Source: Desulfatitalea tepidiphila (lineage in GTDB: Bacteria; Desulfobacterota; Desulfobacteria; Desulfobacterales; Desulfosarcinaceae). Taken from it: DNA of 64,000 bases. Location: NCBI RefSeq assembly GCF_001293685.1, contig NZ_BCAG01000004.1:1-64000 (forward strand). The letters run 5' to 3'. Positions 1-64,000 of this stretch are shown piece after piece; position 1 is the stretch's first letter; each line of letters opens with the position of its first letter. The position numbers and the translations under genes are program-made. The notes beneath the pieces are model-generated. The model had not been told where the DNA came from. It saw only the letters and a list, made by a program, of their open reading frames with translations, and made no database searches.

Positions 1-391
1 AACTCCGCGTCGTGTTGCCCGCCCGGTGCCAAGGATTGCCTTGCTGACGATTTTCTCTGCGTTTCCGCTCGGCCGCCGTCTTCCTGGCATGACAGGAGCG
101 ACACAGGGACCTGGCATTGCTTTCATCCAGCCGGGCGCCGCCGTCCTTGATCTCCACCACATGATCGACAATATCCACGGGCGCCAGGTGCCCGGCAGCG
201 AGACAGTCTTCACAGAGCGGATGCTTCGACTTGTACCAGGTCCTAAACCGCTTCCATGCAGTGCTGTTATAGAATGGGTCGGTGACCTTCTCCGCTGCCG
301 GGGGTCGGTGCTCCCGGCAGTGCGATGAACCGGGTTCGGCCAGGTTGGGGCAGGGGAAGGCTGCACAGTATTTGCGTGGTTTATTTGCCAT
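1..391 (-). CDS. HNH endonuclease, C-terminus cut by window edge
   Basis: This minus-strand frame starts at ATG 391 and is still open at base 1, so the C-terminus is missing. The visible 130 residues carry a C-x2-C pair (CEDC), then a DHVVEIKDGG segment and a second pair (CRSCH) followed by Asn/Arg-rich residues, the usual order of an HNH nuclease of the phage type. In tailed phages such a gene commonly sits just upstream of the terminase genes, so terminase genes may follow beyond the left edge. Its start overlaps the preceding small ORF by 11 bases, indicating translational coupling. The family call is firm; the biological role is inferred. Confidence 0.85.
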   Translation of the reverse strand, partial: MANKPRKYCAAFPCPNLAEPGSSHCREHRPPAAEKVTDPFYNSTAWKRFRTWYKSKHPLCEDCLAAGHLAPVDIVDHVVEIKDGGARLDESNARSLCRSCHARKTAAERKRRENRQQGNPWHRAGNTTRS

Positions 392-542
392 CGATCACCA
401 TGTCATAAGCATCTTCGAGACTATCGAGGCGACGTTCAATTTCGTCCAACCTCTTTTTGATTTGATCCTTGAACAGCTTCTCAACGGTTTTCTTCACAAT
501 GTCCTTGATCTCTTCCTCACGCCATTCTTTTCGTGATCCCAT
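381..542 (-). CDS. Small charged coiled-coil protein (53 aa)
   Basis: This short ORF runs from ATG 542 to TAA at 381-383 and encodes 53 residues very rich in Lys, Glu, Arg and Asp. A heptad-like pattern (about residues 14-45) suggests a single amphipathic helix or coiled coil. It lies between a Cys-rich protein gene and the HNH nuclease gene, and its end overlaps the HNH start, which supports real translation. I do not recognise the family. Small charged proteins of this kind are common in phage early and pre-terminase regions. Confidence 0.55.
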   Translation of the reverse strand: MGSRKEWREEEIKDIVKKTVEKLFKDQIKKRLDEIERRLDSLEDAYDMVIDGK

Positions 543-562
543 GATAACTCCTTTCTTTACCC

Positions 563-889
563 TTAGGCAGCTATGCCCTCGGTTGCGTTAGGTGCTGAAA
601 CCTTGCAGTATCGGGATTGCTTTAACCGTTCGGCTATATTCCGGCGTTGCTCATCCGTCATTTGACGCGGCCTACTGGCATCATACAGTTGTTGATAGGT
701 GACAGGTCGGTCCAACCAGCAGGCCGTCCGCCGTCGTTGTATGGATCGTTGCTTACGAATCCATCGGTGCTGACCATAAACCCGAGATTTGCAGACAGGT
801 TCATCTGAATACCAAATGCGCTCATGTAGATCCGGGTCCAGGGGGCATAGCGGTGCATCGCATGTTTCGAATGAACGGCATCTATCCAT
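563..889 (-). CDS. Small Cys-rich phage-type hypothetical protein
   Basis: The frame is open to 919, but the ATG at 889 has a much better ribosome binding site (GAGGAGGT, 7 bases upstream), giving 108 aa. The N-terminus reads MDRCRSFETCDAPLCPLDP, with three cysteines in a compact pattern and a fourth near residue 33, suggesting a small metal-binding or disulfide knuckle. Similar N-termini (Cys-x-x-x-x-x-Cys-x-A-P-x-C-P-L-D) occur in uncharacterised proteins of prophages and anaerobic bacteria. The C-terminal half is basic (QRRRTACWLDR, RQMTDEQRRN). Function is unknown. Confidence 0.6.
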   Translation of the reverse strand: MDRCRSFETCDAPLCPLDPDLHERIWYSDEPVCKSRVYGQHRWIRKQRSIQRRRTACWLDRPVTYQQLYDASRPRQMTDEQRRNIAERLKQSRYCKVSAPNATEGIAA

Positions 890-902
890 GATGTCCACCT
901 CC

Positions 903-1124
903 TCAATTTGCGATTTCATGACGCAGGCACTCCTGAGCGAAACCGATCACCTGGTCACGGTCGATCCCGTCCCATCGCTCCCGAGTCTCCGCGGCTGCGA
1001 TATACCGCGCCAGCAGTTCGGCCCTCGGCAGGCGGGTCGGTCGATCGGGCTTGCCATGGCTGCCCAGGCCCTTCAGGAAATTAATTTCGATTCCAGTGGT
1101 CCAAGACGGTTGTTCGGTTTTCAT
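903..1124 (-). CDS. Hypothetical phage-type protein (73 aa)
   Basis: A 73-residue ORF whose ATG overlaps the stop of the upstream gene (ATGA at 1121-1124), so the two are translationally coupled. An AGGA lies about 10 bases upstream. The segment GIEINFLKGLGSHGK followed by a short helical region (RAELLARYIAAAETRERWDGI) resembles small uncharacterised proteins in prophages. No catalytic motif or membrane segment is visible, and I do not assign a function. Confidence 0.55.
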   Translation of the reverse strand: MKTEQPSWTTGIEINFLKGLGSHGKPDRPTRLPRAELLARYIAAAETRERWDGIDRDQVIGFAQECLRHEIAN

Positions 1125-1384
1125 GATGCGATCCTTTCAATTTGTTGGTTTCTCAGAATTTTGTGGAGTCCATCCTCGATGTTCCTGGTCGTGGCCTCGA
1201 TGCGCTCCAGGCGGTTCCGGGCATCAAGGTGAAGGTCTATTTCCGGGATCGACTCGCCATGAAGGACATGCCAGCCATGAGCAGATAGGTAGGTAATCAG
1301 CTTGCCGGCCATGGTGGCCGGGTCGGTGTCGGCCGTCTTGATGATGCCGGCGGTCATTGCCTCTAAAAGATCCAGATTCGTCAT
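1121..1384 (-). CDS. Hypothetical helical protein (87 aa)
   Basis: The open frame reaches 1486, but the start at 1384 is preceded by GGAAAGGAGC, so I use it (87 aa, beginning MTNLDLLEAM). The protein is acidic in the middle and ends with a predicted amphipathic helix rich in Arg, Glu and Ile (about residues 52-80). There is no recognisable domain. It is the first of the compact run of small genes (1121-1, minus) that leads to the HNH nuclease, separated from the replication-like gene by the repeat region. Confidence 0.5.
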   Translation of the reverse strand: MTNLDLLEAMTAGIIKTADTDPATMAGKLITYLSAHGWHVLHGESIPEIDLHLDARNRLERIEATTRNIEDGLHKILRNQQIERIAS

Positions 1385-1493
1385 TTTGGATGCTCCTTTC
1401 CGGGTCGTTTTGGGGTCCGGTCGGTTTCGGCCCTCTTTTTTCATGGTTTTCATGAGGTCGATGCGGGTGCCCCCCATGGTATACATGTTAATA

Positions 1494-1621
1494 CGCTCAA
1501 AACTGCACCCTTCCGGGTTTTCGAAAAGCCCGCCATTGCTGGCTTTTTGATTTTAAAGGGTTCACTTTCGGTACCCAAAAGGGTTCACTTTTGAGCGTGT
1601 ATAAGGGTTCACTTTTGAGCG
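1494..1621 (+). repeat. Iteron-like repeats, three direct copies plus one inverted
   Basis: The core AAGGGTTCACTTT occurs at 1556-1568, 1579-1591 and 1603-1615. The last two share the longer form AAGGGTTCACTTTTGAGCG (1579-1597, 1603-1621). Spacing is 23 and 24 bases, about two helical turns. A degenerate inverted copy (CGCTCAAAACTGCACCCTT) is at 1494-1512. The array lies immediately downstream of, and slightly overlaps, the winged-helix gene ending at 1609. Helically phased repeats beside such a gene suggest binding sites for a replication initiator or repressor; that role is inferred. Confidence 0.6.
1527..1549. terminator. Possible hairpin terminator within the repeat region
   Basis: The sequence contains AAAAGCC and GGCTTTTT separated by about 10 bases, forming a hairpin with T-rich flanks on either strand. 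It lies after the winged-helix gene (minus strand), so it could end that transcript. It is short and there is no experimental support. Confidence 0.35.
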
Positions 1622-2070
1622 CGAAAATTATCGGTGCCAGCATTTCGGGTGCCTTGGTATCCCCTTCGGATGTCTCGTTGACGTTGACGGAATATTTTGT
1701 GCTCGGTCCATCCGAGATAGTCTTCCACCAGTGCATAGATGGTCATGTCATGCTCGCCAGTGCCGCCAGCGTGTTTAATCTCGATGAATCCTTTGGCCAG
1801 CAGTTCATCAATGGCGCGGGGGATACTTGTCCGCGCCAAACCGAAGACCCCCTCCAATTTCGTGTACGGCATTTTGATACGATCCAGATCGACGTAACGG
1901 TCTGCCCGGAAACCTTGTTTCAGTGATTTTTTGAAGGCGGGGTTGATCTGCCTGGCGTCCAAGAGGGCCAAAAGCACCATGCGGCCATTTTTGGAGAGGG
2001 CTTGATAAGCGGCCGAATAAAATACTTTCCGTTCGATGTAGATGCCGCCCTCGGGGGTGTCGTTCTTCAT
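1609..2070 (-). CDS. Winged-helix replication-like DNA-binding protein
   Basis: A 153-residue protein with an N-terminal stretch typical of plasmid and phage replication or helix-turn-helix proteins (IERKVFYSAAYQALSKNGRMVLLALLDAR) and a winged-helix recognition region near residues 70-97 (YTKLEGVFGLARTSIPRAIDELLAKGFIEIKHAG). The last 25 residues are basic. Its ATG overlaps the stop of the AlpA-like gene (ATGA). The adjacent iteron-like repeats make a replication initiator or its regulator plausible, but no Rep catalytic motif is visible, so the role remains inferred. Confidence 0.6.
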   Translation of the reverse strand: MKNDTPEGGIYIERKVFYSAAYQALSKNGRMVLLALLDARQINPAFKKSLKQGFRADRYVDLDRIKMPYTKLEGVFGLARTSIPRAIDELLAKGFIEIKHAGGTGEHDMTIYALVEDYLGWTEHKIFRQRQRDIRRGYQGTRNAGTDNFRAQK

Positions 2071-2261
2071 GTGCTGTCCCGCCCCGGCAAACCGTCAAAC
2101 CATCGCCAAACCCGTTCCAGGTCGAACAGGTATTTCTTGCCCAATTTTTTATGAGGCAATGGATAGTCACGCCGCTTTATCAACTTGTAGATCTCGTGCT
2201 CGGACCAAGGAAATTCAGGTCTTGCCGCAAGACCTTTTATGTCCACGACCACCCGCGCCAT
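2067..2261 (-). CDS. AlpA/excisionase-like helix-turn-helix protein
   Basis: This 64-residue protein has the layout of small MerR-fold excisionases: a helix-turn-helix beginning FPWSEHEIYKLIKRRDYPLP, the K-L-G-K-K-Y-L-F strand pair of the wing, and a following helix (LERVWRWFDGL). The ATG at 2261 has GAGGA 10 bases upstream. It follows the Cro-like gene directly and overlaps the winged-helix gene. In integrative elements such proteins direct excision or activate integrase or early genes; no integrase is inside this window. Confidence 0.65.
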   Translation of the reverse strand: MARVVVDIKGLAARPEFPWSEHEIYKLIKRRDYPLPHKKLGKKYLFDLERVWRWFDGLPGRDST

Positions 2262-2444
2262 TTAGAATATTTCCTCGCGGTCGCACTGGAGCATTTCGGC
2301 CCATAGTACTTGCTTGTCTTCCGGCAGGGTCCGCCGGCCTCTGACCACCCTGGAGACGGCTGCGTCATCGGTGCCGATCTTCTGCGCAAAGTCGGCTTGC
2401 GTTCCGAAATGCTCGATGATCTTAAGTTTCAATTTGATGTTCAT
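2262..2444 (-). CDS. Cro/CI-type helix-turn-helix regulator
   Basis: A 60-residue protein that is essentially one helix-turn-helix domain: FGTQADFAQKIGTDDAAVSRVVRGRRTLP, with the classic Q-x-x-x-A-x-x-x-x-x-x-x-x-x-S-R-x-x-x-G spacing. The frame opens earlier at 2465, but the ATG at 2444 has AGGGG seven bases upstream and is preferred. An operator-like inverted repeat (2466-2483) lies just upstream. It is probably a repressor or Cro-like switch of the element. Confidence 0.75.
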   Translation of the reverse strand: MNIKLKLKIIEHFGTQADFAQKIGTDDAAVSRVVRGRRTLPEDKQVLWAEMLQCDREEIF

Positions 2445-2465
2445 GATGCGCCCCTTTTTTGTCAT

Positions 2466-2485
2466 TTGTCACTGCTTACTGACTT
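2466..2485. promoter_or_regulatory. Operator-like inverted repeat upstream of Cro-like gene
   Basis: TTGTCA-CTGCTTAC-TGAC forms an inverted half-site pair with an 8-base spacer. It shares half-sites and spacer length with the site at 3081-3102 in front of the MerR-like gene. Two matched sites in front of two regulators suggest one protein binds both. Confidence 0.5.
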
Positions 2486-2502
2486 CTAATGCTTAAAAAA
2501 AT

Positions 2503-3078
2503 TTACCGGCCGCTGCTAAAAGTTATATTGTGCTTGGCCATGGCCTTGTTGCGGATGTCGCCAAGCCTCAAGATCGTGAAACCAGATACATTGTTATCCA
2601 AGATCCAATCATTGAGTTTTGAATGAAACCCTTCAACATTACCAGTCCCGACCTCAAAATCTTCACTTTCGTCCCATTCTCCACTCTTTATACGGCCCGC
2701 CGCATAAAATTCGATGAAGGACCATTCCGCCCCATTTTCAATATTCTCAACACTTTTGATCTCATAACAATGCAGATAATCATAGAAGTGCCCAAACTGC
2801 GGATTAAGAAGGGTGTCCTTATGTTTTTCACTTAGCCGACCTATTATCCCAAGAATAACTAAAAGTGGCAAACCCATGTCGGCACTCATAAAATCGATCA
2901 TCGCAAACTGTATTAGGTTTTTGTGCGAATAAAGTCGGATATGGCCCTTACCTCGGGCAGGGGCCACTTCCGGTTCGACCAGCTTTATGTCTGTCCAATG
3001 CTTAACGGTCCGAACCGGCCGCCCTATGTGCTCGGCGATCTCTTGCTTCGTGAATTGTCCTGGTGTTTTTGGCTTCAT
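2503..3078 (-). CDS. MerR-like DNA-binding regulator
   Basis: A 191-residue protein with an N-terminal MerR-type winged helix: FTKQEIAEHIGRPVRTVKHWTDIKLVEPEVAPARGKGHIRLYSHKNL (about residues 9-55). The remainder has no recognised ligand domain; a hydrophobic stretch (GLPLLVILGIIGRLSE) is probably a buried helix. It faces the same way as the Cro-like, AlpA-like and winged-helix genes. An inverted repeat sits directly before its start codon, consistent with autoregulation. Its AT-rich sequence differs from the GC-rich chromosome to the right. Confidence 0.65.
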   Translation of the reverse strand: MKPKTPGQFTKQEIAEHIGRPVRTVKHWTDIKLVEPEVAPARGKGHIRLYSHKNLIQFAMIDFMSADMGLPLLVILGIIGRLSEKHKDTLLNPQFGHFYDYLHCYEIKSVENIENGAEWSFIEFYAAGRIKSGEWDESEDFEVGTGNVEGFHSKLNDWILDNNVSGFTILRLGDIRNKAMAKHNITFSSGR

Positions 3079-3080
3079 AA

Positions 3081-3102
3081 GTTGTCACCTATCACTGACA
3101 AC
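3081..3102. promoter_or_regulatory. Operator-like inverted repeat upstream of MerR-like gene
   Basis: GTTGTCA-CCTATCAC-TGACAAC is a perfect 7+7 inverted repeat with an 8-base spacer, two bases upstream of the MerR-like start codon. The same half-sites and spacer length occur at 2466-2485. Confidence 0.6.
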
Positions 3103-3235
3103 AAAGTGTGTCAACAAATTTTTTAGACCCTCTGCGGTACCTAAGGACCTGGCCATCTGGATCAAAAAATCTGGCAGATTTCTGCCATACGACCAGAAAA
3201 AAACGGCTAAAAACGGCTAATATTGACAATTTTGT

Positions 3236-3270
3236 AAAAAAAGAGGGGTTAACCGTATTGGCTAACCCCT
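3236..3270 (-). terminator. Rho-independent terminator of tRNA-Leu
   Basis: On the minus strand, about 10 bases after the tRNA CCA end, a GGGGTTAGCC/GGTTAACCCC stem with a five-base loop is followed by TCTTTTTTT. This is a strong intrinsic terminator for the tRNA transcript and also separates it from the mobile element. Confidence 0.85.
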
Positions 3271-3279
3271 TGATTTTTA

Positions 3280-3366
3280 TGGTGCCGGAGGTCGGAATCG
3301 AACCGACAAGGGCTTGCGCCCGGCGGATTTTGAGTCCGCTGCGTTTACCTATTTCACCACTCCGGC
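3280..3366 (-). tRNA. tRNA-Leu, anticodon CAA
   Basis: An 87-base class II tRNA. The acceptor strand GCCGGAG (3366 inward) pairs with CTCCGGC before an encoded CCA at 3280-3282. The anticodon arm is CGGACTCAAAATCCG with anticodon CAA, followed by a long variable arm (GGGCGCAAGCCC) and T-arm GTCGGTTCGATTCCGAC. Its 3' end faces the mobile-type region at 1-3.1 kb, the usual arrangement when an element has integrated at a tRNA 3' end. Confidence 0.97.
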
Positions 3367-3500
3367 ATGAAAGCGGCTATATATTGAAAAGTGGCCGGGT
3401 TGTCAATGCTCTTGACGGCGCTTTGGCGTCAAGCCTCCAATTCCGTTTGAAAAAGTCGCTTGAACAGATCGGATCTGAAAGGGTTGAGACAAGGCGCCGG

Positions 3501-4157
3501 TCAACCGCCAACGATCTGCGTGAAGGCCGCCAGGACATGCTCACCGGCCACCGCCCCTTCCCTTAGAATGACCGGCACCGTGGCGGTCACATCCACGACG
3601 GTCGAGCCGGGGCCGCCGGCCAGTGGTCCGGCATTCAGCACCAGGTCCGCAGCCTCCAATACGGACGGGTCGATCTCTTCCACGGCAGCACATCCCGGCG
3701 CGCCGGAGCGATTGGCGCTGGTGCCGGTCAGCGGGCAACCTGCGGCGCCCACCAGGGCCGCGGCCACGGGGTGGCGTACCCGGCGCACGCCGATGGTGCC
3801 GCTGCCGCTGGTGAGGATCGGGGACAAGCCGGGGTGGGCCGGCACCACGAAGGTGACGCCGCCCGGCCAGAAGCGGGATATCAGCTGGAGGACCGGGGAA
3901 GCGATTTCGCCGGCCACTTGATCGAGCATCTCCATGCGGTCGATGAGCACCAGAATGGGTTTGCCGGGATCACGGCCCTTGATGCGGAAGATGCGCGCCA
4001 GGGCTTCCGGCTTGCCGGCATCGGCGGCCAGGCCGTACAAGCCGGTGGTGGGGATGATCACGACGCCGCCCTGTCGGATGAGCCCGGCGGCCCGCTCGAT
4101 GGTGTCGCGGGCCGGCTGCCGGGCATCCACGGCAATGATGTTACCGGTAGGCTTCAA
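3501..4157 (-). CDS. tsaC: Threonylcarbamoyl-AMP synthase (Sua5/YrdC/YwlC family)
   Basis: The enzyme forms threonylcarbamoyl-AMP from Thr, bicarbonate and ATP for the t6A37 modification of ANN-decoding tRNAs. The sequence has the family core: [18 protein letters not shown], the [13 protein letters not shown] segment, the FWPGGVTFV strand, and GTSANRSG near the C-terminus, at about 210 aa. The start is uncertain because there is no ATG near the family N-terminus ([10 protein letters not shown]). I use TTG 4157, which has AAGG upstream and overlaps the PurDE gene by 17 bases; GTG 4130 is the alternative. It is probably cotranscribed with the purine gene. Confidence 0.85.
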
Positions 4158-5913
4158 GGCGTTTGGCCTTGCGCTCGACCTCGTCGGCCATCTCCTGCTT
4201 AAACCGGCCCAGCAGGGCGGCCAGTTGGGGATCGGCCAGGGCCAGAATCTGGACGGCCAGGATGCCGGCGTTGCGGGCGCCAGGCTTGCCCACGGCCACG
4301 GTGGCCACCGGGATGCCGGGGGGCATCTGCACGGTGGAGAGCAGGGCGTCGAGGCCTTGCAGGCTCGATGAGTCGATGGGCACGCCGATGACCGGGAGCG
4401 AGGTCTGGGCCGCCATAGCCCCGGCCAGATGGGCCGCATGGCCCGCGCCGGCGATGATCACCTTGATGCCGCGCTCGGCCGCCGTGGCGGCGAAGCGGGC
4501 GGCCCGCTCGGGCGTGCGGTGGGCCGAGGCCACGGTCATTTCAAAGGGCACGCCGAACTTTTTCAACATGGCCACGGCCCCTTCCATGACGGAGAGGTCC
4601 GAGTCGCTGCCCATGACGATGCCCACCTGTGGCTTGACCTGGAACCGCTTCAGGGCCTTGAGGCCGATATCCTTGCGATAGTGGACATCTTTCCAACTGA
4701 TCTTGGCCACGGCCTGGTAAGCTTTCTGGATGGCCTTTTCGACATTGTCGCCCAGGGCGGTGACGCCCAGGACCCGTCCGCCGTTGGCCACGATAGCGCC
4801 GTCCCTGGCGGCGGTGCCGGCATGGAACACGGTGACGTCTTTCATGCGCTTGACCTGGTCCAGGCCGCTGATGGAGTGGCCTTTTTTATAGCTGCCCGGA
4901 TAGCCGCCGGCGGCCATGACCACGCACACCGTGGCGCGCGGGTCGATGTCGAGGCGGCACTGATCCAGGCGGCCGTCGATGATGGCCTCCATGATGGGCA
5001 CCAGGTCGCTCTTGAGGCGCATGAGCAACGGCTGGGCCTCGGGATCGCCGAAGCGGCCGTTGAATTCGAGCACCTTGATGCGGTCGCGGTCGATCATCAA
5101 GCCGGCGTAGAGCACGCCCTTGTAAGGCCGGCCCTCGGCCGCCATGCCGCGCACCGTGGGCAGCATGATCTCTTTGATCACCTTGTCGTGCAGGAACTGA
5201 TCGACCACGGGGGCCGGCGAATAGGCGCCCATGCCGCCGGTGTTGGGCCCCTTGTCGTCGTCGAAGACCGGCTTGTGATCCTGGGAGGTGGGCAGGGGCA
5301 GGACGGTCTTGCCGTCGGTGAAGGCCAGGAAGGAGGCCTCTTCGCCCACCAGGCACTCTTCCACCACCACCTGGCGGCCGGCGTCGCCAAAGGCCTTGTC
5401 CACCATGATCTGCTTGAGTCCGGAGATGGCCTTGGCCACGGTGTCGCAGACGATGACGCCCTTGCCGGCGGCCAGGCCGTCGGCCTTCACGACGATGGGC
5501 GCACCCACCTTTTTGACATAGGCCTCGGCCTGTTTATAGCTGCTGAAGGTAGCACCCTGGGCCGTGGGTACGCCGTACTTGTTCATGATGTACTTGGCAA
5601 AGGATTTGCTCGCCTCGATGGCCGCCGCCTTCTGGCTGGCGCCGAAGATGCGCAGGCCCGCCTCTTCGAACCGATCCACGATGCCCATGGACAATGGGCC
5701 TTCAGGGCCCACGACGGTCAGATCGATCGTGTTCTGACGCGCGAAAGCCAGCAACTGGTCCACGTCCTCTGCGCCGATGGGCACACACTCGGCCAGTTCG
5801 GCGATGCCCGCGTTGCCCGGCGCGCAGTAGATCTTTTTGACCAACGGGCTCTGACTGATTTTCCAAACCATGGCGTGTTCGCGACCGCCGCCGCCGACCA
5901 CCAGTACGTTCAT
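4141..5913 (-). CDS. purDE: PurD-PurE fusion: GAR synthetase / N5-CAIR mutase
   Basis: One uninterrupted 590-residue frame joins two purine enzymes. Residues 1 to about 425 are PurD (phosphoribosylamine-glycine ligase): GGGGREHA nucleotide-binding loop, ATP-grasp segment with [15 protein letters not shown], and [12 protein letters not shown]. Residues from about 427 to 590 are a class I Pur[19 protein letters not shown], and the [15 protein letters not shown] region. The linker is only a few residues ([13 protein letters not shown]) and has no stop or evident internal start, so the polypeptide is fused. The two enzymes act at non-consecutive steps of IMP synthesis. Both halves look intact. 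Confidence 0.93.
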
Positions 5914-6084
5914 CGTTACCTCCCCTTATGCTGTTCGGATATGGATTAATGCTCTTTGTCGTTCAATTCAGATGTTCGAGATGCCATCCGGGCGGCCGTA
6001 CAGCCCACCCCCTACACTGCCTGTTTGGATGACCTGCTTGAATTGTCAACCAACTGCGCAGAAACGGGATTTACACCCGCCCCT

Positions 6085-6834
6085 TCATGATCCGGATTCC
6101 GCCAGGGCCATCAGCCGGGCCTGTTTCAATTCGGTGAGTTCGGCCCCGGAGATGGCGGCACCCCGCAAGCCGCCGCTCAGGCTCACTTCGGACAGGTAGG
6201 TGGCGCCGTCGCTGGTGATCACCAGGTCGATATGGGCAAAGGGCATTTCGGCCCGATCCATGATCTGCCGGCAAAGCGCTTTCTGCGAGAGGTCGAGCGT
6301 ATAGGGCCGGCTCTCGCCCCCGGCGGCCAGGTTCTTGCGGAAGCCGATGGGATTGCAGCGCGCATAGGCTTCCCAGTAATCCCCCACCGCGATGATGCGG
6401 AGGTCGGTTTCGACCTGCAGAAACGGCTGCAACACGAACGGATAGTGGTGACCGTCGAGACTCAGGCAGTTGTAAAGGGTTTCCAGCTGGTCCCACTTGC
6501 GCACCCCGTGCCCGCAGTGCTGGCGTTCAGCCTTGGTGACGGCCGCACCAATCCCTTTGCGTTCATAATCGGTGACGGCATCGAGCAGGGTCTTGCGACG
6601 ATCGATCACGCGGGTCTCGGGTGCCATCCACGGTTTCAGAATCAGGGCCTGGGCCGTTTTCGAGGCGCTGACCATCTGGGCGCCGGCCGACGGCAGCAAA
6701 CGCACCCCGCGGGCCATGAGATCGATGAGCATCGCCGGTTTCAGATAGGTCGGCGGCACCTGGCCGATAAACAGGTCGCCGGGGCCGAGGTCATGGAACG
6801 CCTGGGTCAACTGGCTGAATCGGTGAATGATCAT
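6085..6834 (-). CDS. RimK-like ATP-grasp ligase
   Basis: A 249-residue ATP-grasp protein. Near the C-terminus it has the conserved NPIGFRKNLAAGGESRPY loop (compare F-R-x-N-x-x-x-G-G in RimK and glutathione synthetases) and a metal-binding end strand, HIDLVITSDGATYLSEVSLSGG. The N-terminal pre-ATP-grasp domain is short. It ends six bases before the D-Ala-D-Ala ligase gene's stop region on the same strand, with ddl upstream, so the two ATP-grasp enzymes are probably cotranscribed. A role in attaching an amino acid to a peptide or small acceptor is likely, but the substrate cannot be read from the sequence. Confidence 0.75.
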   Translation of the reverse strand: MIIHRFSQLTQAFHDLGPGDLFIGQVPPTYLKPAMLIDLMARGVRLLPSAGAQMVSASKTAQALILKPWMAPETRVIDRRKTLLDAVTDYERKGIGAAVTKAERQHCGHGVRKWDQLETLYNCLSLDGHHYPFVLQPFLQVETDLRIIAVGDYWEAYARCNPIGFRKNLAAGGESRPYTLDLSQKALCRQIMDRAEMPFAHIDLVITSDGATYLSEVSLSGGLRGAAISGAELTELKQARLMALAESGS

Positions 6835-6840
6835 CTTCGG

Positions 6841-7779
6841 TTATCGATTGCGATGGGCTTGAATGCCCAGTTCGATCAACCGGTCGAGCAACTGGCCGAA
6901 GGAAATGCCCGCCGTCTGGGCCGCCTGGGGGAACAGGCTGGTGCGGGTCATACCAGGGATCGTATTGGTTTCCAAGACAAAAAAGTCATCGCCGCGCAGC
7001 ATCATGTCGGTGCGGCTGTATCCTTTGCAGAACAGGGCCAGATGGGCCCGGCAGGCGTAATCCTGGGCCTTGGCCGTCAGCTCGGCGCTGATGCGGGCCG
7101 GACAGATCTCCTGGCTCGCGCCGGCAGTGTACTTGGCCTCGTAATTGAAAAAGGGGTGGCTCGGGTCGGGAATGATTTCGATCAGGGGCAGGGCCTCGGG
7201 TTCATCGTTGCCCAGAACGCTCGCGGTGATCTCGATGCCGTCGATATAGGCCTCGATCAGGGCGGTGGCATCCTCGTCGAGCGCCTTGGCGATGGCCGGC
7301 GCCAGCTCCCCGGCATGGCGAACGATGCTCATGCCGATGCTCGATCCGCCTACCACCGGTTTGACCACCAGGGGCAGCCCGAGTCGCGTCACCAGGCGGT
7401 CGCTCTCCACGGGATCGCTGCGCCGCACCACCGCGTAGGGGGCCACGGGTATGCCGTTGCGTTCGTAGATCTCCTTGGCCGCCAGCTTGTTCATGCTCAA
7501 GGCGCTGCCCAGAACGCCGGAACCCTGGTAGGGGATGTCGAGCAGTTCCAGCATGCCCTGGACCGTGCCGTCCTCACCATAGGGACCGTGCAGGATGATC
7601 AGGGCGGCGTCGATCCGACCCGCATCGGCGACGAGTCGGGCCAGATCGGTTTTGGGATCGTAGCGCTCGACATCGTACTTGGCCTTATCCAGTGCCTGAA
7701 AGACCTGTTCGCCGCTCTTCAGCGACACCTCCCGCTCCGACGAAATGCCGCCGCTGAGCAATGCGATGGTTTTTTTCAT
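6841..7779 (-). CDS. ddl: D-alanine-D-alanine ligase
   Basis: This enzyme makes the D-Ala-D-Ala dipeptide for peptidoglycan. The 312 residues match the family length. The N-terminus KKTIALLSGGISSEREVSLKSG, HGPYGEDGTVQGMLELLDIPYQG, the SSIGMS glycine-loop region, and C-terminal DMMLRGDDFFVLETNTIPGMTRTSLFP are characteristic. EVNT-type metal ligands appear as E-T-N-T. The HGPYGEDG motif replaces the more usual H-G-x-x-G-E-D-G with one substitution. A cytoplasmic ATP-dependent ligase upstream of another ATP-grasp gene on the same strand. Confidence 0.93.
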   Translation of the reverse strand: MKKTIALLSGGISSEREVSLKSGEQVFQALDKAKYDVERYDPKTDLARLVADAGRIDAALIILHGPYGEDGTVQGMLELLDIPYQGSGVLGSALSMNKLAAKEIYERNGIPVAPYAVVRRSDPVESDRLVTRLGLPLVVKPVVGGSSIGMSIVRHAGELAPAIAKALDEDATALIEAYIDGIEITASVLGNDEPEALPLIEIIPDPSHPFFNYEAKYTAGASQEICPARISAELTAKAQDYACRAHLALFCKGYSRTDMMLRGDDFFVLETNTIPGMTRTSLFPQAAQTAGISFGQLLDRLIELGIQAHRNR

Positions 7780-7802
7780 GTGGCTGTCTCCTCTTGGGCG
7801 AA

Positions 7803-8306
7803 TTACACGTCAATCGGTTCGTTGGGTCCAAACACCCGCCGTTTGGCCAGGGCAAACTCCTCGGGCGTGATCAGGTTCTTTTCCAGCAGCTGGGCCAACG
7901 CCTCGATCTCGCGAATGCGCTGCCGTTCAGGGTCCTCCAGCTCCAGATGCGCGTCCTGGCCGCCGGCCTCGATGGCGGCCGGCCCCACGGGGGCGCCGAG
8001 CTTCAGGGAGGCCATGCCGCCTAAAAAACTCACTTCCAGGGAACGGCCTCGAAACAGGGGGGATTGCATGGCCTCTTTCAGGGAGCGGCCCTCGGAACGC
8101 AATTTACGGTAAAACAGGTAGGCCGACAAGGCCACCAACCCCATACCGGCCAGCACGATCCAAAGCAGGTACTGCACCAGGCCGCCGAAAAAGAGCACGA
8201 GCAACCCCAGCGCGGCCAGCAGCACCACGTGGAGCACCAGGATGGTATAGGCCATGGCGATGCTTTTAAACAAGCCTTCGCGTTTGTTGTCAATTTTGTT
8301 AGACAT
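7803..8306 (-). CDS. Membrane protein with C-terminal SHOCT-like helix
   Basis: A 167-residue protein with two adjoining transmembrane helices (about residues 18-43 and 46-66: VLHVVLLAALGLLVLFF and LLWIVLAGMGLVALSAYLF). A cytoplasmic-type tail ends in REIEALAQLLEKNLITPEEFALAKRRVFG, the pattern of the short SHOCT domain (I-x-x-L-x-x-L-x-x-x-G-I-T-x-E-E-F). Function unknown. It lies upstream of ddl on the same strand with a 23-base gap, so joint expression is possible. Confidence 0.65.
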   Translation of the reverse strand: MSNKIDNKREGLFKSIAMAYTILVLHVVLLAALGLLVLFFGGLVQYLLWIVLAGMGLVALSAYLFYRKLRSEGRSLKEAMQSPLFRGRSLEVSFLGGMASLKLGAPVGPAAIEAGGQDAHLELEDPERQRIREIEALAQLLEKNLITPEEFALAKRRVFGPNEPIDV

Positions 8307-8344
8307 TTTTTTATCAACCGGCCGCCAGCGGACCCAGCGCGGCG

Positions 8345-8737
8345 TCAGCTTCGTTCTCGCTCATTTTTGGACGCCAGGCGTTCGGTAAGGTCCGGCATGT
8401 ACTTTTGGTCCATCTCGAAGCGGATATTGCCCTGGCGCGCCATGTTGAGTTTCATGATCAGGAAATTGAGCTTTTTCAAGGTGGTGTAGCGTGCGGCGGT
8501 ATCCGGCATTTGCGCCAGCAGTGCTTCGGTGAGGTGGATTTCCTTTTTGATTTCGATTTCCGGTGGCAGGCAATCCGCGTTTTTCAAAATCTTATAGGAG
8601 AGGCGCAAATCCTCGGGGATATGGCTGTCCCGAGCGAGATCGAGCGGCCGGCCGGCCCCCTGCAGGTTATCGAACATCCCCTTTTCCTGAGCCTTTCGAA
8701 TCCGCTCTTCCACTATTTTTTCAAATCCGGTAATCAT
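8345..8737 (-). CDS. DnaJC28-type conserved protein (DUF1992)
   Basis: The 130 residues match the conserved domain shared with mammalian DNAJC28: FEKIVEERIRKAQEKGMFDNLQGAGRPLDL at the N-terminus, followed by RLSYKILKNADCLPPEIEIKKEI. The start at 8737 has GAGGAA upstream. These proteins lack a J-domain in bacteria, and no biochemical role is established to my knowledge. It is probably first in a minus-strand transcript that continues toward ddl. A 30-bp perfect palindrome lies about 110 bases upstream. Confidence 0.8.
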   Translation of the reverse strand: MITGFEKIVEERIRKAQEKGMFDNLQGAGRPLDLARDSHIPEDLRLSYKILKNADCLPPEIEIKKEIHLTEALLAQMPDTAARYTTLKKLNFLIMKLNMARQGNIRFEMDQKYMPDLTERLASKNERERS

Positions 8738-8849
8738 GATTTCCTCGGCGGAAAAAAATGGCCTTAGGAAAGGCCCGATCCGTTAGATCTGCGAATATAA
8801 TACATTGGATTTCAGCTTTTCAAGGTCTATGTCCGAAATTTGCCGTGAT

Positions 8850-8879
8850 CGAACCGGTGTCCGGCCGGACACCGGTTCG
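8850..8879. promoter_or_regulatory. 30-bp perfect palindrome in a divergent intergenic region
   Basis: CGAACCGGTGTCCGG followed by its exact reverse complement, with no spacer. It lies between the divergent starts at 8737 (minus) and 8960 (plus), where no transcript should end, so an operator is more likely than a terminator. The binding protein is unknown. Confidence 0.5.
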
Positions 8880-8959
8880 GCCGCTGGATTTGACAGACCG
8901 ATGATGGATCAATATTTTTCATTTTAATAATAACGAGAGCAGACGGATCAATCGGATCG

Positions 8960-9298
8960 ATGACAAAAAAATCCCCGCCAGACCATCAAGCCCGTGAATT
9001 CGACCGTCGCACCTCATTCATTATCGTGGAATACGAGGTCAACGAGGGCCGCTTCCGCGATATTCTGAAAAACATCGGACCCAAGGGACTCTTCATCGGC
9101 ACCCGGCGCGTCATCGAAAAAGACCAGGACATCACCTTGAGATTTCCCCTCTTTTCATTCGATCAACCCATCGAGGTCAAGGGGCGCGTCACACGCACGA
9201 CGCCGCACGGATTTGCGGTGGCCTTGGACGAAACCTTGGATGGCCTGCTCCAGAAGGACGGCCGACTCTCCGATATCGTTCATGAAATCGACAGATAG
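8960..9298 (+). CDS. PilZ-domain protein
   Basis: A 112-residue protein built as one PilZ-type beta barrel: an early basic patch (REFDRRTSF), then ILKNIGPKGLFIGTRRVIEKDQDITLRFPL, where the K-N-I-G-P-K-G-L-F-I resembles the D/N-x-S-x-x-G motif, and a later IEVKGRVTRTTPHGFAVAL. PilZ proteins usually bind cyclic di-GMP, but the RxxxR and D/NxSxxG elements here are atypical, so binding is uncertain. The HD-GYP regulator at 32-34 kb shows the cell uses this second messenger. The stop codon is directly followed by a mobile repeat. Confidence 0.65.
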   Translation: MTKKSPPDHQAREFDRRTSFIIVEYEVNEGRFRDILKNIGPKGLFIGTRRVIEKDQDITLRFPLFSFDQPIEVKGRVTRTTPHGFAVALDETLDGLLQKDGRLSDIVHEIDR

Positions 9299-9437
9299 TG
9301 TCCGTCCACAAATAGGCAAATTGGGTCGAGATCAAGGCGCACGAGAAATTTAACCGCAGGCATATAGTTGATATTCCGAGGATTAAATTTTTCGCGCAAC
9401 GCCGATATCGGGCCAAATGGCCATTTGTGGATGGGCA
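9299..9437. repeat. 139-bp MITE-like element, copy A
   Basis: The element begins TGTCCGTCCACAAAT and ends with the reverse complement of TGCCCATCCACAAAT, giving 15-bp terminal inverted repeats with two mismatches. Nearly the whole length is an imperfect palindrome. It is flanked by a 4-bp direct repeat, ATAG (9295-9298 and 9438-9441), a target-site duplication. A second 139-bp copy is at 46595-46733, with about seven differences, also flanked by a 4-bp duplication (CTAT). It codes for nothing and must have been moved in trans. Confidence 0.85.
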
Positions 9438-9471
9438 ATAGACAAGCATCCGACGCCAATCCACGCCGCGT

Positions 9472-10317
9472 CTATCCATCCAAAAACGATCGAATGACAC
9501 CCAGGGCCTCGGCCGGTCTTTCCATGGGAATCAAATGGCCGGCGTCCTGAACCTCGTGGTACCTTCCCAGGGGCATTGATGCCGCCACCCGCTTCAAGTC
9601 AATAAAGGGCTTGTTTTCGCTTTGCCCGCCCTCCATGACCAGCGCCGGGGGTTTGACCCGGGCCAGTTCTGGCCATGGGTCATGCTGAATGCTGCCCATG
9701 AAAAGCGCCGCTTCCCGTTCGGGCGAGCAGGCGAGACGGAGCCCGTTGCCATTGTCGCCGATGATGCCATGGGCCAGGTAGAGGGCGAGTACCTCCCGGT
9801 CCCATGACTGGAAGAAGGACTTACTCTGAAAATAGGCCCACGCCTCATCCCGATCCGACCACCCGTTGCGTCGGCGGATGGCTTTGGCGGCCATGGGATG
9901 CTGTTCCCTGGAAATTTTCGCCCCGTAGAACTCGCCGGGTAAAAAGATGGGTTCGATGAGCACCAGTTTGGCCGTATCCAGGCCATGTACCGTATGGGAC
10001 AGGGTGAGCACGGCGGCGCCCATGGAGTGGCCGACCATCATGGGACGGTTCAGCTGCAGGCGATCGCAGAGCAATGTCACGTCGCCGGCCAGGTCCCGCC
10101 ACCCCAGCCAGCCGTTTTCCGGATCGATGGTGCGGTGATCGAACAGGCTCGGTACGATCACCCGATAAGGGCCGGCCAGGTCCCGCGCAATGGGATGCCA
10201 CAGCCAGGGCAAAAAACCGGTGGCATGCAGTATCAATACGGTCGGTCCGTCGCCTGGATATTCGAGATAGGCCATCGTCATGTCGCCGATGGTTTGATAA
10301 CAGATGTTCGGTTGCAC
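9472..10317 (-). CDS. Alpha/beta-fold hydrolase
   Basis: A 281-residue alpha/beta hydrolase. The oxyanion segment is VLILHATGFLPWLWHPIARDL, the nucleophile elbow GHSMGA near residue 97, and a late His in DAGHLIPMERP; an acid residue lies between them. The start is GTG 10317, supported by GAGGTT about nine bases upstream. The substrate is not predictable. A repeat (10343-10467) lies upstream and the MITE copy A downstream, so it appears to be a single-gene unit. Confidence 0.85.
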   Translation of the reverse strand: MQPNICYQTIGDMTMAYLEYPGDGPTVLILHATGFLPWLWHPIARDLAGPYRVIVPSLFDHRTIDPENGWLGWRDLAGDVTLLCDRLQLNRPMMVGHSMGAAVLTLSHTVHGLDTAKLVLIEPIFLPGEFYGAKISREQHPMAAKAIRRRNGWSDRDEAWAYFQSKSFFQSWDREVLALYLAHGIIGDNGNGLRLACSPEREAALFMGSIQHDPWPELARVKPPALVMEGGQSENKPFIDLKRVAASMPLGRYHEVQDAGHLIPMERPAEALGVIRSFLDG

Positions 10318-10342
10318 GATCTTTTAACCTCATCACAATAGT

Positions 10343-10467
10343 GACGCCACCGTAAAAAGCCCAATATCTGCGTTGTGCTCATCCCGTCGTCCTTGCGGCG
10401 TACGACAAGTACGCCTCAGGACACGGAATTTCGCACGCCTTGATCTTGAACTTTTTACGGCGCCGTC
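10343..10467. repeat. 125-bp imperfect palindrome with CCGTAAAAAG ends
   Basis: The left end GACGCCACCGTAAAAAG matches the inverted right end (CTTTTTACGGCGCCGTC) and the complementarity continues toward the centre. The element lies between the hydrolase start and the TPR gene stop, both on the minus strand, and could act as a terminator for the TPR gene. Its TAAAAAG ends resemble the elements at 24785 and 41996, but the interior differs. Confidence 0.6.
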
Positions 10468-10498
10468 CGACATCGGTATTTTACACAGCCATCCTGGC

Positions 10499-11203
10499 TC
10501 ATCGGCCGGGATGGCCATACTCGGCCGCCTCCCGAGATTCGAGGATCTGCCAGAGCGCCTTGGCTTCCTCGAATCCCGGGTCCTGCGCATTGATCTGGCG
10601 CAGGTGTTGCCGGGCATCGTCCCACCGGCTCTGATCCAGGTAGAGCCGGATCAGCGCCAGCCGGGCATCCTCATGCGTTCGGTCCAGATTCAGGGCGTTC
10701 AAGAAGGATGCTTCGGCTTCGTCGGACCGGCCGGCCAGCTGATGCATGAGCCCCAGTCCAAAATGGTTGTCCGCATGATGGGGGCGCAGTTGGACGGCCC
10801 GCTCGAGAGCGCGCGACGCATCCGCCACGTTGCCCAGATCCGCATAGGCCATGCCCATGTTGAAATAGAGGCGGTCATCGTCCGTGTAGCCGCAATCGAC
10901 GGCTGCCTCGTAAAATTGGACCTCTTGGGCGCGATCGCCGATCTGCCCCCAGATGTATCCCAAATGATACAGGGCCAGGCAGTTATCGGGGTCTTCGGCC
11001 AGGAGCCGCTCGTGTGCCAGCCGGGCCGTTTCCCAATCGCCGGTTTGGACGGCGGCATCGATGCCGGGATGGCATTCCCGGTCGGTCTGCAGGGTCGGCG
11101 TTGGCGTGGCGCATGCGATCAACAGCAGGCCGTACACCAGCCCGATCAGAACCCGGGCAGACTTGTTCAATAGAAAACGCGATGCGGTATCAACAGCCGA
11201 CAT
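10499..11203 (-). CDS. TPR lipoprotein
   Basis: A 234-residue protein. Basic residues, then a hydrophobic segment ending LLLIAC with the lipid-attachment Cys near residue 31, indicate a lipoprotein signal. The mature part is a tandem of tetratricopeptide repeats (WETARLAHERLLAEDPDNCLALYHLG, YFNMGMAYADLGNVADASRALERAVQLRP, NHFGLGLMHQLAGRSDEAEASFLNALNL). These are protein-interaction scaffolds in the periplasm or at the outer membrane. AGGATGG precedes the ATG. No specific partner is indicated by the context. Confidence 0.8.
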   Translation of the reverse strand: MSAVDTASRFLLNKSARVLIGLVYGLLLIACATPTPTLQTDRECHPGIDAAVQTGDWETARLAHERLLAEDPDNCLALYHLGYIWGQIGDRAQEVQFYEAAVDCGYTDDDRLYFNMGMAYADLGNVADASRALERAVQLRPHHADNHFGLGLMHQLAGRSDEAEASFLNALNLDRTHEDARLALIRLYLDQSRWDDARQHLRQINAQDPGFEEAKALWQILESREAAEYGHPGR

Positions 11204-11393
11204 GATTGGTCCATCCTCATTTGTTTAAAAATCTATCCATAAGGGTCCTACAGGCCATGGAGATTCCACAAGCTTATATTAGCCCTTGCAGCGAACCGCA
11301 AGCTATGGTTTTTTGATATATCAAATTGATCATCCTCGGAAAAAGATCAAGACTGGCAGAAACCCGAGGGCGACAACCCGCAGGAGGATCGAG

Positions 11394-12170
11394 ATGCTAG
11401 GCCAACGAACGTCGTACCCGAAGGCGACTGTCTGGGTCGCGATCCTCCTGCTGTCGGCCGCCGGGTTGCCCCTGCCCCTGCAGGCTTCGGGGATGCCTTT
11501 CGCTCCCGGGGAGCGGCTGGAATATGAGTTGCGATGGGAAAACATTCCGGCCGGTTCGGCCATCCTAGAGGTCCATTCACCCAAGACCATCAATGGCGAG
11601 ACCGCCCACCACTTCGTGCTGACGGCCCAATCCAACGCCTTCATCGATCTGTTCTACAAGGTGCGCGATCGGATCGATGCCTACGCCGATTTGGATATGA
11701 CCTGCTCTGTGCACTATGAAAAGCGGCAGAACGAAGGCCGTCACAAGAGAAACGAGGTAGTGGTTTTCGATTGGGATGCCCGGGAGGCGCGCTATACCAA
11801 TTATGGCCGATCCAGGCCCGCTATCGAACTGATGGCGGGCAGTTTCGATCCCCTGTCGGCATTTTACTTCAGCCGAACGGTCGGCCTGGACATCGGGCAG
11901 CGGCTCGAACGGCCCATCACCGATGGCCGCCGGAATGTCATCGGCCGTTTGCGCGTGGTGGCGCGGGAAAAGATCATCCTGCAGAACGGCGCGTGCTACG
12001 ATACGTTTCGGGTCGAGCCCGAGCTGAATCAGGTGGGCGGGGTCTTCAAAGAGAGCAAGGATGCCAGGATCCACCTCTGGATCACGGCCGACGAACGGCG
12101 TATCCCGGTGAGAATCAAGAGCAAGGTGGTGGTCGGGCACTTTGTCGGCGAGCTCGTATCGGTGCGTTGA
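11394..12170 (+). CDS. Exported DUF3108 protein
   Basis: The frame is open from 11286, but ATG 11394 has a clear AGGAGG and gives a normal signal peptide (residues about 10-31, VAILLLSAAGLPLPLQASG), so the product is 258 aa. The mature sequence fits DUF3108: FAPGERLEYELRWENIPAGSAILEV, a central FDPLSAFYF, and C-terminal IHLWITADERRIPVRIKSKVVVGHFVGEL. It is presumably a periplasmic beta-rich protein; the molecular role is not established. It converges on the N-ATPase operon with a 10-base gap. Confidence 0.8.
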   Translation: MLGQRTSYPKATVWVAILLLSAAGLPLPLQASGMPFAPGERLEYELRWENIPAGSAILEVHSPKTINGETAHHFVLTAQSNAFIDLFYKVRDRIDAYADLDMTCSVHYEKRQNEGRHKRNEVVVFDWDAREARYTNYGRSRPAIELMAGSFDPLSAFYFSRTVGLDIGQRLERPITDGRRNVIGRLRVVAREKIILQNGACYDTFRVEPELNQVGGVFKESKDARIHLWITADERRIPVRIKSKVVVGHFVGELVSVR

Positions 12171-12180
12171 CCGCCGACCG

Positions 12181-13065
12181 CTACAACGCCGTTCTGTCTT
12201 TCAGGACCTCGAAACCGGATATGATGTCCAGCAGTTCATTCGTGATGTTCATCTGGCGCTGTTCGCGAAACAGTTTTTTCAAATCCCCCTGGAGTTCATC
12301 GATATTTTTTTCCGCCGATTGCATGGCGGCCAGGCGTGCCGAGTTTTCCCCGGCAAGGGACTGCACGAGGGCCCTGTAAATAGAGACGTAAAGGTATTGC
12401 CGGAACAGCTGCCGAAACAGCTCTTGACCGGAAAGCCCCAGCAGGGGGATGCATTTGCTCGGCCAGGGTGTCTCTTGATGGCGGCGCATCCAGCTGTGGT
12501 CGAGCGGCAAGACAGGATAGAACGTCTGTTCATACCCCATTTTTCCGGAAAGCGCATTGTGGCAGAGGTAAAACGACTCGGTGCCCCGGGTACGCTGCCA
12601 GCGTTCCAACTTGCCGATCATGTCGCCGACCATGTGGTGCACGGCGGTCAGGCTCCCCGGCGCCTGGTATTCAAGGGACGGCGGGTCGCCGCCATCGTCG
12701 ATGGCGGCGGCGACTCTCTCCCCCACGCACCAGAACGTCACGGCCACGTCCTTTTCGCGGCGTTTTCGGGATTCGGCCAAGGCCGTGGCGGCGATGATGT
12801 CATTGAACTGACCGCACATGCCCTGGTCCGATCCGATGACGATCACAACCGCCTGCTTGTTCGAGACAGGGCCGGGTTCCACCCCGGCGTACCGGAACAG
12901 GGCCTGCCACCCTTGATCCACGACCCGGCGATAGGCTTCCAGCGACACCACGGCGCGCTCGTACTGCCGGATGTTGACAGCCGCCAGGCTCTTCATTGTC
13001 TTGACCACCGAGAGCAACTCCTCGGCGGTCCTTATTTTCTTATCCAGAACTTCCAGGGTCTGCAT
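12181..13065 (-). CDS. atpG: N-ATPase gamma subunit
   Basis: The central-stalk subunit, last gene of the operon. The 294 residues have the family N-terminal helix ([31 protein letters not shown]), the [11 protein letters not shown] region (usual GLCG appears as GMCG), and the C-terminal helix [22 protein letters not shown]. The start overlaps the atpA end by 26 bases, indicating coupling. Divergence from standard F-type gamma is typical of the N-ATPase branch. Confidence 0.92.
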
Positions 13066-14587
13066 CGGGTGCCTCGACTTCCCTTATGGCATCGCGGATC
13101 ACCTGATCCATCTTTTCCCACAGCGGATCGTCGGATCCAATGGTGTCGATACGATCCTCCAGATCAGGAAGGGCGGCCTCGATCTTCTCGAAAACCGCCT
13201 CCTGGGCCCTGGCCATCCGGTTTTCGGGGACAGGGTCCAGATATCCCCGGGTGACGGCCAGCAGCACGGCGATCTGCCGGGCGGCCGTCAAGGGGGAAAA
13301 CTGGTCCTGTTTCAAGGCCTCCCGCACCCGCAGGCCGTGGTTCAGACTCTTGCGGGTGCTGTCGTCCAGGCGGGCGCCGAAGCGGGCAAAGGATTCGAGT
13401 TCGTGAAACTGGGTATAGGAGAGCCTCAAATCGCCGGCCACTTTCCGGTAGGCCGGTATCTGGGCCTTGCCGCCCACCCGGGAAACCGACTTGCCCACCT
13501 CCACCGCCGGCAGGACGCCCTTCTGAAACAGGTCCGGGGAGAGGTAAAGCTGGCCGTCGGTGATGGAGATCAGATTGGTGGGGATGTAGGCCGATATATT
13601 CTGAGCCTCGGTTTCTGCGATGGGCAGTGCCGTGAGGCTGCCGCCTCCCAGCTCGGTCTTCAGATGGGTCGCCCGTTCGAGCAGGCGGGAGTGGATATAA
13701 AAAATATCGCCGGGAAACGCCTCCCTGCCCGGGGGCCGGCGCAACAGCAGCGACAGCTGCCGGTAGGCCAGCGCGTGCCGGGTCAGATCGTCATAAACGA
13801 CCATGACGTCCTCGCCTCGGTGCATGAAATATTCGGCCATGGTGGTGGCCGCGTAGGGTGCGATATACTGAAGCCCGGGCGGGTCGTCCCCTTCCACCAC
13901 CACGACGGTGGTATAGTCCATGGCGCCCCGCTCCTTGAGGTCGGAGATGGTCTTGGCCACACCGGCGCTCCGCTGGCCGATGGCGCAGTAGATGCATTTG
14001 ACCCCTTTGCCCCGCTGGTTGATGATGGTGTCCAGCGCGATGGCGGTCTTTCCCGTCTGCCGATCGCCAAGGATCAATTCCCGCTGCCCCCGGCCGATGG
14101 GAATCAAGGCATCCACCACCTTGAGGCCGGTTTGCAGGGGCTTGACCACCGGAGAGCGGTCCAGAATGGGCGGCGCCTCCTTGAGGACCTCGCGCCGCTC
14201 CGTTTCCCCCATGGACCCGAGCCCGTCCAGCGGACGGCCCAGGGGATCCACTACACGCCCCAGGAACTCCGGGCCGACGGGCATGTCCAGGATGCGATGG
14301 GTTCTGGCCACGCGCTGACCCGAAGCCAGGGTGTCGTTGGACCCGAAGAGCACGATTCCCACCCGGTCGGGAAGAATATCGAGCACCATGCCCATGCTTT
14401 CGTCGTCGAAGAGCACCAGTTCCTCGAATTGGACCCGGGTCAATCCGCCGACCCAGACAATGCCTTCTTCCACGGATCGGATGGTGCCGATCTCTTCGGT
14501 TTCCGGCAGGGGGCTGTAATTCTCCATGGCCTGGCCCATGGCCCGGGAAACTTCATCGAGGATGGAATGGATATCGAACTCTTTCAT
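13040..14587 (-). CDS. atpA: N-ATPase alpha subunit
   Basis: Non-catalytic nucleotide-binding subunit. ATG 14587 overlaps the atpF stop (ATGA) and gives 515 aa; the frame upstream is noncoding read-through. Walker A GDRQTGKT is at 174-181, followed by the Walker B-type [16 protein letters not shown] and [24 protein letters not shown] typical of alpha. The N-terminal barrel ([19 protein letters not shown]) is divergent. Part of the atpDCQRBEFAG order diagnostic of N-ATPases. Confidence 0.95.
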
Positions 14588-15339
14588 GCGGCATTCCGGC
14601 GCTTTGGTGGAATGGCCCGAAGAATTTCCTTCTCCAGGTCCTTGATATACTTGTCCAGGTTCCAGGCCACTTTCCGGTCGCCAGCCAGGGCTTCGATGCC
14701 CATGCCCAGGTCCCGGGAGATCTCGAACCCAATGCTTCCGGCAGATGGAAACCACCGGGCGAACATGTCCCGAACCCTTGCCTTGTCCGCTTCGCCGAGT
14801 TCGAATCCGGAGATCAACCGCACGGGACCGGCATAGGTGGCACTCTGAAATTCGTTCTTCCCTTCCGCCATTTTTTCCATGAAGACAGAGATGATCCGTG
14901 ACTCGAGCTTGTCGTCGGCCAGATCCCGGATCACCTGGCCGCCCATGCGCATCACCTGGCGGACGGCATCGGTTTTGAGGTTCATCAGGAAGGCCTGTCG
15001 ATCGTTGTCCACCTTTTCCATCCAGGATTGACGCAGGGCCTCGATCTCCGTCCGAAGCCGTTCGATCTTTTCTGTCCGCCACTGTTCGACTTCGGTCTTG
15101 GCGTCGGCCATCAATTTGGCGCGATCTTCCGTCAAAGCCCGCTGCTGGGCGGCCAGTTCTTCGGCGCGCCGCCGGGCGTCCTCTTTCGCCGCTTCGGATT
15201 GCGCCACGGATGCTGCGATGCGCGCCTCGCGGTCCGCCATGGCCCGCATCACCGGGCCATACAGGAACCGCTTCAGCAGCAGCACCAGCACCAGGAAATT
15301 GACCATCTGGGCGAAAACCGTGAATCCGTCGATGAGCAC
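14584..15339 (-). CDS. atpF: N-ATPase b subunit with delta-like C-terminal extension
   Basis: Peripheral stalk subunit of 251 aa, longer than the usual 156-170 for b. It has one N-terminal membrane helix ([23 protein letters not shown]), then a long charged coiled coil (about residues 35-130), then a C-terminal globular part that substitutes for the delta subunit, which the operon lacks. The start is GTG 15339 with a GGGGGG binding site. It overlaps atpA by four bases. Confidence 0.92.
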
Positions 15340-15342
15340 GTG

Positions 15343-15621
15343 TTACCCCCCGGCCTGGGATAAAAAATAGTTCCAGAAAGGATTGGCGAAAATCAAAATC
15401 ATGGTCACCACAAAGGCGTAAATGGCGGTGGATTCCACCATGGCCATGCCGACGAAGAGGGTCCGGGTGATGGCGTTGGTCTCGTCGGGCTGTTGGGCGA
15501 TGGAGGCCAGGGCCTGGGCCAGGGCCCGCCCCTCACCGATGGCCGGACCGATGCCACCGATGCAGATGCACAAGCCCGAGGCCACTATGGAGGCCACGGC
15601 CACCCATGCTAAATCACTCAT
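15343..15621 (-). CDS. atpE: N-ATPase c subunit, Na+-type
   Basis: A 92-residue two-helix membrane proteolipid that forms the rotor ring. Helix 1 carries Glu30 (GPAIGEGRA) and helix 2 carries Glu63-Ser64-Thr65 with Tyr68 (VESTAIYAF). Paired acidic residues plus Ser/Thr and Tyr are the Na+-coordinating set reported for N-ATPases, so Na+ coupling is the likely mode. ATG 15621 is chosen over upstream in-frame sequence, which belongs to atpB. It overlaps the atpB end by 8 bases. Confidence 0.94.
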
Positions 15622-16318
15622 AGCGCTTCTCCTTTGGTCGTTTTCCGGATCTGGTTTGAGCTTCCATGGCGGCGCCGATGTACACCGCCGCCAGTATGGT
15701 GAAAATATAGGCCTGAACAACACCGGTGAGCAGCCCGAGCAGTTGCATCGGCACAGGGAAAAAAAGCGGTGCGATGAGCAGTAAAATGGCACCGATCATG
15801 TTGCTGCTCATGACATTGCCGAAAAGACGAACGGCCAGGGCCAGGGTTCTGCTGATCTCTCCCATGATGTTGAAGGGAAGCATGAAGAAGGAGGGCCTGA
15901 GATAATTGGAGAGATAGTCCACAACCCCCATTTTAGAGACGCCGTAAACGGGCACGGCCACGAACACGACCAGGGCGAAGGCGCTGGTGGTGGAGAGGGA
16001 GCCGGTGGGCGGATGAAATCCGGGAACGACGGACAGAACGTTGGAAACGGCGATAAACAGAAACAGGGTACCCAGCAAGGGCAGCAGGCCTTTGGGTTGA
16101 TGCGGCGTGACCGCTTTGAGTTGCCCGCTGATGGCGGACACAACCGCTTCGAGGATGATTTGCCGGCGCGACACCCTTCCGGTCGATGAGAGTCGCCGGG
16201 TCAGAAGCCACGATCCGACGGCCAGCAGAGCCATGACCGCCCAGGTGAAGAGAATGGTCCGGTTCAGAACCAGGAGGCCCGATTGCCAGAAGATGACGTT
16301 GTCCGGACTAATGTGCAC
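15614..16318 (-). CDS. atpB: N-ATPase a subunit
   Basis: Stator membrane subunit forming the ion half-channels. The 234 residues contain about five or six membrane helices. The essential Arg is visible in SRTLALAVRLFGNVMSSNM, and the last helix region is GVVQAYIFTILAAVYIGAA. The start is GTG 16318. The 3' end overlaps atpE. Its position after atpR and before atpE is the standard N-ATPase arrangement. Confidence 0.93.
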   Translation of the reverse strand: MHISPDNVIFWQSGLLVLNRTILFTWAVMALLAVGSWLLTRRLSSTGRVSRRQIILEAVVSAISGQLKAVTPHQPKGLLPLLGTLFLFIAVSNVLSVVPGFHPPTGSLSTTSAFALVVFVAVPVYGVSKMGVVDYLSNYLRPSFFMLPFNIMGEISRTLALAVRLFGNVMSSNMIGAILLLIAPLFFPVPMQLLGLLTGVVQAYIFTILAAVYIGAAMEAQTRSGKRPKEKRYE

Positions 16319-16607
16319 GGTGATGCCCTCCCTTGTGTGCCAGGCCGATCCAACGCGTCATCAGAAACCGCATGACGCCGAAACCGACCAGGGCCGACCC
16401 GAAAGCCGCAACGCTGTGTTGCAGGGCCAGCCACAAGCCGGCCAGGGCCGCCACGGCACGCACGAAAAAGCTGATCCCCAGAAATCGCCGGGGGGATCTG
16501 CGGCGGGAGATATCCTTGAGGCTCCACCACAGGCCGCCGAAAAACAAGAGACCGAGGAAGGCGCCCCACGCGGCGCCGATGCCGATGTCCAGGGGATCAA
16601 TTGCCAT
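16308..16607 (-). CDS. atpR: N-ATPase AtpR membrane subunit
   Basis: A 99-residue protein with three membrane helices (AAWGAFLGLLFFGGLWWSL; FLGISFFVRAVAALAGLWLAL; VAAFGSALVGFGVMRFLM). AtpR is found only in N-ATPase operons, where it is thought to help assemble or stabilise the c ring. ATG 16607 is used because the frame upstream overlaps atpQ. Its Arg in the second helix (FFVRAVAAL) is a noted family feature. Confidence 0.88.
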   Translation of the reverse strand: MAIDPLDIGIGAAWGAFLGLLFFGGLWWSLKDISRRRSPRRFLGISFFVRAVAALAGLWLALQHSVAAFGSALVGFGVMRFLMTRWIGLAHKGGHHRAH

Positions 16608-16915
16608 TGTCCTCTCTTTCTTGGCGGATGGCCTCCCGTTGACGGGAGATCCAGACCCACGCGTTGATGCATCCCATGGCAAGGCCGAACACCATGAGCA
16701 TCAGGGTCCACGAATACCGGCCCGAATATTTGATATCGATCCAGAGCCCGATGAAAATACCGGCCAGGGTGGGAACGGCCACGGACCAGCCCACCAACCC
16801 GAACATGCCCAGGCCGAACCAGAAGGTCTCCTCTTTTTTCTTATCAGCCCGCAGTTTGCGTTTTTCGCGGACCGCCACGGCCCCTCTGAACGACCGTTCC
16901 TTTTTGTCGAAGGCT

Positions 16916-16923
<8 letters not shown>
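16597..16923 (-). CDS. atpQ: N-ATPase AtpQ (AtpI-like) subunit
   Basis: A small membrane protein related to AtpI. The start is inferred as GTG 16923, eight bases inside the atpC end with GGAG upstream, giving 108 aa; the frame is open to 17055 but overlaps atpC. Two membrane helices follow a charged N-terminus (FWFGLGMFGLVGWSVAVPTLAGIFIGLWI and YSWTLMLMVFGLAMGCINAWVWI). The glycine-rich helix pair resembles AtpI, which assists c-ring assembly. Confidence 0.85.
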
Positions 16924-18759
<1,836 letters not shown>

Positions 18760-18903
18760 TCACACGCAAATCCAACGCGCATGGAGGATGGATAAGGGCC
18801 GAGGATCGGCATTAAACGTAGAAACTATCCTATAGGAACACGGCAGGGGGTGCAACCGAATTGGTCATTGGCCGAGGATTCTAACTGAAAAACGGTCATT
18901 AAA

Positions 18904-19170
18904 CCCGGCGAGGATAGAACAGGTGGCCGATGCCACAAGCCATGCGGTCAAGTGCCGGTAAAATGCACGGCGGGCGGCCCAGAAACTCGCTGCGCTCAAA
19001 CAGTCTGGGCCGCTTGTCCACCGTTTGCATTAAACCGGCACTAGGACCGCAGGCGTATGTGGCCCTGGCCACCAGCCCTATCCTCGCCTGCCATGCCCAT
19101 TGCCATGCGTCTTATTATCAAACAACTTCTAAAAAGCTAGTCCTCCAATGTGAATCAAATTCAGTTAGAA
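18904..19170 (+). repeat. Large hairpin repeat, copy 1
   Basis: About 267 bp. The first roughly 190 bp are an imperfect palindrome centred on a GCGGCCCAGA/TCTGGGCCGC stem with a 20-base loop, and outer arms such as CAGGTGGCC/GGCCA. An asymmetric AT-rich tail follows, ending GTGAATCAAATTCAG. Copies 2 and 3 are at 31939-32208 (inverted) and 34976-35243. Short open frames inside (encoding RPRLFERSEFLGRP-like peptides) are artefacts of the repeat. This copy fills most of the 530-base gap between atpD and sodB. Confidence 0.85.
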
Positions 19171-19200
19171 CCGCAGATCGTTGGTTTGACCGGCCAGCAG

Positions 19201-19229
19201 TAAAATGCCGGGAGGCACCGCCCCCCGGC
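19201..19229 (-). terminator. Probable intrinsic terminator of sodB
   Basis: On the minus strand, GCCGGGGGG-CGGTG-CCTCCCGGC is followed by ATTTTA, about 38 bases after the sodB stop. The stem is strong but the T-run is short. Confidence 0.6.
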
Positions 19230-19267
19230 ACGCGATGGTTATCCAATTTCATCAAACGATCAGCCGA

Positions 19268-19873
19268 TCAAGCCTTGGCCGCCGCGAAGGTTTCGTTGAC
19301 CCGGTCCCAGTTGATCACGTTGAAGAATGCGGCGATATAATCGGGTCGTCGGTTCTGGTATTTCAGGTAGTAGGCGTGCTCCCACACATCCAGGCCGATG
19401 ATCGGTATCTTGCCCTGGCTCAATGGGCTGTCCTGGTTGGGTGTGGTCACGATTTCCAGCTCCCCTCTGTCCACGACGAGCCAGGCCCATCCACTGCCAA
19501 AGAGCAGGGCGGCCGCATTTGAAAAGTCCTCTTTGAACTTCTCTTGGCTGCCGAAACGCTTGACAATGGCATCCATCGCCGGACCGCCTGGAGCGACGCC
19601 CTGCTTTAAAAGGGGCCAGAAAAAGCTGTGGTTCGCATGCCCGCCGCCATGATTGCGGACGGCCGTGCGGATGGCCTCGGGCACCTCGTTGAGGTTGCGC
19701 ACCAACTGCTCGACGCTGAGTCGTTGCAAGGCGTCGTGTCCCTCAAGGGCTGCGTTGAGTTTATCGACATAGGTTTGATGATGTTTGGTATGATGGATTT
19801 CCATGGTACGCGCATCGATGAAAGGTTCCAATGCATCATAGCCATAGGAAAGTTCGGGTAACGTGTGTTTCAT
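19268..19873 (-). CDS. sodB: Superoxide dismutase, Fe/Mn family
   Basis: A 201-residue enzyme that dismutates superoxide. Metal ligands are visible: His in [15 protein letters not shown], His in [16 protein letters not shown], and Asp and His in [21 protein letters not shown]. There is no signal peptide, so it is cytoplasmic. The ATG has an AGGGGGT-type binding site. The sequence cannot settle iron or manganese. It is a single gene with its own terminator; in an anaerobe it would protect against oxygen exposure. Confidence 0.95.
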
Positions 19874-20110
19874 AACTCACCCCCTATAGACTGGCAACCG
19901 CCGCGTGACCCTGCCGGCTCTGCGCTTCCGGCTGTCAGGATCACGGGCGGGAACAGTATTCAATCGTTGACACATCCCCTGCGCCGAAGGTCACGGCATT
20001 TCGCAGATGAGTGAGTGATGCGAGCGCCGTGTCGGATCACGACGGCGTGGGTGGCATGAACAATAACCTTTTAATGCATGGCCATGTTGTCAAGGGGGGC
20101 GATCCAGGGT

Positions 20111-22276
20111 CTACTCCATCCTGCCTGGGAAAGGCGCATACACATGCTTCCCCTTTCCCTCTTTGAGTTCGGCGGCCATCTGCCGGACATGCACGAATCG
20201 ATGTTTCAGCTCGTAAAATCCATGCCACCAGGCATAATCGGGCGCCATCATGGCGGTTCCCATACGCGCGCGGCGCCCCTCATGATGCCACAACTCATAA
20301 TATTGCCACTCGATGGGTTCATCGAAGTGGCGCTCCCTGGAAACGAGTCCTTGGTCATAGAGCTGGTTCATGATCTTTTCAATGGGATCGAAGTAATTGT
20401 CGTTATAGTGATGAATCACCGCATCCAGGTTGCGAAAATGATCCTGGGTCCATGTGGTGGAATGGCATTGGAGGCACACCGCCTCCATTTTCCGCCGCTC
20501 GTCCTGCCACCGGGTGGCCGCCGGAAAGGGTTCGAAATCTTCCGGCCGCACGGTCCGCGGGGCCTGGGTCTCCCATGAGAGCCGCTCGGTCACATCGTGG
20601 GAGACGTCGAATTTTCCGGTCACCGCCGACATGTGACAGGTGGCGCAGGTCGGTGCGCGGAAATGTGTGCCGGCTTCCCACCGACGACTGGTCGGGTCCC
20701 AGGTCCAACGATGGCCTTCGGCGTGATAGATGGTGCCGTGTTTGGATTCGTTATAGATTTCGATCTGCGGATGATCGGGGCCCAGGTGACACTGATCGCA
20801 CGCCTCGGGCTTGCGCGCCTCTTCGATGGAAAAGCGGTGGCGGGTGTGGCAGCTGGTGCAACTGCCTTTGCTGCCATCCGGATTGATCCGTCCGACCCCG
20901 ACGTTGGGCCAGGTGCCCGGCAACGGCTTGCCGTTTTCAACCTCGACCACGGTGCCGTGGCAAGCCAGACAGCCGGTGGTTCTTTCGGTCGTGTTGTTCA
21001 TCCCGTCTTTGAGCCAATGGTCGATCTTCCACATGATTTCATGGGTGTTGGCGTGTTTGCTGCGGGCATACTGTTCGGCCTGGCGGGGATGGCACCCCTG
21101 GCAATGTTTCGGGGAAACGACCACCGAGATGGGCCGGGAAGAGTGCTCGAGATGGGCGGTCAGCACGGCCTGCTCATCGATGGCGCGATGACACTTATCA
21201 CAGTGCACATCGACCCGGGCGTGAACCCCATTGTTCCAGTCCATGAAAATGCCCGGCGTCTTTTCACGGTGGCAATCGATGCAGCTCTGGCCCACAATGG
21301 CGGTGTCCCGTTTTTCAGGTATCAAGCGCAAGGGAAAATCCCAGCGCCACACACCGATGCAGGCCAGGATCAGGAAAATCAGCATCAGGTTGGTGTAGGC
21401 CAGGACCACGAACACCCTGCGTCCGGCCGGGGGCTTGCCCGTACCGGCCGAGCCGGCCTTGAGCGGGCCGATCCGGCGCACCTTTTCAAATACCTCGGTG
21501 CCATGCGGGGCGCCTTTCAGGGCTTCGGTCAGGTCCGCGCCGGCAGTGTGCTTGCCGAAATGGCGTCCACCCTTCCAACGGGCGCTGTCGCTGACGTCAT
21601 ACACGTCGTTCTCAAAAACAAAATAGGCCGGCCGGCCTTCGGCCCCGTCAAAGCCCGCCAGGTTGGCCCGGGAGATCTCATCCTTTCCTGTTACGGGCGG
21701 CGGTGTCTGCTTCATCTTTCGATGCACCACCGTGACGGCGGCCAGACCGATGGCGACCATCAGGGCGAAGAGAAGAATCTTGATCGAGAGCATGAGGCCG
21801 AAGGTGTTGTCGAAGAACTGTTCCCAGCGGTCCATGCGGGCCCAGGTCAGATAGATACCTGTCGCGGTCAGGGTCGCCATGCACGAGAGCCCCAACAGAC
21901 GCTCCGGCTTGGGGATGCCGCCGGTGAGCCGCGCCGGACGGACAAAAATATGGATATAGAAGATCGCGCCGAAAAAAATCACCGCCGCCAGCAGGTGAAG
22001 ATAACCGATGACGAACCTCAGCGTCTTGTGCAGCGGCTGCTGGAGCCGTTCGGATTTTTCCAATACCGAGGATGCGATCGGATACCGGTATCCGTTGCGG
22101 ATATAGGCAAAGCCAACGGTCTTGAGCTGACCGCCGGTGCTCTCCTGGTGGCAGAAGATGCACGCCTGACCCGTGTCGCGGGCGTACTGTTCCGTTGCCC
22201 GAACCGAAGGTGGGAAAATGACGCCGATCAGCAGCGCGAGTCCGAACATCGCATAGCAAAGGGGACGCTTTGGCAT
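20111..22276 (-). CDS. Octahaem HAO-like cytochrome fused to membrane and cyt b5 domains
   Basis: A 721-residue fusion. ATG 22276 is used (GAGGAG eight bases upstream; ATG 22282 is too close). Order: signal peptide to about 27; a lone haem motif CIFCH (39-43); about four membrane helices (85-185) with His residues, like CopD-type cytochromes; a cytochrome b5-like domain (203-272, GRPAYFVFENDVYDVSDSARWKGGRHFGKH); another membrane helix (288-310); then eight CxxCH motifs at 332, 359, 392, 436, 473, 493, 544 and 601. The end carries PDYAWWHGFYELKHRF, a motif of the hydroxylamine oxidoreductase family. Predicted to face the periplasm and pass electrons to or from the quinone pool. Direction and substrate (hydroxylamine, nitrite or another) are unknown. 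Confidence 0.82.
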   Translation of the reverse strand: MPKRPLCYAMFGLALLIGVIFPPSVRATEQYARDTGQACIFCHQESTGGQLKTVGFAYIRNGYRYPIASSVLEKSERLQQPLHKTLRFVIGYLHLLAAVIFFGAIFYIHIFVRPARLTGGIPKPERLLGLSCMATLTATGIYLTWARMDRWEQFFDNTFGLMLSIKILLFALMVAIGLAAVTVVHRKMKQTPPPVTGKDEISRANLAGFDGAEGRPAYFVFENDVYDVSDSARWKGGRHFGKHTAGADLTEALKGAPHGTEVFEKVRRIGPLKAGSAGTGKPPAGRRVFVVLAYTNLMLIFLILACIGVWRWDFPLRLIPEKRDTAIVGQSCIDCHREKTPGIFMDWNNGVHARVDVHCDKCHRAIDEQAVLTAHLEHSSRPISVVVSPKHCQGCHPRQAEQYARSKHANTHEIMWKIDHWLKDGMNNTTERTTGCLACHGTVVEVENGKPLPGTWPNVGVGRINPDGSKGSCTSCHTRHRFSIEEARKPEACDQCHLGPDHPQIEIYNESKHGTIYHAEGHRWTWDPTSRRWEAGTHFRAPTCATCHMSAVTGKFDVSHDVTERLSWETQAPRTVRPEDFEPFPAATRWQDERRKMEAVCLQCHSTTWTQDHFRNLDAVIHHYNDNYFDPIEKIMNQLYDQGLVSRERHFDEPIEWQYYELWHHEGRRARMGTAMMAPDYAWWHGFYELKHRFVHVRQMAAELKEGKGKHVYAPFPGRME

Positions 22277-22354
22277 GGTCATCTCTCCTCATTTTGAGAC
22301 CGCTTGTAGCACAAAGGCCGCCCCCATGCCAATGTTCGTCTGTGTCGCAGCAGA

Positions 22355-23464
22355 TTATGCCTCGCTTCCTTCGGCCTGGACGACAAACGGTCCCAGGGCC
22401 TTGGCATTTTCAACCCCGGTTTCCAGGAAAATCGTTCGCGTGGGATAGGCGAACGAGATGCCTTCTTCCTGAAAACGCCTGAAGATTTCCAGGTTGATGG
22501 CCTGTTGGATATCCATGTAGAGGCTATAGTCCGGGTCCAGCACATAGTAAACCGTCTCGAAATTCAGCGCGGAGTCGCCGAATCCCTGGAAATGAGAGCG
22601 GTCGAAGCGCGTGCGATCCCGGGCCTCGACGGCCTCCCGAATGATTTTCGGGATCAATTGCAATTGGTCATGGGAGGTTTGATAGAGTACGCCGATGGTA
22701 AACACCACCCGCCGTTCAGCCATGCGTTTGTAGTTTCGAATTCGGCTCTTGAGAAGATCGCTGTTGGCGAAAATCAACTGCTCCCCGGAGATGCTGCGAA
22801 TCCGGGTGGTTTTCAATCCAATGTATTCCACCGTTCCCATGTGGGTGTCGACGATGATGAAATCTCCGATCACGAAGGGTTTGTCGAGCACAATCGAAAG
22901 CGAAGCAAAAAGATCCGCCAGGATACTCTGCACGGCCATGGCCACCGCGATACCACCGATACCCAGACTGGCGATGAGGGTAGTAATTTTGACGCCGGGG
23001 ATGTTATCGAGCGCCAGCAGGGTGGCGACGGACAGCAGCACGAATCGCCCCACGAAACCGAGTGCGCGCATGGTCGTCATACGCTCGCCGGAAGCATTTT
23101 GCACCTTGGCCTGATACCGTTTGAGCGCAAAAGATATCAGGACATTACCCCATATCGTCACCTGAACGATCACGGCGATGACCGACAATGCCGACATCCA
23201 CGTCTGAAACCCATCGCCCTTATGTAAACCGGAAGCCCCCATGTCGATGGCCAGAATGGCGATGACCGTCATGGATATCCGTTCGACCAGCAATGCGACC
23301 AGTGAATAGACAGTGTCATGCCTCACCTGATCGCGGGCCATGAAACGGCGCGCCAATATCCCTTTGATCAGGCGAACGATCACCAGAAACCCGATGCCGA
23401 GAGACAATGCGATCAGCCAATCTTTCAATGGACTGCCAAGAAACGTGTGGTCCAGCAATTCCAT
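22355..23464 (-). CDS. MscS-family mechanosensitive channel
   Basis: A 369-residue protein with about five membrane helices in the first 190 residues. The pore helix and start of the beta domain are recognisable: LIASLGIGGIAVAMAVQSILADLFASLSIVLDKPFVIGDFIIV, then GTVEYIGLKTTRIRSISGEQLIFANSDLLKSRIRNY. The C-terminus is cytoplasmic. Such channels release solutes on hypo-osmotic shock. AGGAG precedes the ATG. It shares direction with the HAO-like gene (72-base gap), but a functional link is not implied. Confidence 0.9.
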   Translation of the reverse strand: MELLDHTFLGSPLKDWLIALSLGIGFLVIVRLIKGILARRFMARDQVRHDTVYSLVALLVERISMTVIAILAIDMGASGLHKGDGFQTWMSALSVIAVIVQVTIWGNVLISFALKRYQAKVQNASGERMTTMRALGFVGRFVLLSVATLLALDNIPGVKITTLIASLGIGGIAVAMAVQSILADLFASLSIVLDKPFVIGDFIIVDTHMGTVEYIGLKTTRIRSISGEQLIFANSDLLKSRIRNYKRMAERRVVFTIGVLYQTSHDQLQLIPKIIREAVEARDRTRFDRSHFQGFGDSALNFETVYYVLDPDYSLYMDIQQAINLEIFRRFQEEGISFAYPTRTIFLETGVENAKALGPFVVQAEGSEA

Positions 23465-23862
23465 GCCTGCTTTCTCCTTTCTTAGAGAATCTTTTAAAAA
23501 ATAGTGGTGGTCGGGGGTATTGTGATCGGCATTTCAAACAATTATTATAAACACCCATCCCGCTGTTTCAACGGACGGTCCGGTAGACAGACCTGGGAAG
23601 TGTGCACTCGATAATAAAGGTGTGCGCGTATGCATACACCGCAGTGGCGGTTCCAAAACGATTTTGAACAGGATTCGATAAGGAGCGCGGCCGCCACGCG
23701 CGTGCGCAGCGCCAAAGGTTCAACGCCCGGTGGCGCATCCCTCTGGCACAAACCTTGCTGAACGTCTTGGCCGAAGCCCGTACCGATGCCCGTATCGATG
23801 GGTGTCACGATGATCCAGCGATATGGCCCAAGGCATCATGTATGCAGGATCGGGAGGCAACC
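23465..23862. other. Intergenic stretch without a supported gene
   Basis: This roughly 400-base region separates the divergent mscS-like gene and the zinc-ribbon membrane protein gene, so it should hold both promoters. I see no tRNA, strong hairpin or repeat. An open frame from 23755 merely extends the downstream gene upstream of its ribosome binding site. Confidence 0.5.
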
Positions 23863-24777
23863 ATGCCCAGCGTTCATGCCGTCGGCAACGACAGCGTTCG
23901 GAGTCAGAACATCTTCGGTCAACCCTTGACTATCTTCGGCATTCCCGTGGACCGTGAAACCATCTTCTCCGACCACAAGGGAATTTACAGAATCCGAACG
24001 GAAAAGCGTCAGCGCAAACTGATCGTGAAAAGCACGTTCATCAAATTTTTTCTTCATCACGAGGAGACCATCCGATGTTTGACCACCGGATACTCCCCGG
24101 TTTCCATCAAAGAGCAACTCATCACCGGCCCCGCATTTCTCTATTTTAAGAAAGCGATCTTCATTTTCACAAACAAGCGTATTCTGCATGTGCCCACGCG
24201 GTTCAATCGTTCCCAGTACGGGGCGGTTTCCCAGATTCTTTATGAAGATTGCGCACGTATCATCATAAAAGGGCGCACGCTGCATGTTGATTATAAGAAC
24301 GGAAGACAAGAAGCATTTCCCTATTTAGGGCGTCAGGAAAAGAAAAAGCTGCGCACCCTTATTGCCGGAGTGACGCTCTCACCCAAGGAGGCCGGGCAAT
24401 TGAAGAGTCGGGTTCACCTGTGCCCCAGCTGCACGCATATCCTGCAGCCAGGTGACAAGATATGCGAGACCTGCAAGATGAAATTCAAGACGCCGTTCAA
24501 AGCCAAGCTTTTCTCCCTGCTGATCCCCGGCGGCGGCTATTTCTACAGCCGCTTCAAAATCATCGCCACGGCTGCGGGGCTGTTTGAAACAGCCTTGATG
24601 ACGGTACTCGTACTACAGGGCCTTGCCCTGCATCGGGGAACACCCGTTGCCCTTCATTGGGTGGCACTGCCGGCGTTTGCCCTGGTTTTGGAAAAATTCG
24701 TGATGGCCTACCATACCCAAACCCTGATCCAGAACGTCATTCCTGAAAAAGGCGATTATGCCGTGCGTAAAATCTGA
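23863..24777 (+). CDS. Membrane protein with PH-like part and zinc ribbon
   Basis: ATG 23863 follows GGGAGG and gives 304 aa. Residues about 60-190 are beta-rich and hold a nucleating segment IFIFTNKRILHVPTRFN, resembling bacterial PH-domain proteins. A four-Cys zinc ribbon follows (CPSCTHILQPGDKICETCKMKF), then a hydrophobic C-terminal part with two or three helices (LLIPGGGYFYSRFKIIATAAGLFETALMTVLVLQGLAL; WVALPAFALVLEKFVMAY). I do not recognise the family; a membrane-associated sensor or scaffold is possible. Confidence 0.6.
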   Translation: MPSVHAVGNDSVRSQNIFGQPLTIFGIPVDRETIFSDHKGIYRIRTEKRQRKLIVKSTFIKFFLHHEETIRCLTTGYSPVSIKEQLITGPAFLYFKKAIFIFTNKRILHVPTRFNRSQYGAVSQILYEDCARIIIKGRTLHVDYKNGRQEAFPYLGRQEKKKLRTLIAGVTLSPKEAGQLKSRVHLCPSCTHILQPGDKICETCKMKFKTPFKAKLFSLLIPGGGYFYSRFKIIATAAGLFETALMTVLVLQGLALHRGTPVALHWVALPAFALVLEKFVMAYHTQTLIQNVIPEKGDYAVRKI

Positions 24778-24784
24778 CGGCTAT

Positions 24785-24898
24785 GTAAAAAGTCTGGAAT
24801 TCGTTTTTCCCGTCATCCCAGTGGGAGCCGGGATCCGGTCTTTTCAATATGTTCTGGATGTCGGCGTTCGCCGGCATGACGCTTCTGCGACTTTTTAA
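24785..24898 (+). repeat. About 115-bp repeat with GTAAAAAGTC inverted ends, copy 1
   Basis: Ends are GTAAAAAGTC and GACTTTTTAA. The interior includes a GTCATCCCAGTGGGAGCCGG hairpin and a CATGCCGGCGAACGCCGAC hairpin (as the complement). A related copy, inverted, is at 41996-42110, sharing the segment TTTTCAATATGTTCTGGATG. It occupies most of the 373-base gap before the universal stress protein gene. Confidence 0.75.
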
Positions 24899-25150
24899 GG
24901 TTTTATCAAAACTGATGGATACGCAAAAAATTGTGGCCGGACAGTACCGTAAAAATTTGACCGGTAAGAATACGGCCGCCCTGCCTCCTGTCGTCGACAA
25001 AGCCGCTCCATGTTTCAGGTAAAGGTCATTCCGAATGCCGTTGCCAAAAGCCGCAATGGTGTTTAGTATTTTTTATTGAATATCAATCGCGTTACCATCA
25101 GCTCCCCGACTGCCTCACCATCATCGATCACGCCAAACTGGAGGATAGAC

Positions 25151-26083
25151 ATGCAAAAAAAGATCGCCATCGCCGTCGACGGATCGGTGCATTGCGGCTG
25201 CGCAGTGCGCTATGCGGCCAATATGGCCAAGGTCCTGCCCGGGTTGAATTTTGAACTCGTGCACGTGCAACCCTCCCTGTCCCAGTACCTGATCGAGGAG
25301 GCCGAGCGAAAAGCAAAGGCGAACAGGGCGCTGCAGGCTTTGATAAAGGCCAACCGTGAAGCATCACTCGACATCCTGGAAAAGGTGAGGCGCCAGATGG
25401 TGCAGCAGGGTGTGGATGCCGAGAGAATCGAATTGTGCTCCCGCATTCGAACTACGGGTCTGGCCGAAGACCTCCTGGATGAATGCCGCTCGAAGGCCTA
25501 CGATGCCATCGCCCTGGGGCGGCGGGGGGTCACCTATCTGCAGGAACTGGTCACGGGCAGTGTCACGGCCAATCTGCTCGAGCACTCCCAGATCACTCCG
25601 GTGTGGATGGTGGACGGCGAAGTGCCCGACAACCGGATTGTCCTGGCGGTGGACGGTTCCCAGAACGCCTTGCGTGCCCTGGACCATTACGCCTTCATGG
25701 TCAGTGGCCAAAAGGATGCCAAGATTCATATCATCCACGTCAAGCCGCGGCTGCGCGACATCTGCACCATCGATTTCGACAATCAAACCATGGCGGCGGC
25801 CGAAGAGATCATGCTCGACAGTGACCGGCACTGCATCGATCAATTCTATTCCCAAGCCTTGGGCGTTTTTAAAAAGAACGGTCTGGAGACCGACCAGATC
25901 GACATCCAAACCATCGAAAGCCGCATTTCGGTGGCCGGTGCGATTCTCGATGCGGCCCGCAAAGGGGGGTTCGGCACCATCGTCGTGGGTCGCCGCGGCT
26001 TCAAGAACAGCAAATTCAGCGGCAGCGTATCGCGCAGCATCATTCAGAAAGCCACCCGTATGGCCGTGTGGCTGGTCCCTTGA
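25151..26083 (+). CDS. Universal stress protein, tandem UspA domains
   Basis: A 310-residue protein starting at ATG 25151 behind GGAGGATAGAC. It has two UspA folds: the first about residues 2-155 (KKIAIAVDGSVHCGCAVRYAA ... YDAIALGRRG), the second about 162-310 (NRIVLAVDGSQNALRALDHYA ... FGTIVVGRRGFKNSKFSGSVS). The second half retains the G-x2-G-x9-G-S ATP-binding pattern (GRRGFKNSKFSGSVSRSI), suggesting nucleotide binding. Cytoplasmic stress or energy-status role is inferred from the family. Confidence 0.9.
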   Translation: MQKKIAIAVDGSVHCGCAVRYAANMAKVLPGLNFELVHVQPSLSQYLIEEAERKAKANRALQALIKANREASLDILEKVRRQMVQQGVDAERIELCSRIRTTGLAEDLLDECRSKAYDAIALGRRGVTYLQELVTGSVTANLLEHSQITPVWMVDGEVPDNRIVLAVDGSQNALRALDHYAFMVSGQKDAKIHIIHVKPRLRDICTIDFDNQTMAAAEEIMLDSDRHCIDQFYSQALGVFKKNGLETDQIDIQTIESRISVAGAILDAARKGGFGTIVVGRRGFKNSKFSGSVSRSIIQKATRMAVWLVP

Positions 26084-26170
26084 GTCTGGCCAATCTAAAA
26101 AAAAGCTCAAGTTTGATCCAAAAGAGCCGACACCAGAAATGAAGCTATATCTCCAGACTGAGAGCGGTGC

Positions 26171-27361
26171 ATGAGCGATTTATTCAGCGTGGGTGCCGAT
26201 TACCTGTTCAGTATCATGGCCAATCAAAGCAGCCAGATGACGACCCTGTCCAATCAGGCCCTGAACAGCGGTATCGATAAGTATGTGAACAAGGATTACG
26301 AGGGCGCGGTCGTGGATTTCAAACGCGCGTTCGGTCTGGATCCCTATTCGGAGTATGCCATCGATACGGTCAAATACCTGGCCATGACCCATCAACGCCT
26401 GGGGCAGACCGAAGAGGCCATCGACGCCTACAAGCAGGGGCTGCGGGTCCATTCGGACAGCGATATCCTCTATGTGGCCATAGGCAACCTCTACATCGGC
26501 GAGGGTCGCACCGGCGAGGCCATCGAGGCCTATGAGTCGGCGGTGCGCTTTTATGACGACCCCAACAACCGTTTCTCGCTCGGCCAGGCCTATCTGAAGG
26601 CAGGACGCTACGATGACGCCGTCAACCAGTTCGAAAAAGTCGCCAAAAACGAATCATACAGCCGAAACGGCTATTACGGCCTGGGACAGGTCTACAGCGC
26701 ACAGAAACAATACGACAAAGCCATCGAAAATTTCCAACAGGCGATTCGCAAAGACAACGACTTCTACGATGCCTATGCCGGCATGGGCTATGCTTACGCC
26801 GATGCCGGTGATATGGACAACGCAAATAAAATCAAGGAGTTTTTGGAATCCGAAGGCAGCGATCTGTCCGTACTGCTCAGGGCTTATATCGGCAAGGCCA
26901 CCCAGCCCAAAATCATGCTCGCCTACGCCGACAGCAAATTTCCCTATTTCCTCCCGCCCAAAACCAAGGTGTCGGCACTCAACAGCTACATGGCCAATGC
27001 CAATGCCAGCCAGACGTTCAGCGTCCGCTTTCAGTTCAACAAGGAGATGGATCGGGCATCCGTGGAAAATGTGACCAATTGGAACATATCCCGATCCCAG
27101 GAGAGCGGTCCCGGCATGCGCTACAACATGGGCCTGTCGATTCCGGATACCGAGGCGCGCCTCAGTCCCATTCCCACCGGCATCTATTACGATGAGAGAA
27201 CCATGACGGCCACCGTTCGTTTCGATATCCGCCAGAACAGCGACGGAACGGCCACCATCGATCCCTCCCACATCCTCTTTTCCTTCAATGGAAAGGATGC
27301 CGACGGCAACACCATGCATCCCGATTACGATCAGTTCATGGGATTTTCCAAATCCATATAG
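26171..27361 (+). CDS. TPR protein with C-terminal Ig-like (SbsA-type) domain
   Basis: A 396-residue protein without a signal peptide. TPR units span about residues 30-225 (YVNKDYEGAVVDFKRAFGLDPYSEYAIDTVKYLA; GRTGEAIEAYESAVRFYDDPNNRFSLGQAY; QYDKAIENFQQAIRKDNDFYDAYAGMGYAY). Residues about 285-390 form a beta-rich domain (FSVRFQFNKEMDRASVENVTNWNISRS ... MTATVRFDIRQNSDGT), similar to Ig-like domains of surface proteins. The lack of a signal is odd for such a domain. It converges with the SPOR-protein gene (9-base gap). Confidence 0.7.
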   Translation: MSDLFSVGADYLFSIMANQSSQMTTLSNQALNSGIDKYVNKDYEGAVVDFKRAFGLDPYSEYAIDTVKYLAMTHQRLGQTEEAIDAYKQGLRVHSDSDILYVAIGNLYIGEGRTGEAIEAYESAVRFYDDPNNRFSLGQAYLKAGRYDDAVNQFEKVAKNESYSRNGYYGLGQVYSAQKQYDKAIENFQQAIRKDNDFYDAYAGMGYAYADAGDMDNANKIKEFLESEGSDLSVLLRAYIGKATQPKIMLAYADSKFPYFLPPKTKVSALNSYMANANASQTFSVRFQFNKEMDRASVENVTNWNISRSQESGPGMRYNMGLSIPDTEARLSPIPTGIYYDERTMTATVRFDIRQNSDGTATIDPSHILFSFNGKDADGNTMHPDYDQFMGFSKSI

Positions 27362-27370
27362 GGTAGTGCC

Positions 27371-28807
27371 TTACGGCCCGTGGTTGGCCACATAGAAGTC
27401 GTCGATCAGTCCCCTGGCTTTGAGGGATTCGCCGTACAACCGCGCCTCATCCAGGGTGGTGAAATGAGAGGCCTTCACTTGATACCAGGTTCGTTGGGTG
27501 CTCTTGGCCTGGGTCCAGAAGGCGTCCACCCCGGCCTCCTTGAGACGATCCACGTAACGCTGGGCATCATCACGTTTCAAATAGGCCGCCACCTGGATGG
27601 TGAACGGGTCGGTCGCCGCCGGAGGCTGCTCGGCCATGGGCGCGATGGGTGGCGGCAACTCGGGCGCATCGGGTTCGGACGGCCAATTGTCGACGATCAT
27701 CCACGCACCGACCGATGCGATCAGCGTCACAACCGCCGCCCAGCGCAGCCGAACCGGAAGGGAACGTGCCCATGCCCATGCCCGGTCTGCAAGGGGGCGC
27801 AACCATCCCCGGCATAGCCGTGCCATGACCATGGCGCGATCGCTGGATTGACGCAGGATTGCCGTCAGGTGGGGCCTCGCGCGTGGCGGCGTCGGCGGAG
27901 CCGCAGCGGGTTCCCGGGGTCTGAATCGGCCTGCCAAGGCTTCGATCTGTTCGTCGCTCAGATGGGACAGGGCCTGCCCGGCGGCGGAGAGGTCCGATCG
28001 GTTGCCCGCGTTGGGTTTAAGGTGGCAGCGGGCCGCGGCCAACCCCTCGATGCAGCGCTCGTGTCCCGACGCGTGCCCCCGGAGATAGACCTTGAGGGTC
28101 CAATCGTTGATATGGCCGATACGCAAGAGAAGATCACACAACCCATGCACCCACTCCCGGTGATGCTCCTGGAACATCTGCCACACCCGGCGATAGGTCT
28201 GCATGGCCTCGAAATCGGTGCGCTGCTGGGAGAGATAAAAATTGGTCAGCAGTTTCTGAATCTTTTCATGGCGGTCCCAGGCGCCGCCGATGAGTGCGGC
28301 GACCTCATGGTCTTCGGAAGTGGTATGTTGCCGGCGGCAGGCCTCCTCAAGCCATCCCTGGGCGACCGCCTCGTCGGTCGGCCGCATCCGCAGATAGGAC
28401 GCGACCACCGCCCGCCCGACATCCCCCAATGCAGGCTGGGCCAGATAGAAACGGGCCAGCCGCATGGCCAGAAACTCTCCGCTGCGCTGACGCTGCAGGG
28501 GTGAAAACCAGAAGCTGTCATAGACCGACATGGTCCGCTCGAATACCGCCTCGGCCTCCCGCAACATCCCGGCGCGCTCCCAGACGGCCGCTTCGGCCAC
28601 CTGGCGCCGGATCAGGAAATGCCCCACCCGGTTCAGCACCCAGCCGATCCCCACGAACAGAACGGCCAGCACCAACATCACGGGCAAGGCGATCCAAGTC
28701 ATGGCGGCCAGCCGCTGCCAGTAGGGCAACAGCACGGTGCAGATCGCCACGCCGAACAGGGCGGTCATCCACAAGCGTACACCGATATGTCTGAAGACGG
28801 CACTCAT
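27371..28807 (-). CDS. Membrane protein with C-terminal SPOR domain
   Basis: A 478-residue protein. Two N-terminal membrane helices (LWMTALFGVAICTVLLPYW; WIALPVMLVLAVLFVGIGWVL), a long helical repeat-like region (about 65-300), a third membrane helix near 360 (LRWAAVVTLIASVGAWMIV), a Pro-rich linker, and a SPOR domain at about 400-475 (DPFTIQVAAYLKRDDAQRYVDRLKEAGVDAFW). SPOR domains bind denuded peptidoglycan glycan strands. It lies near PBP1A, consistent with a cell-envelope role. Confidence 0.75.
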   Translation of the reverse strand: MSAVFRHIGVRLWMTALFGVAICTVLLPYWQRLAAMTWIALPVMLVLAVLFVGIGWVLNRVGHFLIRRQVAEAAVWERAGMLREAEAVFERTMSVYDSFWFSPLQRQRSGEFLAMRLARFYLAQPALGDVGRAVVASYLRMRPTDEAVAQGWLEEACRRQHTTSEDHEVAALIGGAWDRHEKIQKLLTNFYLSQQRTDFEAMQTYRRVWQMFQEHHREWVHGLCDLLLRIGHINDWTLKVYLRGHASGHERCIEGLAAARCHLKPNAGNRSDLSAAGQALSHLSDEQIEALAGRFRPREPAAAPPTPPRARPHLTAILRQSSDRAMVMARLCRGWLRPLADRAWAWARSLPVRLRWAAVVTLIASVGAWMIVDNWPSEPDAPELPPPIAPMAEQPPAATDPFTIQVAAYLKRDDAQRYVDRLKEAGVDAFWTQAKSTQRTWYQVKASHFTTLDEARLYGESLKARGLIDDFYVANHGP

Positions 28808-28884
28808 GTTATCGCGTCACGATTTCCGATCATGGCGTCGGCCAGCAGAGCCGCCGCCTTGGCCAAATCCTAACCGCGCTGGTG

Positions 28885-30855
28885 TTAAAAGCCTTCCCGC
28901 AAGGCCACCCAGACATCCGATTCGCCGCCGCCACGGGTGGGCAGCCCGGTCGTCGCGTCGACCACCTGGAGTCGAATGCCGGCCGGCTGCAGAAAGGGAC
29001 GCGGCGGCTCGCCCTCGGTAGCTTTGATCATAAAACGGGCCCATATGGGCGCCGCGCCCCGGTTGCCGGTGATGCCGATACCATTATGGTCCCGAAGGCC
29101 CTCGTCACGATCGTAACCGACCCATACCGAGGCACATAGGGCCGGTGTGAAACCGGTAAACCAGGCGTCATGATATCCATTTGTGGTCCCTGTTTTTCCG
29201 GCCGCCGGCTTGTTGAACCCCATGCGCCGGACAACCTGGCCGGTGCCTTGATCCACGACCCCTTTCATCATATCCACCACTTGGTAGACCAGACGGCTGT
29301 CGAGCACCTGCGTGCCGCTGACAATATGCTCTTCCAGCAGCTGGCCGTAGGCATCTTCCACCCGCCAGATGCAAAAAGGTTCGTAATAGATGCCCTCGGC
29401 CGCAAATGTCGTGAAACTCGAGGCCATCTCCAGCGGGCTCACCCCCGATGTGCCGAGGGCCACCGAATAAACCGGAGACAGCGGACTCTGTATCCCGCAT
29501 CGCCGCGCCGTGTCGATCACCGCTTCGGGGCCGACGCGGGCCACCAGCTGGGCGGCGATACTGTTGATGGACTCGGTAAACGACTTCTTGAGAATCACCG
29601 GCCCCTGGTAGGCGCGTTTGAAATTCTGCGGCCGCCAATCGGGCGCACCGGCCACAGGAATGCGAATCGGTCGATCCTCGATAACAGTGGCCGGCGTTAC
29701 GCCCAGCTTTTCAAAAGCCGTATAGTAGAGAAACGGCTTGAAAACCGAACCGGGCTGACGGTTGTTCTGCACAGCCCGGTTGTACTCGCTTTCACCGTAA
29801 TTGCGTCCGCCGACCATGGCCTTGATGGCCCCCGAGTTGACCTGAATGGCCACCAGGGCCCCCTGGGGAAGTTCATCGGAATTGCCCGCGGGCGGCGCAA
29901 GTTCCCGGCTCAGGTCGGCCAGGCCCTGGGTCAGGGTATCCTGAGCCGCCTGTTGCAATTGCGGATCCATGGTCGTGGTGATCTTCAAACCGCCATGATA
30001 GACGATTTGGGGACCGTAACGCTCCTCGAGCTGTTTCAACACCCAATCCACGAAATAGCCGCCGACCGGACCGGATGGCCCCTGACCGGCAAATGCCAAT
30101 TCCTGCGCAGCGGCGTCGGCAGATTGCTCCGCCGTGATGAATCCGGCGGCCACCATTCGTCCGAGGACCACCTGTTGCCGGGCCTTGGCGCGCTCCGGGT
30201 GGCGCAAGGGGTTGTAACGGGTGGGCGATTTGGGCAATCCGGCCAACAGGGCCGCCTCCGCTATAGTGAGTTGGCCGGCCGTTTTGCCGAAAAAGAGCCG
30301 GGCCGCGGCCGACACGCCCTGGGCGCGGGGTCCGAAATAGATCTGGTTGACATAGGCTTCGAGGATCTCGCGTTTGCTGAATTGGGACTCGATTTGCAGG
30401 GCTACCAGAAGCTCCCTGAATTTGCGGCGATAGGTCTGCTCGAAGCTGAAAAACAGATTCTTGGCGAGCTGTTGGGTGATCGTGGAGGCCCCCTGGACCT
30501 GATCGCTCACAAAGGTACGCCAAAGGGCCTTGATGGTCCTGAATTTGTTGATGCCGTGGTGTTCCCAGAACCGATGGTCCTCGGTAGCCAGGATGGCTTG
30601 CAGGAAAACCGTCGAAACCTGATCGAGAGGCACGTAATCATGGCCGCCGATCTGAAGCACACGTTCGCCGTTGGCGGCGTAGATCTCGGTAGGGGGTGTG
30701 TCGATGATGCGCCGCAACGGTTCCGGCACGCTGGGCAAGTCGCTGATGGCCCAGAACAACAGCAACACCCCGGCCATCGCCGCCACGCCGCTTCCGGCGA
30801 GCAGCAAGGAGAATCCTCCGGTGAGCCAACGGATCAAACGCACCACGGGGGTCAT
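28885..30855 (-). CDS. mrcA: Bifunctional penicillin-binding protein 1A
   Basis: Class A PBP of 656 aa that polymerises and cross-links peptidoglycan. One N-terminal membrane helix, then a glycosyltransferase domain (EDHRFWEHHGIN with the catalytic Glu; GASTITQQLAKNLF; EAYVNQIYFG) and a transpeptidase domain with SxxK in PGSVFKPFLYY, S-I-N in FTESINSIAAQL and KTGTTNGYHDAWFTGF. ATG 30855 overlaps the stop of the upstream gene (ATGA). Both catalytic domains look intact. Confidence 0.95.
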   Translation of the reverse strand: MTPVVRLIRWLTGGFSLLLAGSGVAAMAGVLLLFWAISDLPSVPEPLRRIIDTPPTEIYAANGERVLQIGGHDYVPLDQVSTVFLQAILATEDHRFWEHHGINKFRTIKALWRTFVSDQVQGASTITQQLAKNLFFSFEQTYRRKFRELLVALQIESQFSKREILEAYVNQIYFGPRAQGVSAAARLFFGKTAGQLTIAEAALLAGLPKSPTRYNPLRHPERAKARQQVVLGRMVAAGFITAEQSADAAAQELAFAGQGPSGPVGGYFVDWVLKQLEERYGPQIVYHGGLKITTTMDPQLQQAAQDTLTQGLADLSRELAPPAGNSDELPQGALVAIQVNSGAIKAMVGGRNYGESEYNRAVQNNRQPGSVFKPFLYYTAFEKLGVTPATVIEDRPIRIPVAGAPDWRPQNFKRAYQGPVILKKSFTESINSIAAQLVARVGPEAVIDTARRCGIQSPLSPVYSVALGTSGVSPLEMASSFTTFAAEGIYYEPFCIWRVEDAYGQLLEEHIVSGTQVLDSRLVYQVVDMMKGVVDQGTGQVVRRMGFNKPAAGKTGTTNGYHDAWFTGFTPALCASVWVGYDRDEGLRDHNGIGITGNRGAAPIWARFMIKATEGEPPRPFLQPAGIRLQVVDATTGLPTRGGGESDVWVALREGF

Positions 30856-31757
30856 GGCCGGTTCCCCCCACTCCACGGCCAGCCGGGCGTGCCGCCTTCC
30901 TCTAAGGTGCGCTGCATCCGGCGGACGTCATCGCTTACCCCCTGCATCAAAATCACCCGAGGGCCATCGAAACCGATCACCTCGAATCCCAGATCCACGG
31001 CGTCGCCCAGCATCCGATTGGAGATACCCACGCGTTCGATGCGGCCTTGGGCCCGCAACAGGTCCTGGGGATGGGCCACGATGCGCCGGCGGGTCGTTTC
31101 CGGCAGATCGTCCAGCGCCGAAAAAAAGCGATCGGCTGAATAGATATGATCCGTGAAATCGGACAATTGATCCAACCCGGTGCGGATTGCCACCTCGCCG
31201 CGTTCGATGTGGGCGAGCAGGTCCGGGCTGAGGCGCAACCGATAGGTGACCTGGTTGCCGGCATCGAGCAGGTAAACCTGCAGCTGCTGATCCTGCCGCT
31301 CGAAAAAGGTTCGCTGCCAACGGCCACTGCTCAACTGGCTCAACAAGGTATAGGGCGATGCAATTTCGTTGGCCAGCACCGGCGGCAACTTCAGATAGAG
31401 CTCGACAAAATGCTCGGCCGAAATCATGGCGCCTTTGTCATCGACGATGCCGGCGACGACCTGTCCCAGCGACACCGCCCGGCGCATCTCGCGCTGCATA
31501 TGCGCACGCTGATCGGCGTGCTGGGCCAGCGCCTGGCGCGCCGAATCGGCTTCGCGCCCCTTTTCCCAGATGGCGCCGGAACGGGGGCGATAGGCGTTGG
31601 TGGTCAAAAGATAGTCACCCACCAGCCGCTCGATCCAATCGAATCTAAATTCCGTGATGACGACCAGCGCCAATGCGAACAACAGCACGATGGTTCGCGG
31701 CGCGATCAAGCGCGTGCGCCAGGTGTGCATGTCGGGGGGGGCATACCAGGGGACCAT
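30852..31757 (-). CDS. Conserved membrane-anchored hypothetical protein upstream of PBP1A
   Basis: A protein of about 301 aa (start between GTG 31769 and ATG 31757 is unsettled). One N-terminal membrane anchor (IVLLFALALVVITEF), then a large extracytoplasmic, mostly helical domain without a family I recognise. It ends on the ATG of PBP1A (four-base overlap), implying coupled translation. A role in regulating or assembling PBP1A, or in septal work, is only inferred from this coupling. Confidence 0.65.
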   Translation of the reverse strand: MVPWYAPPDMHTWRTRLIAPRTIVLLFALALVVITEFRFDWIERLVGDYLLTTNAYRPRSGAIWEKGREADSARQALAQHADQRAHMQREMRRAVSLGQVVAGIVDDKGAMISAEHFVELYLKLPPVLANEIASPYTLLSQLSSGRWQRTFFERQDQQLQVYLLDAGNQVTYRLRLSPDLLAHIERGEVAIRTGLDQLSDFTDHIYSADRFFSALDDLPETTRRRIVAHPQDLLRAQGRIERVGISNRMLGDAVDLGFEVIGFDGPRVILMQGVSDDVRRMQRTLEEGGTPGWPWSGGNRP

Positions 31758-31938
31758 ATGGAACGACACTAACCCGTTTGAAAACTGACGTTGTTTTGCA
31801 TGTCAACACAAGCGGTCGTCGACCGCCGGCCTCATGCGGTTGGGCCGGACGCCGGATTCGAATGCAGGCCCGGTTCGATGCGTACCGGTATAGTCCAAAT
31901 CGAAAGGGAGGTCAAAATGAAGTTGGCCGATGCGGCAA

Positions 31939-32208
31939 TTCTGACTGAATGTGATTCACCTTGAAGGGTGCGCCTTCCAAAAGTTTTTTGATAAAAATAA
32001 TCGCATGGCAATGGAGACGGCAGGCGTGGGTGGGGCAGGTGGCCAGGGCCACGTGAGCCAGCGGTCAATAGTGGCGGTTGAATGCAAAGGGCGGACAAGC
32101 GGCCCAGACTGTTTGAGCGCAGCGAGTTTCTGGGCCGCCCGCCGTTCATTTTCCCGGCACTTGACCGCTTGGCGTGTGGTCTCGGCCACCTGTCCCACAC
32201 ACGCCCGG
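31939..32208 (-). repeat. Large hairpin repeat, copy 2 (inverted)
   Basis: About 270 bp, in the opposite orientation to copies 1 and 3. It starts with the tail (complement of GTGAATCACATTCAG) and includes the GCGGCCCAGA/TCTGGGCCGC stem. It fills most of the gap between the PBP1A-linked gene and the HD-GYP gene. The remaining 180 bases at 31758-31938 show nothing else. Confidence 0.85.
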
Positions 32209-32227
32209 ATGGAACAGGTGGCCGACG

Positions 32228-33823
32228 CTACACGTTCGACGATGCCTCTTGTTCTCCACCGATGGCACGCCCCAATTCACCGGACTCATAAAGTCCCCGG
32301 AAGACATCGATGATATCCGGGTCAAACTGGGTCCCCGCTCCGCCGTACATGATCTCGAGAATTTTTGACTCGGGCATGCGGCCGCGATAGGCGCGGTCCG
32401 ATGCGATGGCATCGTAGACGTCGGCCACGCTGAGGATACGCCCCAGCAGCGGTATTTGATCGCCGGCCAGCCGATCCGGATAGCCTTTTCCGTCAAACCG
32501 CTCGTGGTGGCAGCGGACGATCTGCTTTTCCCGGGTCCACAGTCCGAGGTGTCCCATAATTTCGTATCCGATCACCGGATGCTGCTGGATGATGCGATAC
32601 TCCTCCTCGTCCAGTCGGCCCGGTTTGAGCAGGATGTCGTCTCGGATGCCGATTTTGCCGATGTCATGCAGCAACCCAGCCACATTGAGGATCTCCTGCT
32701 CCTCATCCGAGCATCCTATGGCCTTGGCCAGGGAAATGGCCACCAGGGTGACCCGATTGGAGTGCTGCTTGGTATACGGGTCACGCGCCTCGATGGCCTT
32801 TACGAAGGCATAGAGGGTCGACAGCAGGTTGTTGTAAATGTTTTCGTAAAGCGCCAGGTTTTCGATGCCGGTGGAGGCCTTCTTGGACATGAAATCGAGG
32901 TAATAGAGATCTTTTTCATTGAACCGGTGGTCGCCCTGGTAAATGCTGGCCATGAGCACGCCCAGTGGTTTGGAACGGATCTTTAACGGCACCAGCATGA
33001 AAGAGAGCACCTGCCGGGGCAAACGCCGATTGCCGCCATTGGTGGCGATGATAAAGGGCTGGTCGTCGTGAAGCACCTCCTGAATCAAGTGGTATATCTT
33101 GGGGTCGCTCGGTGAGAGCAGATGGCCAAAACCGCTCATCTGTGATGCCGCCATTCCGGCGGTGGCTTTCTTCGCCCAGGGAGAGGCCGCGGCTGCTATG
33201 GGCATCGGTTTGCTCGTTGGTTCGTTGAGCAGATAAAAGCAGGCGGCATCGGCCTGAACGATGTCGACCGCCATCTCCACCAACTGCTTGAACACATCGG
33301 TGCTTTCACGCAGGTTGGAAAAGTCGGTCAAGATGCGGTTCAAGATATTGAGTTCGTCGACTTTATAGACCAGTTCGGCGTTGAGTTTTTCGATTTTGGC
33401 CTTTCCGGCCACTTCCTTCTGCAGCATCACGTTTTCGATGAACAGCTGGCGTTCCCGCAGGACGCGTTGCACGCACAACTCCATCTGATGCAGATTCACC
33501 GGCTTGACCAGAAAATCCACCACGCCGTTTTTCAACGTTTGAATGGTGTTGTCCAACGAAGGATAACCGGTCATGACGATGACCGGGATGGTGTTGTCGT
33601 GTTTATGGATGTGCTCCGCGAGGGCCAGGCCATCCATTTCCGGCATGTTGATGTCGGTGAAACAGCAGTCCACGTGTTTCTCAGCGAGCAGGCCGACCGC
33701 CTCCCGACCATTGTTGGCCGTGAGCACCTCATACCCTTTGGCGGAAAAATAGGTGTTGGCGATGTCGATGATGCTCTCTTCGTCGTCGACAAACAGGATG
33801 GTTTCTTTCTGATCGCTATGCAT
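32228..33823 (-). CDS. Response regulator with GAF-like and HD-GYP domains
   Basis: A 531-residue protein starting at ATG 33823. Receiver domain at 1-125 with phospho-acceptor Asp57 (CFTDINMPEMDG). A GAF-like middle part at about 170-330 (ADAACFYLLNEPTSK ... FMLVPLKIRSKPLGVLMASIY). HD-GYP domain at the C-terminus: GLLHDIGKIGIRDDILLKPGRL, HHERFDGKGYPDRLAGDQIP with intact GYP. The likely role is phosphorylation-controlled hydrolysis of cyclic di-GMP. No cognate kinase is adjacent. Confidence 0.93.
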   Translation of the reverse strand: MHSDQKETILFVDDEESIIDIANTYFSAKGYEVLTANNGREAVGLLAEKHVDCCFTDINMPEMDGLALAEHIHKHDNTIPVIVMTGYPSLDNTIQTLKNGVVDFLVKPVNLHQMELCVQRVLRERQLFIENVMLQKEVAGKAKIEKLNAELVYKVDELNILNRILTDFSNLRESTDVFKQLVEMAVDIVQADAACFYLLNEPTSKPMPIAAAASPWAKKATAGMAASQMSGFGHLLSPSDPKIYHLIQEVLHDDQPFIIATNGGNRRLPRQVLSFMLVPLKIRSKPLGVLMASIYQGDHRFNEKDLYYLDFMSKKASTGIENLALYENIYNNLLSTLYAFVKAIEARDPYTKQHSNRVTLVAISLAKAIGCSDEEQEILNVAGLLHDIGKIGIRDDILLKPGRLDEEEYRIIQQHPVIGYEIMGHLGLWTREKQIVRCHHERFDGKGYPDRLAGDQIPLLGRILSVADVYDAIASDRAYRGRMPESKILEIMYGGAGTQFDPDIIDVFRGLYESGELGRAIGGEQEASSNV

Positions 33824-33999
33824 GCCGTGTCCCAGTGCCAGAATAAAGATTCTGATATCGTTGAACATTGTACCCAATCGCAAGCCAATCGGCATCGATG
33901 GCATGCATCTGCGGTACGTTCGTTGTCCAAACCTGTGTATCGACCCGTTTCAGGGGAACTTGATTTTTAAATGGGAAATGAATGAACGAAAGATAAAAA

Positions 34000-34905
34000 T
34001 CAGGAAGGGTCATCCGAGCCCAATCGATACACCTTGCCCGGCAGATCGTGACCGAAAAGCCGACTCAGCCGACGGCTCCACCGTGCGATGGGCTCGATCC
34101 GGGCACCGGCTGAGATACCCAGAGCATCCATGAGATAAAGCGTGTCCTCGGTGGCGATGTTGCCGGCGGCACCTTTCATGAACGGACACCCCCCCAAACC
34201 GCCCAGTGCGGTATCGAAATGCGCGATCCCCATTTCCATGGCCGCAATGACATTGACCAGTCCCAGGCCACGGGTGTCATGGAGGTGCAGGGCCACCGGA
34301 ACCGCACCGGCCACCGGCAGCACGGCCGTCAGCATTCGCCGGACAGACGGCGGCGTCGCCAGACCGGCGGTATCGGCCAGGACCAGGCGATCCACGCCCT
34401 GGTCGACGACCACCTGCGCGGCATGCACCACCTGTTCGAGCGGGGTATCCATTGGATCGCTGCACCCAAAAACACATTGAAGGCTGCCGCGAATCTTGCG
34501 GCCGGCCAGCTGGCCGACCGCGATCATGCGAATGGTCTCTTGGCAGGCCTGTTCGACCGTCATGCCGCTGTTTTCCATACAATGGGTGTCGCTCACCGAG
34601 AAGGAGGCTTCGATCCATGCGATGGATGTGCGGCAGGCTCGTTCAACCCCTTTCAGATTGAGCGTCAAGGCACTGAACTGCACCTCGTCCGTCGACGGCA
34701 GGCGTTGGATGAGTGCTTCGGCATCGGCCATTTGGGGCACTCGCCCGGGATGGACAAAGGAGGCCACCTGTATGGCCGGAAGCCCCGCCTCGACCAGACC
34801 GGCAATCAAATCGAGGCGCTGCTCGATGGAAAGTATCCGGGTCTCCATTTGAAGGCCGTCGCGCGGCCCGACCTCGGTGATCGTTACCCGATTCGGCAAG
34901 TTCAT
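34000..34905 (-). CDS. Hydroxymethylglutaryl-CoA lyase-like enzyme
   Basis: A 301-residue TIM-barrel lyase splitting HMG-CoA into acetoacetate and acetyl-CoA in the family. VGPRDGLQMETR carries the catalytic Arg, QVASFVHP follows, the metal-binding LHLHDTRGLGL has both His, and the Cys motif GGLGGCPFMKGAAGNIATED is complete. QMET replaces the usual QNE. It is monocistronic here, so its pathway (leucine or branched-chain acyl-CoA breakdown) is an inference. Confidence 0.88.
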   Translation of the reverse strand: MNLPNRVTITEVGPRDGLQMETRILSIEQRLDLIAGLVEAGLPAIQVASFVHPGRVPQMADAEALIQRLPSTDEVQFSALTLNLKGVERACRTSIAWIEASFSVSDTHCMENSGMTVEQACQETIRMIAVGQLAGRKIRGSLQCVFGCSDPMDTPLEQVVHAAQVVVDQGVDRLVLADTAGLATPPSVRRMLTAVLPVAGAVPVALHLHDTRGLGLVNVIAAMEMGIAHFDTALGGLGGCPFMKGAAGNIATEDTLYLMDALGISAGARIEPIARWSRRLSRLFGHDLPGKVYRLGSDDPS

Positions 34906-34975
34906 CCTGATGGTCCCTCCCCTTCGAATCCATCGGCGGTATCACAGCGACTCCAACTGGATGCTATCCATTATA

Positions 34976-35243
34976 CCCGGCGTGGGTGGAGCAGGTGGCC
35001 GATGCCACACGCCAAGCGGTCAAGTGCCGCTAAGAATGCACGGCGGGCGGCCCAGAAACTCGCTGCGCTCAAACAGTCTGGGCCGCTTGTCCGCCGTTTG
35101 CATTCGAGCGGCACTAGGACCGCAGGCGCACGTGGCCCTGGCCACCTGCTCCACCCACGCCTGCCATCTCCGGTTCCATGCGAATTTTACTATTAAACTC
35201 CTTCTGCAATGCATGCCCTTCAAGGTGAATCACATTCAGCTAA
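34976..35243 (+). repeat. Large hairpin repeat, copy 3
   Basis: About 268 bp and the most regular copy. Left arm GGCGTGGGTGGAGCAGGTGG pairs with right arm CCACCTGCTCCACCCACGCC, and inner pairs AGTGCCGCT/AGCGGCACT and AATGCA/TGCATT lead to the GCGGCCCAGA stem. The conserved tail ends GTGAATCACATTCAG. It occupies most of the 516-base gap before the glycosyltransferase gene; the last 178 bases hold that gene's promoter region and nothing else visible. Confidence 0.88.
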
Positions 35244-35421
35244 AAATGGTGACGGTATGATTCGTTTCCCTACATCCACAACATTTATCGATGCCTTGTC
35301 AAGTCACAGCATCGCCGCCCGCAAAACAAAATGCTTGACGCTGATCCAGGCAGCGGCTATTTGAGTCCGTTTAATATGGGTATCATGACTGAAAAAAGAT
35401 CCGATCCATCTTTTGCAGGTG

Positions 35422-36732
35422 ATGCGTTTGTCTGACCTGACTTTGCAACGAACCGCTACTCCCGATGAAGACCGCCCACTGCGTATCTGCCTGTTAAGTT
35501 ACCGTGGCAATCCCCATTGCGGGGGGCAGGGCGTCTATGTGCGCCATTTGAGCCACGCTCTGTGCCAGCTGGGGCACCGGGTGGATGTGATGTCCGGCCA
35601 GCCCTACCCCCAACTGGACAACGGCGCCCGGCTGCACCGCCTGCCCAGCCTGGACCTGTACAATCCCGAGGCGCTGTTCCGAACGCCTACGATCCGCGAA
35701 CTGTGCAATCCAATCAACATGCTCGAATGGGTCGGCATCTCGACCATGGGTTTTACCGAACCCCTCTCCTTTGGCCTGCGCGCTTATCGCCGGCTCAAAA
35801 CCCATAATGGATACGATATCCTGCACGACAACCAGAGCCTTTCCTACGGTGTGTGGGCCCTTGCGCGTCACATTCCCACTGTCGCCACGATTCACCACCC
35901 CATCACCGTGGACCGCGATCTGGCCATTCGGGCCGAAACCGCACTGTGGAAAAAAGCCAAACATGTCCGCTGGTACAGTTTCATCGGCATGCAAAAACGG
36001 GTGGCGCCGACCTTAAAGCGCATCATAACCGTTTCATCGCATGCCCGGGATGACATTTGCCGTGAATTCCGCATTCCCAGCGAACGCTTCAGCGTTGTGC
36101 CCAACGGTATCGATACGGATCGATTCTATCCGCTGCCCGGCATCGAACGCGAACGGTGCCGGTTGATCGTGACCAACAGCTCAGATATCGCCTTGAAAGG
36201 GCTGCATGTGCTGCTGCGGGCAATGGCCGAGCTGGTGTCGACCCTGCCGCGGCTCAAACTGGTCGTCGTGGGCATGCCCAAGAAAAAGAGCCCCATTTAC
36301 AAGCTCATTGCCGACCTGAATTTGAGGCAACGCGTCCATTTCACCGGCCGCATCGATCAGGATGAGTTCGTCCGCCAATACGCCCGGGCCTGGGCCGCTG
36401 TGGTCCCCTCCCTTTACGAAGGGTTCGGCCTGCCGGCCGGCGAAGCCATGGCCTGCGGTGTGCCGGTGATCAGCACCACCGGGGGTGCCCTGCCCGAAGT
36501 GGTGGGCGATGCCGGTCTGCTGGTGCCACCGGGAGATCACCATGCACTGGCCAGGGCCATCGCACAGGTCTGCGAGCACCCCGATCTTGCGACAACTTTG
36601 GGCCGCGCCGGTTACGAGCGGGTGATGGCCCATTTCACATGGCGGGCGGCCGCCGAGAAAACCGTCGCCGCCTACCGTCGGACCATCCATGATTACCGTC
36701 GATTTTCAATGCCTCAACATACCGGCCAGTAG
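35422..36732 (+). CDS. GT4-family glycosyltransferase
   Basis: A 436-residue GT-B enzyme. The N-terminal domain holds CLLSYRGNPHCGGQGVYVRHLSHAL (donor-side glycine loop) and GHRVDVMSG. The C-terminal domain has SLYEGFGLPAGEAMACGVPVISTTGGALPEVVGDAGLLVPP, the classic E-x7-E motif. It likely transfers a sugar from a nucleotide donor to a lipid or polysaccharide. The start (ATG 35422, or GTG/TTG slightly upstream) is uncertain. It overlaps the following methyltransferase by 44 bases, so they form one unit. Confidence 0.87.
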   Translation: MRLSDLTLQRTATPDEDRPLRICLLSYRGNPHCGGQGVYVRHLSHALCQLGHRVDVMSGQPYPQLDNGARLHRLPSLDLYNPEALFRTPTIRELCNPINMLEWVGISTMGFTEPLSFGLRAYRRLKTHNGYDILHDNQSLSYGVWALARHIPTVATIHHPITVDRDLAIRAETALWKKAKHVRWYSFIGMQKRVAPTLKRIITVSSHARDDICREFRIPSERFSVVPNGIDTDRFYPLPGIERERCRLIVTNSSDIALKGLHVLLRAMAELVSTLPRLKLVVVGMPKKKSPIYKLIADLNLRQRVHFTGRIDQDEFVRQYARAWAAVVPSLYEGFGLPAGEAMACGVPVISTTGGALPEVVGDAGLLVPPGDHHALARAIAQVCEHPDLATTLGRAGYERVMAHFTWRAAAEKTVAAYRRTIHDYRRFSMPQHTGQ

Positions 36733-37411
36733 CCGGATCCTCGACATCGGCTGCGGATCAGGCCGCCACGTAGCAGCCGCCTATGCGCTCGACCGCGCCA
36801 TAGTGGTGGGGGCCGACGCCAATGCCAAAGATCTGCAGGCGGCCCGGGAAAGGCTAAAATTTCACGACTACCTGGGCCAGCATGGAAACGGCCATTGGCT
36901 GTTGAGTGCCGCCGATATCACCCATCTGCCCTTTGGGAATGAAACATTCGATCTGGTCATCTGCTCGGAGGTCCTTGAACATATACCGGACGATCACCGC
37001 GCAATGAGTGAAATCATGCGAGTCCTGAAACCCGGACATCCACTGGTGGTCAGCGTACCGAGACGCTGGCCCGAAAGCATCTGCTGGTGGTTGTCCCGCC
37101 CCTACCGCCACATGCCCGGCGGGCATGTACGTATCTATCGCGCCCCTCAACTCGTCGAGAAAATAGAATCGCTCGGCGCCAGCCACTGGCGCACCCATTT
37201 CGCCCACGGTCTCCATAGTCCCTACTGGTGGCTCAAATGCCTTCTGGGTCTGGAAAATACCCAAAGCCTGCCCGTGCAGCTCTACCACCGTCTGCTCACA
37301 TGGGACATCATGCAACACCCCCGACTGACCAGAACACTGGAACGTTGGCTGAATCCATTGGTTGGTAAAAGCGTGGTGCTCTATTTCCGCAAAAGGGCCC
37401 TCCACCCATAA
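36689..37411 (+). CDS. SAM-dependent methyltransferase
   Basis: A 240-residue class I methyltransferase: ILDIGCGSGRHVAAAYAL is motif I, VVGADANAKDLQAAR follows, then FDLVICSEVLEHIPDDHRAMSEIMRVLKPGH for motifs II and III. The start lies inside the glycosyltransferase gene (44-base overlap), suggesting coupled production and a joint substrate, perhaps a glycan. No methyl acceptor is evident. Confidence 0.85.
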   Translation: MITVDFQCLNIPASSRILDIGCGSGRHVAAAYALDRAIVVGADANAKDLQAARERLKFHDYLGQHGNGHWLLSAADITHLPFGNETFDLVICSEVLEHIPDDHRAMSEIMRVLKPGHPLVVSVPRRWPESICWWLSRPYRHMPGGHVRIYRAPQLVEKIESLGASHWRTHFAHGLHSPYWWLKCLLGLENTQSLPVQLYHRLLTWDIMQHPRLTRTLERWLNPLVGKSVVLYFRKRALHP

Positions 37412-37500
37412 AGATTTTCCTCGATCGGTCGATAAAAATTTAACCGCTGCCGGCCTGTTCTCGCGGCGCCGGTCTTGTGCAGGAATCATTGGCTGGAGGT

Positions 37501-38145
37501 TTATTTTCTTTGCAGCACGCCCAGCGTACCTGTCATGGGAAGCTCAACGAACCGTCCCGATGCGATGGCCGCTTGGTAGACGATGTAAGGTGCCTGGCCG
37601 CCCTGGGCGGGATCGGGGAATATGTCGTGAAAGAGCAGATAGCCTCCGGGCATGACATGCCTGGCCCACCCGTCATAATCGCCTTGAACCGTCTCGAGGG
37701 CGTGACCGCCGTCTATAAACACCAGTGCCAGGGGTGTTGCCCAGGATCGGGCAACGAGGGTCGATGTTGCGACGATAGGAATGACACTGCCTTCCAGGTC
37801 GGCCAGTTCGAGCGTTCGCAGGAAATGGGGAAAGGTGTCGATCCGGTAATAGCGTGCATCGAACAAGGCGATGTCGAAATATTCCTCGCCGGGTTGCTGC
37901 TCTTCGGAGCCCCGGTGGTGGTCGATGGAAAAAAGCACCTGGCCATTCTCCTTGCAAGCCCGTCCGAGATAGAGCGCCGATTTACCGCAATAGCTGCCGA
38001 TTTCCAGGCAAGGCCCCAGGCGGCAAGCCTCCGACGCCATACGATACAACCGTTCACCCTCGTCCGGGGCGAGAAAACCTCTGACCTGCCCGGCCTGCTC
38101 AACCACCTGCTCAAGGCATCGATTCATGGTAGGGCTCACTTTCAT
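37501..38145 (-). CDS. Class I methyltransferase (Methyltransf_24 type)
   Basis: About 214 residues from ATG 38145 (ATG 38127 is an alternative; neither has a strong binding site). CLEIGSYCGKSALYLGRACKENGQVLFSIDHHRG is motif I and the acidic loop, and LVFIDGGHALETVQGDYDGWARHVMPGGYLLFHDIFP the later motifs, as in Methyltransf_24 members. It converges with the methyltransferase just left of it and diverges from the histidine kinase. Substrate unknown. Confidence 0.8.
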   Translation of the reverse strand: MKVSPTMNRCLEQVVEQAGQVRGFLAPDEGERLYRMASEACRLGPCLEIGSYCGKSALYLGRACKENGQVLFSIDHHRGSEEQQPGEEYFDIALFDARYYRIDTFPHFLRTLELADLEGSVIPIVATSTLVARSWATPLALVFIDGGHALETVQGDYDGWARHVMPGGYLLFHDIFPDPAQGGQAPYIVYQAAIASGRFVELPMTGTLGVLQRK

Positions 38146-38260
38146 CTGAAAACAGGATTTGTTCGAAACCGGTTCGGTTTTTGCATATTTTCTCGTGGTT
38201 TGCAAGACGAGGGGGATCAAAGTGGGAAGAGGGCGAGATACCGCCCAAAAGTAGAAAGAG

Positions 38261-39628
38261 ATGGACAGACCACCCGGTAAACAAAAAGAAGGCGCCCGAA
38301 ACGTTGACGAAGCGCGTCTCACCGAAATCGCCTACCACCAGAAGATGAACCGCTGGGTCGGATCTCTGGGCGCGATCATCTTTGTCTCTTTTGCGATCTT
38401 TTACGGCTGCCGCCAGAACCTCTTCCAGGCCACTGTTTTTTCGCTCTTGTTCATCAATGTCACCGCATCCTTGATCATCGGGCGCAAAATTCAAGATCTG
38501 GACAAATTGGTCATCCTGAAACGCAGCACCGGCGGTGCCGGTTTCGCGCTCTTGGCCATCGGCCTCTGGGCCGGCATCCTCAGCGAGGACATCTACATTT
38601 TCATGCCTTGGATGTTCAGCTATCCGGTGGCTGTCACCCTGTTTTTCGGCAAACGTATCGGCATCTATTCGGCCATGGCCTTCACCGTGGTGGGGGTCAT
38701 CGCCTTTATGGGTATGGATTTGCCGCCCTGGGACCCGTCGGCGGTCCAAATGTTCCGTCTCAATGCGCTGTTCTCCCTGGTGACGATCACCGCCGTCTCC
38801 CTGATCGGCGAAAAATTTCGTATTCGCGTTCAAAACGACCTGTTGACTGCCCAGGCGAATTACAAGCGGTCCGAGGAGCGGCAACGCCAAGCCAGGCAAA
38901 TGCAGGCGATCGCCACCCTGGCGGGCGGCATCGCCCACCAGTTCAACAATGCGCTTTCGGCCATCTATGGCAATGTGAATCTGATTGAAATGGAGCCCCA
39001 TGCCGATAGAACCGTCAAGTTTACCGAATCCATGCGCCGATCGGCCGATCGGATGCGCACGCTGACCGAACAGCTGCTGGCTTATGCCCGGGGCGGGAAA
39101 TACCTGCCAAGAACCTTCTCCATCAACGAGCTGGTTCGCGAGGTGCTCGACTCCGATCGCATCCAAGTCGAACCGTCCTTAAAGGTGCATCTAAACCTGG
39201 CGCAGGATATAGTTATGACCAGGGGCGACGTCACCCAGATCGGCATCGTCATCGAAGCGGTGTTGTCCAATGCCTTGGAGTCCATGAACGCAAACGGGGA
39301 ATTGACGATTCACACCTGCAATCACTGCATTCCGCTCACCGACCCAGCGACATCGCCTGCATTGCCATCTGGCCGCTACGCGCATCTTGACATCCAGGAC
39401 AATGGCACGGGAATGAATGAACAAACCCGCCAACGCATTTTTGAACCCTTTTTCACGACCAAGTTCTTCGGGCGGGGACTGGGGATGGCCGCCGCTTACG
39501 GCATTGTTCAAAATCACGACGGATCGATCACCGTCGATTCTGCGCCGGGCCAGGGCACCCGGGTGCATATCTATCTGCCGGAGGATCTGCTCGCTGACCA
39601 TCAAGAACGGCAATCGAAGGGAATCTGA
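38261..39628 (+). CDS. Membrane sensor histidine kinase (orphan)
   Basis: A 455-residue protein with about six membrane helices in residues 30-185 (WVGSLGAIIFVSFAIFYG; ATVFSLLFINVTASLIIG; GFALLAIGLWAGILS; YPVAVTLFF; GIYSAMAFTVVGVIAF; LFSLVTITAVSLIG). The H box is GGIAHQFNNALSAIYGN with His226. ATPase boxes are NALESMNANGE, DIQDNGTGMNEQTRQRIFEPFFTTKFFGRGLGMA and a late GQGTRV. No response regulator is adjacent. The input is probably sensed within the membrane. Confidence 0.9.
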   Translation: MDRPPGKQKEGARNVDEARLTEIAYHQKMNRWVGSLGAIIFVSFAIFYGCRQNLFQATVFSLLFINVTASLIIGRKIQDLDKLVILKRSTGGAGFALLAIGLWAGILSEDIYIFMPWMFSYPVAVTLFFGKRIGIYSAMAFTVVGVIAFMGMDLPPWDPSAVQMFRLNALFSLVTITAVSLIGEKFRIRVQNDLLTAQANYKRSEERQRQARQMQAIATLAGGIAHQFNNALSAIYGNVNLIEMEPHADRTVKFTESMRRSADRMRTLTEQLLAYARGGKYLPRTFSINELVREVLDSDRIQVEPSLKVHLNLAQDIVMTRGDVTQIGIVIEAVLSNALESMNANGELTIHTCNHCIPLTDPATSPALPSGRYAHLDIQDNGTGMNEQTRQRIFEPFFTTKFFGRGLGMAAAYGIVQNHDGSITVDSAPGQGTRVHIYLPEDLLADHQERQSKGI

Positions 39629-39652
39629 TTCAGTCGGCCATCCCGATGGCCG

Positions 39653-41827
39653 TCAAGGCAGGTCATCGAGATTTCGAACCAGCACCTCTCGCTGCTTGAC
39701 CCCGTCGGACGGCCCCACCACACCCTCGCGTTCCATGGTTTCCACGATACGGGCGGCACGGTTGTAGCCGATACGCAGATGGCGCTGGATCATGGAAATG
39801 CTGGCCTGGCCGGTGCGGGTCACCAGGGCCAACGCTTCGTCATAGCGTTCGTCATACTCCTGATCCTCGCCGTCTGCTTTTTCTTCCCTCGGGGTCTCCA
39901 CGATGGCGTGGTCGTAATCGGGCGCCTGCTGCTTTTTGACATGCTCGATGATGCGGCCCAGCTCGGCCTCGGAGATGTAGGCGCCGTGAATTCGCTGGAG
40001 GCGTCCCGTGCCGGGCGGCAAAAACAGCATGTCGCCCATGCCGAGCAGGTTTTCCGCGCCATTCGCATCGATGATGGTGCGCGAATCGGTCTTGGACGAG
40101 ACCTGAAAGGTCAACCGGGTGGGGAAGTTGGCCTTGATGATACCGGTGAGCACATCCACCGACGGCCGTTGTGTGGCCAGTATCAGGTGAATACCGGCGG
40201 CCCGGGCCATCTGGGCCAGGCGGGTCAGGGCCACCTCCACATCCCGGGAGGCCACCATCATCAGGTCGGCCAACTCGTCGATGATGATCACGATGTAAGG
40301 CAGCGGCTGTGTCTGCGCCTCTGCTCCCGCTTCGACCTTGTCGCCCTTTTTGCCGGCCCCCGGCTTCTCGATTTTCTGATTGTACTGGCTGATATGGCGT
40401 GCCTTTTTCTCGGAAAGCAGCTCGTAACGCCGCTCCATCTCCTTGACCGCCCAGAACAGCGCGTTGGTGGCCTTCTTGGCATCCGTGACCACCGGTACGA
40501 TGAGATGCGGGATGCCGTCGTAGGCCGAAAGCTCGATGCGCTTGGGGTCGACCATGATCAGTTTGACCTCGTCGGGCCTGGCCTTATAGAGGAAGCTGCA
40601 GATCATGGTGTTGAGGGCGACGCTCTTGCCGGCCCCGGTGGCGCCTGCAATCAACAGATGGGGCATCTTGTCCATTGCGGCGGCCACGGGATGGCCGACG
40701 ATGTCCTTGCCCAGACAGAGCGTCAGCTTGGATTTGGACTTCTCGAAGGCTTCGGAAGCCACGATCTCCTTGAAACGCACGGTCTCACGGTCGGTGTTGG
40801 GCACCTCGATGCCGATGGCCGCCTTACCTGGGATGGGTGCCACGATCCGCACGCTGATCGCCCGCAAGGCCAACGCAAGGTCATCGGAAAGGTTCACGAT
40901 CTTGTTGATCTTGACCCCTGGCGCCGGGGCATACTCGAACGTGGTGATCACCGGCCCGGGCGTTACGGCCACCACCTGGCCGTGGACCCCGAAATCTTCC
41001 AGTTTCTTCTCCAGCAGCTTGGACTGCATGCGCAGGTTATCGCTGTTGACGGAGTGCGGCCGATCTTCGGGATCATCCAGCAAAGAGATGGGCGGCAGTT
41101 GAAACTCCCCCTCTTCCTGCATGAAATCGAACATCTTCTGCTTGGGTGGCTCGACTCTCTTGACCGGCTTGGGTATTACGGGCGCCTTGATTTCGATGTC
41201 CGACACTGTTGTATCGGCCTTGGCCTTGAGCACCCGGTCCCGCTTCTTGGCCTTGGTTCGCCGTTCCTGCCGTTTGACGCGCAGATCCTTGATGCGGCCG
41301 GACAGCCGAGCCATCGCGGAACAGATGCGATGGTAAAACGCCACCACCGAAAATCCAGTTGTTAAAATGAAACCGATCAGCCAGGCGATGCCGATGATGA
41401 TCAGGCCGCCGGTCAGATTGGCGTAGTGAACGAGAAAATCCTTCAACGGCAGGCCGATGATGCCACCGGCCGAAAAGTGGCGGTCGAAAAGTTCATACGC
41501 GTTCTGTTTGAACGCCAGCAGGCATCCGGTGGTCAGCAGGAGCAACACCCCGCCGACCACAATATGCACGACCGTTTTGCGAGATTGGGCGCTGAAGAAA
41601 TGGATGCTGGCCAGCAGCAGCAACACCGGTACCCAGAAGGCCCCCAATCCGAACAGACCGACCAGCAGGCCGGCAACATGGGCCCCCAACGTACCGAACA
41701 GGTTATGCACCACCGCATTGCCGCCCGTGTTATGAATGGACGGGTCTTCGTGGTGGTAGGAAAGCAGGCTGATCAGACTGAAGACCACCAGAAAGAACAG
41801 CAGGATGCCGATGATTTCCTTTCTCAT
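39653..41827 (-). CDS. ftsK: DNA translocase FtsK
   Basis: Septum-anchored ATP-driven DNA pump. ATG 41827 gives 724 aa. Four or so membrane helices in the first 170 residues, a charged linker (about 175-240), then the motor: Walker A GATGAGKS at 395-402, PYIVIIIDELADLMMVASRDVE Walker B, AGIHLILATQRPSVDV. The C-terminal gamma winged helix (ALALVTRTGQASISMIQRHLRIGYNRAARIVETMEREGVV) reads KOPS. The linker is short compared with E. coli. Confidence 0.95.
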   Translation of the reverse strand: MRKEIIGILLFFLVVFSLISLLSYHHEDPSIHNTGGNAVVHNLFGTLGAHVAGLLVGLFGLGAFWVPVLLLLASIHFFSAQSRKTVVHIVVGGVLLLLTTGCLLAFKQNAYELFDRHFSAGGIIGLPLKDFLVHYANLTGGLIIIGIAWLIGFILTTGFSVVAFYHRICSAMARLSGRIKDLRVKRQERRTKAKKRDRVLKAKADTTVSDIEIKAPVIPKPVKRVEPPKQKMFDFMQEEGEFQLPPISLLDDPEDRPHSVNSDNLRMQSKLLEKKLEDFGVHGQVVAVTPGPVITTFEYAPAPGVKINKIVNLSDDLALALRAISVRIVAPIPGKAAIGIEVPNTDRETVRFKEIVASEAFEKSKSKLTLCLGKDIVGHPVAAAMDKMPHLLIAGATGAGKSVALNTMICSFLYKARPDEVKLIMVDPKRIELSAYDGIPHLIVPVVTDAKKATNALFWAVKEMERRYELLSEKKARHISQYNQKIEKPGAGKKGDKVEAGAEAQTQPLPYIVIIIDELADLMMVASRDVEVALTRLAQMARAAGIHLILATQRPSVDVLTGIIKANFPTRLTFQVSSKTDSRTIIDANGAENLLGMGDMLFLPPGTGRLQRIHGAYISEAELGRIIEHVKKQQAPDYDHAIVETPREEKADGEDQEYDERYDEALALVTRTGQASISMIQRHLRIGYNRAARIVETMEREGVVGPSDGVKQREVLVRNLDDLP

Positions 41828-41995
41828 ACGCAATCCATAAGACTTGAGAAGAAGTTTAAAGTGTAAAGTTTAAAGTTTGAAGTGAAGGTATTCTGTCTAT
41901 CGGTTTTTGGACGGCCTGGTTTTTGGGCGGCCTGATACCTCGGAAAACGAGACCGAACCTTTATCATCGACAGCATACCAACACTTGGTAAAACC

Positions 41996-42110
41996 GTAAA
42001 AAGTCCTAGAGGCGTCATGCCGGCGAACGCCGGCATCCAGAACATATTGAAAATACTGGATCCCAGCTTCCGCCGGGATGACGGCAAAAAGCGATTCCCG
42101 GACCTTTTAC
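41996..42110 (-). repeat. About 115-bp repeat with GTAAAAAGTC inverted ends, copy 2
   Basis: Related to 24785-24898 in reverse orientation. It contains CATGCCGGCGAACGCCGGCA and the mirror GGGATGACGGC hairpin pieces seen in widely dispersed proteobacterial repeats. It lies in the 320-base gap upstream of ftsK and downstream of the RNase J gene. The rest of the gap (41828-41995) is AT-rich with no gene visible. Confidence 0.75.
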
Positions 42111-42146
42111 CAGACTGTAAAAACTTAACACTTTACACTTAAAATT

Positions 42147-43796
42147 TTACACTTGAACAATAAACGGCATAATCACCGGCCTTCTTCCGATGGTAAAAAA
42201 GAAATATTGGCGAAGGGCGGCCTGAAGCCTGTTCCGGATGATCTCGACCCGGTTGGGCACTTCCGGCGGCACATCCTCGACGATCTCCAGGATGACGCAT
42301 TGCGCATCGTCGAGCAGGTGACCGGTCTCGGTTTCGAAAACGAATCCTTTGGAGACCACATCCGGGCCATAAATAATGACACCGGTCTCCTCGTCAAAGG
42401 CCATATTGACCACCACCATGCCCTCTTCGGAGAGCATGCGCCGCTCCTTGAGCACACTGCGCCCCACATCGCCGATGCCTTTTCCGTCGATCAGCAATCG
42501 CCCGGTAACCACCTGGTCCGCCAGCCTCCCTCCACTGGCATCGAATATGATGGCCTGCCCGTTTTGGGCCAACAGGATATTCTCCCTGGCCACGCCCTGC
42601 TCCTCGGCGAGGCGGGCATGCTGCACCAGATGACGAAACTCCCCGTGGATGGGAATAAAATATCGGGGGCGGGTCAGGCGCAACATCATTTTCAGCTCCT
42701 CCTGGAACGCGTGGCCGGACACATGCACGTGGGCGATCTTCTCATAGATGACGTTGGCCCCGCAGCGGAAGAGTTCGTTGATGATATTGGTGATGGCCTT
42801 TTCGTTGCCGGGAATGAACTTGGAGGAGAGGATTACCGTGTCGTCGGGTTTGATCCTGATTTGGCGATGGCTTCCCGCGGCCATGCGGGCCAGGGCGGAC
42901 ATGGGCTCCCCCTGACTTCCGGTCGTGACGACCACCGTCTCGTCGTCGGGGAATTGGTTGAGTTGATCGATGTCGATCTCCATCCCCTTGGGAATGTTCA
43001 GATATCCGAGTTCGCGGGCGATATGGACCGACACCTCGATGCTGCGGCCGTTAAACAGGATCTTCCGGTTGTTCTGTCTGGCGATCTCCACGATCTGTTG
43101 AATACGTCCGATATTTGAAGCAAAGAGGGCGATGATGATCCGGCCGGTGCATCTTTGACAGATTCCGGCCAGGGAGTCACCGATTTCACAATCCGACACC
43201 GTGTAGCCGCTCTTTTCCACATTGGTCGAATCGGAAAGCAGCGCCAGAACCCCTTCTTCGCCGCAACGGGCGAACTTGCTCACATCGGTTTCCATATTGT
43301 CGACGCAGGTGTGGCTAAATTTAAAGTCCCCGGTGTGAACGATCGTGCCATAGGGCGTTCGAATGGCGATCCCGACGCCATCCACGACGCTGTGGTTGAC
43401 ACGGATAAACTCCAAGGCAAACGGACCGATCTTAAGGGTTTCGCGGGGATGGATGACATGCAGTTCGGCATGGGACAACAGGTCATGCTCTTCCAGCTTA
43501 TGGCGTGCCAGCCCCAGCGTAAACGGCGTGCCGAACACCCTTGTGCTCATATCCTTGAGCAGATAGGGCAAGGCACCGATGTGGTCTTCGTGGGCGTGGG
43601 TCAGCACCACTCCCGCCATCTTTTTTACGTTCTGTTTGACATAGCTCATGTCGGGAATCACGTAATCGACCCCCAACATGTAATCTTCGGGGAACATCAA
43701 CCCCACGTCGATGACGAACATCGTGCCCTGGCACTCTACGGCCATCATGTTGAGACCGATCTCACCCAGGCCTCCTAGAGGAACAAGTTTAATCAT
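42147..43796 (-). CDS. rnj: Ribonuclease J
   Basis: A 549-residue metallo-beta-lactamase/beta-CASP nuclease that processes and degrades RNA 5'-3' and internally. The zinc motif HAHEDHIGALP is intact, preceded by KLVPLGGLGEIGLNMM and VIDVGLMFPEDYMLGVDYVIPD. GTIVHTGDFKF, VSGHAFQEELKMMLRLTRPRYFIPIHGEFRHLVQHA are further core segments. ATG 43796 has AGAGGG upstream. It overlaps the plsC end by eight bases. Confidence 0.94.
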   Translation of the reverse strand: MIKLVPLGGLGEIGLNMMAVECQGTMFVIDVGLMFPEDYMLGVDYVIPDMSYVKQNVKKMAGVVLTHAHEDHIGALPYLLKDMSTRVFGTPFTLGLARHKLEEHDLLSHAELHVIHPRETLKIGPFALEFIRVNHSVVDGVGIAIRTPYGTIVHTGDFKFSHTCVDNMETDVSKFARCGEEGVLALLSDSTNVEKSGYTVSDCEIGDSLAGICQRCTGRIIIALFASNIGRIQQIVEIARQNNRKILFNGRSIEVSVHIARELGYLNIPKGMEIDIDQLNQFPDDETVVVTTGSQGEPMSALARMAAGSHRQIRIKPDDTVILSSKFIPGNEKAITNIINELFRCGANVIYEKIAHVHVSGHAFQEELKMMLRLTRPRYFIPIHGEFRHLVQHARLAEEQGVARENILLAQNGQAIIFDASGGRLADQVVTGRLLIDGKGIGDVGRSVLKERRMLSEEGMVVVNMAFDEETGVIIYGPDVVSKGFVFETETGHLLDDAQCVILEIVEDVPPEVPNRVEIIRNRLQAALRQYFFFTIGRRPVIMPFIVQV

Positions 43797-44559
43797 GCAC
43801 CCTCTCGCCGTGATCGGCATCCATGGCCGCTGTGATGGAAGCGTACACCTGATCCATGAGCGCCTTCTTGTTTTTGCGGGTGTGGCCGGCGGTTTCCACC
43901 GGCGGCATCAACCTGATGCGGACTTTACCGAAATGGATGAGTTTGTCACCCTTTGCCATGACCTGCCGGGTCCCCTGAATCGCCAGAGGAATGATCGGCA
44001 CCCCGGCGTCGATAGCCAGGGTGAAGCCGCCCGTTTTGAAAGGCAACAGGTTGCCCTCCCTGCTGCGGGTGCCTTCGGGAAAAATCAAAACAGAAGTGCC
44101 GTTGCGGATCTTGGCCGCCGCATTCTTCAGGCTACGCAAGGCGGATCTTGGATCGGAGCGGTCGATACTGATATAGCCGGCACCGCTCATGGCCCGTCCG
44201 AAAATGGGAATCTTGAACAACTCGGCCTTGGCCAGCCAGCGGAACTGAACCGGCAGTGCACTGTAAAACACCGGAATATCGAAGTTACTTTGATGATTGG
44301 ACATGTAGATGACCGCCCCTTTTGAGGGAAGATGGGCGCTTCCGAAGACCTGAACCTTGATGCGGCTGACCCATACGATCGATCGGCCCCATGCCCGGGC
44401 AAGCTTATGAATGAAATTCTCGCTGTTGGGTATGAAGGAGACGAGAATGACGGTCAAGCCGACGATCAGCGTGGCAATGATGACCCACACATAAATAGCC
44501 AGGGTGTGGAAAAAAGCGATCACGCGACCGCCTATGCTGGGTTTGCTCTTATCTGTCAT
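43789..44559 (-). CDS. plsC: 1-acyl-sn-glycerol-3-phosphate acyltransferase
   Basis: A 256-residue membrane acyltransferase of phospholipid synthesis. One or two N-terminal membrane helices (IYVWVIIATLIVGLTVILVSF). Catalytic NHQSNFD (N-H-x4-D), and FPEGTRSREGNLLPFKTGGFTLAIDAGVPIIPL for the acyl-acceptor region. The 3' end overlaps RNase J by eight bases, so the two are probably cotranscribed. Confidence 0.92.
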   Translation of the reverse strand: MTDKSKPSIGGRVIAFFHTLAIYVWVIIATLIVGLTVILVSFIPNSENFIHKLARAWGRSIVWVSRIKVQVFGSAHLPSKGAVIYMSNHQSNFDIPVFYSALPVQFRWLAKAELFKIPIFGRAMSGAGYISIDRSDPRSALRSLKNAAAKIRNGTSVLIFPEGTRSREGNLLPFKTGGFTLAIDAGVPIIPLAIQGTRQVMAKGDKLIHFGKVRIRLMPPVETAGHTRKNKKALMDQVYASITAAMDADHGERVHD

Positions 44560-44669
44560 TGCATTTGTCTTCGATCTTTTCGTTCAAAACAGGGGCGGCT
44601 GGAGTTGATACGGCGATGCACGGCGGGATCGAACCGTGGACCACGGTCAGTATCCCATTCATAGCCCAG

Positions 44670-45002
44670 CTAAACCATGATGGCCAACTTTTCCAAAACC
44701 GCGTCGATGAATTGAATGAGCCAATTGCGTTGCGCCTCGGTGGCATACTGGATGCAGTCGCATCGGATTCGCTCCCGCGTGCGAACCAACAGCTCGCAGG
44801 ACAACCGATCGGGCAACAGTTCGAGCGCGAAATAGTGGGGATGGCACGCTGTGTGGGCTTTTTGCCGTTCATCCAGCAGTTCGTCGCTCAGCATGACCCA
44901 GTAGAGGCCATCAACACCCGATACCGCATAATGGTCGTCGAGATAGCGTTTGAGCCGATCGTAGTCCTCAGGACGAAGTTCGTCTATCACGTATTGTTTC
45001 AT
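44670..45002 (-). CDS. Conserved hypothetical protein (110 aa)
   Basis: A cytoplasmic 110-residue protein, MKQYVIDELRPEDYDRLKRYLD at the N-terminus, then a mixed alpha/beta part (VDGLYWVMLSDELLDERQKAH; PHYFALELLPDRLSCELLVRTR) and a C-terminal helix (NWLIQFIDAVLEKLAIMV). Five Cys and several His are present but not in a clear metal motif. Upstream of plsC on the same strand. Function unknown. Confidence 0.6.
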   Translation of the reverse strand: MKQYVIDELRPEDYDRLKRYLDDHYAVSGVDGLYWVMLSDELLDERQKAHTACHPHYFALELLPDRLSCELLVRTRERIRCDCIQYATEAQRNWLIQFIDAVLEKLAIMV

Positions 45003-45132
45003 AGCATGTTCTCACTAGCATAAATCAGGACAATAGGCAACCGATATGAAGTCAAAAGACAAACAACAACAATAGGTTGGCGCTGAATGAGGGTGGGGTT
45101 GAAAAATTGGTGAGGCAGGGGCTGAAATACGA

Positions 45133-45167
45133 TTGCCCCGGGCCCCTGTTTGAAGGCGCCGGGGCAA
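45133..45167 (-). terminator. Hairpin downstream of the ferredoxin gene
   Basis: TTGCCCCGGCGCC and GGGCCCGGGGCAA form a long GC-rich stem 17 bases after the ferredoxin stop on the minus strand. The following T-run is poor, so termination may be Rho-assisted. Confidence 0.5.
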
Positions 45168-45183
45168 AGTATGAATGTACCGA

Positions 45184-45372
45184 TTAGATCTCTTCGACGG
45201 TGATCGCGCCTGCTTCGCAAACTTCGACGCAACTTTCACAGCCAAGACACTCCTCGGCGTTTACCGGTTTGGATTTACCATCGACCATCTCGAAAACTTC
45301 CACCGGGCAAACATCCACGCACTCTTCGCAACCTACGCATTTTTCTTCGTCCACAACGGGATTGAAAGCCAT
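45184..45372 (-). CDS. Ferredoxin, two 4Fe-4S clusters
   Basis: A 62-residue bacterial ferredoxin; ATG 45372 has GGAGAGG upstream. Both cluster motifs are intact: [12 protein letters not shown] (C-x2-C-x2-C-x3-C-P) and [14 protein letters not shown]. The second lacks the usual Pro after its last Cys (E instead). It is a low-potential electron carrier in the cytoplasm and appears monocistronic. Confidence 0.95.
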
Positions 45373-45539
45373 TTTGATACCTCTCCTTTCATATAGAATT
45401 GGCTCTGAGTTGAACAAATCAACCTTTCAAGCAACACCGACAAAACCGCTTATACCAATTAATGGGACCAGTCAAGCATTGTTCACGCGTTTTTTGGATG
45501 CTATCCGCTATAATAATATTTTATTTTAAATTCATACCC

Positions 45540-46565
45540 TTAAACATTTCCCAACGACAACCTGGGGACATCCAGATGGGCTACCAAAGTATTTCTGATC
45601 TGGCGATCGGTCGGCTCCTCAGGCGATACGCCGGCCCGGTGGGTATAACGCGCCAACATGTCATGGGGCGGTACCCCCGCCAGGACACACAGATCGAACC
45701 TCGCACCGTCCTCCTGATCCTTCTGCGCCGCAGCGAGGTGATCTAAAGATACCCCATATGGATCGTCGGCCCGGGCAAGGGCGCTGAAAGCGCTGCGCCA
45801 TGCCTCGGAAGAAGTCGGCCCGCCTGCATCGGAACTTGCTGTCAAATCCAGTGTCGCTTCAAATAGATGAGTCGATTCCGGAAAATCGTCACGAAACAGC
45901 TCCCACACGGCCCGACTGGTGGTGACCAGAAGCGTGGTCGGCACACCGCAGGCGAGGGCCAGTTCCGCCCAGGCCTGCATCCGCTGAGCCGTCATGAAGG
46001 CGCCGGGGTCCATGTCATGGTCTGCCGCGGCGAAGTTCAAGTGCGGGCCCAGAGCGGTGTCGCTGTCGCTCGCCCCACCCAGGATCTCCCCGAAGCGCCT
46101 CTCGAGGGTGTGCACCGACCCCAGATCCCGAACAAGGGCTTCCTGCTGCTCATCGTAATCGTGGGCCAGCGCCAGAAAAACGCCGGCACTGAAAAAGGTA
46201 TCGAATGGAGAAGAAGATGGGGAAGTGTCGGCACCGCGGCGCACTTGGGTACGTATTTCGGCCGTCGGCGGCCCTTGGTGCCACGAACCCAATCCTTGTG
46301 CGGATTGGAAAAAACGCTTAAGGTCCCCGGGCTTGCCGCCCTGCAGCGCCGCCCATGCCGTAAACTGCTTCAAGGCCTGCTCGATGCGGGCCGCATCGAC
46401 ACCGTCCGGCGTGCGCAATTGCACTTTTCCTGCCGCCACCTGCTCGCTCACGGCTGGCGACATCTGTTTGGGAAGCGGTGCCAGAAGGTTGACCGAGCCC
46501 AGGATTGCGGTCAACGGTTTGATCAAATTCTCGGGCAAAAAGGTAAACGGAAAATAAAACATCAT
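45540..46565 (-). CDS. Hypothetical protein (341 aa)
   Basis: The frame is open to 46712, but the first 45 codons fall in the MITE copy and are not likely coding; a start at 46565 (ATG ATG pair) gives 341 aa. The protein begins with a hydrophobic-acidic stretch (MMFYFPFTFLPENLIKPL). It is rich in Ala, Asp and Glu with no catalytic motif or membrane segment. A segment LALAHDYDEQQEALVRDLGSVHTLERRFGEILG looks helical. I cannot assign a family. Confidence 0.55.
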   Translation of the reverse strand: MMFYFPFTFLPENLIKPLTAILGSVNLLAPLPKQMSPAVSEQVAAGKVQLRTPDGVDAARIEQALKQFTAWAALQGGKPGDLKRFFQSAQGLGSWHQGPPTAEIRTQVRRGADTSPSSSPFDTFFSAGVFLALAHDYDEQQEALVRDLGSVHTLERRFGEILGGASDSDTALGPHLNFAAADHDMDPGAFMTAQRMQAWAELALACGVPTTLLVTTSRAVWELFRDDFPESTHLFEATLDLTASSDAGGPTSSEAWRSAFSALARADDPYGVSLDHLAAAQKDQEDGARFDLCVLAGVPPHDMLARYTHRAGVSPEEPTDRQIRNTLVAHLDVPRLSLGNV

Positions 46566-46594
46566 GTCAAATCTCATCAATTTAATGAAGCTAT

Positions 46595-46733
46595 TGTCCG
46601 TCCACAAATAGGCAAATTGGGTCGAGATCAAGGCGCACGAAAAATTTAACCGCAGGCATATGACGGATATTCCGAGGATTAAATTTTTCGTGCAACGCCG
46701 ATATCGGGCCAATTGGCCATTTGTGGATGGGCA
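46595..46733. repeat. 139-bp MITE-like element, copy B
   Basis: The second copy of the element at 9299-9437, with the same ends. It is flanked by a 4-bp duplication CTAT (46591-46594 and 46734-46737). The right-hand CTAT includes the stop codon of the cysteine synthase fusion gene (CTA on the plus strand, TAG read on the minus). Differences from copy A are mostly in the centre of the hairpin. Confidence 0.85.
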
Positions 46734-49016
46734 CTATGATAACTTTTCGTCTCTTATGGTCACCCCCAACGCCTCCAGCTCCTGCCGAAGCCGATCGGCC
46801 AGCGGCCAGTCCCGCGCTTTCCGCGCGGTCGCCCGTTGGTCGAGCAACCCTTGGATACGGGGGTCTTCGCAAGCCTGCTCAAAGCAGAAAACGCCTAACA
46901 CGGCATCGATGCTCCGAAAGGCGGAAACCACCGCCGGCACCTGTTCCGGGTCGATGGAGCGCGCGGCCGCAAGGCGATTGAGCTGTTTGACCACCTTGAA
47001 AATCGCGGCCAGGGCCGCCGAAATGTTCAGGTCGTCGTCCATGGCGGTGTTGAATCCGCTTTTCAGATCATACAGCAACTGATCTAGCTCCTTGAAGGTC
47101 TCGCCGCGTTCGATCTGCTGCAGGGCGGTCAGGCAGCCGTCCAGGCGTTGCAACGCCCGGTGGGTATAGTGTAACCGCTCCTGGGAAAAAACGACCGGTT
47201 TGTGGTAATGGGTCGACAGGAGCCAGAAGCGGATTTCCCGGCCCGTCCAACCCTGTGACAACAGATCACGGACCGTCACCCCCCCCCCTTTTTCATCGAC
47301 CTTTTTGCCGTCGACCAACACCCGGTCGCAATGCAGCCAGAAGCGGGCCAGAGGCTTTTTGTTGAGGGCGCCGGCGATGGCGATCTCGTTTTCGTGCAAG
47401 GGGAAAAGCAGCTCGCGTCCGGCGATATGGATATCGCAGGTTTCCCCCAGGTATTTCATGGCCAGGGTCGCACATTGCAGCGGCCACGAAGGCTGCACAT
47501 TGCCCCACGGCGTCTTGGTGTAAAGTCCCTTTTTCAACTCCGACAGGCGAACCCGCTTGAGCAGGGTGAAATCCCGGGGGTTGTCTTTTTCGTAATCTTC
47601 CAGATCGACGGTGGCCCCCAGCCGGATCTTGTTCAGGTCGATGCCGGAAAGCTGGCCATAGTCCTCGAAGCGGGAAATATCGAAATAGAGCGACCGCAGC
47701 TTCTCGTAAGCGAACCCCTTGTTCACCAGTTGCTGCACCACCTGGACCATGTCGTCGGTATGATCGCTGGATCGCGGGTAGTGTTCGACCTTGCGGATGC
47801 CCAGAGCATCCCTGTCCTGCTCGAAAGCGGCGATATTCCCATCGGCGAAATCGGCGAGCGACATACCGGCATCGGCCGCCCCATGAAACGTCTTCTCGTC
47901 CAGATCCGTGATATTGGTGACATGCAAGACCGAATAACCGCGATAGGCCAGATAGCGATCGACCAGATCGGCAAAGACGAACCGGCGGGCATCGGCCACC
48001 TGGGTCGGCGCGTGGGCCGTGGGACCGGTGGTGTAGATCGTCACCCGGTCCAGGCGCTGGGGGGCGAAGATTTCCTTGGTGCGCGTGCGGGTATTGAACA
48101 GATTCAGACCGACCTTCTCACGTTCGGTAAAAAGAGAAGTGGAGAGATAGCGCTCCCCGCTGTCGGGCAGGATCACGACGATCATGCCCGACGTCATCTC
48201 GGCGGCCTGGCGCACTGCCACGGCCATGGCCGCACCACTGCTCATGCCCACGAACAATCCCTCCTCGCGGGCCAGGCGGCGGGCCATTTCAAAGGCCTCC
48301 TCATCCTCGATGTTGACCTTGACGTCCAGGCGCTCCTTTTCAAAAATTTCAGGCTGGTACGACTCTTTTAAATTCTTGAGACCCTGAATTTTATGGCCGA
48401 GATAGGGCTCCACGCCGACGATGCGAATGTCCGGGTTCAACTCTTTCAATCGCCGCGACAGTCCCATCAAGGTGCCCGAGGTGCCCAGGGTGGCCACGAT
48501 GGCGGTGACCCGGCCGCCGGTCTGTTCCCAGATTTCATTGGCCGTGCCGTGGTAATGGGCCTGCCAGTTGGCCTCGTTGTTGTATTGATCGGTGATGTAG
48601 TATTGATCCGGGAATTCGCGGGCCAGCCGGTAGGCCTCCTCGATGGCGCCGTCCGTGCCGAGATGGCCAGGCGTCAGGCGAATCTCCGCGCCCCGTGCGC
48701 GAAGGATCTTCTGGCGCTCCACGCTGGCATTTTCCGACATGGTGAGCAGCAGGCGGTATCCTTTGATGGCGCACACCAGGGCCAGACCGATACCGGTGTT
48801 ACCGCTGGTCGCCTCCACGACGGTCTTTTTGGGGGTCAGCTCGCCGGAACGTTCGGCCGCTTCGATCATGAACATCGCGGCCCGATCCTTGATGGAACCG
48901 CCCGGATTCAGATATTCCAGCTTGGCCAAGATCGGGACCTGGGGATTGGGGTTGATCCGTCGGATCTCGACCAGAGGGGTGTTGCCGATCAAATCGAGGA
49001 TAGTTGAAGATTTCAT
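46734..49016 (-). CDS. Cysteine synthase fused to degenerate cysteinyl-tRNA synthetase
   Basis: A 760-residue fusion from ATG 49016. Residues 1-305 are a PLP cysteine synthase: PGGSIKDR with PLP Lys43, TSGNTG at 70-75, GTSGTLMG, GMSSGAA. Residues about 307-760 align with CysRS throughout (LFNTRTRTKEIF ... ALNKKPLARFWLH ... TVRDLL), but signatures are lost. HIGN is replaced by QVAD (339-342), KMSKS by KVDEK (572-576). The Zn set has lost Cys (Thr near 330) and the first His of HHENE (Leu540), keeping Cys515 and Glu544. The first half looks active; the second is probably not an aminoacyl-tRNA synthetase. No stop or frameshift interrupts it. It lies upstream of tmk-group genes on the same strand. 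Confidence 0.92.
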   Translation of the reverse strand: MKSSTILDLIGNTPLVEIRRINPNPQVPILAKLEYLNPGGSIKDRAAMFMIEAAERSGELTPKKTVVEATSGNTGIGLALVCAIKGYRLLLTMSENASVERQKILRARGAEIRLTPGHLGTDGAIEEAYRLAREFPDQYYITDQYNNEANWQAHYHGTANEIWEQTGGRVTAIVATLGTSGTLMGLSRRLKELNPDIRIVGVEPYLGHKIQGLKNLKESYQPEIFEKERLDVKVNIEDEEAFEMARRLAREEGLFVGMSSGAAMAVAVRQAAEMTSGMIVVILPDSGERYLSTSLFTEREKVGLNLFNTRTRTKEIFAPQRLDRVTIYTTGPTAHAPTQVADARRFVFADLVDRYLAYRGYSVLHVTNITDLDEKTFHGAADAGMSLADFADGNIAAFEQDRDALGIRKVEHYPRSSDHTDDMVQVVQQLVNKGFAYEKLRSLYFDISRFEDYGQLSGIDLNKIRLGATVDLEDYEKDNPRDFTLLKRVRLSELKKGLYTKTPWGNVQPSWPLQCATLAMKYLGETCDIHIAGRELLFPLHENEIAIAGALNKKPLARFWLHCDRVLVDGKKVDEKGGGVTVRDLLSQGWTGREIRFWLLSTHYHKPVVFSQERLHYTHRALQRLDGCLTALQQIERGETFKELDQLLYDLKSGFNTAMDDDLNISAALAAIFKVVKQLNRLAAARSIDPEQVPAVVSAFRSIDAVLGVFCFEQACEDPRIQGLLDQRATARKARDWPLADRLRQELEALGVTIRDEKLS

Positions 49017-49077
49017 GGTGTCCAAGGTACTCTTGCGCTTCCCGCGGCGTATCGAACGGTCTGATGGATCCAGGGCA

Positions 49078-49719
49078 TCAGGGTCTTTCCGGAAAAACAG
49101 GTGCCAATTGCGCTTCGACGCAGCGCGCAACCGCTTGCGGATCTTGATCGGCCGGGATGATCCGAAACCGATGGGGCTCAAGCCGGGCCATATCGAGGTA
49201 CCCGTCGCGGACGGCCTGGTGAAAGGCCAGCTTTTCCTGCTCGAAACGACTTTCCCCCTGGGTGCGCCCGCCGCTGTCGATCTCGCGCCAGGCGCGGCCG
49301 AGCCCGATATGGGGATCGAGATCGAACAAGAGGGTCAGATCGGGCTGCAGATCATCACACACCAGTCGGTGCAGGGCTCGAATCATCGCCTTGTCTACAC
49401 CTCTCGCATACCCCTGGTAGACCATCGTGGCATCGAAAAACCGGTCGCAGACCACTACCCGGCCGGCCGCCAGATGGGGCTGGATCACGCTGCGAATGTG
49501 TTGCACCCGATCGGCGTTGTAAAGCAGCAACTCCGCCGTGGCGTCCAGGCCGGCATTGGACGGATCGAGCAACACCTTGCGGATCTGAGCGCCGACAGGG
49601 GTGCCTCCCGGCTCCCGGGAGGTGACGCACTCATAGCCCCTGGTCCTTAAAAATGCAACGATGTTTTCGAGTTGCGTGCTCTTGCCCGAACCTTCGATCC
49701 CTTCGAGGGTAATGAACAT
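49078..49719 (-). CDS. tmk: Thymidylate kinase
   Basis: Phosphorylates dTMP to dTDP. The 213 residues show the P-loop GIEGSGKST, the DR(F/Y) segment VVVCDRFFDATMVYQGYARG, and TSREPGGTPVG. The LID region contains few basic residues (WREIDSGGRTQGESRFEQE). It precedes the cysteine synthase fusion and follows the YhaM-like gene on the minus strand, with short gaps, probably as one transcript. Confidence 0.95.
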   Translation of the reverse strand: MFITLEGIEGSGKSTQLENIVAFLRTRGYECVTSREPGGTPVGAQIRKVLLDPSNAGLDATAELLLYNADRVQHIRSVIQPHLAAGRVVVCDRFFDATMVYQGYARGVDKAMIRALHRLVCDDLQPDLTLLFDLDPHIGLGRAWREIDSGGRTQGESRFEQEKLAFHQAVRDGYLDMARLEPHRFRIIPADQDPQAVARCVEAQLAPVFPERP

Positions 49720-49737
49720 AAATCCCTTGACCCCACC

Positions 49738-50700
49738 CTAAGATTTCGAATTTTCCCCAATGTAAAAATGCCGTTCCAATAACCGGTGATAGGCGGTCCA
49801 GTTCTCTCCCGGTGCTTCGGCGGCCATGAATTCGCGTATCGCATTGACCCGCGAATCGATTTCGTCGACGTAGTTGAGCAACACGGCCTCGATGGTCTTG
49901 GGGGGTTCGGGCGAGCCGAATTCTCGCGCCCCGTGATGGCTGACGATCAGATGCTGGACCATGGTGGCCAGCCCGTCAGGGAAGTTGGGAATGGATGCTA
50001 TTTTTTCGGCCACCATCTGCACACCGATGACAATGTGGCTGAGCAGACGCCCCTCGTCGGTGTAATCGATACGATGGCTGAACGAAAGTTCCCGGACCTT
50101 GCCGATATCGTGCAGGATGGCGCCGACCAGCAGCAAATCCCGATCCACGCCGCTGTAATGGCCGGCCACCTTGTCGGCCAACAGGGACATGGAGAGGGTG
50201 TGTTCGAGCAACCCACCGATATAGGCATGATGCATCAGCTTGGCCGCCGGCGCGCGTTTGAACAGCTCGACAAACTCGGCATCGTTCCAGAAAGCGTCCA
50301 TCAAGGCCTTGAGTTCAGGAGAACGAATCGTATCGGTCAGGGCCTTGAGCCGGGCCGCCATCTGGGCCACGTCCCGTTTGGTCGCCGGCAGAAAATCGGC
50401 CGGAGACACTGTTTCGGGGGGCACGGGGGCCATGGATTTCACCACCAGCTGCAGGGTGCCGCGGTACTCGCTGGCCGACGCCTTGACGAGAACATAGTCC
50501 CCGGCCGTTGCCGCTGAAGCGGCCGTGGCCACATCGTCCCATACCACGCCCCGGATCTGGCCGCTGCGATCGGCGAGGGTGATGTTCAAAAAGGGATTGC
50601 CGTCCCGTTTATGCGCCATACTCTTTTCGGCCAGCACAAAAATCTCCTCGAAGGTCTCGCCGGCAACGATATCGGTCACATAAATCTGTTTAGCTGTCAT
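49738..50700 (-). CDS. OB-fold/HD-domain exoribonuclease, YhaM-like
   Basis: A 320-residue protein from ATG 50700 (GGGG eight bases upstream). The N-terminal OB fold (FLNITLADRSGQIRGVVWDD) is followed by a HD phosphohydrolase domain: KLMHHAYIGGLLEHTLSMSLLADKVAGHY, LLLVGAILHDIGKVRELSF and HLIVSHHGAREFG carry the metal-binding His/Asp. This matches the YhaM/CBF1 family of 3'-5' exoribonucleases. Between surE and tmk on the same strand. Confidence 0.88.
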   Translation of the reverse strand: MTAKQIYVTDIVAGETFEEIFVLAEKSMAHKRDGNPFLNITLADRSGQIRGVVWDDVATAASAATAGDYVLVKASASEYRGTLQLVVKSMAPVPPETVSPADFLPATKRDVAQMAARLKALTDTIRSPELKALMDAFWNDAEFVELFKRAPAAKLMHHAYIGGLLEHTLSMSLLADKVAGHYSGVDRDLLLVGAILHDIGKVRELSFSHRIDYTDEGRLLSHIVIGVQMVAEKIASIPNFPDGLATMVQHLIVSHHGAREFGSPEPPKTIEAVLLNYVDEIDSRVNAIREFMAAEAPGENWTAYHRLLERHFYIGENSKS

Positions 50701-50717
50701 GGCCATCCCCTGAAAGG

Positions 50718-51479
50718 TTATCCTCCATCCACCTGCCATCCCCGCAACTTTTCCAGGAGATCGTAATCGGTCATGTCGCAGCGCACCGGGGTGATGGTGA
50801 TGTATCCCTTTTCCAGCATGGCGCCGTCCGCATCCTGATGGGTGTAGGCGGGCTGTCCTTCGTATCCCTGCCAATAATAGAGACGGTTGCGGGGATCGTG
50901 CCGCTTTTCGAAATATTCGTCATACAGGTCACATCCCTGACGGCTGAAACAGACGCCGGCCGCCTGGTCCAGCGTCACGTTGGGCATGTTCACATTCAGA
51001 AAAACACCGCCCGGCAGCCCTTTGTCCTGCAGCTGAGGAATCAATCGGGCGACGAAACGGGCGGCCTCCTCGTACAGCGGATGTTGCTTGCCCTGGGTCG
51101 ATATGGCAATGGCCGTCACCCCGTAAAGTGCCGCTTCCCTGGCGGCTGCCACGGTACCCGAATAGTTGAGATTGACGCCCACGTTGGCCCCTGGATTGAT
51201 CCCCGAGATCACCAGGTCGGGGGGGGTTTCGAGCAGTTCGACCATGGACAGCTTGATGCAATCCACGGGGGTACCGTTGATGGCCCACCCTTCGTAACCG
51301 CCGTTGACCGCAATCTTGCTGGCCCGCAAGGGTTTGTGCAGGGTAATGCCATGACTGACGGCACTCCTTTCGCGCTCCGGCGCCACCACCACCACGCGAT
51401 GCTCGGGCGACAGGAGGCGATAAAGCGCCCACAACCCCGGCGCCTGAATGCCGTCGTCATTGGTGAGTAAGATCATCAT
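50718..51479 (-). CDS. surE: 5'-nucleotidase SurE
   Basis: A 253-residue phosphatase acting on nucleoside monophosphates. LLTNDDGIQAPGLWAL carries the metal-binding Asp pair, then SAVSHGITLHKPL, and SGINPGANVGVNLNYSGTVAAAREA. The start is ATG 51479 or 51476; TTG 51488 is also open. First gene of a minus-strand run surE-yhaM-tmk-cysK fusion; it diverges from lptD. Confidence 0.93.
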   Translation of the reverse strand: MMILLTNDDGIQAPGLWALYRLLSPEHRVVVVAPERERSAVSHGITLHKPLRASKIAVNGGYEGWAINGTPVDCIKLSMVELLETPPDLVISGINPGANVGVNLNYSGTVAAAREAALYGVTAIAISTQGKQHPLYEEAARFVARLIPQLQDKGLPGGVFLNVNMPNVTLDQAAGVCFSRQGCDLYDEYFEKRHDPRNRLYYWQGYEGQPAYTHQDADGAMLEKGYITITPVRCDMTDYDLLEKLRGWQVDGG

Positions 51480-51510
51480 AGGGTTCAATTTCCGCCACCA
51501 TCGTTACGTA

Positions 51511-51550
51511 AATATTGATTTTTCAATATTTCTCGCTCTATATTGAAAAA
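51511..51550. promoter_or_regulatory. AT-rich inverted repeats between surE and lptD
   Basis: AATATTGA-TTTT-TCAATATT (51511-51530) is a perfect hairpin, and a third matching arm, ATATTGAAAAA (51540-51550), pairs with TTTTTCAATAT (51519-51529). Three related half-sites in the divergent promoter gap suggest an operator or overlapping promoters. Confidence 0.4.
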
Positions 51551-51585
51551 TTTAATCGCAGGCAAGGAGATTTCAACCGTTCCCG

Positions 51586-53850
51586 ATGGATAGAATCGGC
51601 GCTTTCTTCATACTCACCGCATGGATCCTTCTGATGGCGTTGCCCGCCGGCCTGCATGCCGCCGAGGACGAACCGCATGACCCTGGAGACCCGTCAACCT
51701 GGCACGTCAGCGCCGACACCATTCACTATGATCGGGCCAGCGATGAATACCTGGCAACGGGCAATGTCAGCGTGACCCGGGAGGGGCGTACGTTGACCGC
51801 GGACATGGTTCGTCTGAACCAGACCGCCAGAGAGGCCTGGGCAGAGGGCAATGTGCGCCTGCTATCCGGAAACGACGTGCTCACCGGCCGCAGGATGCGG
51901 CTGGATATGGACGAAGAGACCGGTTCGATCGAGGATGGGGCGCTCTTTTTCTCCGAAAACCACCTCTACCTGAAGGGTCGTGAGATTCAAAAGACCGGTC
52001 CGGATACCTACCACATCCTGGACGCCCGTGCGACCACCTGTGACGGCGACCACCCCGATTGGCAGATCACCGCGAAAGACCTCGAAGTGACCATCGAAGG
52101 CTACGGGTTTGCCAAACACACCGCGTTCTGGGCGCGCAAAATGCCGTTGCTCTACAGCCCCTATCTCTTTTTCCCGATCAAACTCAAGCGCCAAACGGGC
52201 CTGCTGGCCCCTGAATTCGGCCTGTCGGACCGCAAAGGCGAAGCCTATCTGCAGCCCTTTTTCTGGGCCATCAACGACAGCATGGACGCCACATTTTTTG
52301 CCGACTACATGTCCAAGCGCGGCACGCGTCTGGGCGCCGAATTCCGTTATGCCGCCGGCGAACGGGCCAAAGGGACCTTCATGGCGGATGGTTTTGAAGA
52401 CAGGAAAATCGACGACGGTCAGGAGGAAAACAGCGACGATTGGGGCTACACCGATGATCTCTACCCCAGGCCCAACTCCGACCGCTACTGGTTACGGGCC
52501 AAGGTGGATCAAAATCTGCCCCTGGGCATGACGGCCAAGCTCGACCTGGACGTGGTCAGCGACCAGGACTATTTGAAAGAGTTCAAAAGCAACTTTGGCG
52601 GTTTTGAAAAGACGCGCGACTACTTCCTCGACCATTTCAACCGCGACATCGACGACTATAACGAAACGGTTCGCACCAACCAGCTCAATGTCAACCGCAC
52701 CTGGACCGGCTACAGCCTCAACATGGATGCGCGCTGGTACGACGATGTGATCAAAAGGCGCCTGGACGACGATGATGACACGCTGCAGACCCTTCCCCAG
52801 ATCTCCCTGGACGGCACCAAGAAAAAAATCTACGATCTGCCGGTCTACTTCGATCTGCTTTCCCACTACACCTACTTTTACCGCCAGGAGGGCCTGCGCG
52901 GCCATCGCGCCGATGTGTATCCGCGCGTCTATTATCCCATGCGGCTCCTGGACGCGATCAATGTCGAACCATCCGCCGGCCTGCGTCAGACCGCCTGGCA
53001 GGTGGACCGGGCACTGGATACCAGGAGCGATGACGATCAGGATTTCTACAGGGCGATCTACGATCTGAAGCTCGATACGAGCACCGATATCTATCGCGTC
53101 TACGAGCTGACTTCGGGCGGGTGGAACGGTATCAGACACGGCATCAAACCCCAGGTGGTCTACGAGTACATACCGGAAAAGGAACAGGAGCGTTACCCCG
53201 AATTCGACAGCCTCGATCGGATCGAGGCCCGGAACCGGATCACCTACGGCCTGACCCAAGCCCTCGTGGCGCGCAGACTTAAAGCAGGACCGGCTGATCC
53301 TCCGGCGGCGGAAAACGACTATATTCATTTTCTTCGGTTCAAACTGGAGCAAAGCTTCGACATCGATCGGCAGCGGGAGGGGTTGCGCAGACCCTTTTCA
53401 GACATTCTGGCCGAGCTCGACCTGACACCGGGGAACAACGTCTCCCTCGATGCCGATGCCTTGTGGCGTCCCTATGACAGCCGCTTTTACGGCTTCAATG
53501 CGGGCTTGAACCTGTGGGACGGCCGCGGCGATCGCATCGGTTTGACATACCGTTTCACACGCGAAGAGGCCGCGGATACGGAGCTGGGGACCGAAGCCGT
53601 GGTCGGGGTCAAAAGCATGGATTTGACCGGAACGCTGGTGGTCACCCCCAGTTGGCAATTGAGGGGCAAATACGAATACAACTTCGAAAAAGAGAGAATG
53701 ATCGAGGCCGGTGGGGGGATCACCTTCATGTCCCAGTGCTGGGGGGTGTCGGTGGATTACAGCGTCGAGGAAGAAGAGGACGGGACCAACAACGGCAGCA
53801 TCTCTTTCATGGTTCATCTGCTGGGCCTCGGCACCTTTGGCGATCAATAG
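51586..53850 (+). CDS. lptD: LPS-assembly protein LptD
   Basis: Outer-membrane translocon that inserts LPS into the outer leaflet. The 754 residues begin with a signal peptide (to about residue 25). An OstA/LptA-like periplasmic domain follows (about 38-160: WHVSADTIHYDRASDEYLATGNVSVTREGRTLTADMVRLN). The long C-terminal beta barrel contains RQTGLLAPEFGLSDRKGEAYLQPFFWAINDSMDATFFADYMSKRG. A partial Cys pattern is visible (only two Cys, near residues 150 and 715), so the disulfide arrangement of E. coli LptD is not preserved. LptE was not seen. Confidence 0.93.
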   Translation: MDRIGAFFILTAWILLMALPAGLHAAEDEPHDPGDPSTWHVSADTIHYDRASDEYLATGNVSVTREGRTLTADMVRLNQTAREAWAEGNVRLLSGNDVLTGRRMRLDMDEETGSIEDGALFFSENHLYLKGREIQKTGPDTYHILDARATTCDGDHPDWQITAKDLEVTIEGYGFAKHTAFWARKMPLLYSPYLFFPIKLKRQTGLLAPEFGLSDRKGEAYLQPFFWAINDSMDATFFADYMSKRGTRLGAEFRYAAGERAKGTFMADGFEDRKIDDGQEENSDDWGYTDDLYPRPNSDRYWLRAKVDQNLPLGMTAKLDLDVVSDQDYLKEFKSNFGGFEKTRDYFLDHFNRDIDDYNETVRTNQLNVNRTWTGYSLNMDARWYDDVIKRRLDDDDDTLQTLPQISLDGTKKKIYDLPVYFDLLSHYTYFYRQEGLRGHRADVYPRVYYPMRLLDAINVEPSAGLRQTAWQVDRALDTRSDDDQDFYRAIYDLKLDTSTDIYRVYELTSGGWNGIRHGIKPQVVYEYIPEKEQERYPEFDSLDRIEARNRITYGLTQALVARRLKAGPADPPAAENDYIHFLRFKLEQSFDIDRQREGLRRPFSDILAELDLTPGNNVSLDADALWRPYDSRFYGFNAGLNLWDGRGDRIGLTYRFTREEAADTELGTEAVVGVKSMDLTGTLVVTPSWQLRGKYEYNFEKERMIEAGGGITFMSQCWGVSVDYSVEEEEDGTNNGSISFMVHLLGLGTFGDQ

Positions 53851-54046
53851 CGGTGCCGATATCCGATCCATTGAAATGGATTGACTTTAATGGTTTTTCA
53901 GTTCTATGGGGGGCACTCGATCCCACGGCGACACCCGGGCATGGCAACGGCCTGTGGGGCCATCCGATTTTCGCCGGGGCGAGCTTTATGCCCGTCCGTA
54001 TCATCCGTTTGAGCGAGCGACTTTAGATAGAAAATGGTAAATATCA

Positions 54047-54574
54047 ATGCCTTCCGATAAATTGATCCGGGCCTGGTATGTGTTGCATACCAAAAGCCGA
54101 TTTGAAAACGTCGTCAACGAAGGATTGCAGAAAAAGACCATCGAGGTGTTTCTGCCGAAAATCACGGTGCCCAGCCGCCGCAAGGACCGCAAAAAGATGA
54201 TCCGGGTGCCGCTCTTCCCCGGATATGTTTTCGTCCACAGCGATCTTCATCCCCACCATCACCTGGATATCCTCAAGACCGTCGGCGCGGTGAAACTCAT
54301 CGGCGATAAAACCGGACCGATCTCGGTGCCCGAAGAAACCATCGCCTCCCTGCGTATCATGGTGGCCACCGAGCGCGCCATCACCACGGGCAACAGCTTT
54401 ACCCGGGGCGACCGGGTCGTGGTGATCAACGGGCCGTTCACCGGTGTGGTAGGCATTTTCGACCACTACAAAGGAGTGGACCGGGTGGTCGTGTTTATCG
54501 AAGCCCTGGGGCAATTCGCCTCGGTGGAGGTGGATGCCGAGAATGTGGAGCCGGTCCCCGAAGTCCTGAAATAG
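54047..54574 (+). CDS. NusG-paralogue transcription antiterminator
   Basis: A 175-residue protein with a NusG N-terminal domain (RAWYVLHTKSRFENVVNEGLQKKTIEVFLPKITVPSRRKDRKKMIRVPLFPGYVFVH) and a C-terminal KOW motif (FTRGDRVVVINGPFTGVVGIFDHYKGVDRVVVFI). It is not next to secE/rplK, so it is a specialised paralogue like RfaH, LoaP or UpxY, which act on long cell-surface operons. Downstream of lptD; its targets are probably LPS or polysaccharide genes, an inference. Confidence 0.85.
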   Translation: MPSDKLIRAWYVLHTKSRFENVVNEGLQKKTIEVFLPKITVPSRRKDRKKMIRVPLFPGYVFVHSDLHPHHHLDILKTVGAVKLIGDKTGPISVPEETIASLRIMVATERAITTGNSFTRGDRVVVINGPFTGVVGIFDHYKGVDRVVVFIEALGQFASVEVDAENVEPVPEVLK

Positions 54575-54687
54575 TATCCCGCTGCCAAACCGTACCCGGT
54601 GCCAGTATAACTCCTTGACTTTTTATAAAGTTCCATTTTATAGAATGCCATGGAAAGTTCGCATCGCCAAATGCGGAAGGAGGCCCC

Positions 54688-54966
54688 ATGAATAAATTAG
54701 AGCTTATCTCTGCGCTGAAAAACGAGGTCGGAATTTCCAAGACCGAAGCTGCCAGGGTGGTTCAGATTTTCTTCGACAGCATGACCGACGCCATGGCGCA
54801 GGGCAAAAGGGTCGAAATACGCGGCCTGTGCAGCTTTTATGTCAAAAATTACAAAAGTTATACCGGCAGAAACCCCAAGACCGGCGAGAAAGTGACGATC
54901 CAGCCCAAAAAGCTGCCCTTTTTCAAGTCCGGAAAAGAATTGAAAGACCGCGTCGATGCGTCATAG
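54688..54966 (+). CDS. HU/IHF-family DNA-binding protein
   Basis: A 92-residue nucleoid protein with GGAAGGAGG before the ATG. MNKLELISALKNEVGISKTEAARVVQIFFDSMTDAM gives the helical dimer part and GLCSFYVKNYKSYTGRNPKTGEKVTIQPKKLPFFKSGKELK gives the beta arms, with R-N-P at the tip. HU or IHF subclass is undetermined. Possibly with the NusG paralogue. Confidence 0.94.
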   Translation: MNKLELISALKNEVGISKTEAARVVQIFFDSMTDAMAQGKRVEIRGLCSFYVKNYKSYTGRNPKTGEKVTIQPKKLPFFKSGKELKDRVDAS

Positions 54967-55047
54967 AGACGGCATCCACGCTTTTTCATTCGATATTCAA
55001 AGCCCCTTGCAGCGCACGCCGCTGAAAGGGGCGGGATAACGTTTCAG

Positions 55048-56097
55048 ATGTTACCCAAAACGGTCGTTTCCGGGTTCGAGCCCATTGTCGGGCAGGCATT
55101 TCCCATCGGGATTCTACAGCGTTTCTTACGTCGGGCGGCAGTGCCTCATGCCATGCTGTTCACCGGCATCGAGGGCATCGGCAAGCGCACCACGGCACGG
55201 GTCATGGCCATGGCGTTGAATTGCCGCGAGGGGACCAAAAGTGTGGATGAAGGCCCTCCCGGCGCCTTTGACCAGCCCTGCCGCCGGTGCCCCCTGTGCC
55301 GGCAGATCGAGGCGGTCAAGCATCCGGATATCATTGAAATCTCGCCCCGCAAGGGCATATTGCGGATCGACCAGGTCAGGGAACTGCTGGCCAGCCTGGC
55401 GATGAAACCGTTCAGCGCCACCCATCGGGTCGTCATTATCGATGATGCCCACCAGTTGAATCCGGAAGCCGGCAACGCGCTGTTAAAGGTCCTGGAAGAG
55501 CCGCCGCAAGGCACGATCCTGGTGCTCACCGCCCCCCAACGATCCGGCCTGCTGGCGACCATTGTATCACGATGCCGCCACATTCCCTTCAATCCCCTGT
55601 CGGCCGAGGATATGGCCGGCTTGCTCGCTGAAACGCAGGGCTTGGATCCCATTCTTTCAAAAACCCTTGCCAAAGCGGCCGGCGGCAGCTACACCAAGGC
55701 GTTGCAGTTGGCGGCAGGAAAATGGCACCACCGCCGGGATTGGCTGATCCGCGCCTCCGGCCTGGATCGAATCGATCCCCACAGACCGTTGGCATCGACC
55801 CTGGCCCTGGCCTTCGCGGCTGAATTGGCAAAAAGCAAGGTCCAAATCGACGATGATCTGGAGATCCTGAAGAGCTGGGTGCGCGACCTCAGCGTGTTGC
55901 CTTTCAAAGCAACACATATCGTCAATGCCGACCGAAAAGAGATGCTGGCACATGTCCGTACGCAGCTGAGCGATCGGCACCTGACGGTGATTTGGGAAGC
56001 GCTTGAAAAAGCACAAAAAGATATTGCGGGTAACGCAAACTTAAGATTAACGTTAGACAACATGGCCCTTCGCATGGCGTGCCTGCGGGCCGCTTAA
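55048..56097 (+). CDS. holB: DNA polymerase III subunit delta'
   Basis: Clamp-loader AAA+ subunit of 349 aa. The P-loop region is GIEGIGKRTTARVMAMAL (weakened, as expected for delta'). A zinc-binding Cys cluster is visible in NCREG ... PCRRCPLCRQIEAV. The later VVIIDDAHQLNPEAGNALLKVLEEPPQGTILVLTA and SRCRHIPFNPL are typical. It precedes RicT by 21 bases, a familiar gene order. Confidence 0.93.
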   Translation: MLPKTVVSGFEPIVGQAFPIGILQRFLRRAAVPHAMLFTGIEGIGKRTTARVMAMALNCREGTKSVDEGPPGAFDQPCRRCPLCRQIEAVKHPDIIEISPRKGILRIDQVRELLASLAMKPFSATHRVVIIDDAHQLNPEAGNALLKVLEEPPQGTILVLTAPQRSGLLATIVSRCRHIPFNPLSAEDMAGLLAETQGLDPILSKTLAKAAGGSYTKALQLAAGKWHHRRDWLIRASGLDRIDPHRPLASTLALAFAAELAKSKVQIDDDLEILKSWVRDLSVLPFKATHIVNADRKEMLAHVRTQLSDRHLTVIWEALEKAQKDIAGNANLRLTLDNMALRMACLRAA

Positions 56098-56118
56098 CAG
56101 GCGTTGGGTGGTTTGAAT

Positions 56119-56922
56119 ATGGGAAAAACAATCGGCATACGATTCAAATCCGGCGGAAAAATCTACGATTTTGATGCCGGCGCGTTCGTGCTGCAAATGG
56201 GCGATCCGGTCATCGTGGAAACCGAGAAAGGACTGGGTTTTGGAACAGTCGCCAAGATTCCGGTTCCGGTGGACGATGAGAAAACAGCGGACGGCCAGGA
56301 AAAACAGCTCAAAAAAATCCATCGCAAGGCCACCGAAGCGGATTTCGAGCAGCGCGAAAAAAACGCTGAACTGGAAAAGCAGGCCCACACCTTCTGCATT
56401 AAAAGCATCAAGGAACTCGGGCTGAAAATGAGCCTTTTTGCGGTCGAAGCCACGTTCGATGCCAGCCGCCTCACCTTTTTCTTCACCGCCGACGGCCGGG
56501 TGGATTTCCGCCAGCTGGTCAAATTACTGGTCAAGGAATTTCATGTGCGTATCGAGATGCGCCAGGTCGGCATCCGCAATCAGGCCAAAATGTGTGGCGG
56601 CCTCGGACGATGCGGCCGTGAATTCTGTTGTTCCTTGTTCATGGAAAAATTCGATCCGGTCTCGATCCGAATGGCCAAGGAGCAGGGACTCTCTTTGAAT
56701 CCCACGAAAATCTCCGGCCAGTGCGGTCGGTTGATGTGCTGCCTGACGTTTGAAAACGAGGTCTACAAGGAACTCAAAAGCAAGTTTCCGGGTCTGGGCA
56801 AGACCGTCAAGACCAAGGATTACACGGGCAAGGTCGTCCGCCTCAACTATTTTAAAGAGCGCATCGCCTTGCGCGTGGACGACGGAGAGGTCGAAATCGG
56901 ATTGGATGAGATCATCAAATAG
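56119..56922 (+). CDS. ricT: PSP1-domain protein RicT/YaaT
   Basis: A 267-residue protein; ATG 56119 is preferred over TTG 56104. In Bacillus, RicT forms an Fe-S complex that assists RNA processing. The PSP1 domain is clear and its Cys positions are kept: QAKMCGGLGRCGREFCCSLFMEKFDPVSIRMAKEQG and ISGQCGRLMCCLTFENEVY. The gene lies between holB and metG, a conserved order. In this phylum its function is untested. Confidence 0.92.
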   Translation: MGKTIGIRFKSGGKIYDFDAGAFVLQMGDPVIVETEKGLGFGTVAKIPVPVDDEKTADGQEKQLKKIHRKATEADFEQREKNAELEKQAHTFCIKSIKELGLKMSLFAVEATFDASRLTFFFTADGRVDFRQLVKLLVKEFHVRIEMRQVGIRNQAKMCGGLGRCGREFCCSLFMEKFDPVSIRMAKEQGLSLNPTKISGQCGRLMCCLTFENEVYKELKSKFPGLGKTVKTKDYTGKVVRLNYFKERIALRVDDGEVEIGLDEIIK

Positions 56923-56986
56923 AAGCTGAAAAAACGCCATGGGCGAGATTTTACACGCCTTGGACGTTGCGCGTTAGGAGCAAGGC

Positions 56987-58915
56987 ATGGCCAAACCGTT
57001 TTATATCACCACCCCCATCTATTACGTCAATGCACGGCCCCACCTGGGTCACGCTTATACGACGATATGCGCCGATGTGATCAATCGCTATCACACCATG
57101 ATCACCGACGAGACCTTCTTTCTCACCGGCACCGATGAACACGGCGACAAGATCATGCGCGCCGCCAGAAAGGAGAATACGACCCCCAGGCTCTATGTGG
57201 ACAAAATCAGCGGGCTGTTTCGTGAATTGTGGCCCCAGCTCAACGTCGCCAACGATTATTTCATCCGCACCACCGACAAGTCCCACATGGCGGTCGTCGA
57301 GCGGGTGCTGCAGAAAATTTATGACCAGGGCGATATCTATTTCAGCGAATACGAGGGCAAGTACTGTTTCGGCTGCGAACGTTTCTATACCGATCGCGAA
57401 CTGGTGAACGGCAAATGTCCGGACCATGAAACCGAGCCGGAGACGATCAAGGAGTCCAACTATTTTTTCAAGATGAGCCGCTATCAGCAATGGCTCATCG
57501 ACTTCATTCACGAGCATCCCGACATGATCCGGCCGGAGCGGTACAAAAACGAAGTGCTGGCCTTCCTGCGCGAACCGTTGGATGATTTATGTATTTCAAG
57601 GCCCAAGTCCCGGATCAAATGGGGCATCACCCTGCCCTTCGACAACGATTATGTCACCTATGTGTGGTTCGACGCACTGCTCAACTATATTTCTGCCATC
57701 GGCTATCCCGATGACCCACGATTCAAGAAGTTCTGGCCCGTGGCCCAGCACATCGTGGCAAAGGACATCCTCAAACCCCACGGCATCTATTGGCCCATCA
57801 TGCTCAAAGCCGCCGGATTGCCGGTGTACCAACATCTCAATGTACATGGCTACTGGAACGTGGACCAGAGCAAGATGTCCAAAAGCCTGGGCAATGTCGT
57901 CGAACCGCTGCAGCTGAAAAATATTTACGGGTTGGACGCCTTCCGTTTCTTTTTGATGCGGGAGATGAACTTCGGCCTCGACGCCAACTTCAACGAAGAG
58001 GCCCTGGTCACCCGCATCAATTCCGACCTGGCCAACGATCTGGGCAATCTTTATTCGCGCGTTGTCACCATGGCGCACAAATACTTCAAAGGCGTGGTTC
58101 CCGCTTCCGATCCAGCCGTCGAACAAGAACTGGCACTCGATATGGAAGATCGCGTGGCCCGCACGATCGCCATCTACCAGGCGGAAATGGAGACTTTCGC
58201 ATTTCACAAGGCGCTGACCGCGGTCTGGGAATTCATCAATCGAATGAACAAAATCATCGACGTGACCGCGCCATGGGAGCTGGCCAAGAACAAAAGCTGT
58301 GCACCGCAGTTGCAGGCAGTGATCTACAACCTCCTGGAAGGCCTGCGCGTCATTTCCGGACTGATATACCCGATCATGCCCGAAACGGCGGCCACCATGC
58401 AAAAACATCTAGGCCTCGATGCCAGCGACAGCTTTTATAAAATGGCACGCGTGGCGACCTGGAAACTGCTCTCGCCCGGAACGCAACTTCCCAAATCCAC
58501 GACGCTTTTTCCACGTATCGACGTCAAAAAAGAGCAACCCCCAAGCGATCTGCCATCGGAGATGAAAGTCTTGCAGCCCGAATTGAAACCGGAAATTACC
58601 CTCGAAGAGTTTGCACGCATCGACCTTCGCGTGGCCAAGGTGGTTCGCGCCGAAGCGATACCACGTGCCAAAAAACTTTTGAAACTCGAGGTGGATGTGG
58701 GAGAACCGGAACCGCGAACAGTGGTGGCCGGTATTGCCGGCACCTATCAACCGGATGAACTGATCGGCAAACAAGTGATCCTCGTGGCCAACCTGAAACC
58801 GGCCAAACTGATGGGTGTGCTCTCCCAGGGCATGCTTCTTGCTGCCAGTACCGACAAGGCGTTGGCGGCCCTCGGTGCAGACCAGGAGATGCCGCCGGGG
58901 ACGCCGATTCGATAG
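56987..58915 (+). CDS. metG: Methionyl-tRNA synthetase
   Basis: A 642-residue class I synthetase. HIGH-type HLGH at 19-22, a Zn knuckle CFGCERFYTDRELVNGKCPDH (Cys127, Cys130, Cys144, His147), and KMSKSLGN near residue 295. The C-terminal about 110 residues are an EMAP/OB tRNA-binding domain (EEFARIDLRVAKVVRAEAIPRAKKLLKLEVDVG). Full length; the catalytic signatures are intact, in contrast to the synthetase-like half at 46.7-48 kb. Confidence 0.96.
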   Translation: MAKPFYITTPIYYVNARPHLGHAYTTICADVINRYHTMITDETFFLTGTDEHGDKIMRAARKENTTPRLYVDKISGLFRELWPQLNVANDYFIRTTDKSHMAVVERVLQKIYDQGDIYFSEYEGKYCFGCERFYTDRELVNGKCPDHETEPETIKESNYFFKMSRYQQWLIDFIHEHPDMIRPERYKNEVLAFLREPLDDLCISRPKSRIKWGITLPFDNDYVTYVWFDALLNYISAIGYPDDPRFKKFWPVAQHIVAKDILKPHGIYWPIMLKAAGLPVYQHLNVHGYWNVDQSKMSKSLGNVVEPLQLKNIYGLDAFRFFLMREMNFGLDANFNEEALVTRINSDLANDLGNLYSRVVTMAHKYFKGVVPASDPAVEQELALDMEDRVARTIAIYQAEMETFAFHKALTAVWEFINRMNKIIDVTAPWELAKNKSCAPQLQAVIYNLLEGLRVISGLIYPIMPETAATMQKHLGLDASDSFYKMARVATWKLLSPGTQLPKSTTLFPRIDVKKEQPPSDLPSEMKVLQPELKPEITLEEFARIDLRVAKVVRAEAIPRAKKLLKLEVDVGEPEPRTVVAGIAGTYQPDELIGKQVILVANLKPAKLMGVLSQGMLLAASTDKALAALGADQEMPPGTPIR

Positions 58916-59004
58916 AGATTCGGCCGGCAATGGGTGTCATGGTATTGGCGGATCCCACAGGAGACCCCCTGACCGATACCCATAACGATGATACGAGAAA
59001 AGGC

Positions 59005-60366
59005 ATGAACGATCTGAAACGACAGCCCCAACGCCCCAGTTGGCGTGAGTACCAGCGCGGTCTAAAGCGCCCTGTCAAACGCGCACCCCGCCGAAGGCTG
59101 GTTCTCGCCCTCGCGGCCCTATCGGTCGTGTTGCTTTGCGTCTACATGGGATGGCCCGCCACCGGTGCGACCAACGTGGCGCCGACAACGGCGATCATCG
59201 AGCGCCCGTCAGATGCGACGCCCTCGATCGGGAAAAAAGACGTTCAACTGCTGCTGAGCCGTGTCACCCCCAACGACCTGTTGGCCGAGCAGGTCGAACT
59301 GCCGTTCAGGGAGCAGCGTTTCACCGTCGAAACCAGCCTGGACGAGACCTTGCAGGAACGCCTGATCCAAGCCTTGGATCGGAAAAATTCGCGCTATATC
59401 GGCGTGGTGGTCATGGAGCCGGACAGCGGCCGCATCCTGGCCATGGCCGGCTTCGACAAGGCCGATCCCCAGGCCAATCCCTGTCTGCGCAGCACCTTTC
59501 CGGCCGCCAGTCTCTTTAAAATCGTCACGGCGGCTGCGGCCGTGGACCAGTGCGGATATTCGTCCAACACTACGGTCCGCTTCAACGGGTATAAGCACAC
59601 GCTGTACAAAAGCCAACTCAAGGAGACCCGCAACCGGTATACCCATGCCGTATCGTTCGGCGCCTCGTTTGCCGAGTCGATCAATCCGGTCTTCGGCAAA
59701 CTCGGCCAACTCCATCTGGGCAAACGGGCCCTCGAAGAGTACGCCCTGGGCTTCGGCTTCAATCAAGACCTGGATTTCGAGCTGCCCGTGCCCCCCAGCC
59801 ACCTGGCGGTCCGGGATACGCCATATCACTGGGCGGAGATCGCATCGGGATTCAACAATGAAACGACCATTTCACCGATTCACGGTGCCGTGATGACGGC
59901 CTGCATTCTCAACGAGGGACGAATGGTGTCGCCGATTTTCGTGGAGCGCATCATGGACCCCGAAGGACGCGAGATCTATGCGGCCCACGCCTCGTGGGAA
60001 CAGCGCGCCATGACCACACGGGCATCCACCGTGTTGAAGGCCATGATGGAGAAGACGGTCCAATCCGGAACCGCGCAAAAAACATTCAGGGGAAGTCAAC
60101 GCGACCCGATCCTATCGCGCCTGCGCATGGGCGGGAAAACCGGGTCGATATCCAATCGTGCCCATGACCAACGCTTCGACTGGTTTGTCGGGTTCGCACA
60201 GGACAAGAACGGCCCCGGTAAACTCGTCGTGGCGTCACTTGTGGCCCACGAAGCATACATCGGTGTGCGGGCCGGCACCTACGCCCGCATGGCCTTTTCC
60301 CACTATTTCAAAGGCCATTGGGCGCAACAAAACGATGCAACCGCCCGCTCGAAGGCAAACGGATAG
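59005..60366 (+). CDS. Monofunctional penicillin-binding transpeptidase
   Basis: A 453-residue protein; ATG 59005 follows GAGAAAAGG. One membrane helix near 31-49. The transpeptidase domain carries SLFK (169-172), SIN (225-227) and KTG (378-380). It lacks a glycosyltransferase or PASTA domain, and the N-terminal basic arm is long. Similar to the transpeptidase module of class A PBPs rather than FtsI. Cross-links peptidoglycan in the periplasm. Next to the LPS-core genes. Confidence 0.85.
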   Translation: MNDLKRQPQRPSWREYQRGLKRPVKRAPRRRLVLALAALSVVLLCVYMGWPATGATNVAPTTAIIERPSDATPSIGKKDVQLLLSRVTPNDLLAEQVELPFREQRFTVETSLDETLQERLIQALDRKNSRYIGVVVMEPDSGRILAMAGFDKADPQANPCLRSTFPAASLFKIVTAAAAVDQCGYSSNTTVRFNGYKHTLYKSQLKETRNRYTHAVSFGASFAESINPVFGKLGQLHLGKRALEEYALGFGFNQDLDFELPVPPSHLAVRDTPYHWAEIASGFNNETTISPIHGAVMTACILNEGRMVSPIFVERIMDPEGREIYAAHASWEQRAMTTRASTVLKAMMEKTVQSGTAQKTFRGSQRDPILSRLRMGGKTGSISNRAHDQRFDWFVGFAQDKNGPGKLVVASLVAHEAYIGVRAGTYARMAFSHYFKGHWAQQNDATARSKANG

Positions 60367-60428
60367 CGGGCAAACACCCCACACCCTCATGGCATTTAAA
60401 TTCCCTTTGAGGTCAGGAGAAACTATCC

Positions 60429-61619
60429 ATGCCTGGTTTTGAAATCTTTGGTGATGAAGAACGCAAGGAACTGCAGGATGTCCTCGATTCGGGCGTCCTT
60501 TTTCGTTATGGATTCGATGCGGCGCGCAAGGGCCACTGGAAGGCGAAAAGTTTTGAGCAGGAATTCTGCCGGCGTCTCGGTGTGGCCCATTGCCACCTGT
60601 GCAGCAGCGGCACCGCGGCCCTGAATATCGCATTGGCCACCTGCGGCATCGGCGCCGGTGATGAGGTGGTCGTCCCTTCTTTCACCTTCGTGGCCACCTT
60701 CGAAGCGGTCCTGGCGGCCGGCGGGGTCCCCATCTTCGCCGATATCGATGAAACCCTCTGCCTGGACCCGAAAGCGGTAGAAGCGGCACTCACGCCGCGT
60801 ACCCGGGCAGTGGTGGCGGTCCATATGTGCGGCGCCATGGCCCGCATCGATGACATCCAGGAATTGTGCCGGCGTAAAGGGCTGGTGCTCATCGAAGACA
60901 CTTGCCAGTCGGTCGGGGCCACCTTCGGCGGTCGCTCACTCGGGACTTTCGGACAAATGGGATGCTTCTCCTTCGACCCGGTGAAAACCATCACCTGCGG
61001 GGAGGGTGGCGCCGTGATCACCGATGACCCCGAGCGGTACGAAGTGGCCCACGCCTTCGGTGATCATGGGCACGATCACATGGGCAACGATCGCGGCGCG
61101 GAAGGTCATCCGATTGTGGGATACAACTATCGTATCAGCGAACTCAATGCCGCCGTCGGCCTGGCCCAACTGAGAAAACTGGACACCATCCTGGCCACCC
61201 AGCGCGCTCACAAGGCCGCCCTGAAAGAGGCAATGGCCGATTTTTCTCATATCAGCTTCCGCCACTTACCCGACCCGGCCGGCGATTCGGCCACCTTTCT
61301 GAGCTTCATGCTGCCCAGCGAAGAACACACCCGCAAAGCCGCCCAGGCCTTGAACGGCGCCGGCGTCGATGGTTGTTTCTACTGGTATGACAACAACTGG
61401 CACTATTATCGAAAGTGGCAACATCTCCAGCAGATGCAGACCGCTGCAACGATGCCGCTGCAGCTCTATGACCACTGTCCGGATTATGCACGGGTCGACC
61501 TGTCCCGTTCGGATGCCATCATGTCCCGCACCATCTCCATGCAGATCAAGCTGGGATGGCGGCCCGAGCAGCTGGAACAGCGCATCGCCACCGTTCAAAA
61601 CGTGTTAAAAGACTTATGA
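60429..61619 (+). CDS. kdnA: 8-amino-3,8-dideoxy-manno-octulosonate aminotransferase KdnA
   Basis: A 396-residue PLP aminotransferase of the DegT/DnrJ/EryC1 family. The PLP Lys is Lys186 in CFSFDPVKTITCGEGGAVITDD; GTAALNIAL and EDTCQSVGATFGGR are other core parts. The adjacent KdnB-type oxidase makes assignment to KdnA (Kdo8N synthesis) likely: KdnB oxidises Kdo at C8, and KdnA transaminates it with glutamate. AGGAG precedes the ATG. Product goes to the LPS inner core. Confidence 0.85.
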   Translation: MPGFEIFGDEERKELQDVLDSGVLFRYGFDAARKGHWKAKSFEQEFCRRLGVAHCHLCSSGTAALNIALATCGIGAGDEVVVPSFTFVATFEAVLAAGGVPIFADIDETLCLDPKAVEAALTPRTRAVVAVHMCGAMARIDDIQELCRRKGLVLIEDTCQSVGATFGGRSLGTFGQMGCFSFDPVKTITCGEGGAVITDDPERYEVAHAFGDHGHDHMGNDRGAEGHPIVGYNYRISELNAAVGLAQLRKLDTILATQRAHKAALKEAMADFSHISFRHLPDPAGDSATFLSFMLPSEEHTRKAAQALNGAGVDGCFYWYDNNWHYYRKWQHLQQMQTAATMPLQLYDHCPDYARVDLSRSDAIMSRTISMQIKLGWRPEQLEQRIATVQNVLKDL

Positions 61620-61673
61620 TTCATTTTCGTGACAATCATCCATCGAGACCATTGTTTCGTAAAGAAGGGATAA

Positions 61674-62759
<1,086 letters not shown>

Positions 62760-62826
62760 CCGACGCCACTTTCGGCGCGATTCGATCGCATTGGGATCGA
62801 TCGGGCCCCAAGGAGTAAAACCATTC

Positions 62827-64000
62827 ATGCTATTTTCAAGTGACGCCATGGAACGCTGGCTGATGTCAACCAGATCGAGAGCCGAGACAGCGTGGGCCGC
62901 TCTGCGGGCCTGCGGTCGGATGCCCGTTTTCTGGGGCCGTTGCCCGGCCCACTATATGGGAGGGGCCTGGATCGTCTTTCCCCTCGACACCTGCCGGTTG
63001 CACTGTGGATTGGCTGGATTGATCCGTATCCAACCGCCCAGGATCCAGGGTGAGGTGAAGGATGTGGCGAGCCTGGCCGAAACGATCGACGCAATCGTTC
63101 CCCTCTCCTTGTCCCACTGCATCGACAACGGGGTGACCCTTTCGGATGGCTATCTCGGTGGCGACCAACCGCTTGAGCAGCTATACAAGGAAGCCTGCGG
63201 GCTGAAGCATGAAACACTTTTTTTGCGTCTGTTGACCGACCAGATGCAGCAGGCCCAAATTCAAACGCTGTGCGAAAAACTGGATGCCTTGATCGATCAG
63301 GAAGTTGCCACGCTTCAGGGCCGTATCGGGTACCTGCCCACCATCGATGCCGAAATCGCCGACCGGCGCATCGAGAAGATCAAAGACATCGCATGGTGCC
63401 TGCGGGTCGAACTGCTCGACAACATCGCGAAAACCAAGGCATTGATGGGGGATGGCGATGCGAATCCGCCGGCCCAGGCAATCGCCATCTTCCGCAACCT
63501 CAACACGGTTCTCAACAGCATCGACCGGCTGGAGGTGCGAGGACGCGATTCGGCCGGCATTTCGCTCCTCTTTCTCTTCAAAGATGATGCCCTCGACCTG
63601 GCCGAACAGGCTTGGAACGCAGCGAATCTCGGCGATCAGGTCAAATCGCGGACGGCCCGTTCGATTCTGGGCAACCGCTCGATCGCCATTCGTCGAAACG
63701 GCGAAACAGGTTTGAGCGGCGTGACCCTCACCTATAAAGTGGCCGCGGAAATCGGCCGCCTGGGCGACAACGTGCGCGAACTGCGTCGGGAAATCAGCAC
63801 CGATCCGCTCCTGCACCTCATCTCCCGAACCCCCCATGAATACCATACGGTGTCCGCCCATACCCGCTGGGCATCGGTGGGGGCCATCACCATCGCCAAC
63901 TGCCATCCGGTGGATAATGCCACCAATGGGGAGGCGAACCTGCGCAAAGGCATGATTCACGCTTGCCTGAACGGGGATATCGACAACTATCTGACCCTGA
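62827..64000 (+). CDS. GlmS-like class II glutamine amidotransferase, cut by window end
   Basis: An open frame from ATG 62827 runs off the window (391 codons seen). GlmS-type motifs are recognisable but displaced: HCGLAGLIRI (candidate Cys60), RGRDSAGI (about 238), HTRWASVGAITIANCHPVDN (about 345) and LNGDIDNYL. Ordinary GlmS has the catalytic Cys at the processed N-terminus and only about 25 residues before RGYDSAGI. Here about 58 residues precede the Cys and about 150 extra lie before the next motif. Downstream isomerase domains would lie past the edge. Adjacent to kdnAB. Confidence 0.72.
   Translation, partial: MLFSSDAMERWLMSTRSRAETAWAALRACGRMPVFWGRCPAHYMGGAWIVFPLDTCRLHCGLAGLIRIQPPRIQGEVKDVASLAETIDAIVPLSLSHCIDNGVTLSDGYLGGDQPLEQLYKEACGLKHETLFLRLLTDQMQQAQIQTLCEKLDALIDQEVATLQGRIGYLPTIDAEIADRRIEKIKDIAWCLRVELLDNIAKTKALMGDGDANPPAQAIAIFRNLNTVLNSIDRLEVRGRDSAGISLLFLFKDDALDLAEQAWNAANLGDQVKSRTARSILGNRSIAIRRNGETGLSGVTLTYKVAAEIGRLGDNVRELRREISTDPLLHLISRTPHEYHTVSAHTRWASVGAITIANCHPVDNATNGEANLRKGMIHACLNGDIDNYLTL

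Follow-up and report, generated by a model that had tools for sequence, protein, structure and literature searches.

The fused gene at positions 46734 to 49016 of the window, the 64,000-nucleotide stretch of the Desulfatitalea tepidiphila genome analysed here, raises the question of what a cysteinyl-tRNA synthetase (CysRS) devoid of its activation signatures may be doing at the C-terminal end of a cysteine synthase.

Architecture of the fused gene

The minus-strand frame at 46734-49016 runs unbroken from ATG to stop over 760 residues. Its Pfam domain set and invariant motifs agree with the preliminary description, in which an intact PLP cysteine synthase and a whole-length CysRS-like half share a single frame free of stops. 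The gene and its domains are as follows.

46734..49016, minus strand: whole fused gene, 760 aa plus stop, known in 185 distinct full-length versions
48162..48998, minus strand: cysteine synthase (PALP) half, residues 7-285, cysKM subfamily (Pfam 258.9 bits; TIGR01136 359.6 against a cut-off of 344.15; Foldseek matches to CysM/CysK)
47163..48062, minus strand: CysRS-like catalytic domain, residues 319-618, without HIGH and KMSKS (Pfam tRNA-synt_1e, 235.1 bits; residue map)
46887..47054, minus strand: DALR_2 helical domain, residues 655-710 (Pfam)
46743..46862, minus strand: anticodon-binding domain, residues 719-758, with R728, R732, W737 and D741, corresponding to E. coli R423, R427, W432 and D436 (Pfam CysS_C)

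The synthase half is very probably an active cysteine synthase of the CysM/CysK type. Its K43, SGNTG, GTxGT and S259 positions show no variation across the 71 rows of an alignment of fusions. Among its best 50 Foldseek matches the CysM/CysK chains have TMt values of 0.82-0.97. The D. tepidiphila fusion lies over the cysKM cut-off (TIGR01136) and under the separate cutoffs for cysM and cysK. Residues 304-757 span the full length of a CysRS, including the catalytic domain, the DALR helices and the anticodon-binding domain, and form a CysRS-derived C-terminal arm of about 460 residues. That this arm retains the whole fold is supported by an AlphaFold2 model (mean pLDDT 89.3, pTM 0.76, with residues 467-478 below 50). 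Among the Foldseek matches listed, the second half aligns with CysRS chains at TMt 0.75-0.91, the value for the tRNA-bound E. coli CysRS (1u0b) being 0.85 over 472 columns. The NCBIfam cysS model gives the D. tepidiphila fusion 315.6 bits, under its cut-off of 340.

A run of ten G at 47279-47288, a possible slippage site, adjoins the KMSKS-equivalent; a frameshift at this run is ruled out, since relatives have the same frame and a similar motif pattern. The concern raised earlier, that an artefact might conceal intact motifs, is likewise set aside: 197 full-length copies of the fusion, 185 of them distinct (that of D. tepidiphila included), exclude a sequencing error as its source.

Lost and retained catalytic residues

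The HIGH and KMSKS signatures and the zinc site are needed for cysteine activation by CysRS and by its relative MshC. The D. tepidiphila fusion was positioned on E. coli CysRS, in which we take C28, C209, H234 and E238 to be the zinc ligands and likewise assume functional roles for T68, W205, D229, K266 and K269, the letters at the motif positions having been checked. This residue map places the relevant positions as follows (counts refer to the fusions that keep the E. coli residue).

48027..48029, minus strand: position of zinc ligand 1 (Cys28), Thr330; Cys in 150/185 fusions
47991..48002, minus strand: HIGH-equivalent (E. coli 37-40), QVAD, residues 339-342 (Q339-D342)
47472..47474, minus strand: position of zinc ligand 2 (Cys209), Cys515, kept; 167/185
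47397..47399, minus strand: position of zinc ligand 3 (His234), Leu540; His in 174/185
47385..47387, minus strand: position of zinc ligand 4 (Glu238), Glu544, kept; 136/185
47289..47303, minus strand: KMSKS-equivalent (E. coli 266-270), KVDEK, residues 572-576 (K572-K576)

The map bears out the earlier reading that HIGN had become QVAD and KMSKS had become KVDEK. T330 and L540 confirm that two of the four zinc ligands are gone (Thr for Cys, Leu for His), the set C28/C209/H234/E238 reading T/C/L/E.

The family was compared with normal CysRS by means of two sets. The first comprises 185 fusions, retained as distinct from 197 full copies after partial, split or frameshifted ones had been set aside; the second comprises 59 normal CysRS, 58 from the same phylum plus that of E. 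coli (L136 and L137 were dropped), and thus represents the phylum rather than all bacteria. HxG[HN] is found in 10/185 fusions as opposed to 59/59 normal CysRS, both KMSKS lysines (K266 and K269) in 0/185 as opposed to 59/59, and G226 of the GGxD loop in 39/185 as opposed to 59/59, while the two signatures occur together in none of the fusions and in all 59 normal enzymes. These comparisons strongly support the loss of amino-acid activation in the CysRS half. Individual activation residues are found here and there (H37 in 91 fusions, K266 in 111, the sequence KMSRS in 26), and on a tree of the synthase halves of 124 fusions H37 requires 23 changes and K266 18, as against five for the zinc site (Cys28, Cys209, His234) and three for Trp205. 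Activation appears to have gone by the time the sampled family began to diverge, if not earlier, with the remaining activation residues drifting. As 44 of 64 fused halves nevertheless exceed the NCBI curated cut-off for cysteine--tRNA ligase, and no compared fusion has both signatures, the family is open to misannotation.

The cysteine pocket seems to have fared better. Cys28, Cys209 and His234 are jointly kept in 150/185 fusions and the full CCHE set in 119, with Thr68 present in 149 and Trp205 in 157. The pocket apparently persisted in most lineages and was lost a few times later on, loss being the simpler direction because normal CysRS has the pocket. In the stretch containing the zinc site and the GGxD loop (196-250) the mean pairwise identity is lower among fusions than among normal CysRS, 0.60 vs 0.77. 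The disappearance of zinc ligands noted in the preliminary description holds for the D. tepidiphila fusion but does not define the family. It is lineage-specific and includes the source genus, Cys28 and His234 both being replaced in 10/10 of its sampled members.

Conservation of the anticodon reader

Residues R423, R427, W432 and D436 of E. coli CysRS are described as contacts of G34 in the complex with tRNA (1u0b), a description credited in part to Hauenstein 2004, in PMC12684709. All four positions are kept in 185/185 fusions: Arg423 in 185, Arg427 in 181 with Lys in the other four, an aromatic residue (W, F or Y) at 432 in 185, and Asp436 in 185; D. tepidiphila has R, R, W and D. Normal CysRS has 86 conserved columns. 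Retention among the fusions is 97-100% for the six that fall in the anticodon domain and averages 70% for the other 80; a random draw of six such columns would give this result with a chance of 0.0008 if shared ancestry is ignored. Invariance alone is not special to this domain, since 22 of the 28 columns kept in at least 97% of fusions sit outside it, and its residues may owe their conservation in part to structure. Between pairs of fusions the identity of this domain averages 0.41, close to the 0.43 seen in normal CysRS. Among the sampled fusions tRNA reading thus appears never to have been lost, and the persistence of the reader in 185/185 fusions while the ATP site decayed favours tRNA binding as a retained property. 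The fusions also have residues of their own: R345, R488 and G589 (D. tepidiphila numbering) occur in 184, 185 and 183 of the 185.

Selection, distribution and origin

The survey of dN/dS in the second half, proposed in the preliminary description, was carried out on 55 pairs from 11 sequences (10 of the genus and one of the family). In the 14 closest pairs the ratio is 0.065-0.139 in the CysRS half and 0.044-0.104 in the synthase half; these values are rough, many pairs being almost saturated with synonymous changes. Purifying selection on the CysRS half is supported by these ratios, although this half changes faster, its mean identity over all 55 pairs being 0.73 vs 0.85 for the synthase half. 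Together with the separate canonical cysS described below and the absence of the paired signatures from all 185 fusions, this upholds the earlier view of the arm as a retained pseudo-synthetase.

Matches at E <= 1e-100 were found in 260/291 genomes of the source class, a few weak ones of which may be to a synthase only. In a sample of the phylum 128/297 genomes gave matches at the same threshold, 11 of them to the synthase half only, and the fusion is present in 117/297, three of these copies being partial. It occurs in 55/60 genomes around the source, the source included, where some copies are partial and that of G047 is a C-terminal fragment only. The titles of the 80 loci listed among 162 are mostly those of Desulfobacterales, Desulfobulbaceae and their kin. 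When 34 fused halves were placed in a tree with 52 normal CysRS, one branch separated the former from the latter (SH-aLRT 99, quick search), and on the scale of the phylum the fusion is apparently of single origin. Recent decay is unlikely given the purifying selection and this single branch. One fusion locus may lie outside the phylum, in a 'Myxococcales' MAG (L106, coverage 2.2) that is possibly misbinned. The fused gene reads as two frames at G025:C119:46282-48461 and G315:C1:2736763-2739059, where a frameshift, an assembly error or a true split may be responsible.

The genomic context of the fusion

The genome of D. tepidiphila (5.61 Mb, 7 contigs, 98% complete) has the second, canonical cysS that the preliminary description had proposed to look for; this separate gene (L003) encodes intact HIGN and KMAKS. 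Likewise, 64/64 fusion genomes outside the class (64 of the 107 found there were taken) have a CysRS distinct from the fusion that scores above the curated cut-off (in G340 in two frames), and 52/55 near genomes with the fusion have a separate CysRS, the three without it being 64, 65 and 73% complete. The fusion as the sole CysRS is ruled out for its own genome and for nearly all genomes checked. The fusion is also not the only likely route to cysteine in D. tepidiphila, as a separate cysK adjoins the best match to a serine acetyltransferase (cysE-like), itself under the family cut-off.

One ordinary tRNA-Cys (GCA) was found among at least 44 tRNA matches in the D. tepidiphila genome, a set obtained by scoring 150 of 178 candidates; with no Ile GAT tRNA in it, this list may fall short of the full complement. 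No special tRNA-Cys partner for the fusion was seen among those 44 matches. The genome carries a tRNA-Sec, and the sole tRNA within the 64-kb window is a tRNA-Leu at 3280-3366.

Several other CysRS relatives were encountered. In two genomes that also bear the fusion, extra CysRS with a HIGN-type motif, KMAKS and zinc residues intact are encoded at 342-2513 (minus strand) of L332 (G357:C27) and 2005-4191 (plus strand) of L333 (G321:C1). About 260 further residues follow at their C-terminal end, with a likeness to a glycosyltransferase judged only by eye, and these long frames are not motif-intact versions of the fusion, having a different C-terminal extension and no cysteine synthase. In L329 (G006:C22), a relative at 2235-3347, whose match to E. 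coli CysRS stops at residue 368, before the anticodon domain, has KMSKS and the zinc site intact and lies 2 kb from a tRNA-Sec gene (197-283), an arrangement that fits the CysRS*/SelC* recoding of Desulfobacterales. Another, at 2082-3254 (minus strand) of L328 (G001:C2), is 38% identical to residues 1-390 of E. coli CysRS, with a Gly/Ser-rich stretch replacing KMSKS. Finally, relatives in L330 (G578:C32) and L331 (G559:C34) have HVGN/HLGN and KMSKS, with Asp for Cys209 and an altered HHENE motif, changes that suggest another substrate.

The neighbours of the fusion (tmk, an HD/OB protein and surE) give no hint of cysteine regulation. The tmk gene is immediately upstream in 41/185 loci, many of which have short flanks. 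A gene at 45540-46712 on the minus strand, directly downstream of the fusion, has no Pfam match; its relatives occupy the same place in 63/185 loci, that of D. tepidiphila included, many flanks again being short. No operon clue to the CysRS arm was obtained, the eight unfused relatives of the synthase half being without a CysRS within the stretches examined.

Comparison with known systems

The fusion resembles CysM/CysK (O-acetylserine sulfhydrylase) in its complete PLP domain with invariant catalytic motifs and differs by its 460-residue C-terminal arm. It resembles CysRS in the full domain set, the fold, the anticodon reader and, mostly, the zinc/cysteine pocket. It differs from CysRS in that no fusion has both signatures, in its position behind a cysteine synthase and in its coexistence with a normal CysRS.

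Two other systems offer closer parallels. HisZ, which is not known to bind tRNA, is like the fusion a synthetase relative tied to a biosynthetic enzyme of its own amino acid; the fusion differs in being derived from CysRS and not HisRS, in its covalent linkage and in the kept anticodon-reading residues. According to PMC4335047, HisZ is the HisRS relative through which histidine controls HisG, and the HisRS-like domain of Gcn2 binds uncharged tRNA. Gcn2 likewise has a synthetase-like domain fused to an effector, used there for tRNA binding. The effector of the fusion is a metabolic enzyme and not a kinase, the protein is bacterial, and its cognate anticodon residues are preserved. Sequence and model agree in finding here what marks the HisZ/Gcn2 type, the fold of a synthetase stripped of its activation residues and tied to an effector enzyme.

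MshC and CysRS* are two further CysRS relatives. MshC activates cysteine with ATP and is compared with a CysRS minus the anticodon domain in PMC5370406; as another CysRS relative outside translation it resembles the fusion, which differs in having lost activation and kept the anticodon domain. Identity with MshC is ruled out by the score of the MshC model (157.4 bits against a cut-off of 485.1) and by the lost motifs. The CysRS* of Desulfobacterales, which according to PMC9437257 has no anticodon domain and charges SelC*, comes from the same bacterial group and shows the opposite pattern. The presence of the anticodon domain in the fusion rules out a CysRS* engaged in UGA recoding.

No description of the fusion was found in the open-access literature, to which the search was confined; the architecture may already be listed in subscription papers or domain-architecture databases. 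The fusion goes unmentioned in the available portions of PMC9437257, PMC5370406, PMC5424206, PMC2922099, PMC7373986, PMC9976931 and PMC8762117, and that of PMC4921024 has no terms relevant to it.

Possible function of the CysRS-derived arm

The CysRS half is probably a built-in sensor or docking arm. The reading to which we lean, giving it about an even chance, is that the arm is a catalytically dead pseudo-synthetase that has kept its hold on tRNA-Cys, probably binds cysteine as well in most lineages, and regulates or docks the synthase; the binding of tRNA-Cys and the regulation are what we infer. The arm would bind tRNA-Cys, most likely the GCA tRNA that is also charged by the normal CysRS, and in zinc-intact lineages it would also bind cysteine or the cysteinyl end of charged tRNA. 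Occupancy of the pseudo-active site, by uncharged or charged tRNA-Cys and with or without cysteine, might then raise, lower or localise the activity of the fused synthase, and cysteine synthesis would follow translational demand. The preliminary description had left the choice between a tRNA or cysteine sensor and a scaffold; the evidence ranks tRNA binding ahead, and the assignment stays conjectural. The invariant anticodon reader makes the tRNA branch, as in Gcn2, preferable to the HisZ-like one, and the mostly kept zinc pocket means that cysteine may matter too.

It is possible, if rather unlikely, that the arm acts in feedback like HisZ, with the pseudo-active site binding free cysteine via zinc and inhibiting or tuning the synthase, and with no role for tRNA. 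HisZ provides the precedent of a HisRS relative controlling the pathway of its own amino acid (PMC4335047), and the retention of the CCH set, W205 and T68 (150, 157 and 149 of 185) above that of ATP-site residues fits such a pocket. Under this reading nothing would hold the anticodon reader constant, yet 185/185 fusions retain it, and with about five losses of the zinc site, D. tepidiphila being among the lineages affected, a zinc-dependent cysteine sensor cannot be universal.

Somewhat more doubtful is a scaffolding or channelling role, in which the arm would hold the synthase at tRNA-Cys, or close to the CysRS that serves translation, for local delivery of cysteine, with no allostery. It draws on the same binding evidence as the regulatory reading preferred here, and the fold is whole in the model. 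The retained cysteine pocket of most fusions would, however, be left unexplained unless the pocket holds the product.

There is a slim chance that the CysRS half still activates cysteine by an altered chemistry or makes an MshC-like conjugate of it. The fusions with H37, K266 or KMSRS counted above might be so read, but both KMSKS lysines occur in none, H37 and K266 change often, and the MshC score lies far under its cut-off. A related proposal concerns persulfides, whose synthesis by CysRS runs through its lysine motifs; it is unlikely here, with K269 in 7, K73 in 111 and K76 in 12 of 185 fusions, although K76 is present in only 23/59 normal CysRS as well.

Quite improbable is a synthase half that acts on a serine derivative borne by tRNA and held by the dead CysRS half, swapping in sulfide to give Cys-tRNA-Cys directly. 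A normal CysRS coexists with the fusion, the substrate of cysteine synthases is O-acetylserine in its free form, and nothing is known here that would load a serine derivative onto tRNA-Cys. The joining of a PLP beta-replacement domain to a likely tRNA-Cys binder does loosely recall SepCysS with SepRS, as these are presented in PMC5424206 and PMC8762117. If true, these bacteria would make cysteine in a tRNA-dependent manner of their own, the second of its kind, beside the normal CysRS.

That the arm is a slowly decaying, functionless remnant is scarcely credible: the lost signatures, the zinc site lost in several lineages and the faster evolution of the CysRS half would suit it, but the low dN/dS of this half, the near-invariance of R345, R488 and G589 and the wide retention of the fusion speak against it.

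Under the favoured reading of a tRNA-Cys-binding pseudo-synthetase, a HisZ-type tie to a pathway and a Gcn2-type sensing of tRNA appear to be combined within a single polypeptide, found across a large group of relatives of sulfate reducers. The sequences form a natural series in which activation is lost in 185/185 fusions, the zinc site in some and the tRNA-reading residues in none. If tRNA-Cys does gate the synthase, translational demand would directly control an amino-acid biosynthetic enzyme in these bacteria.
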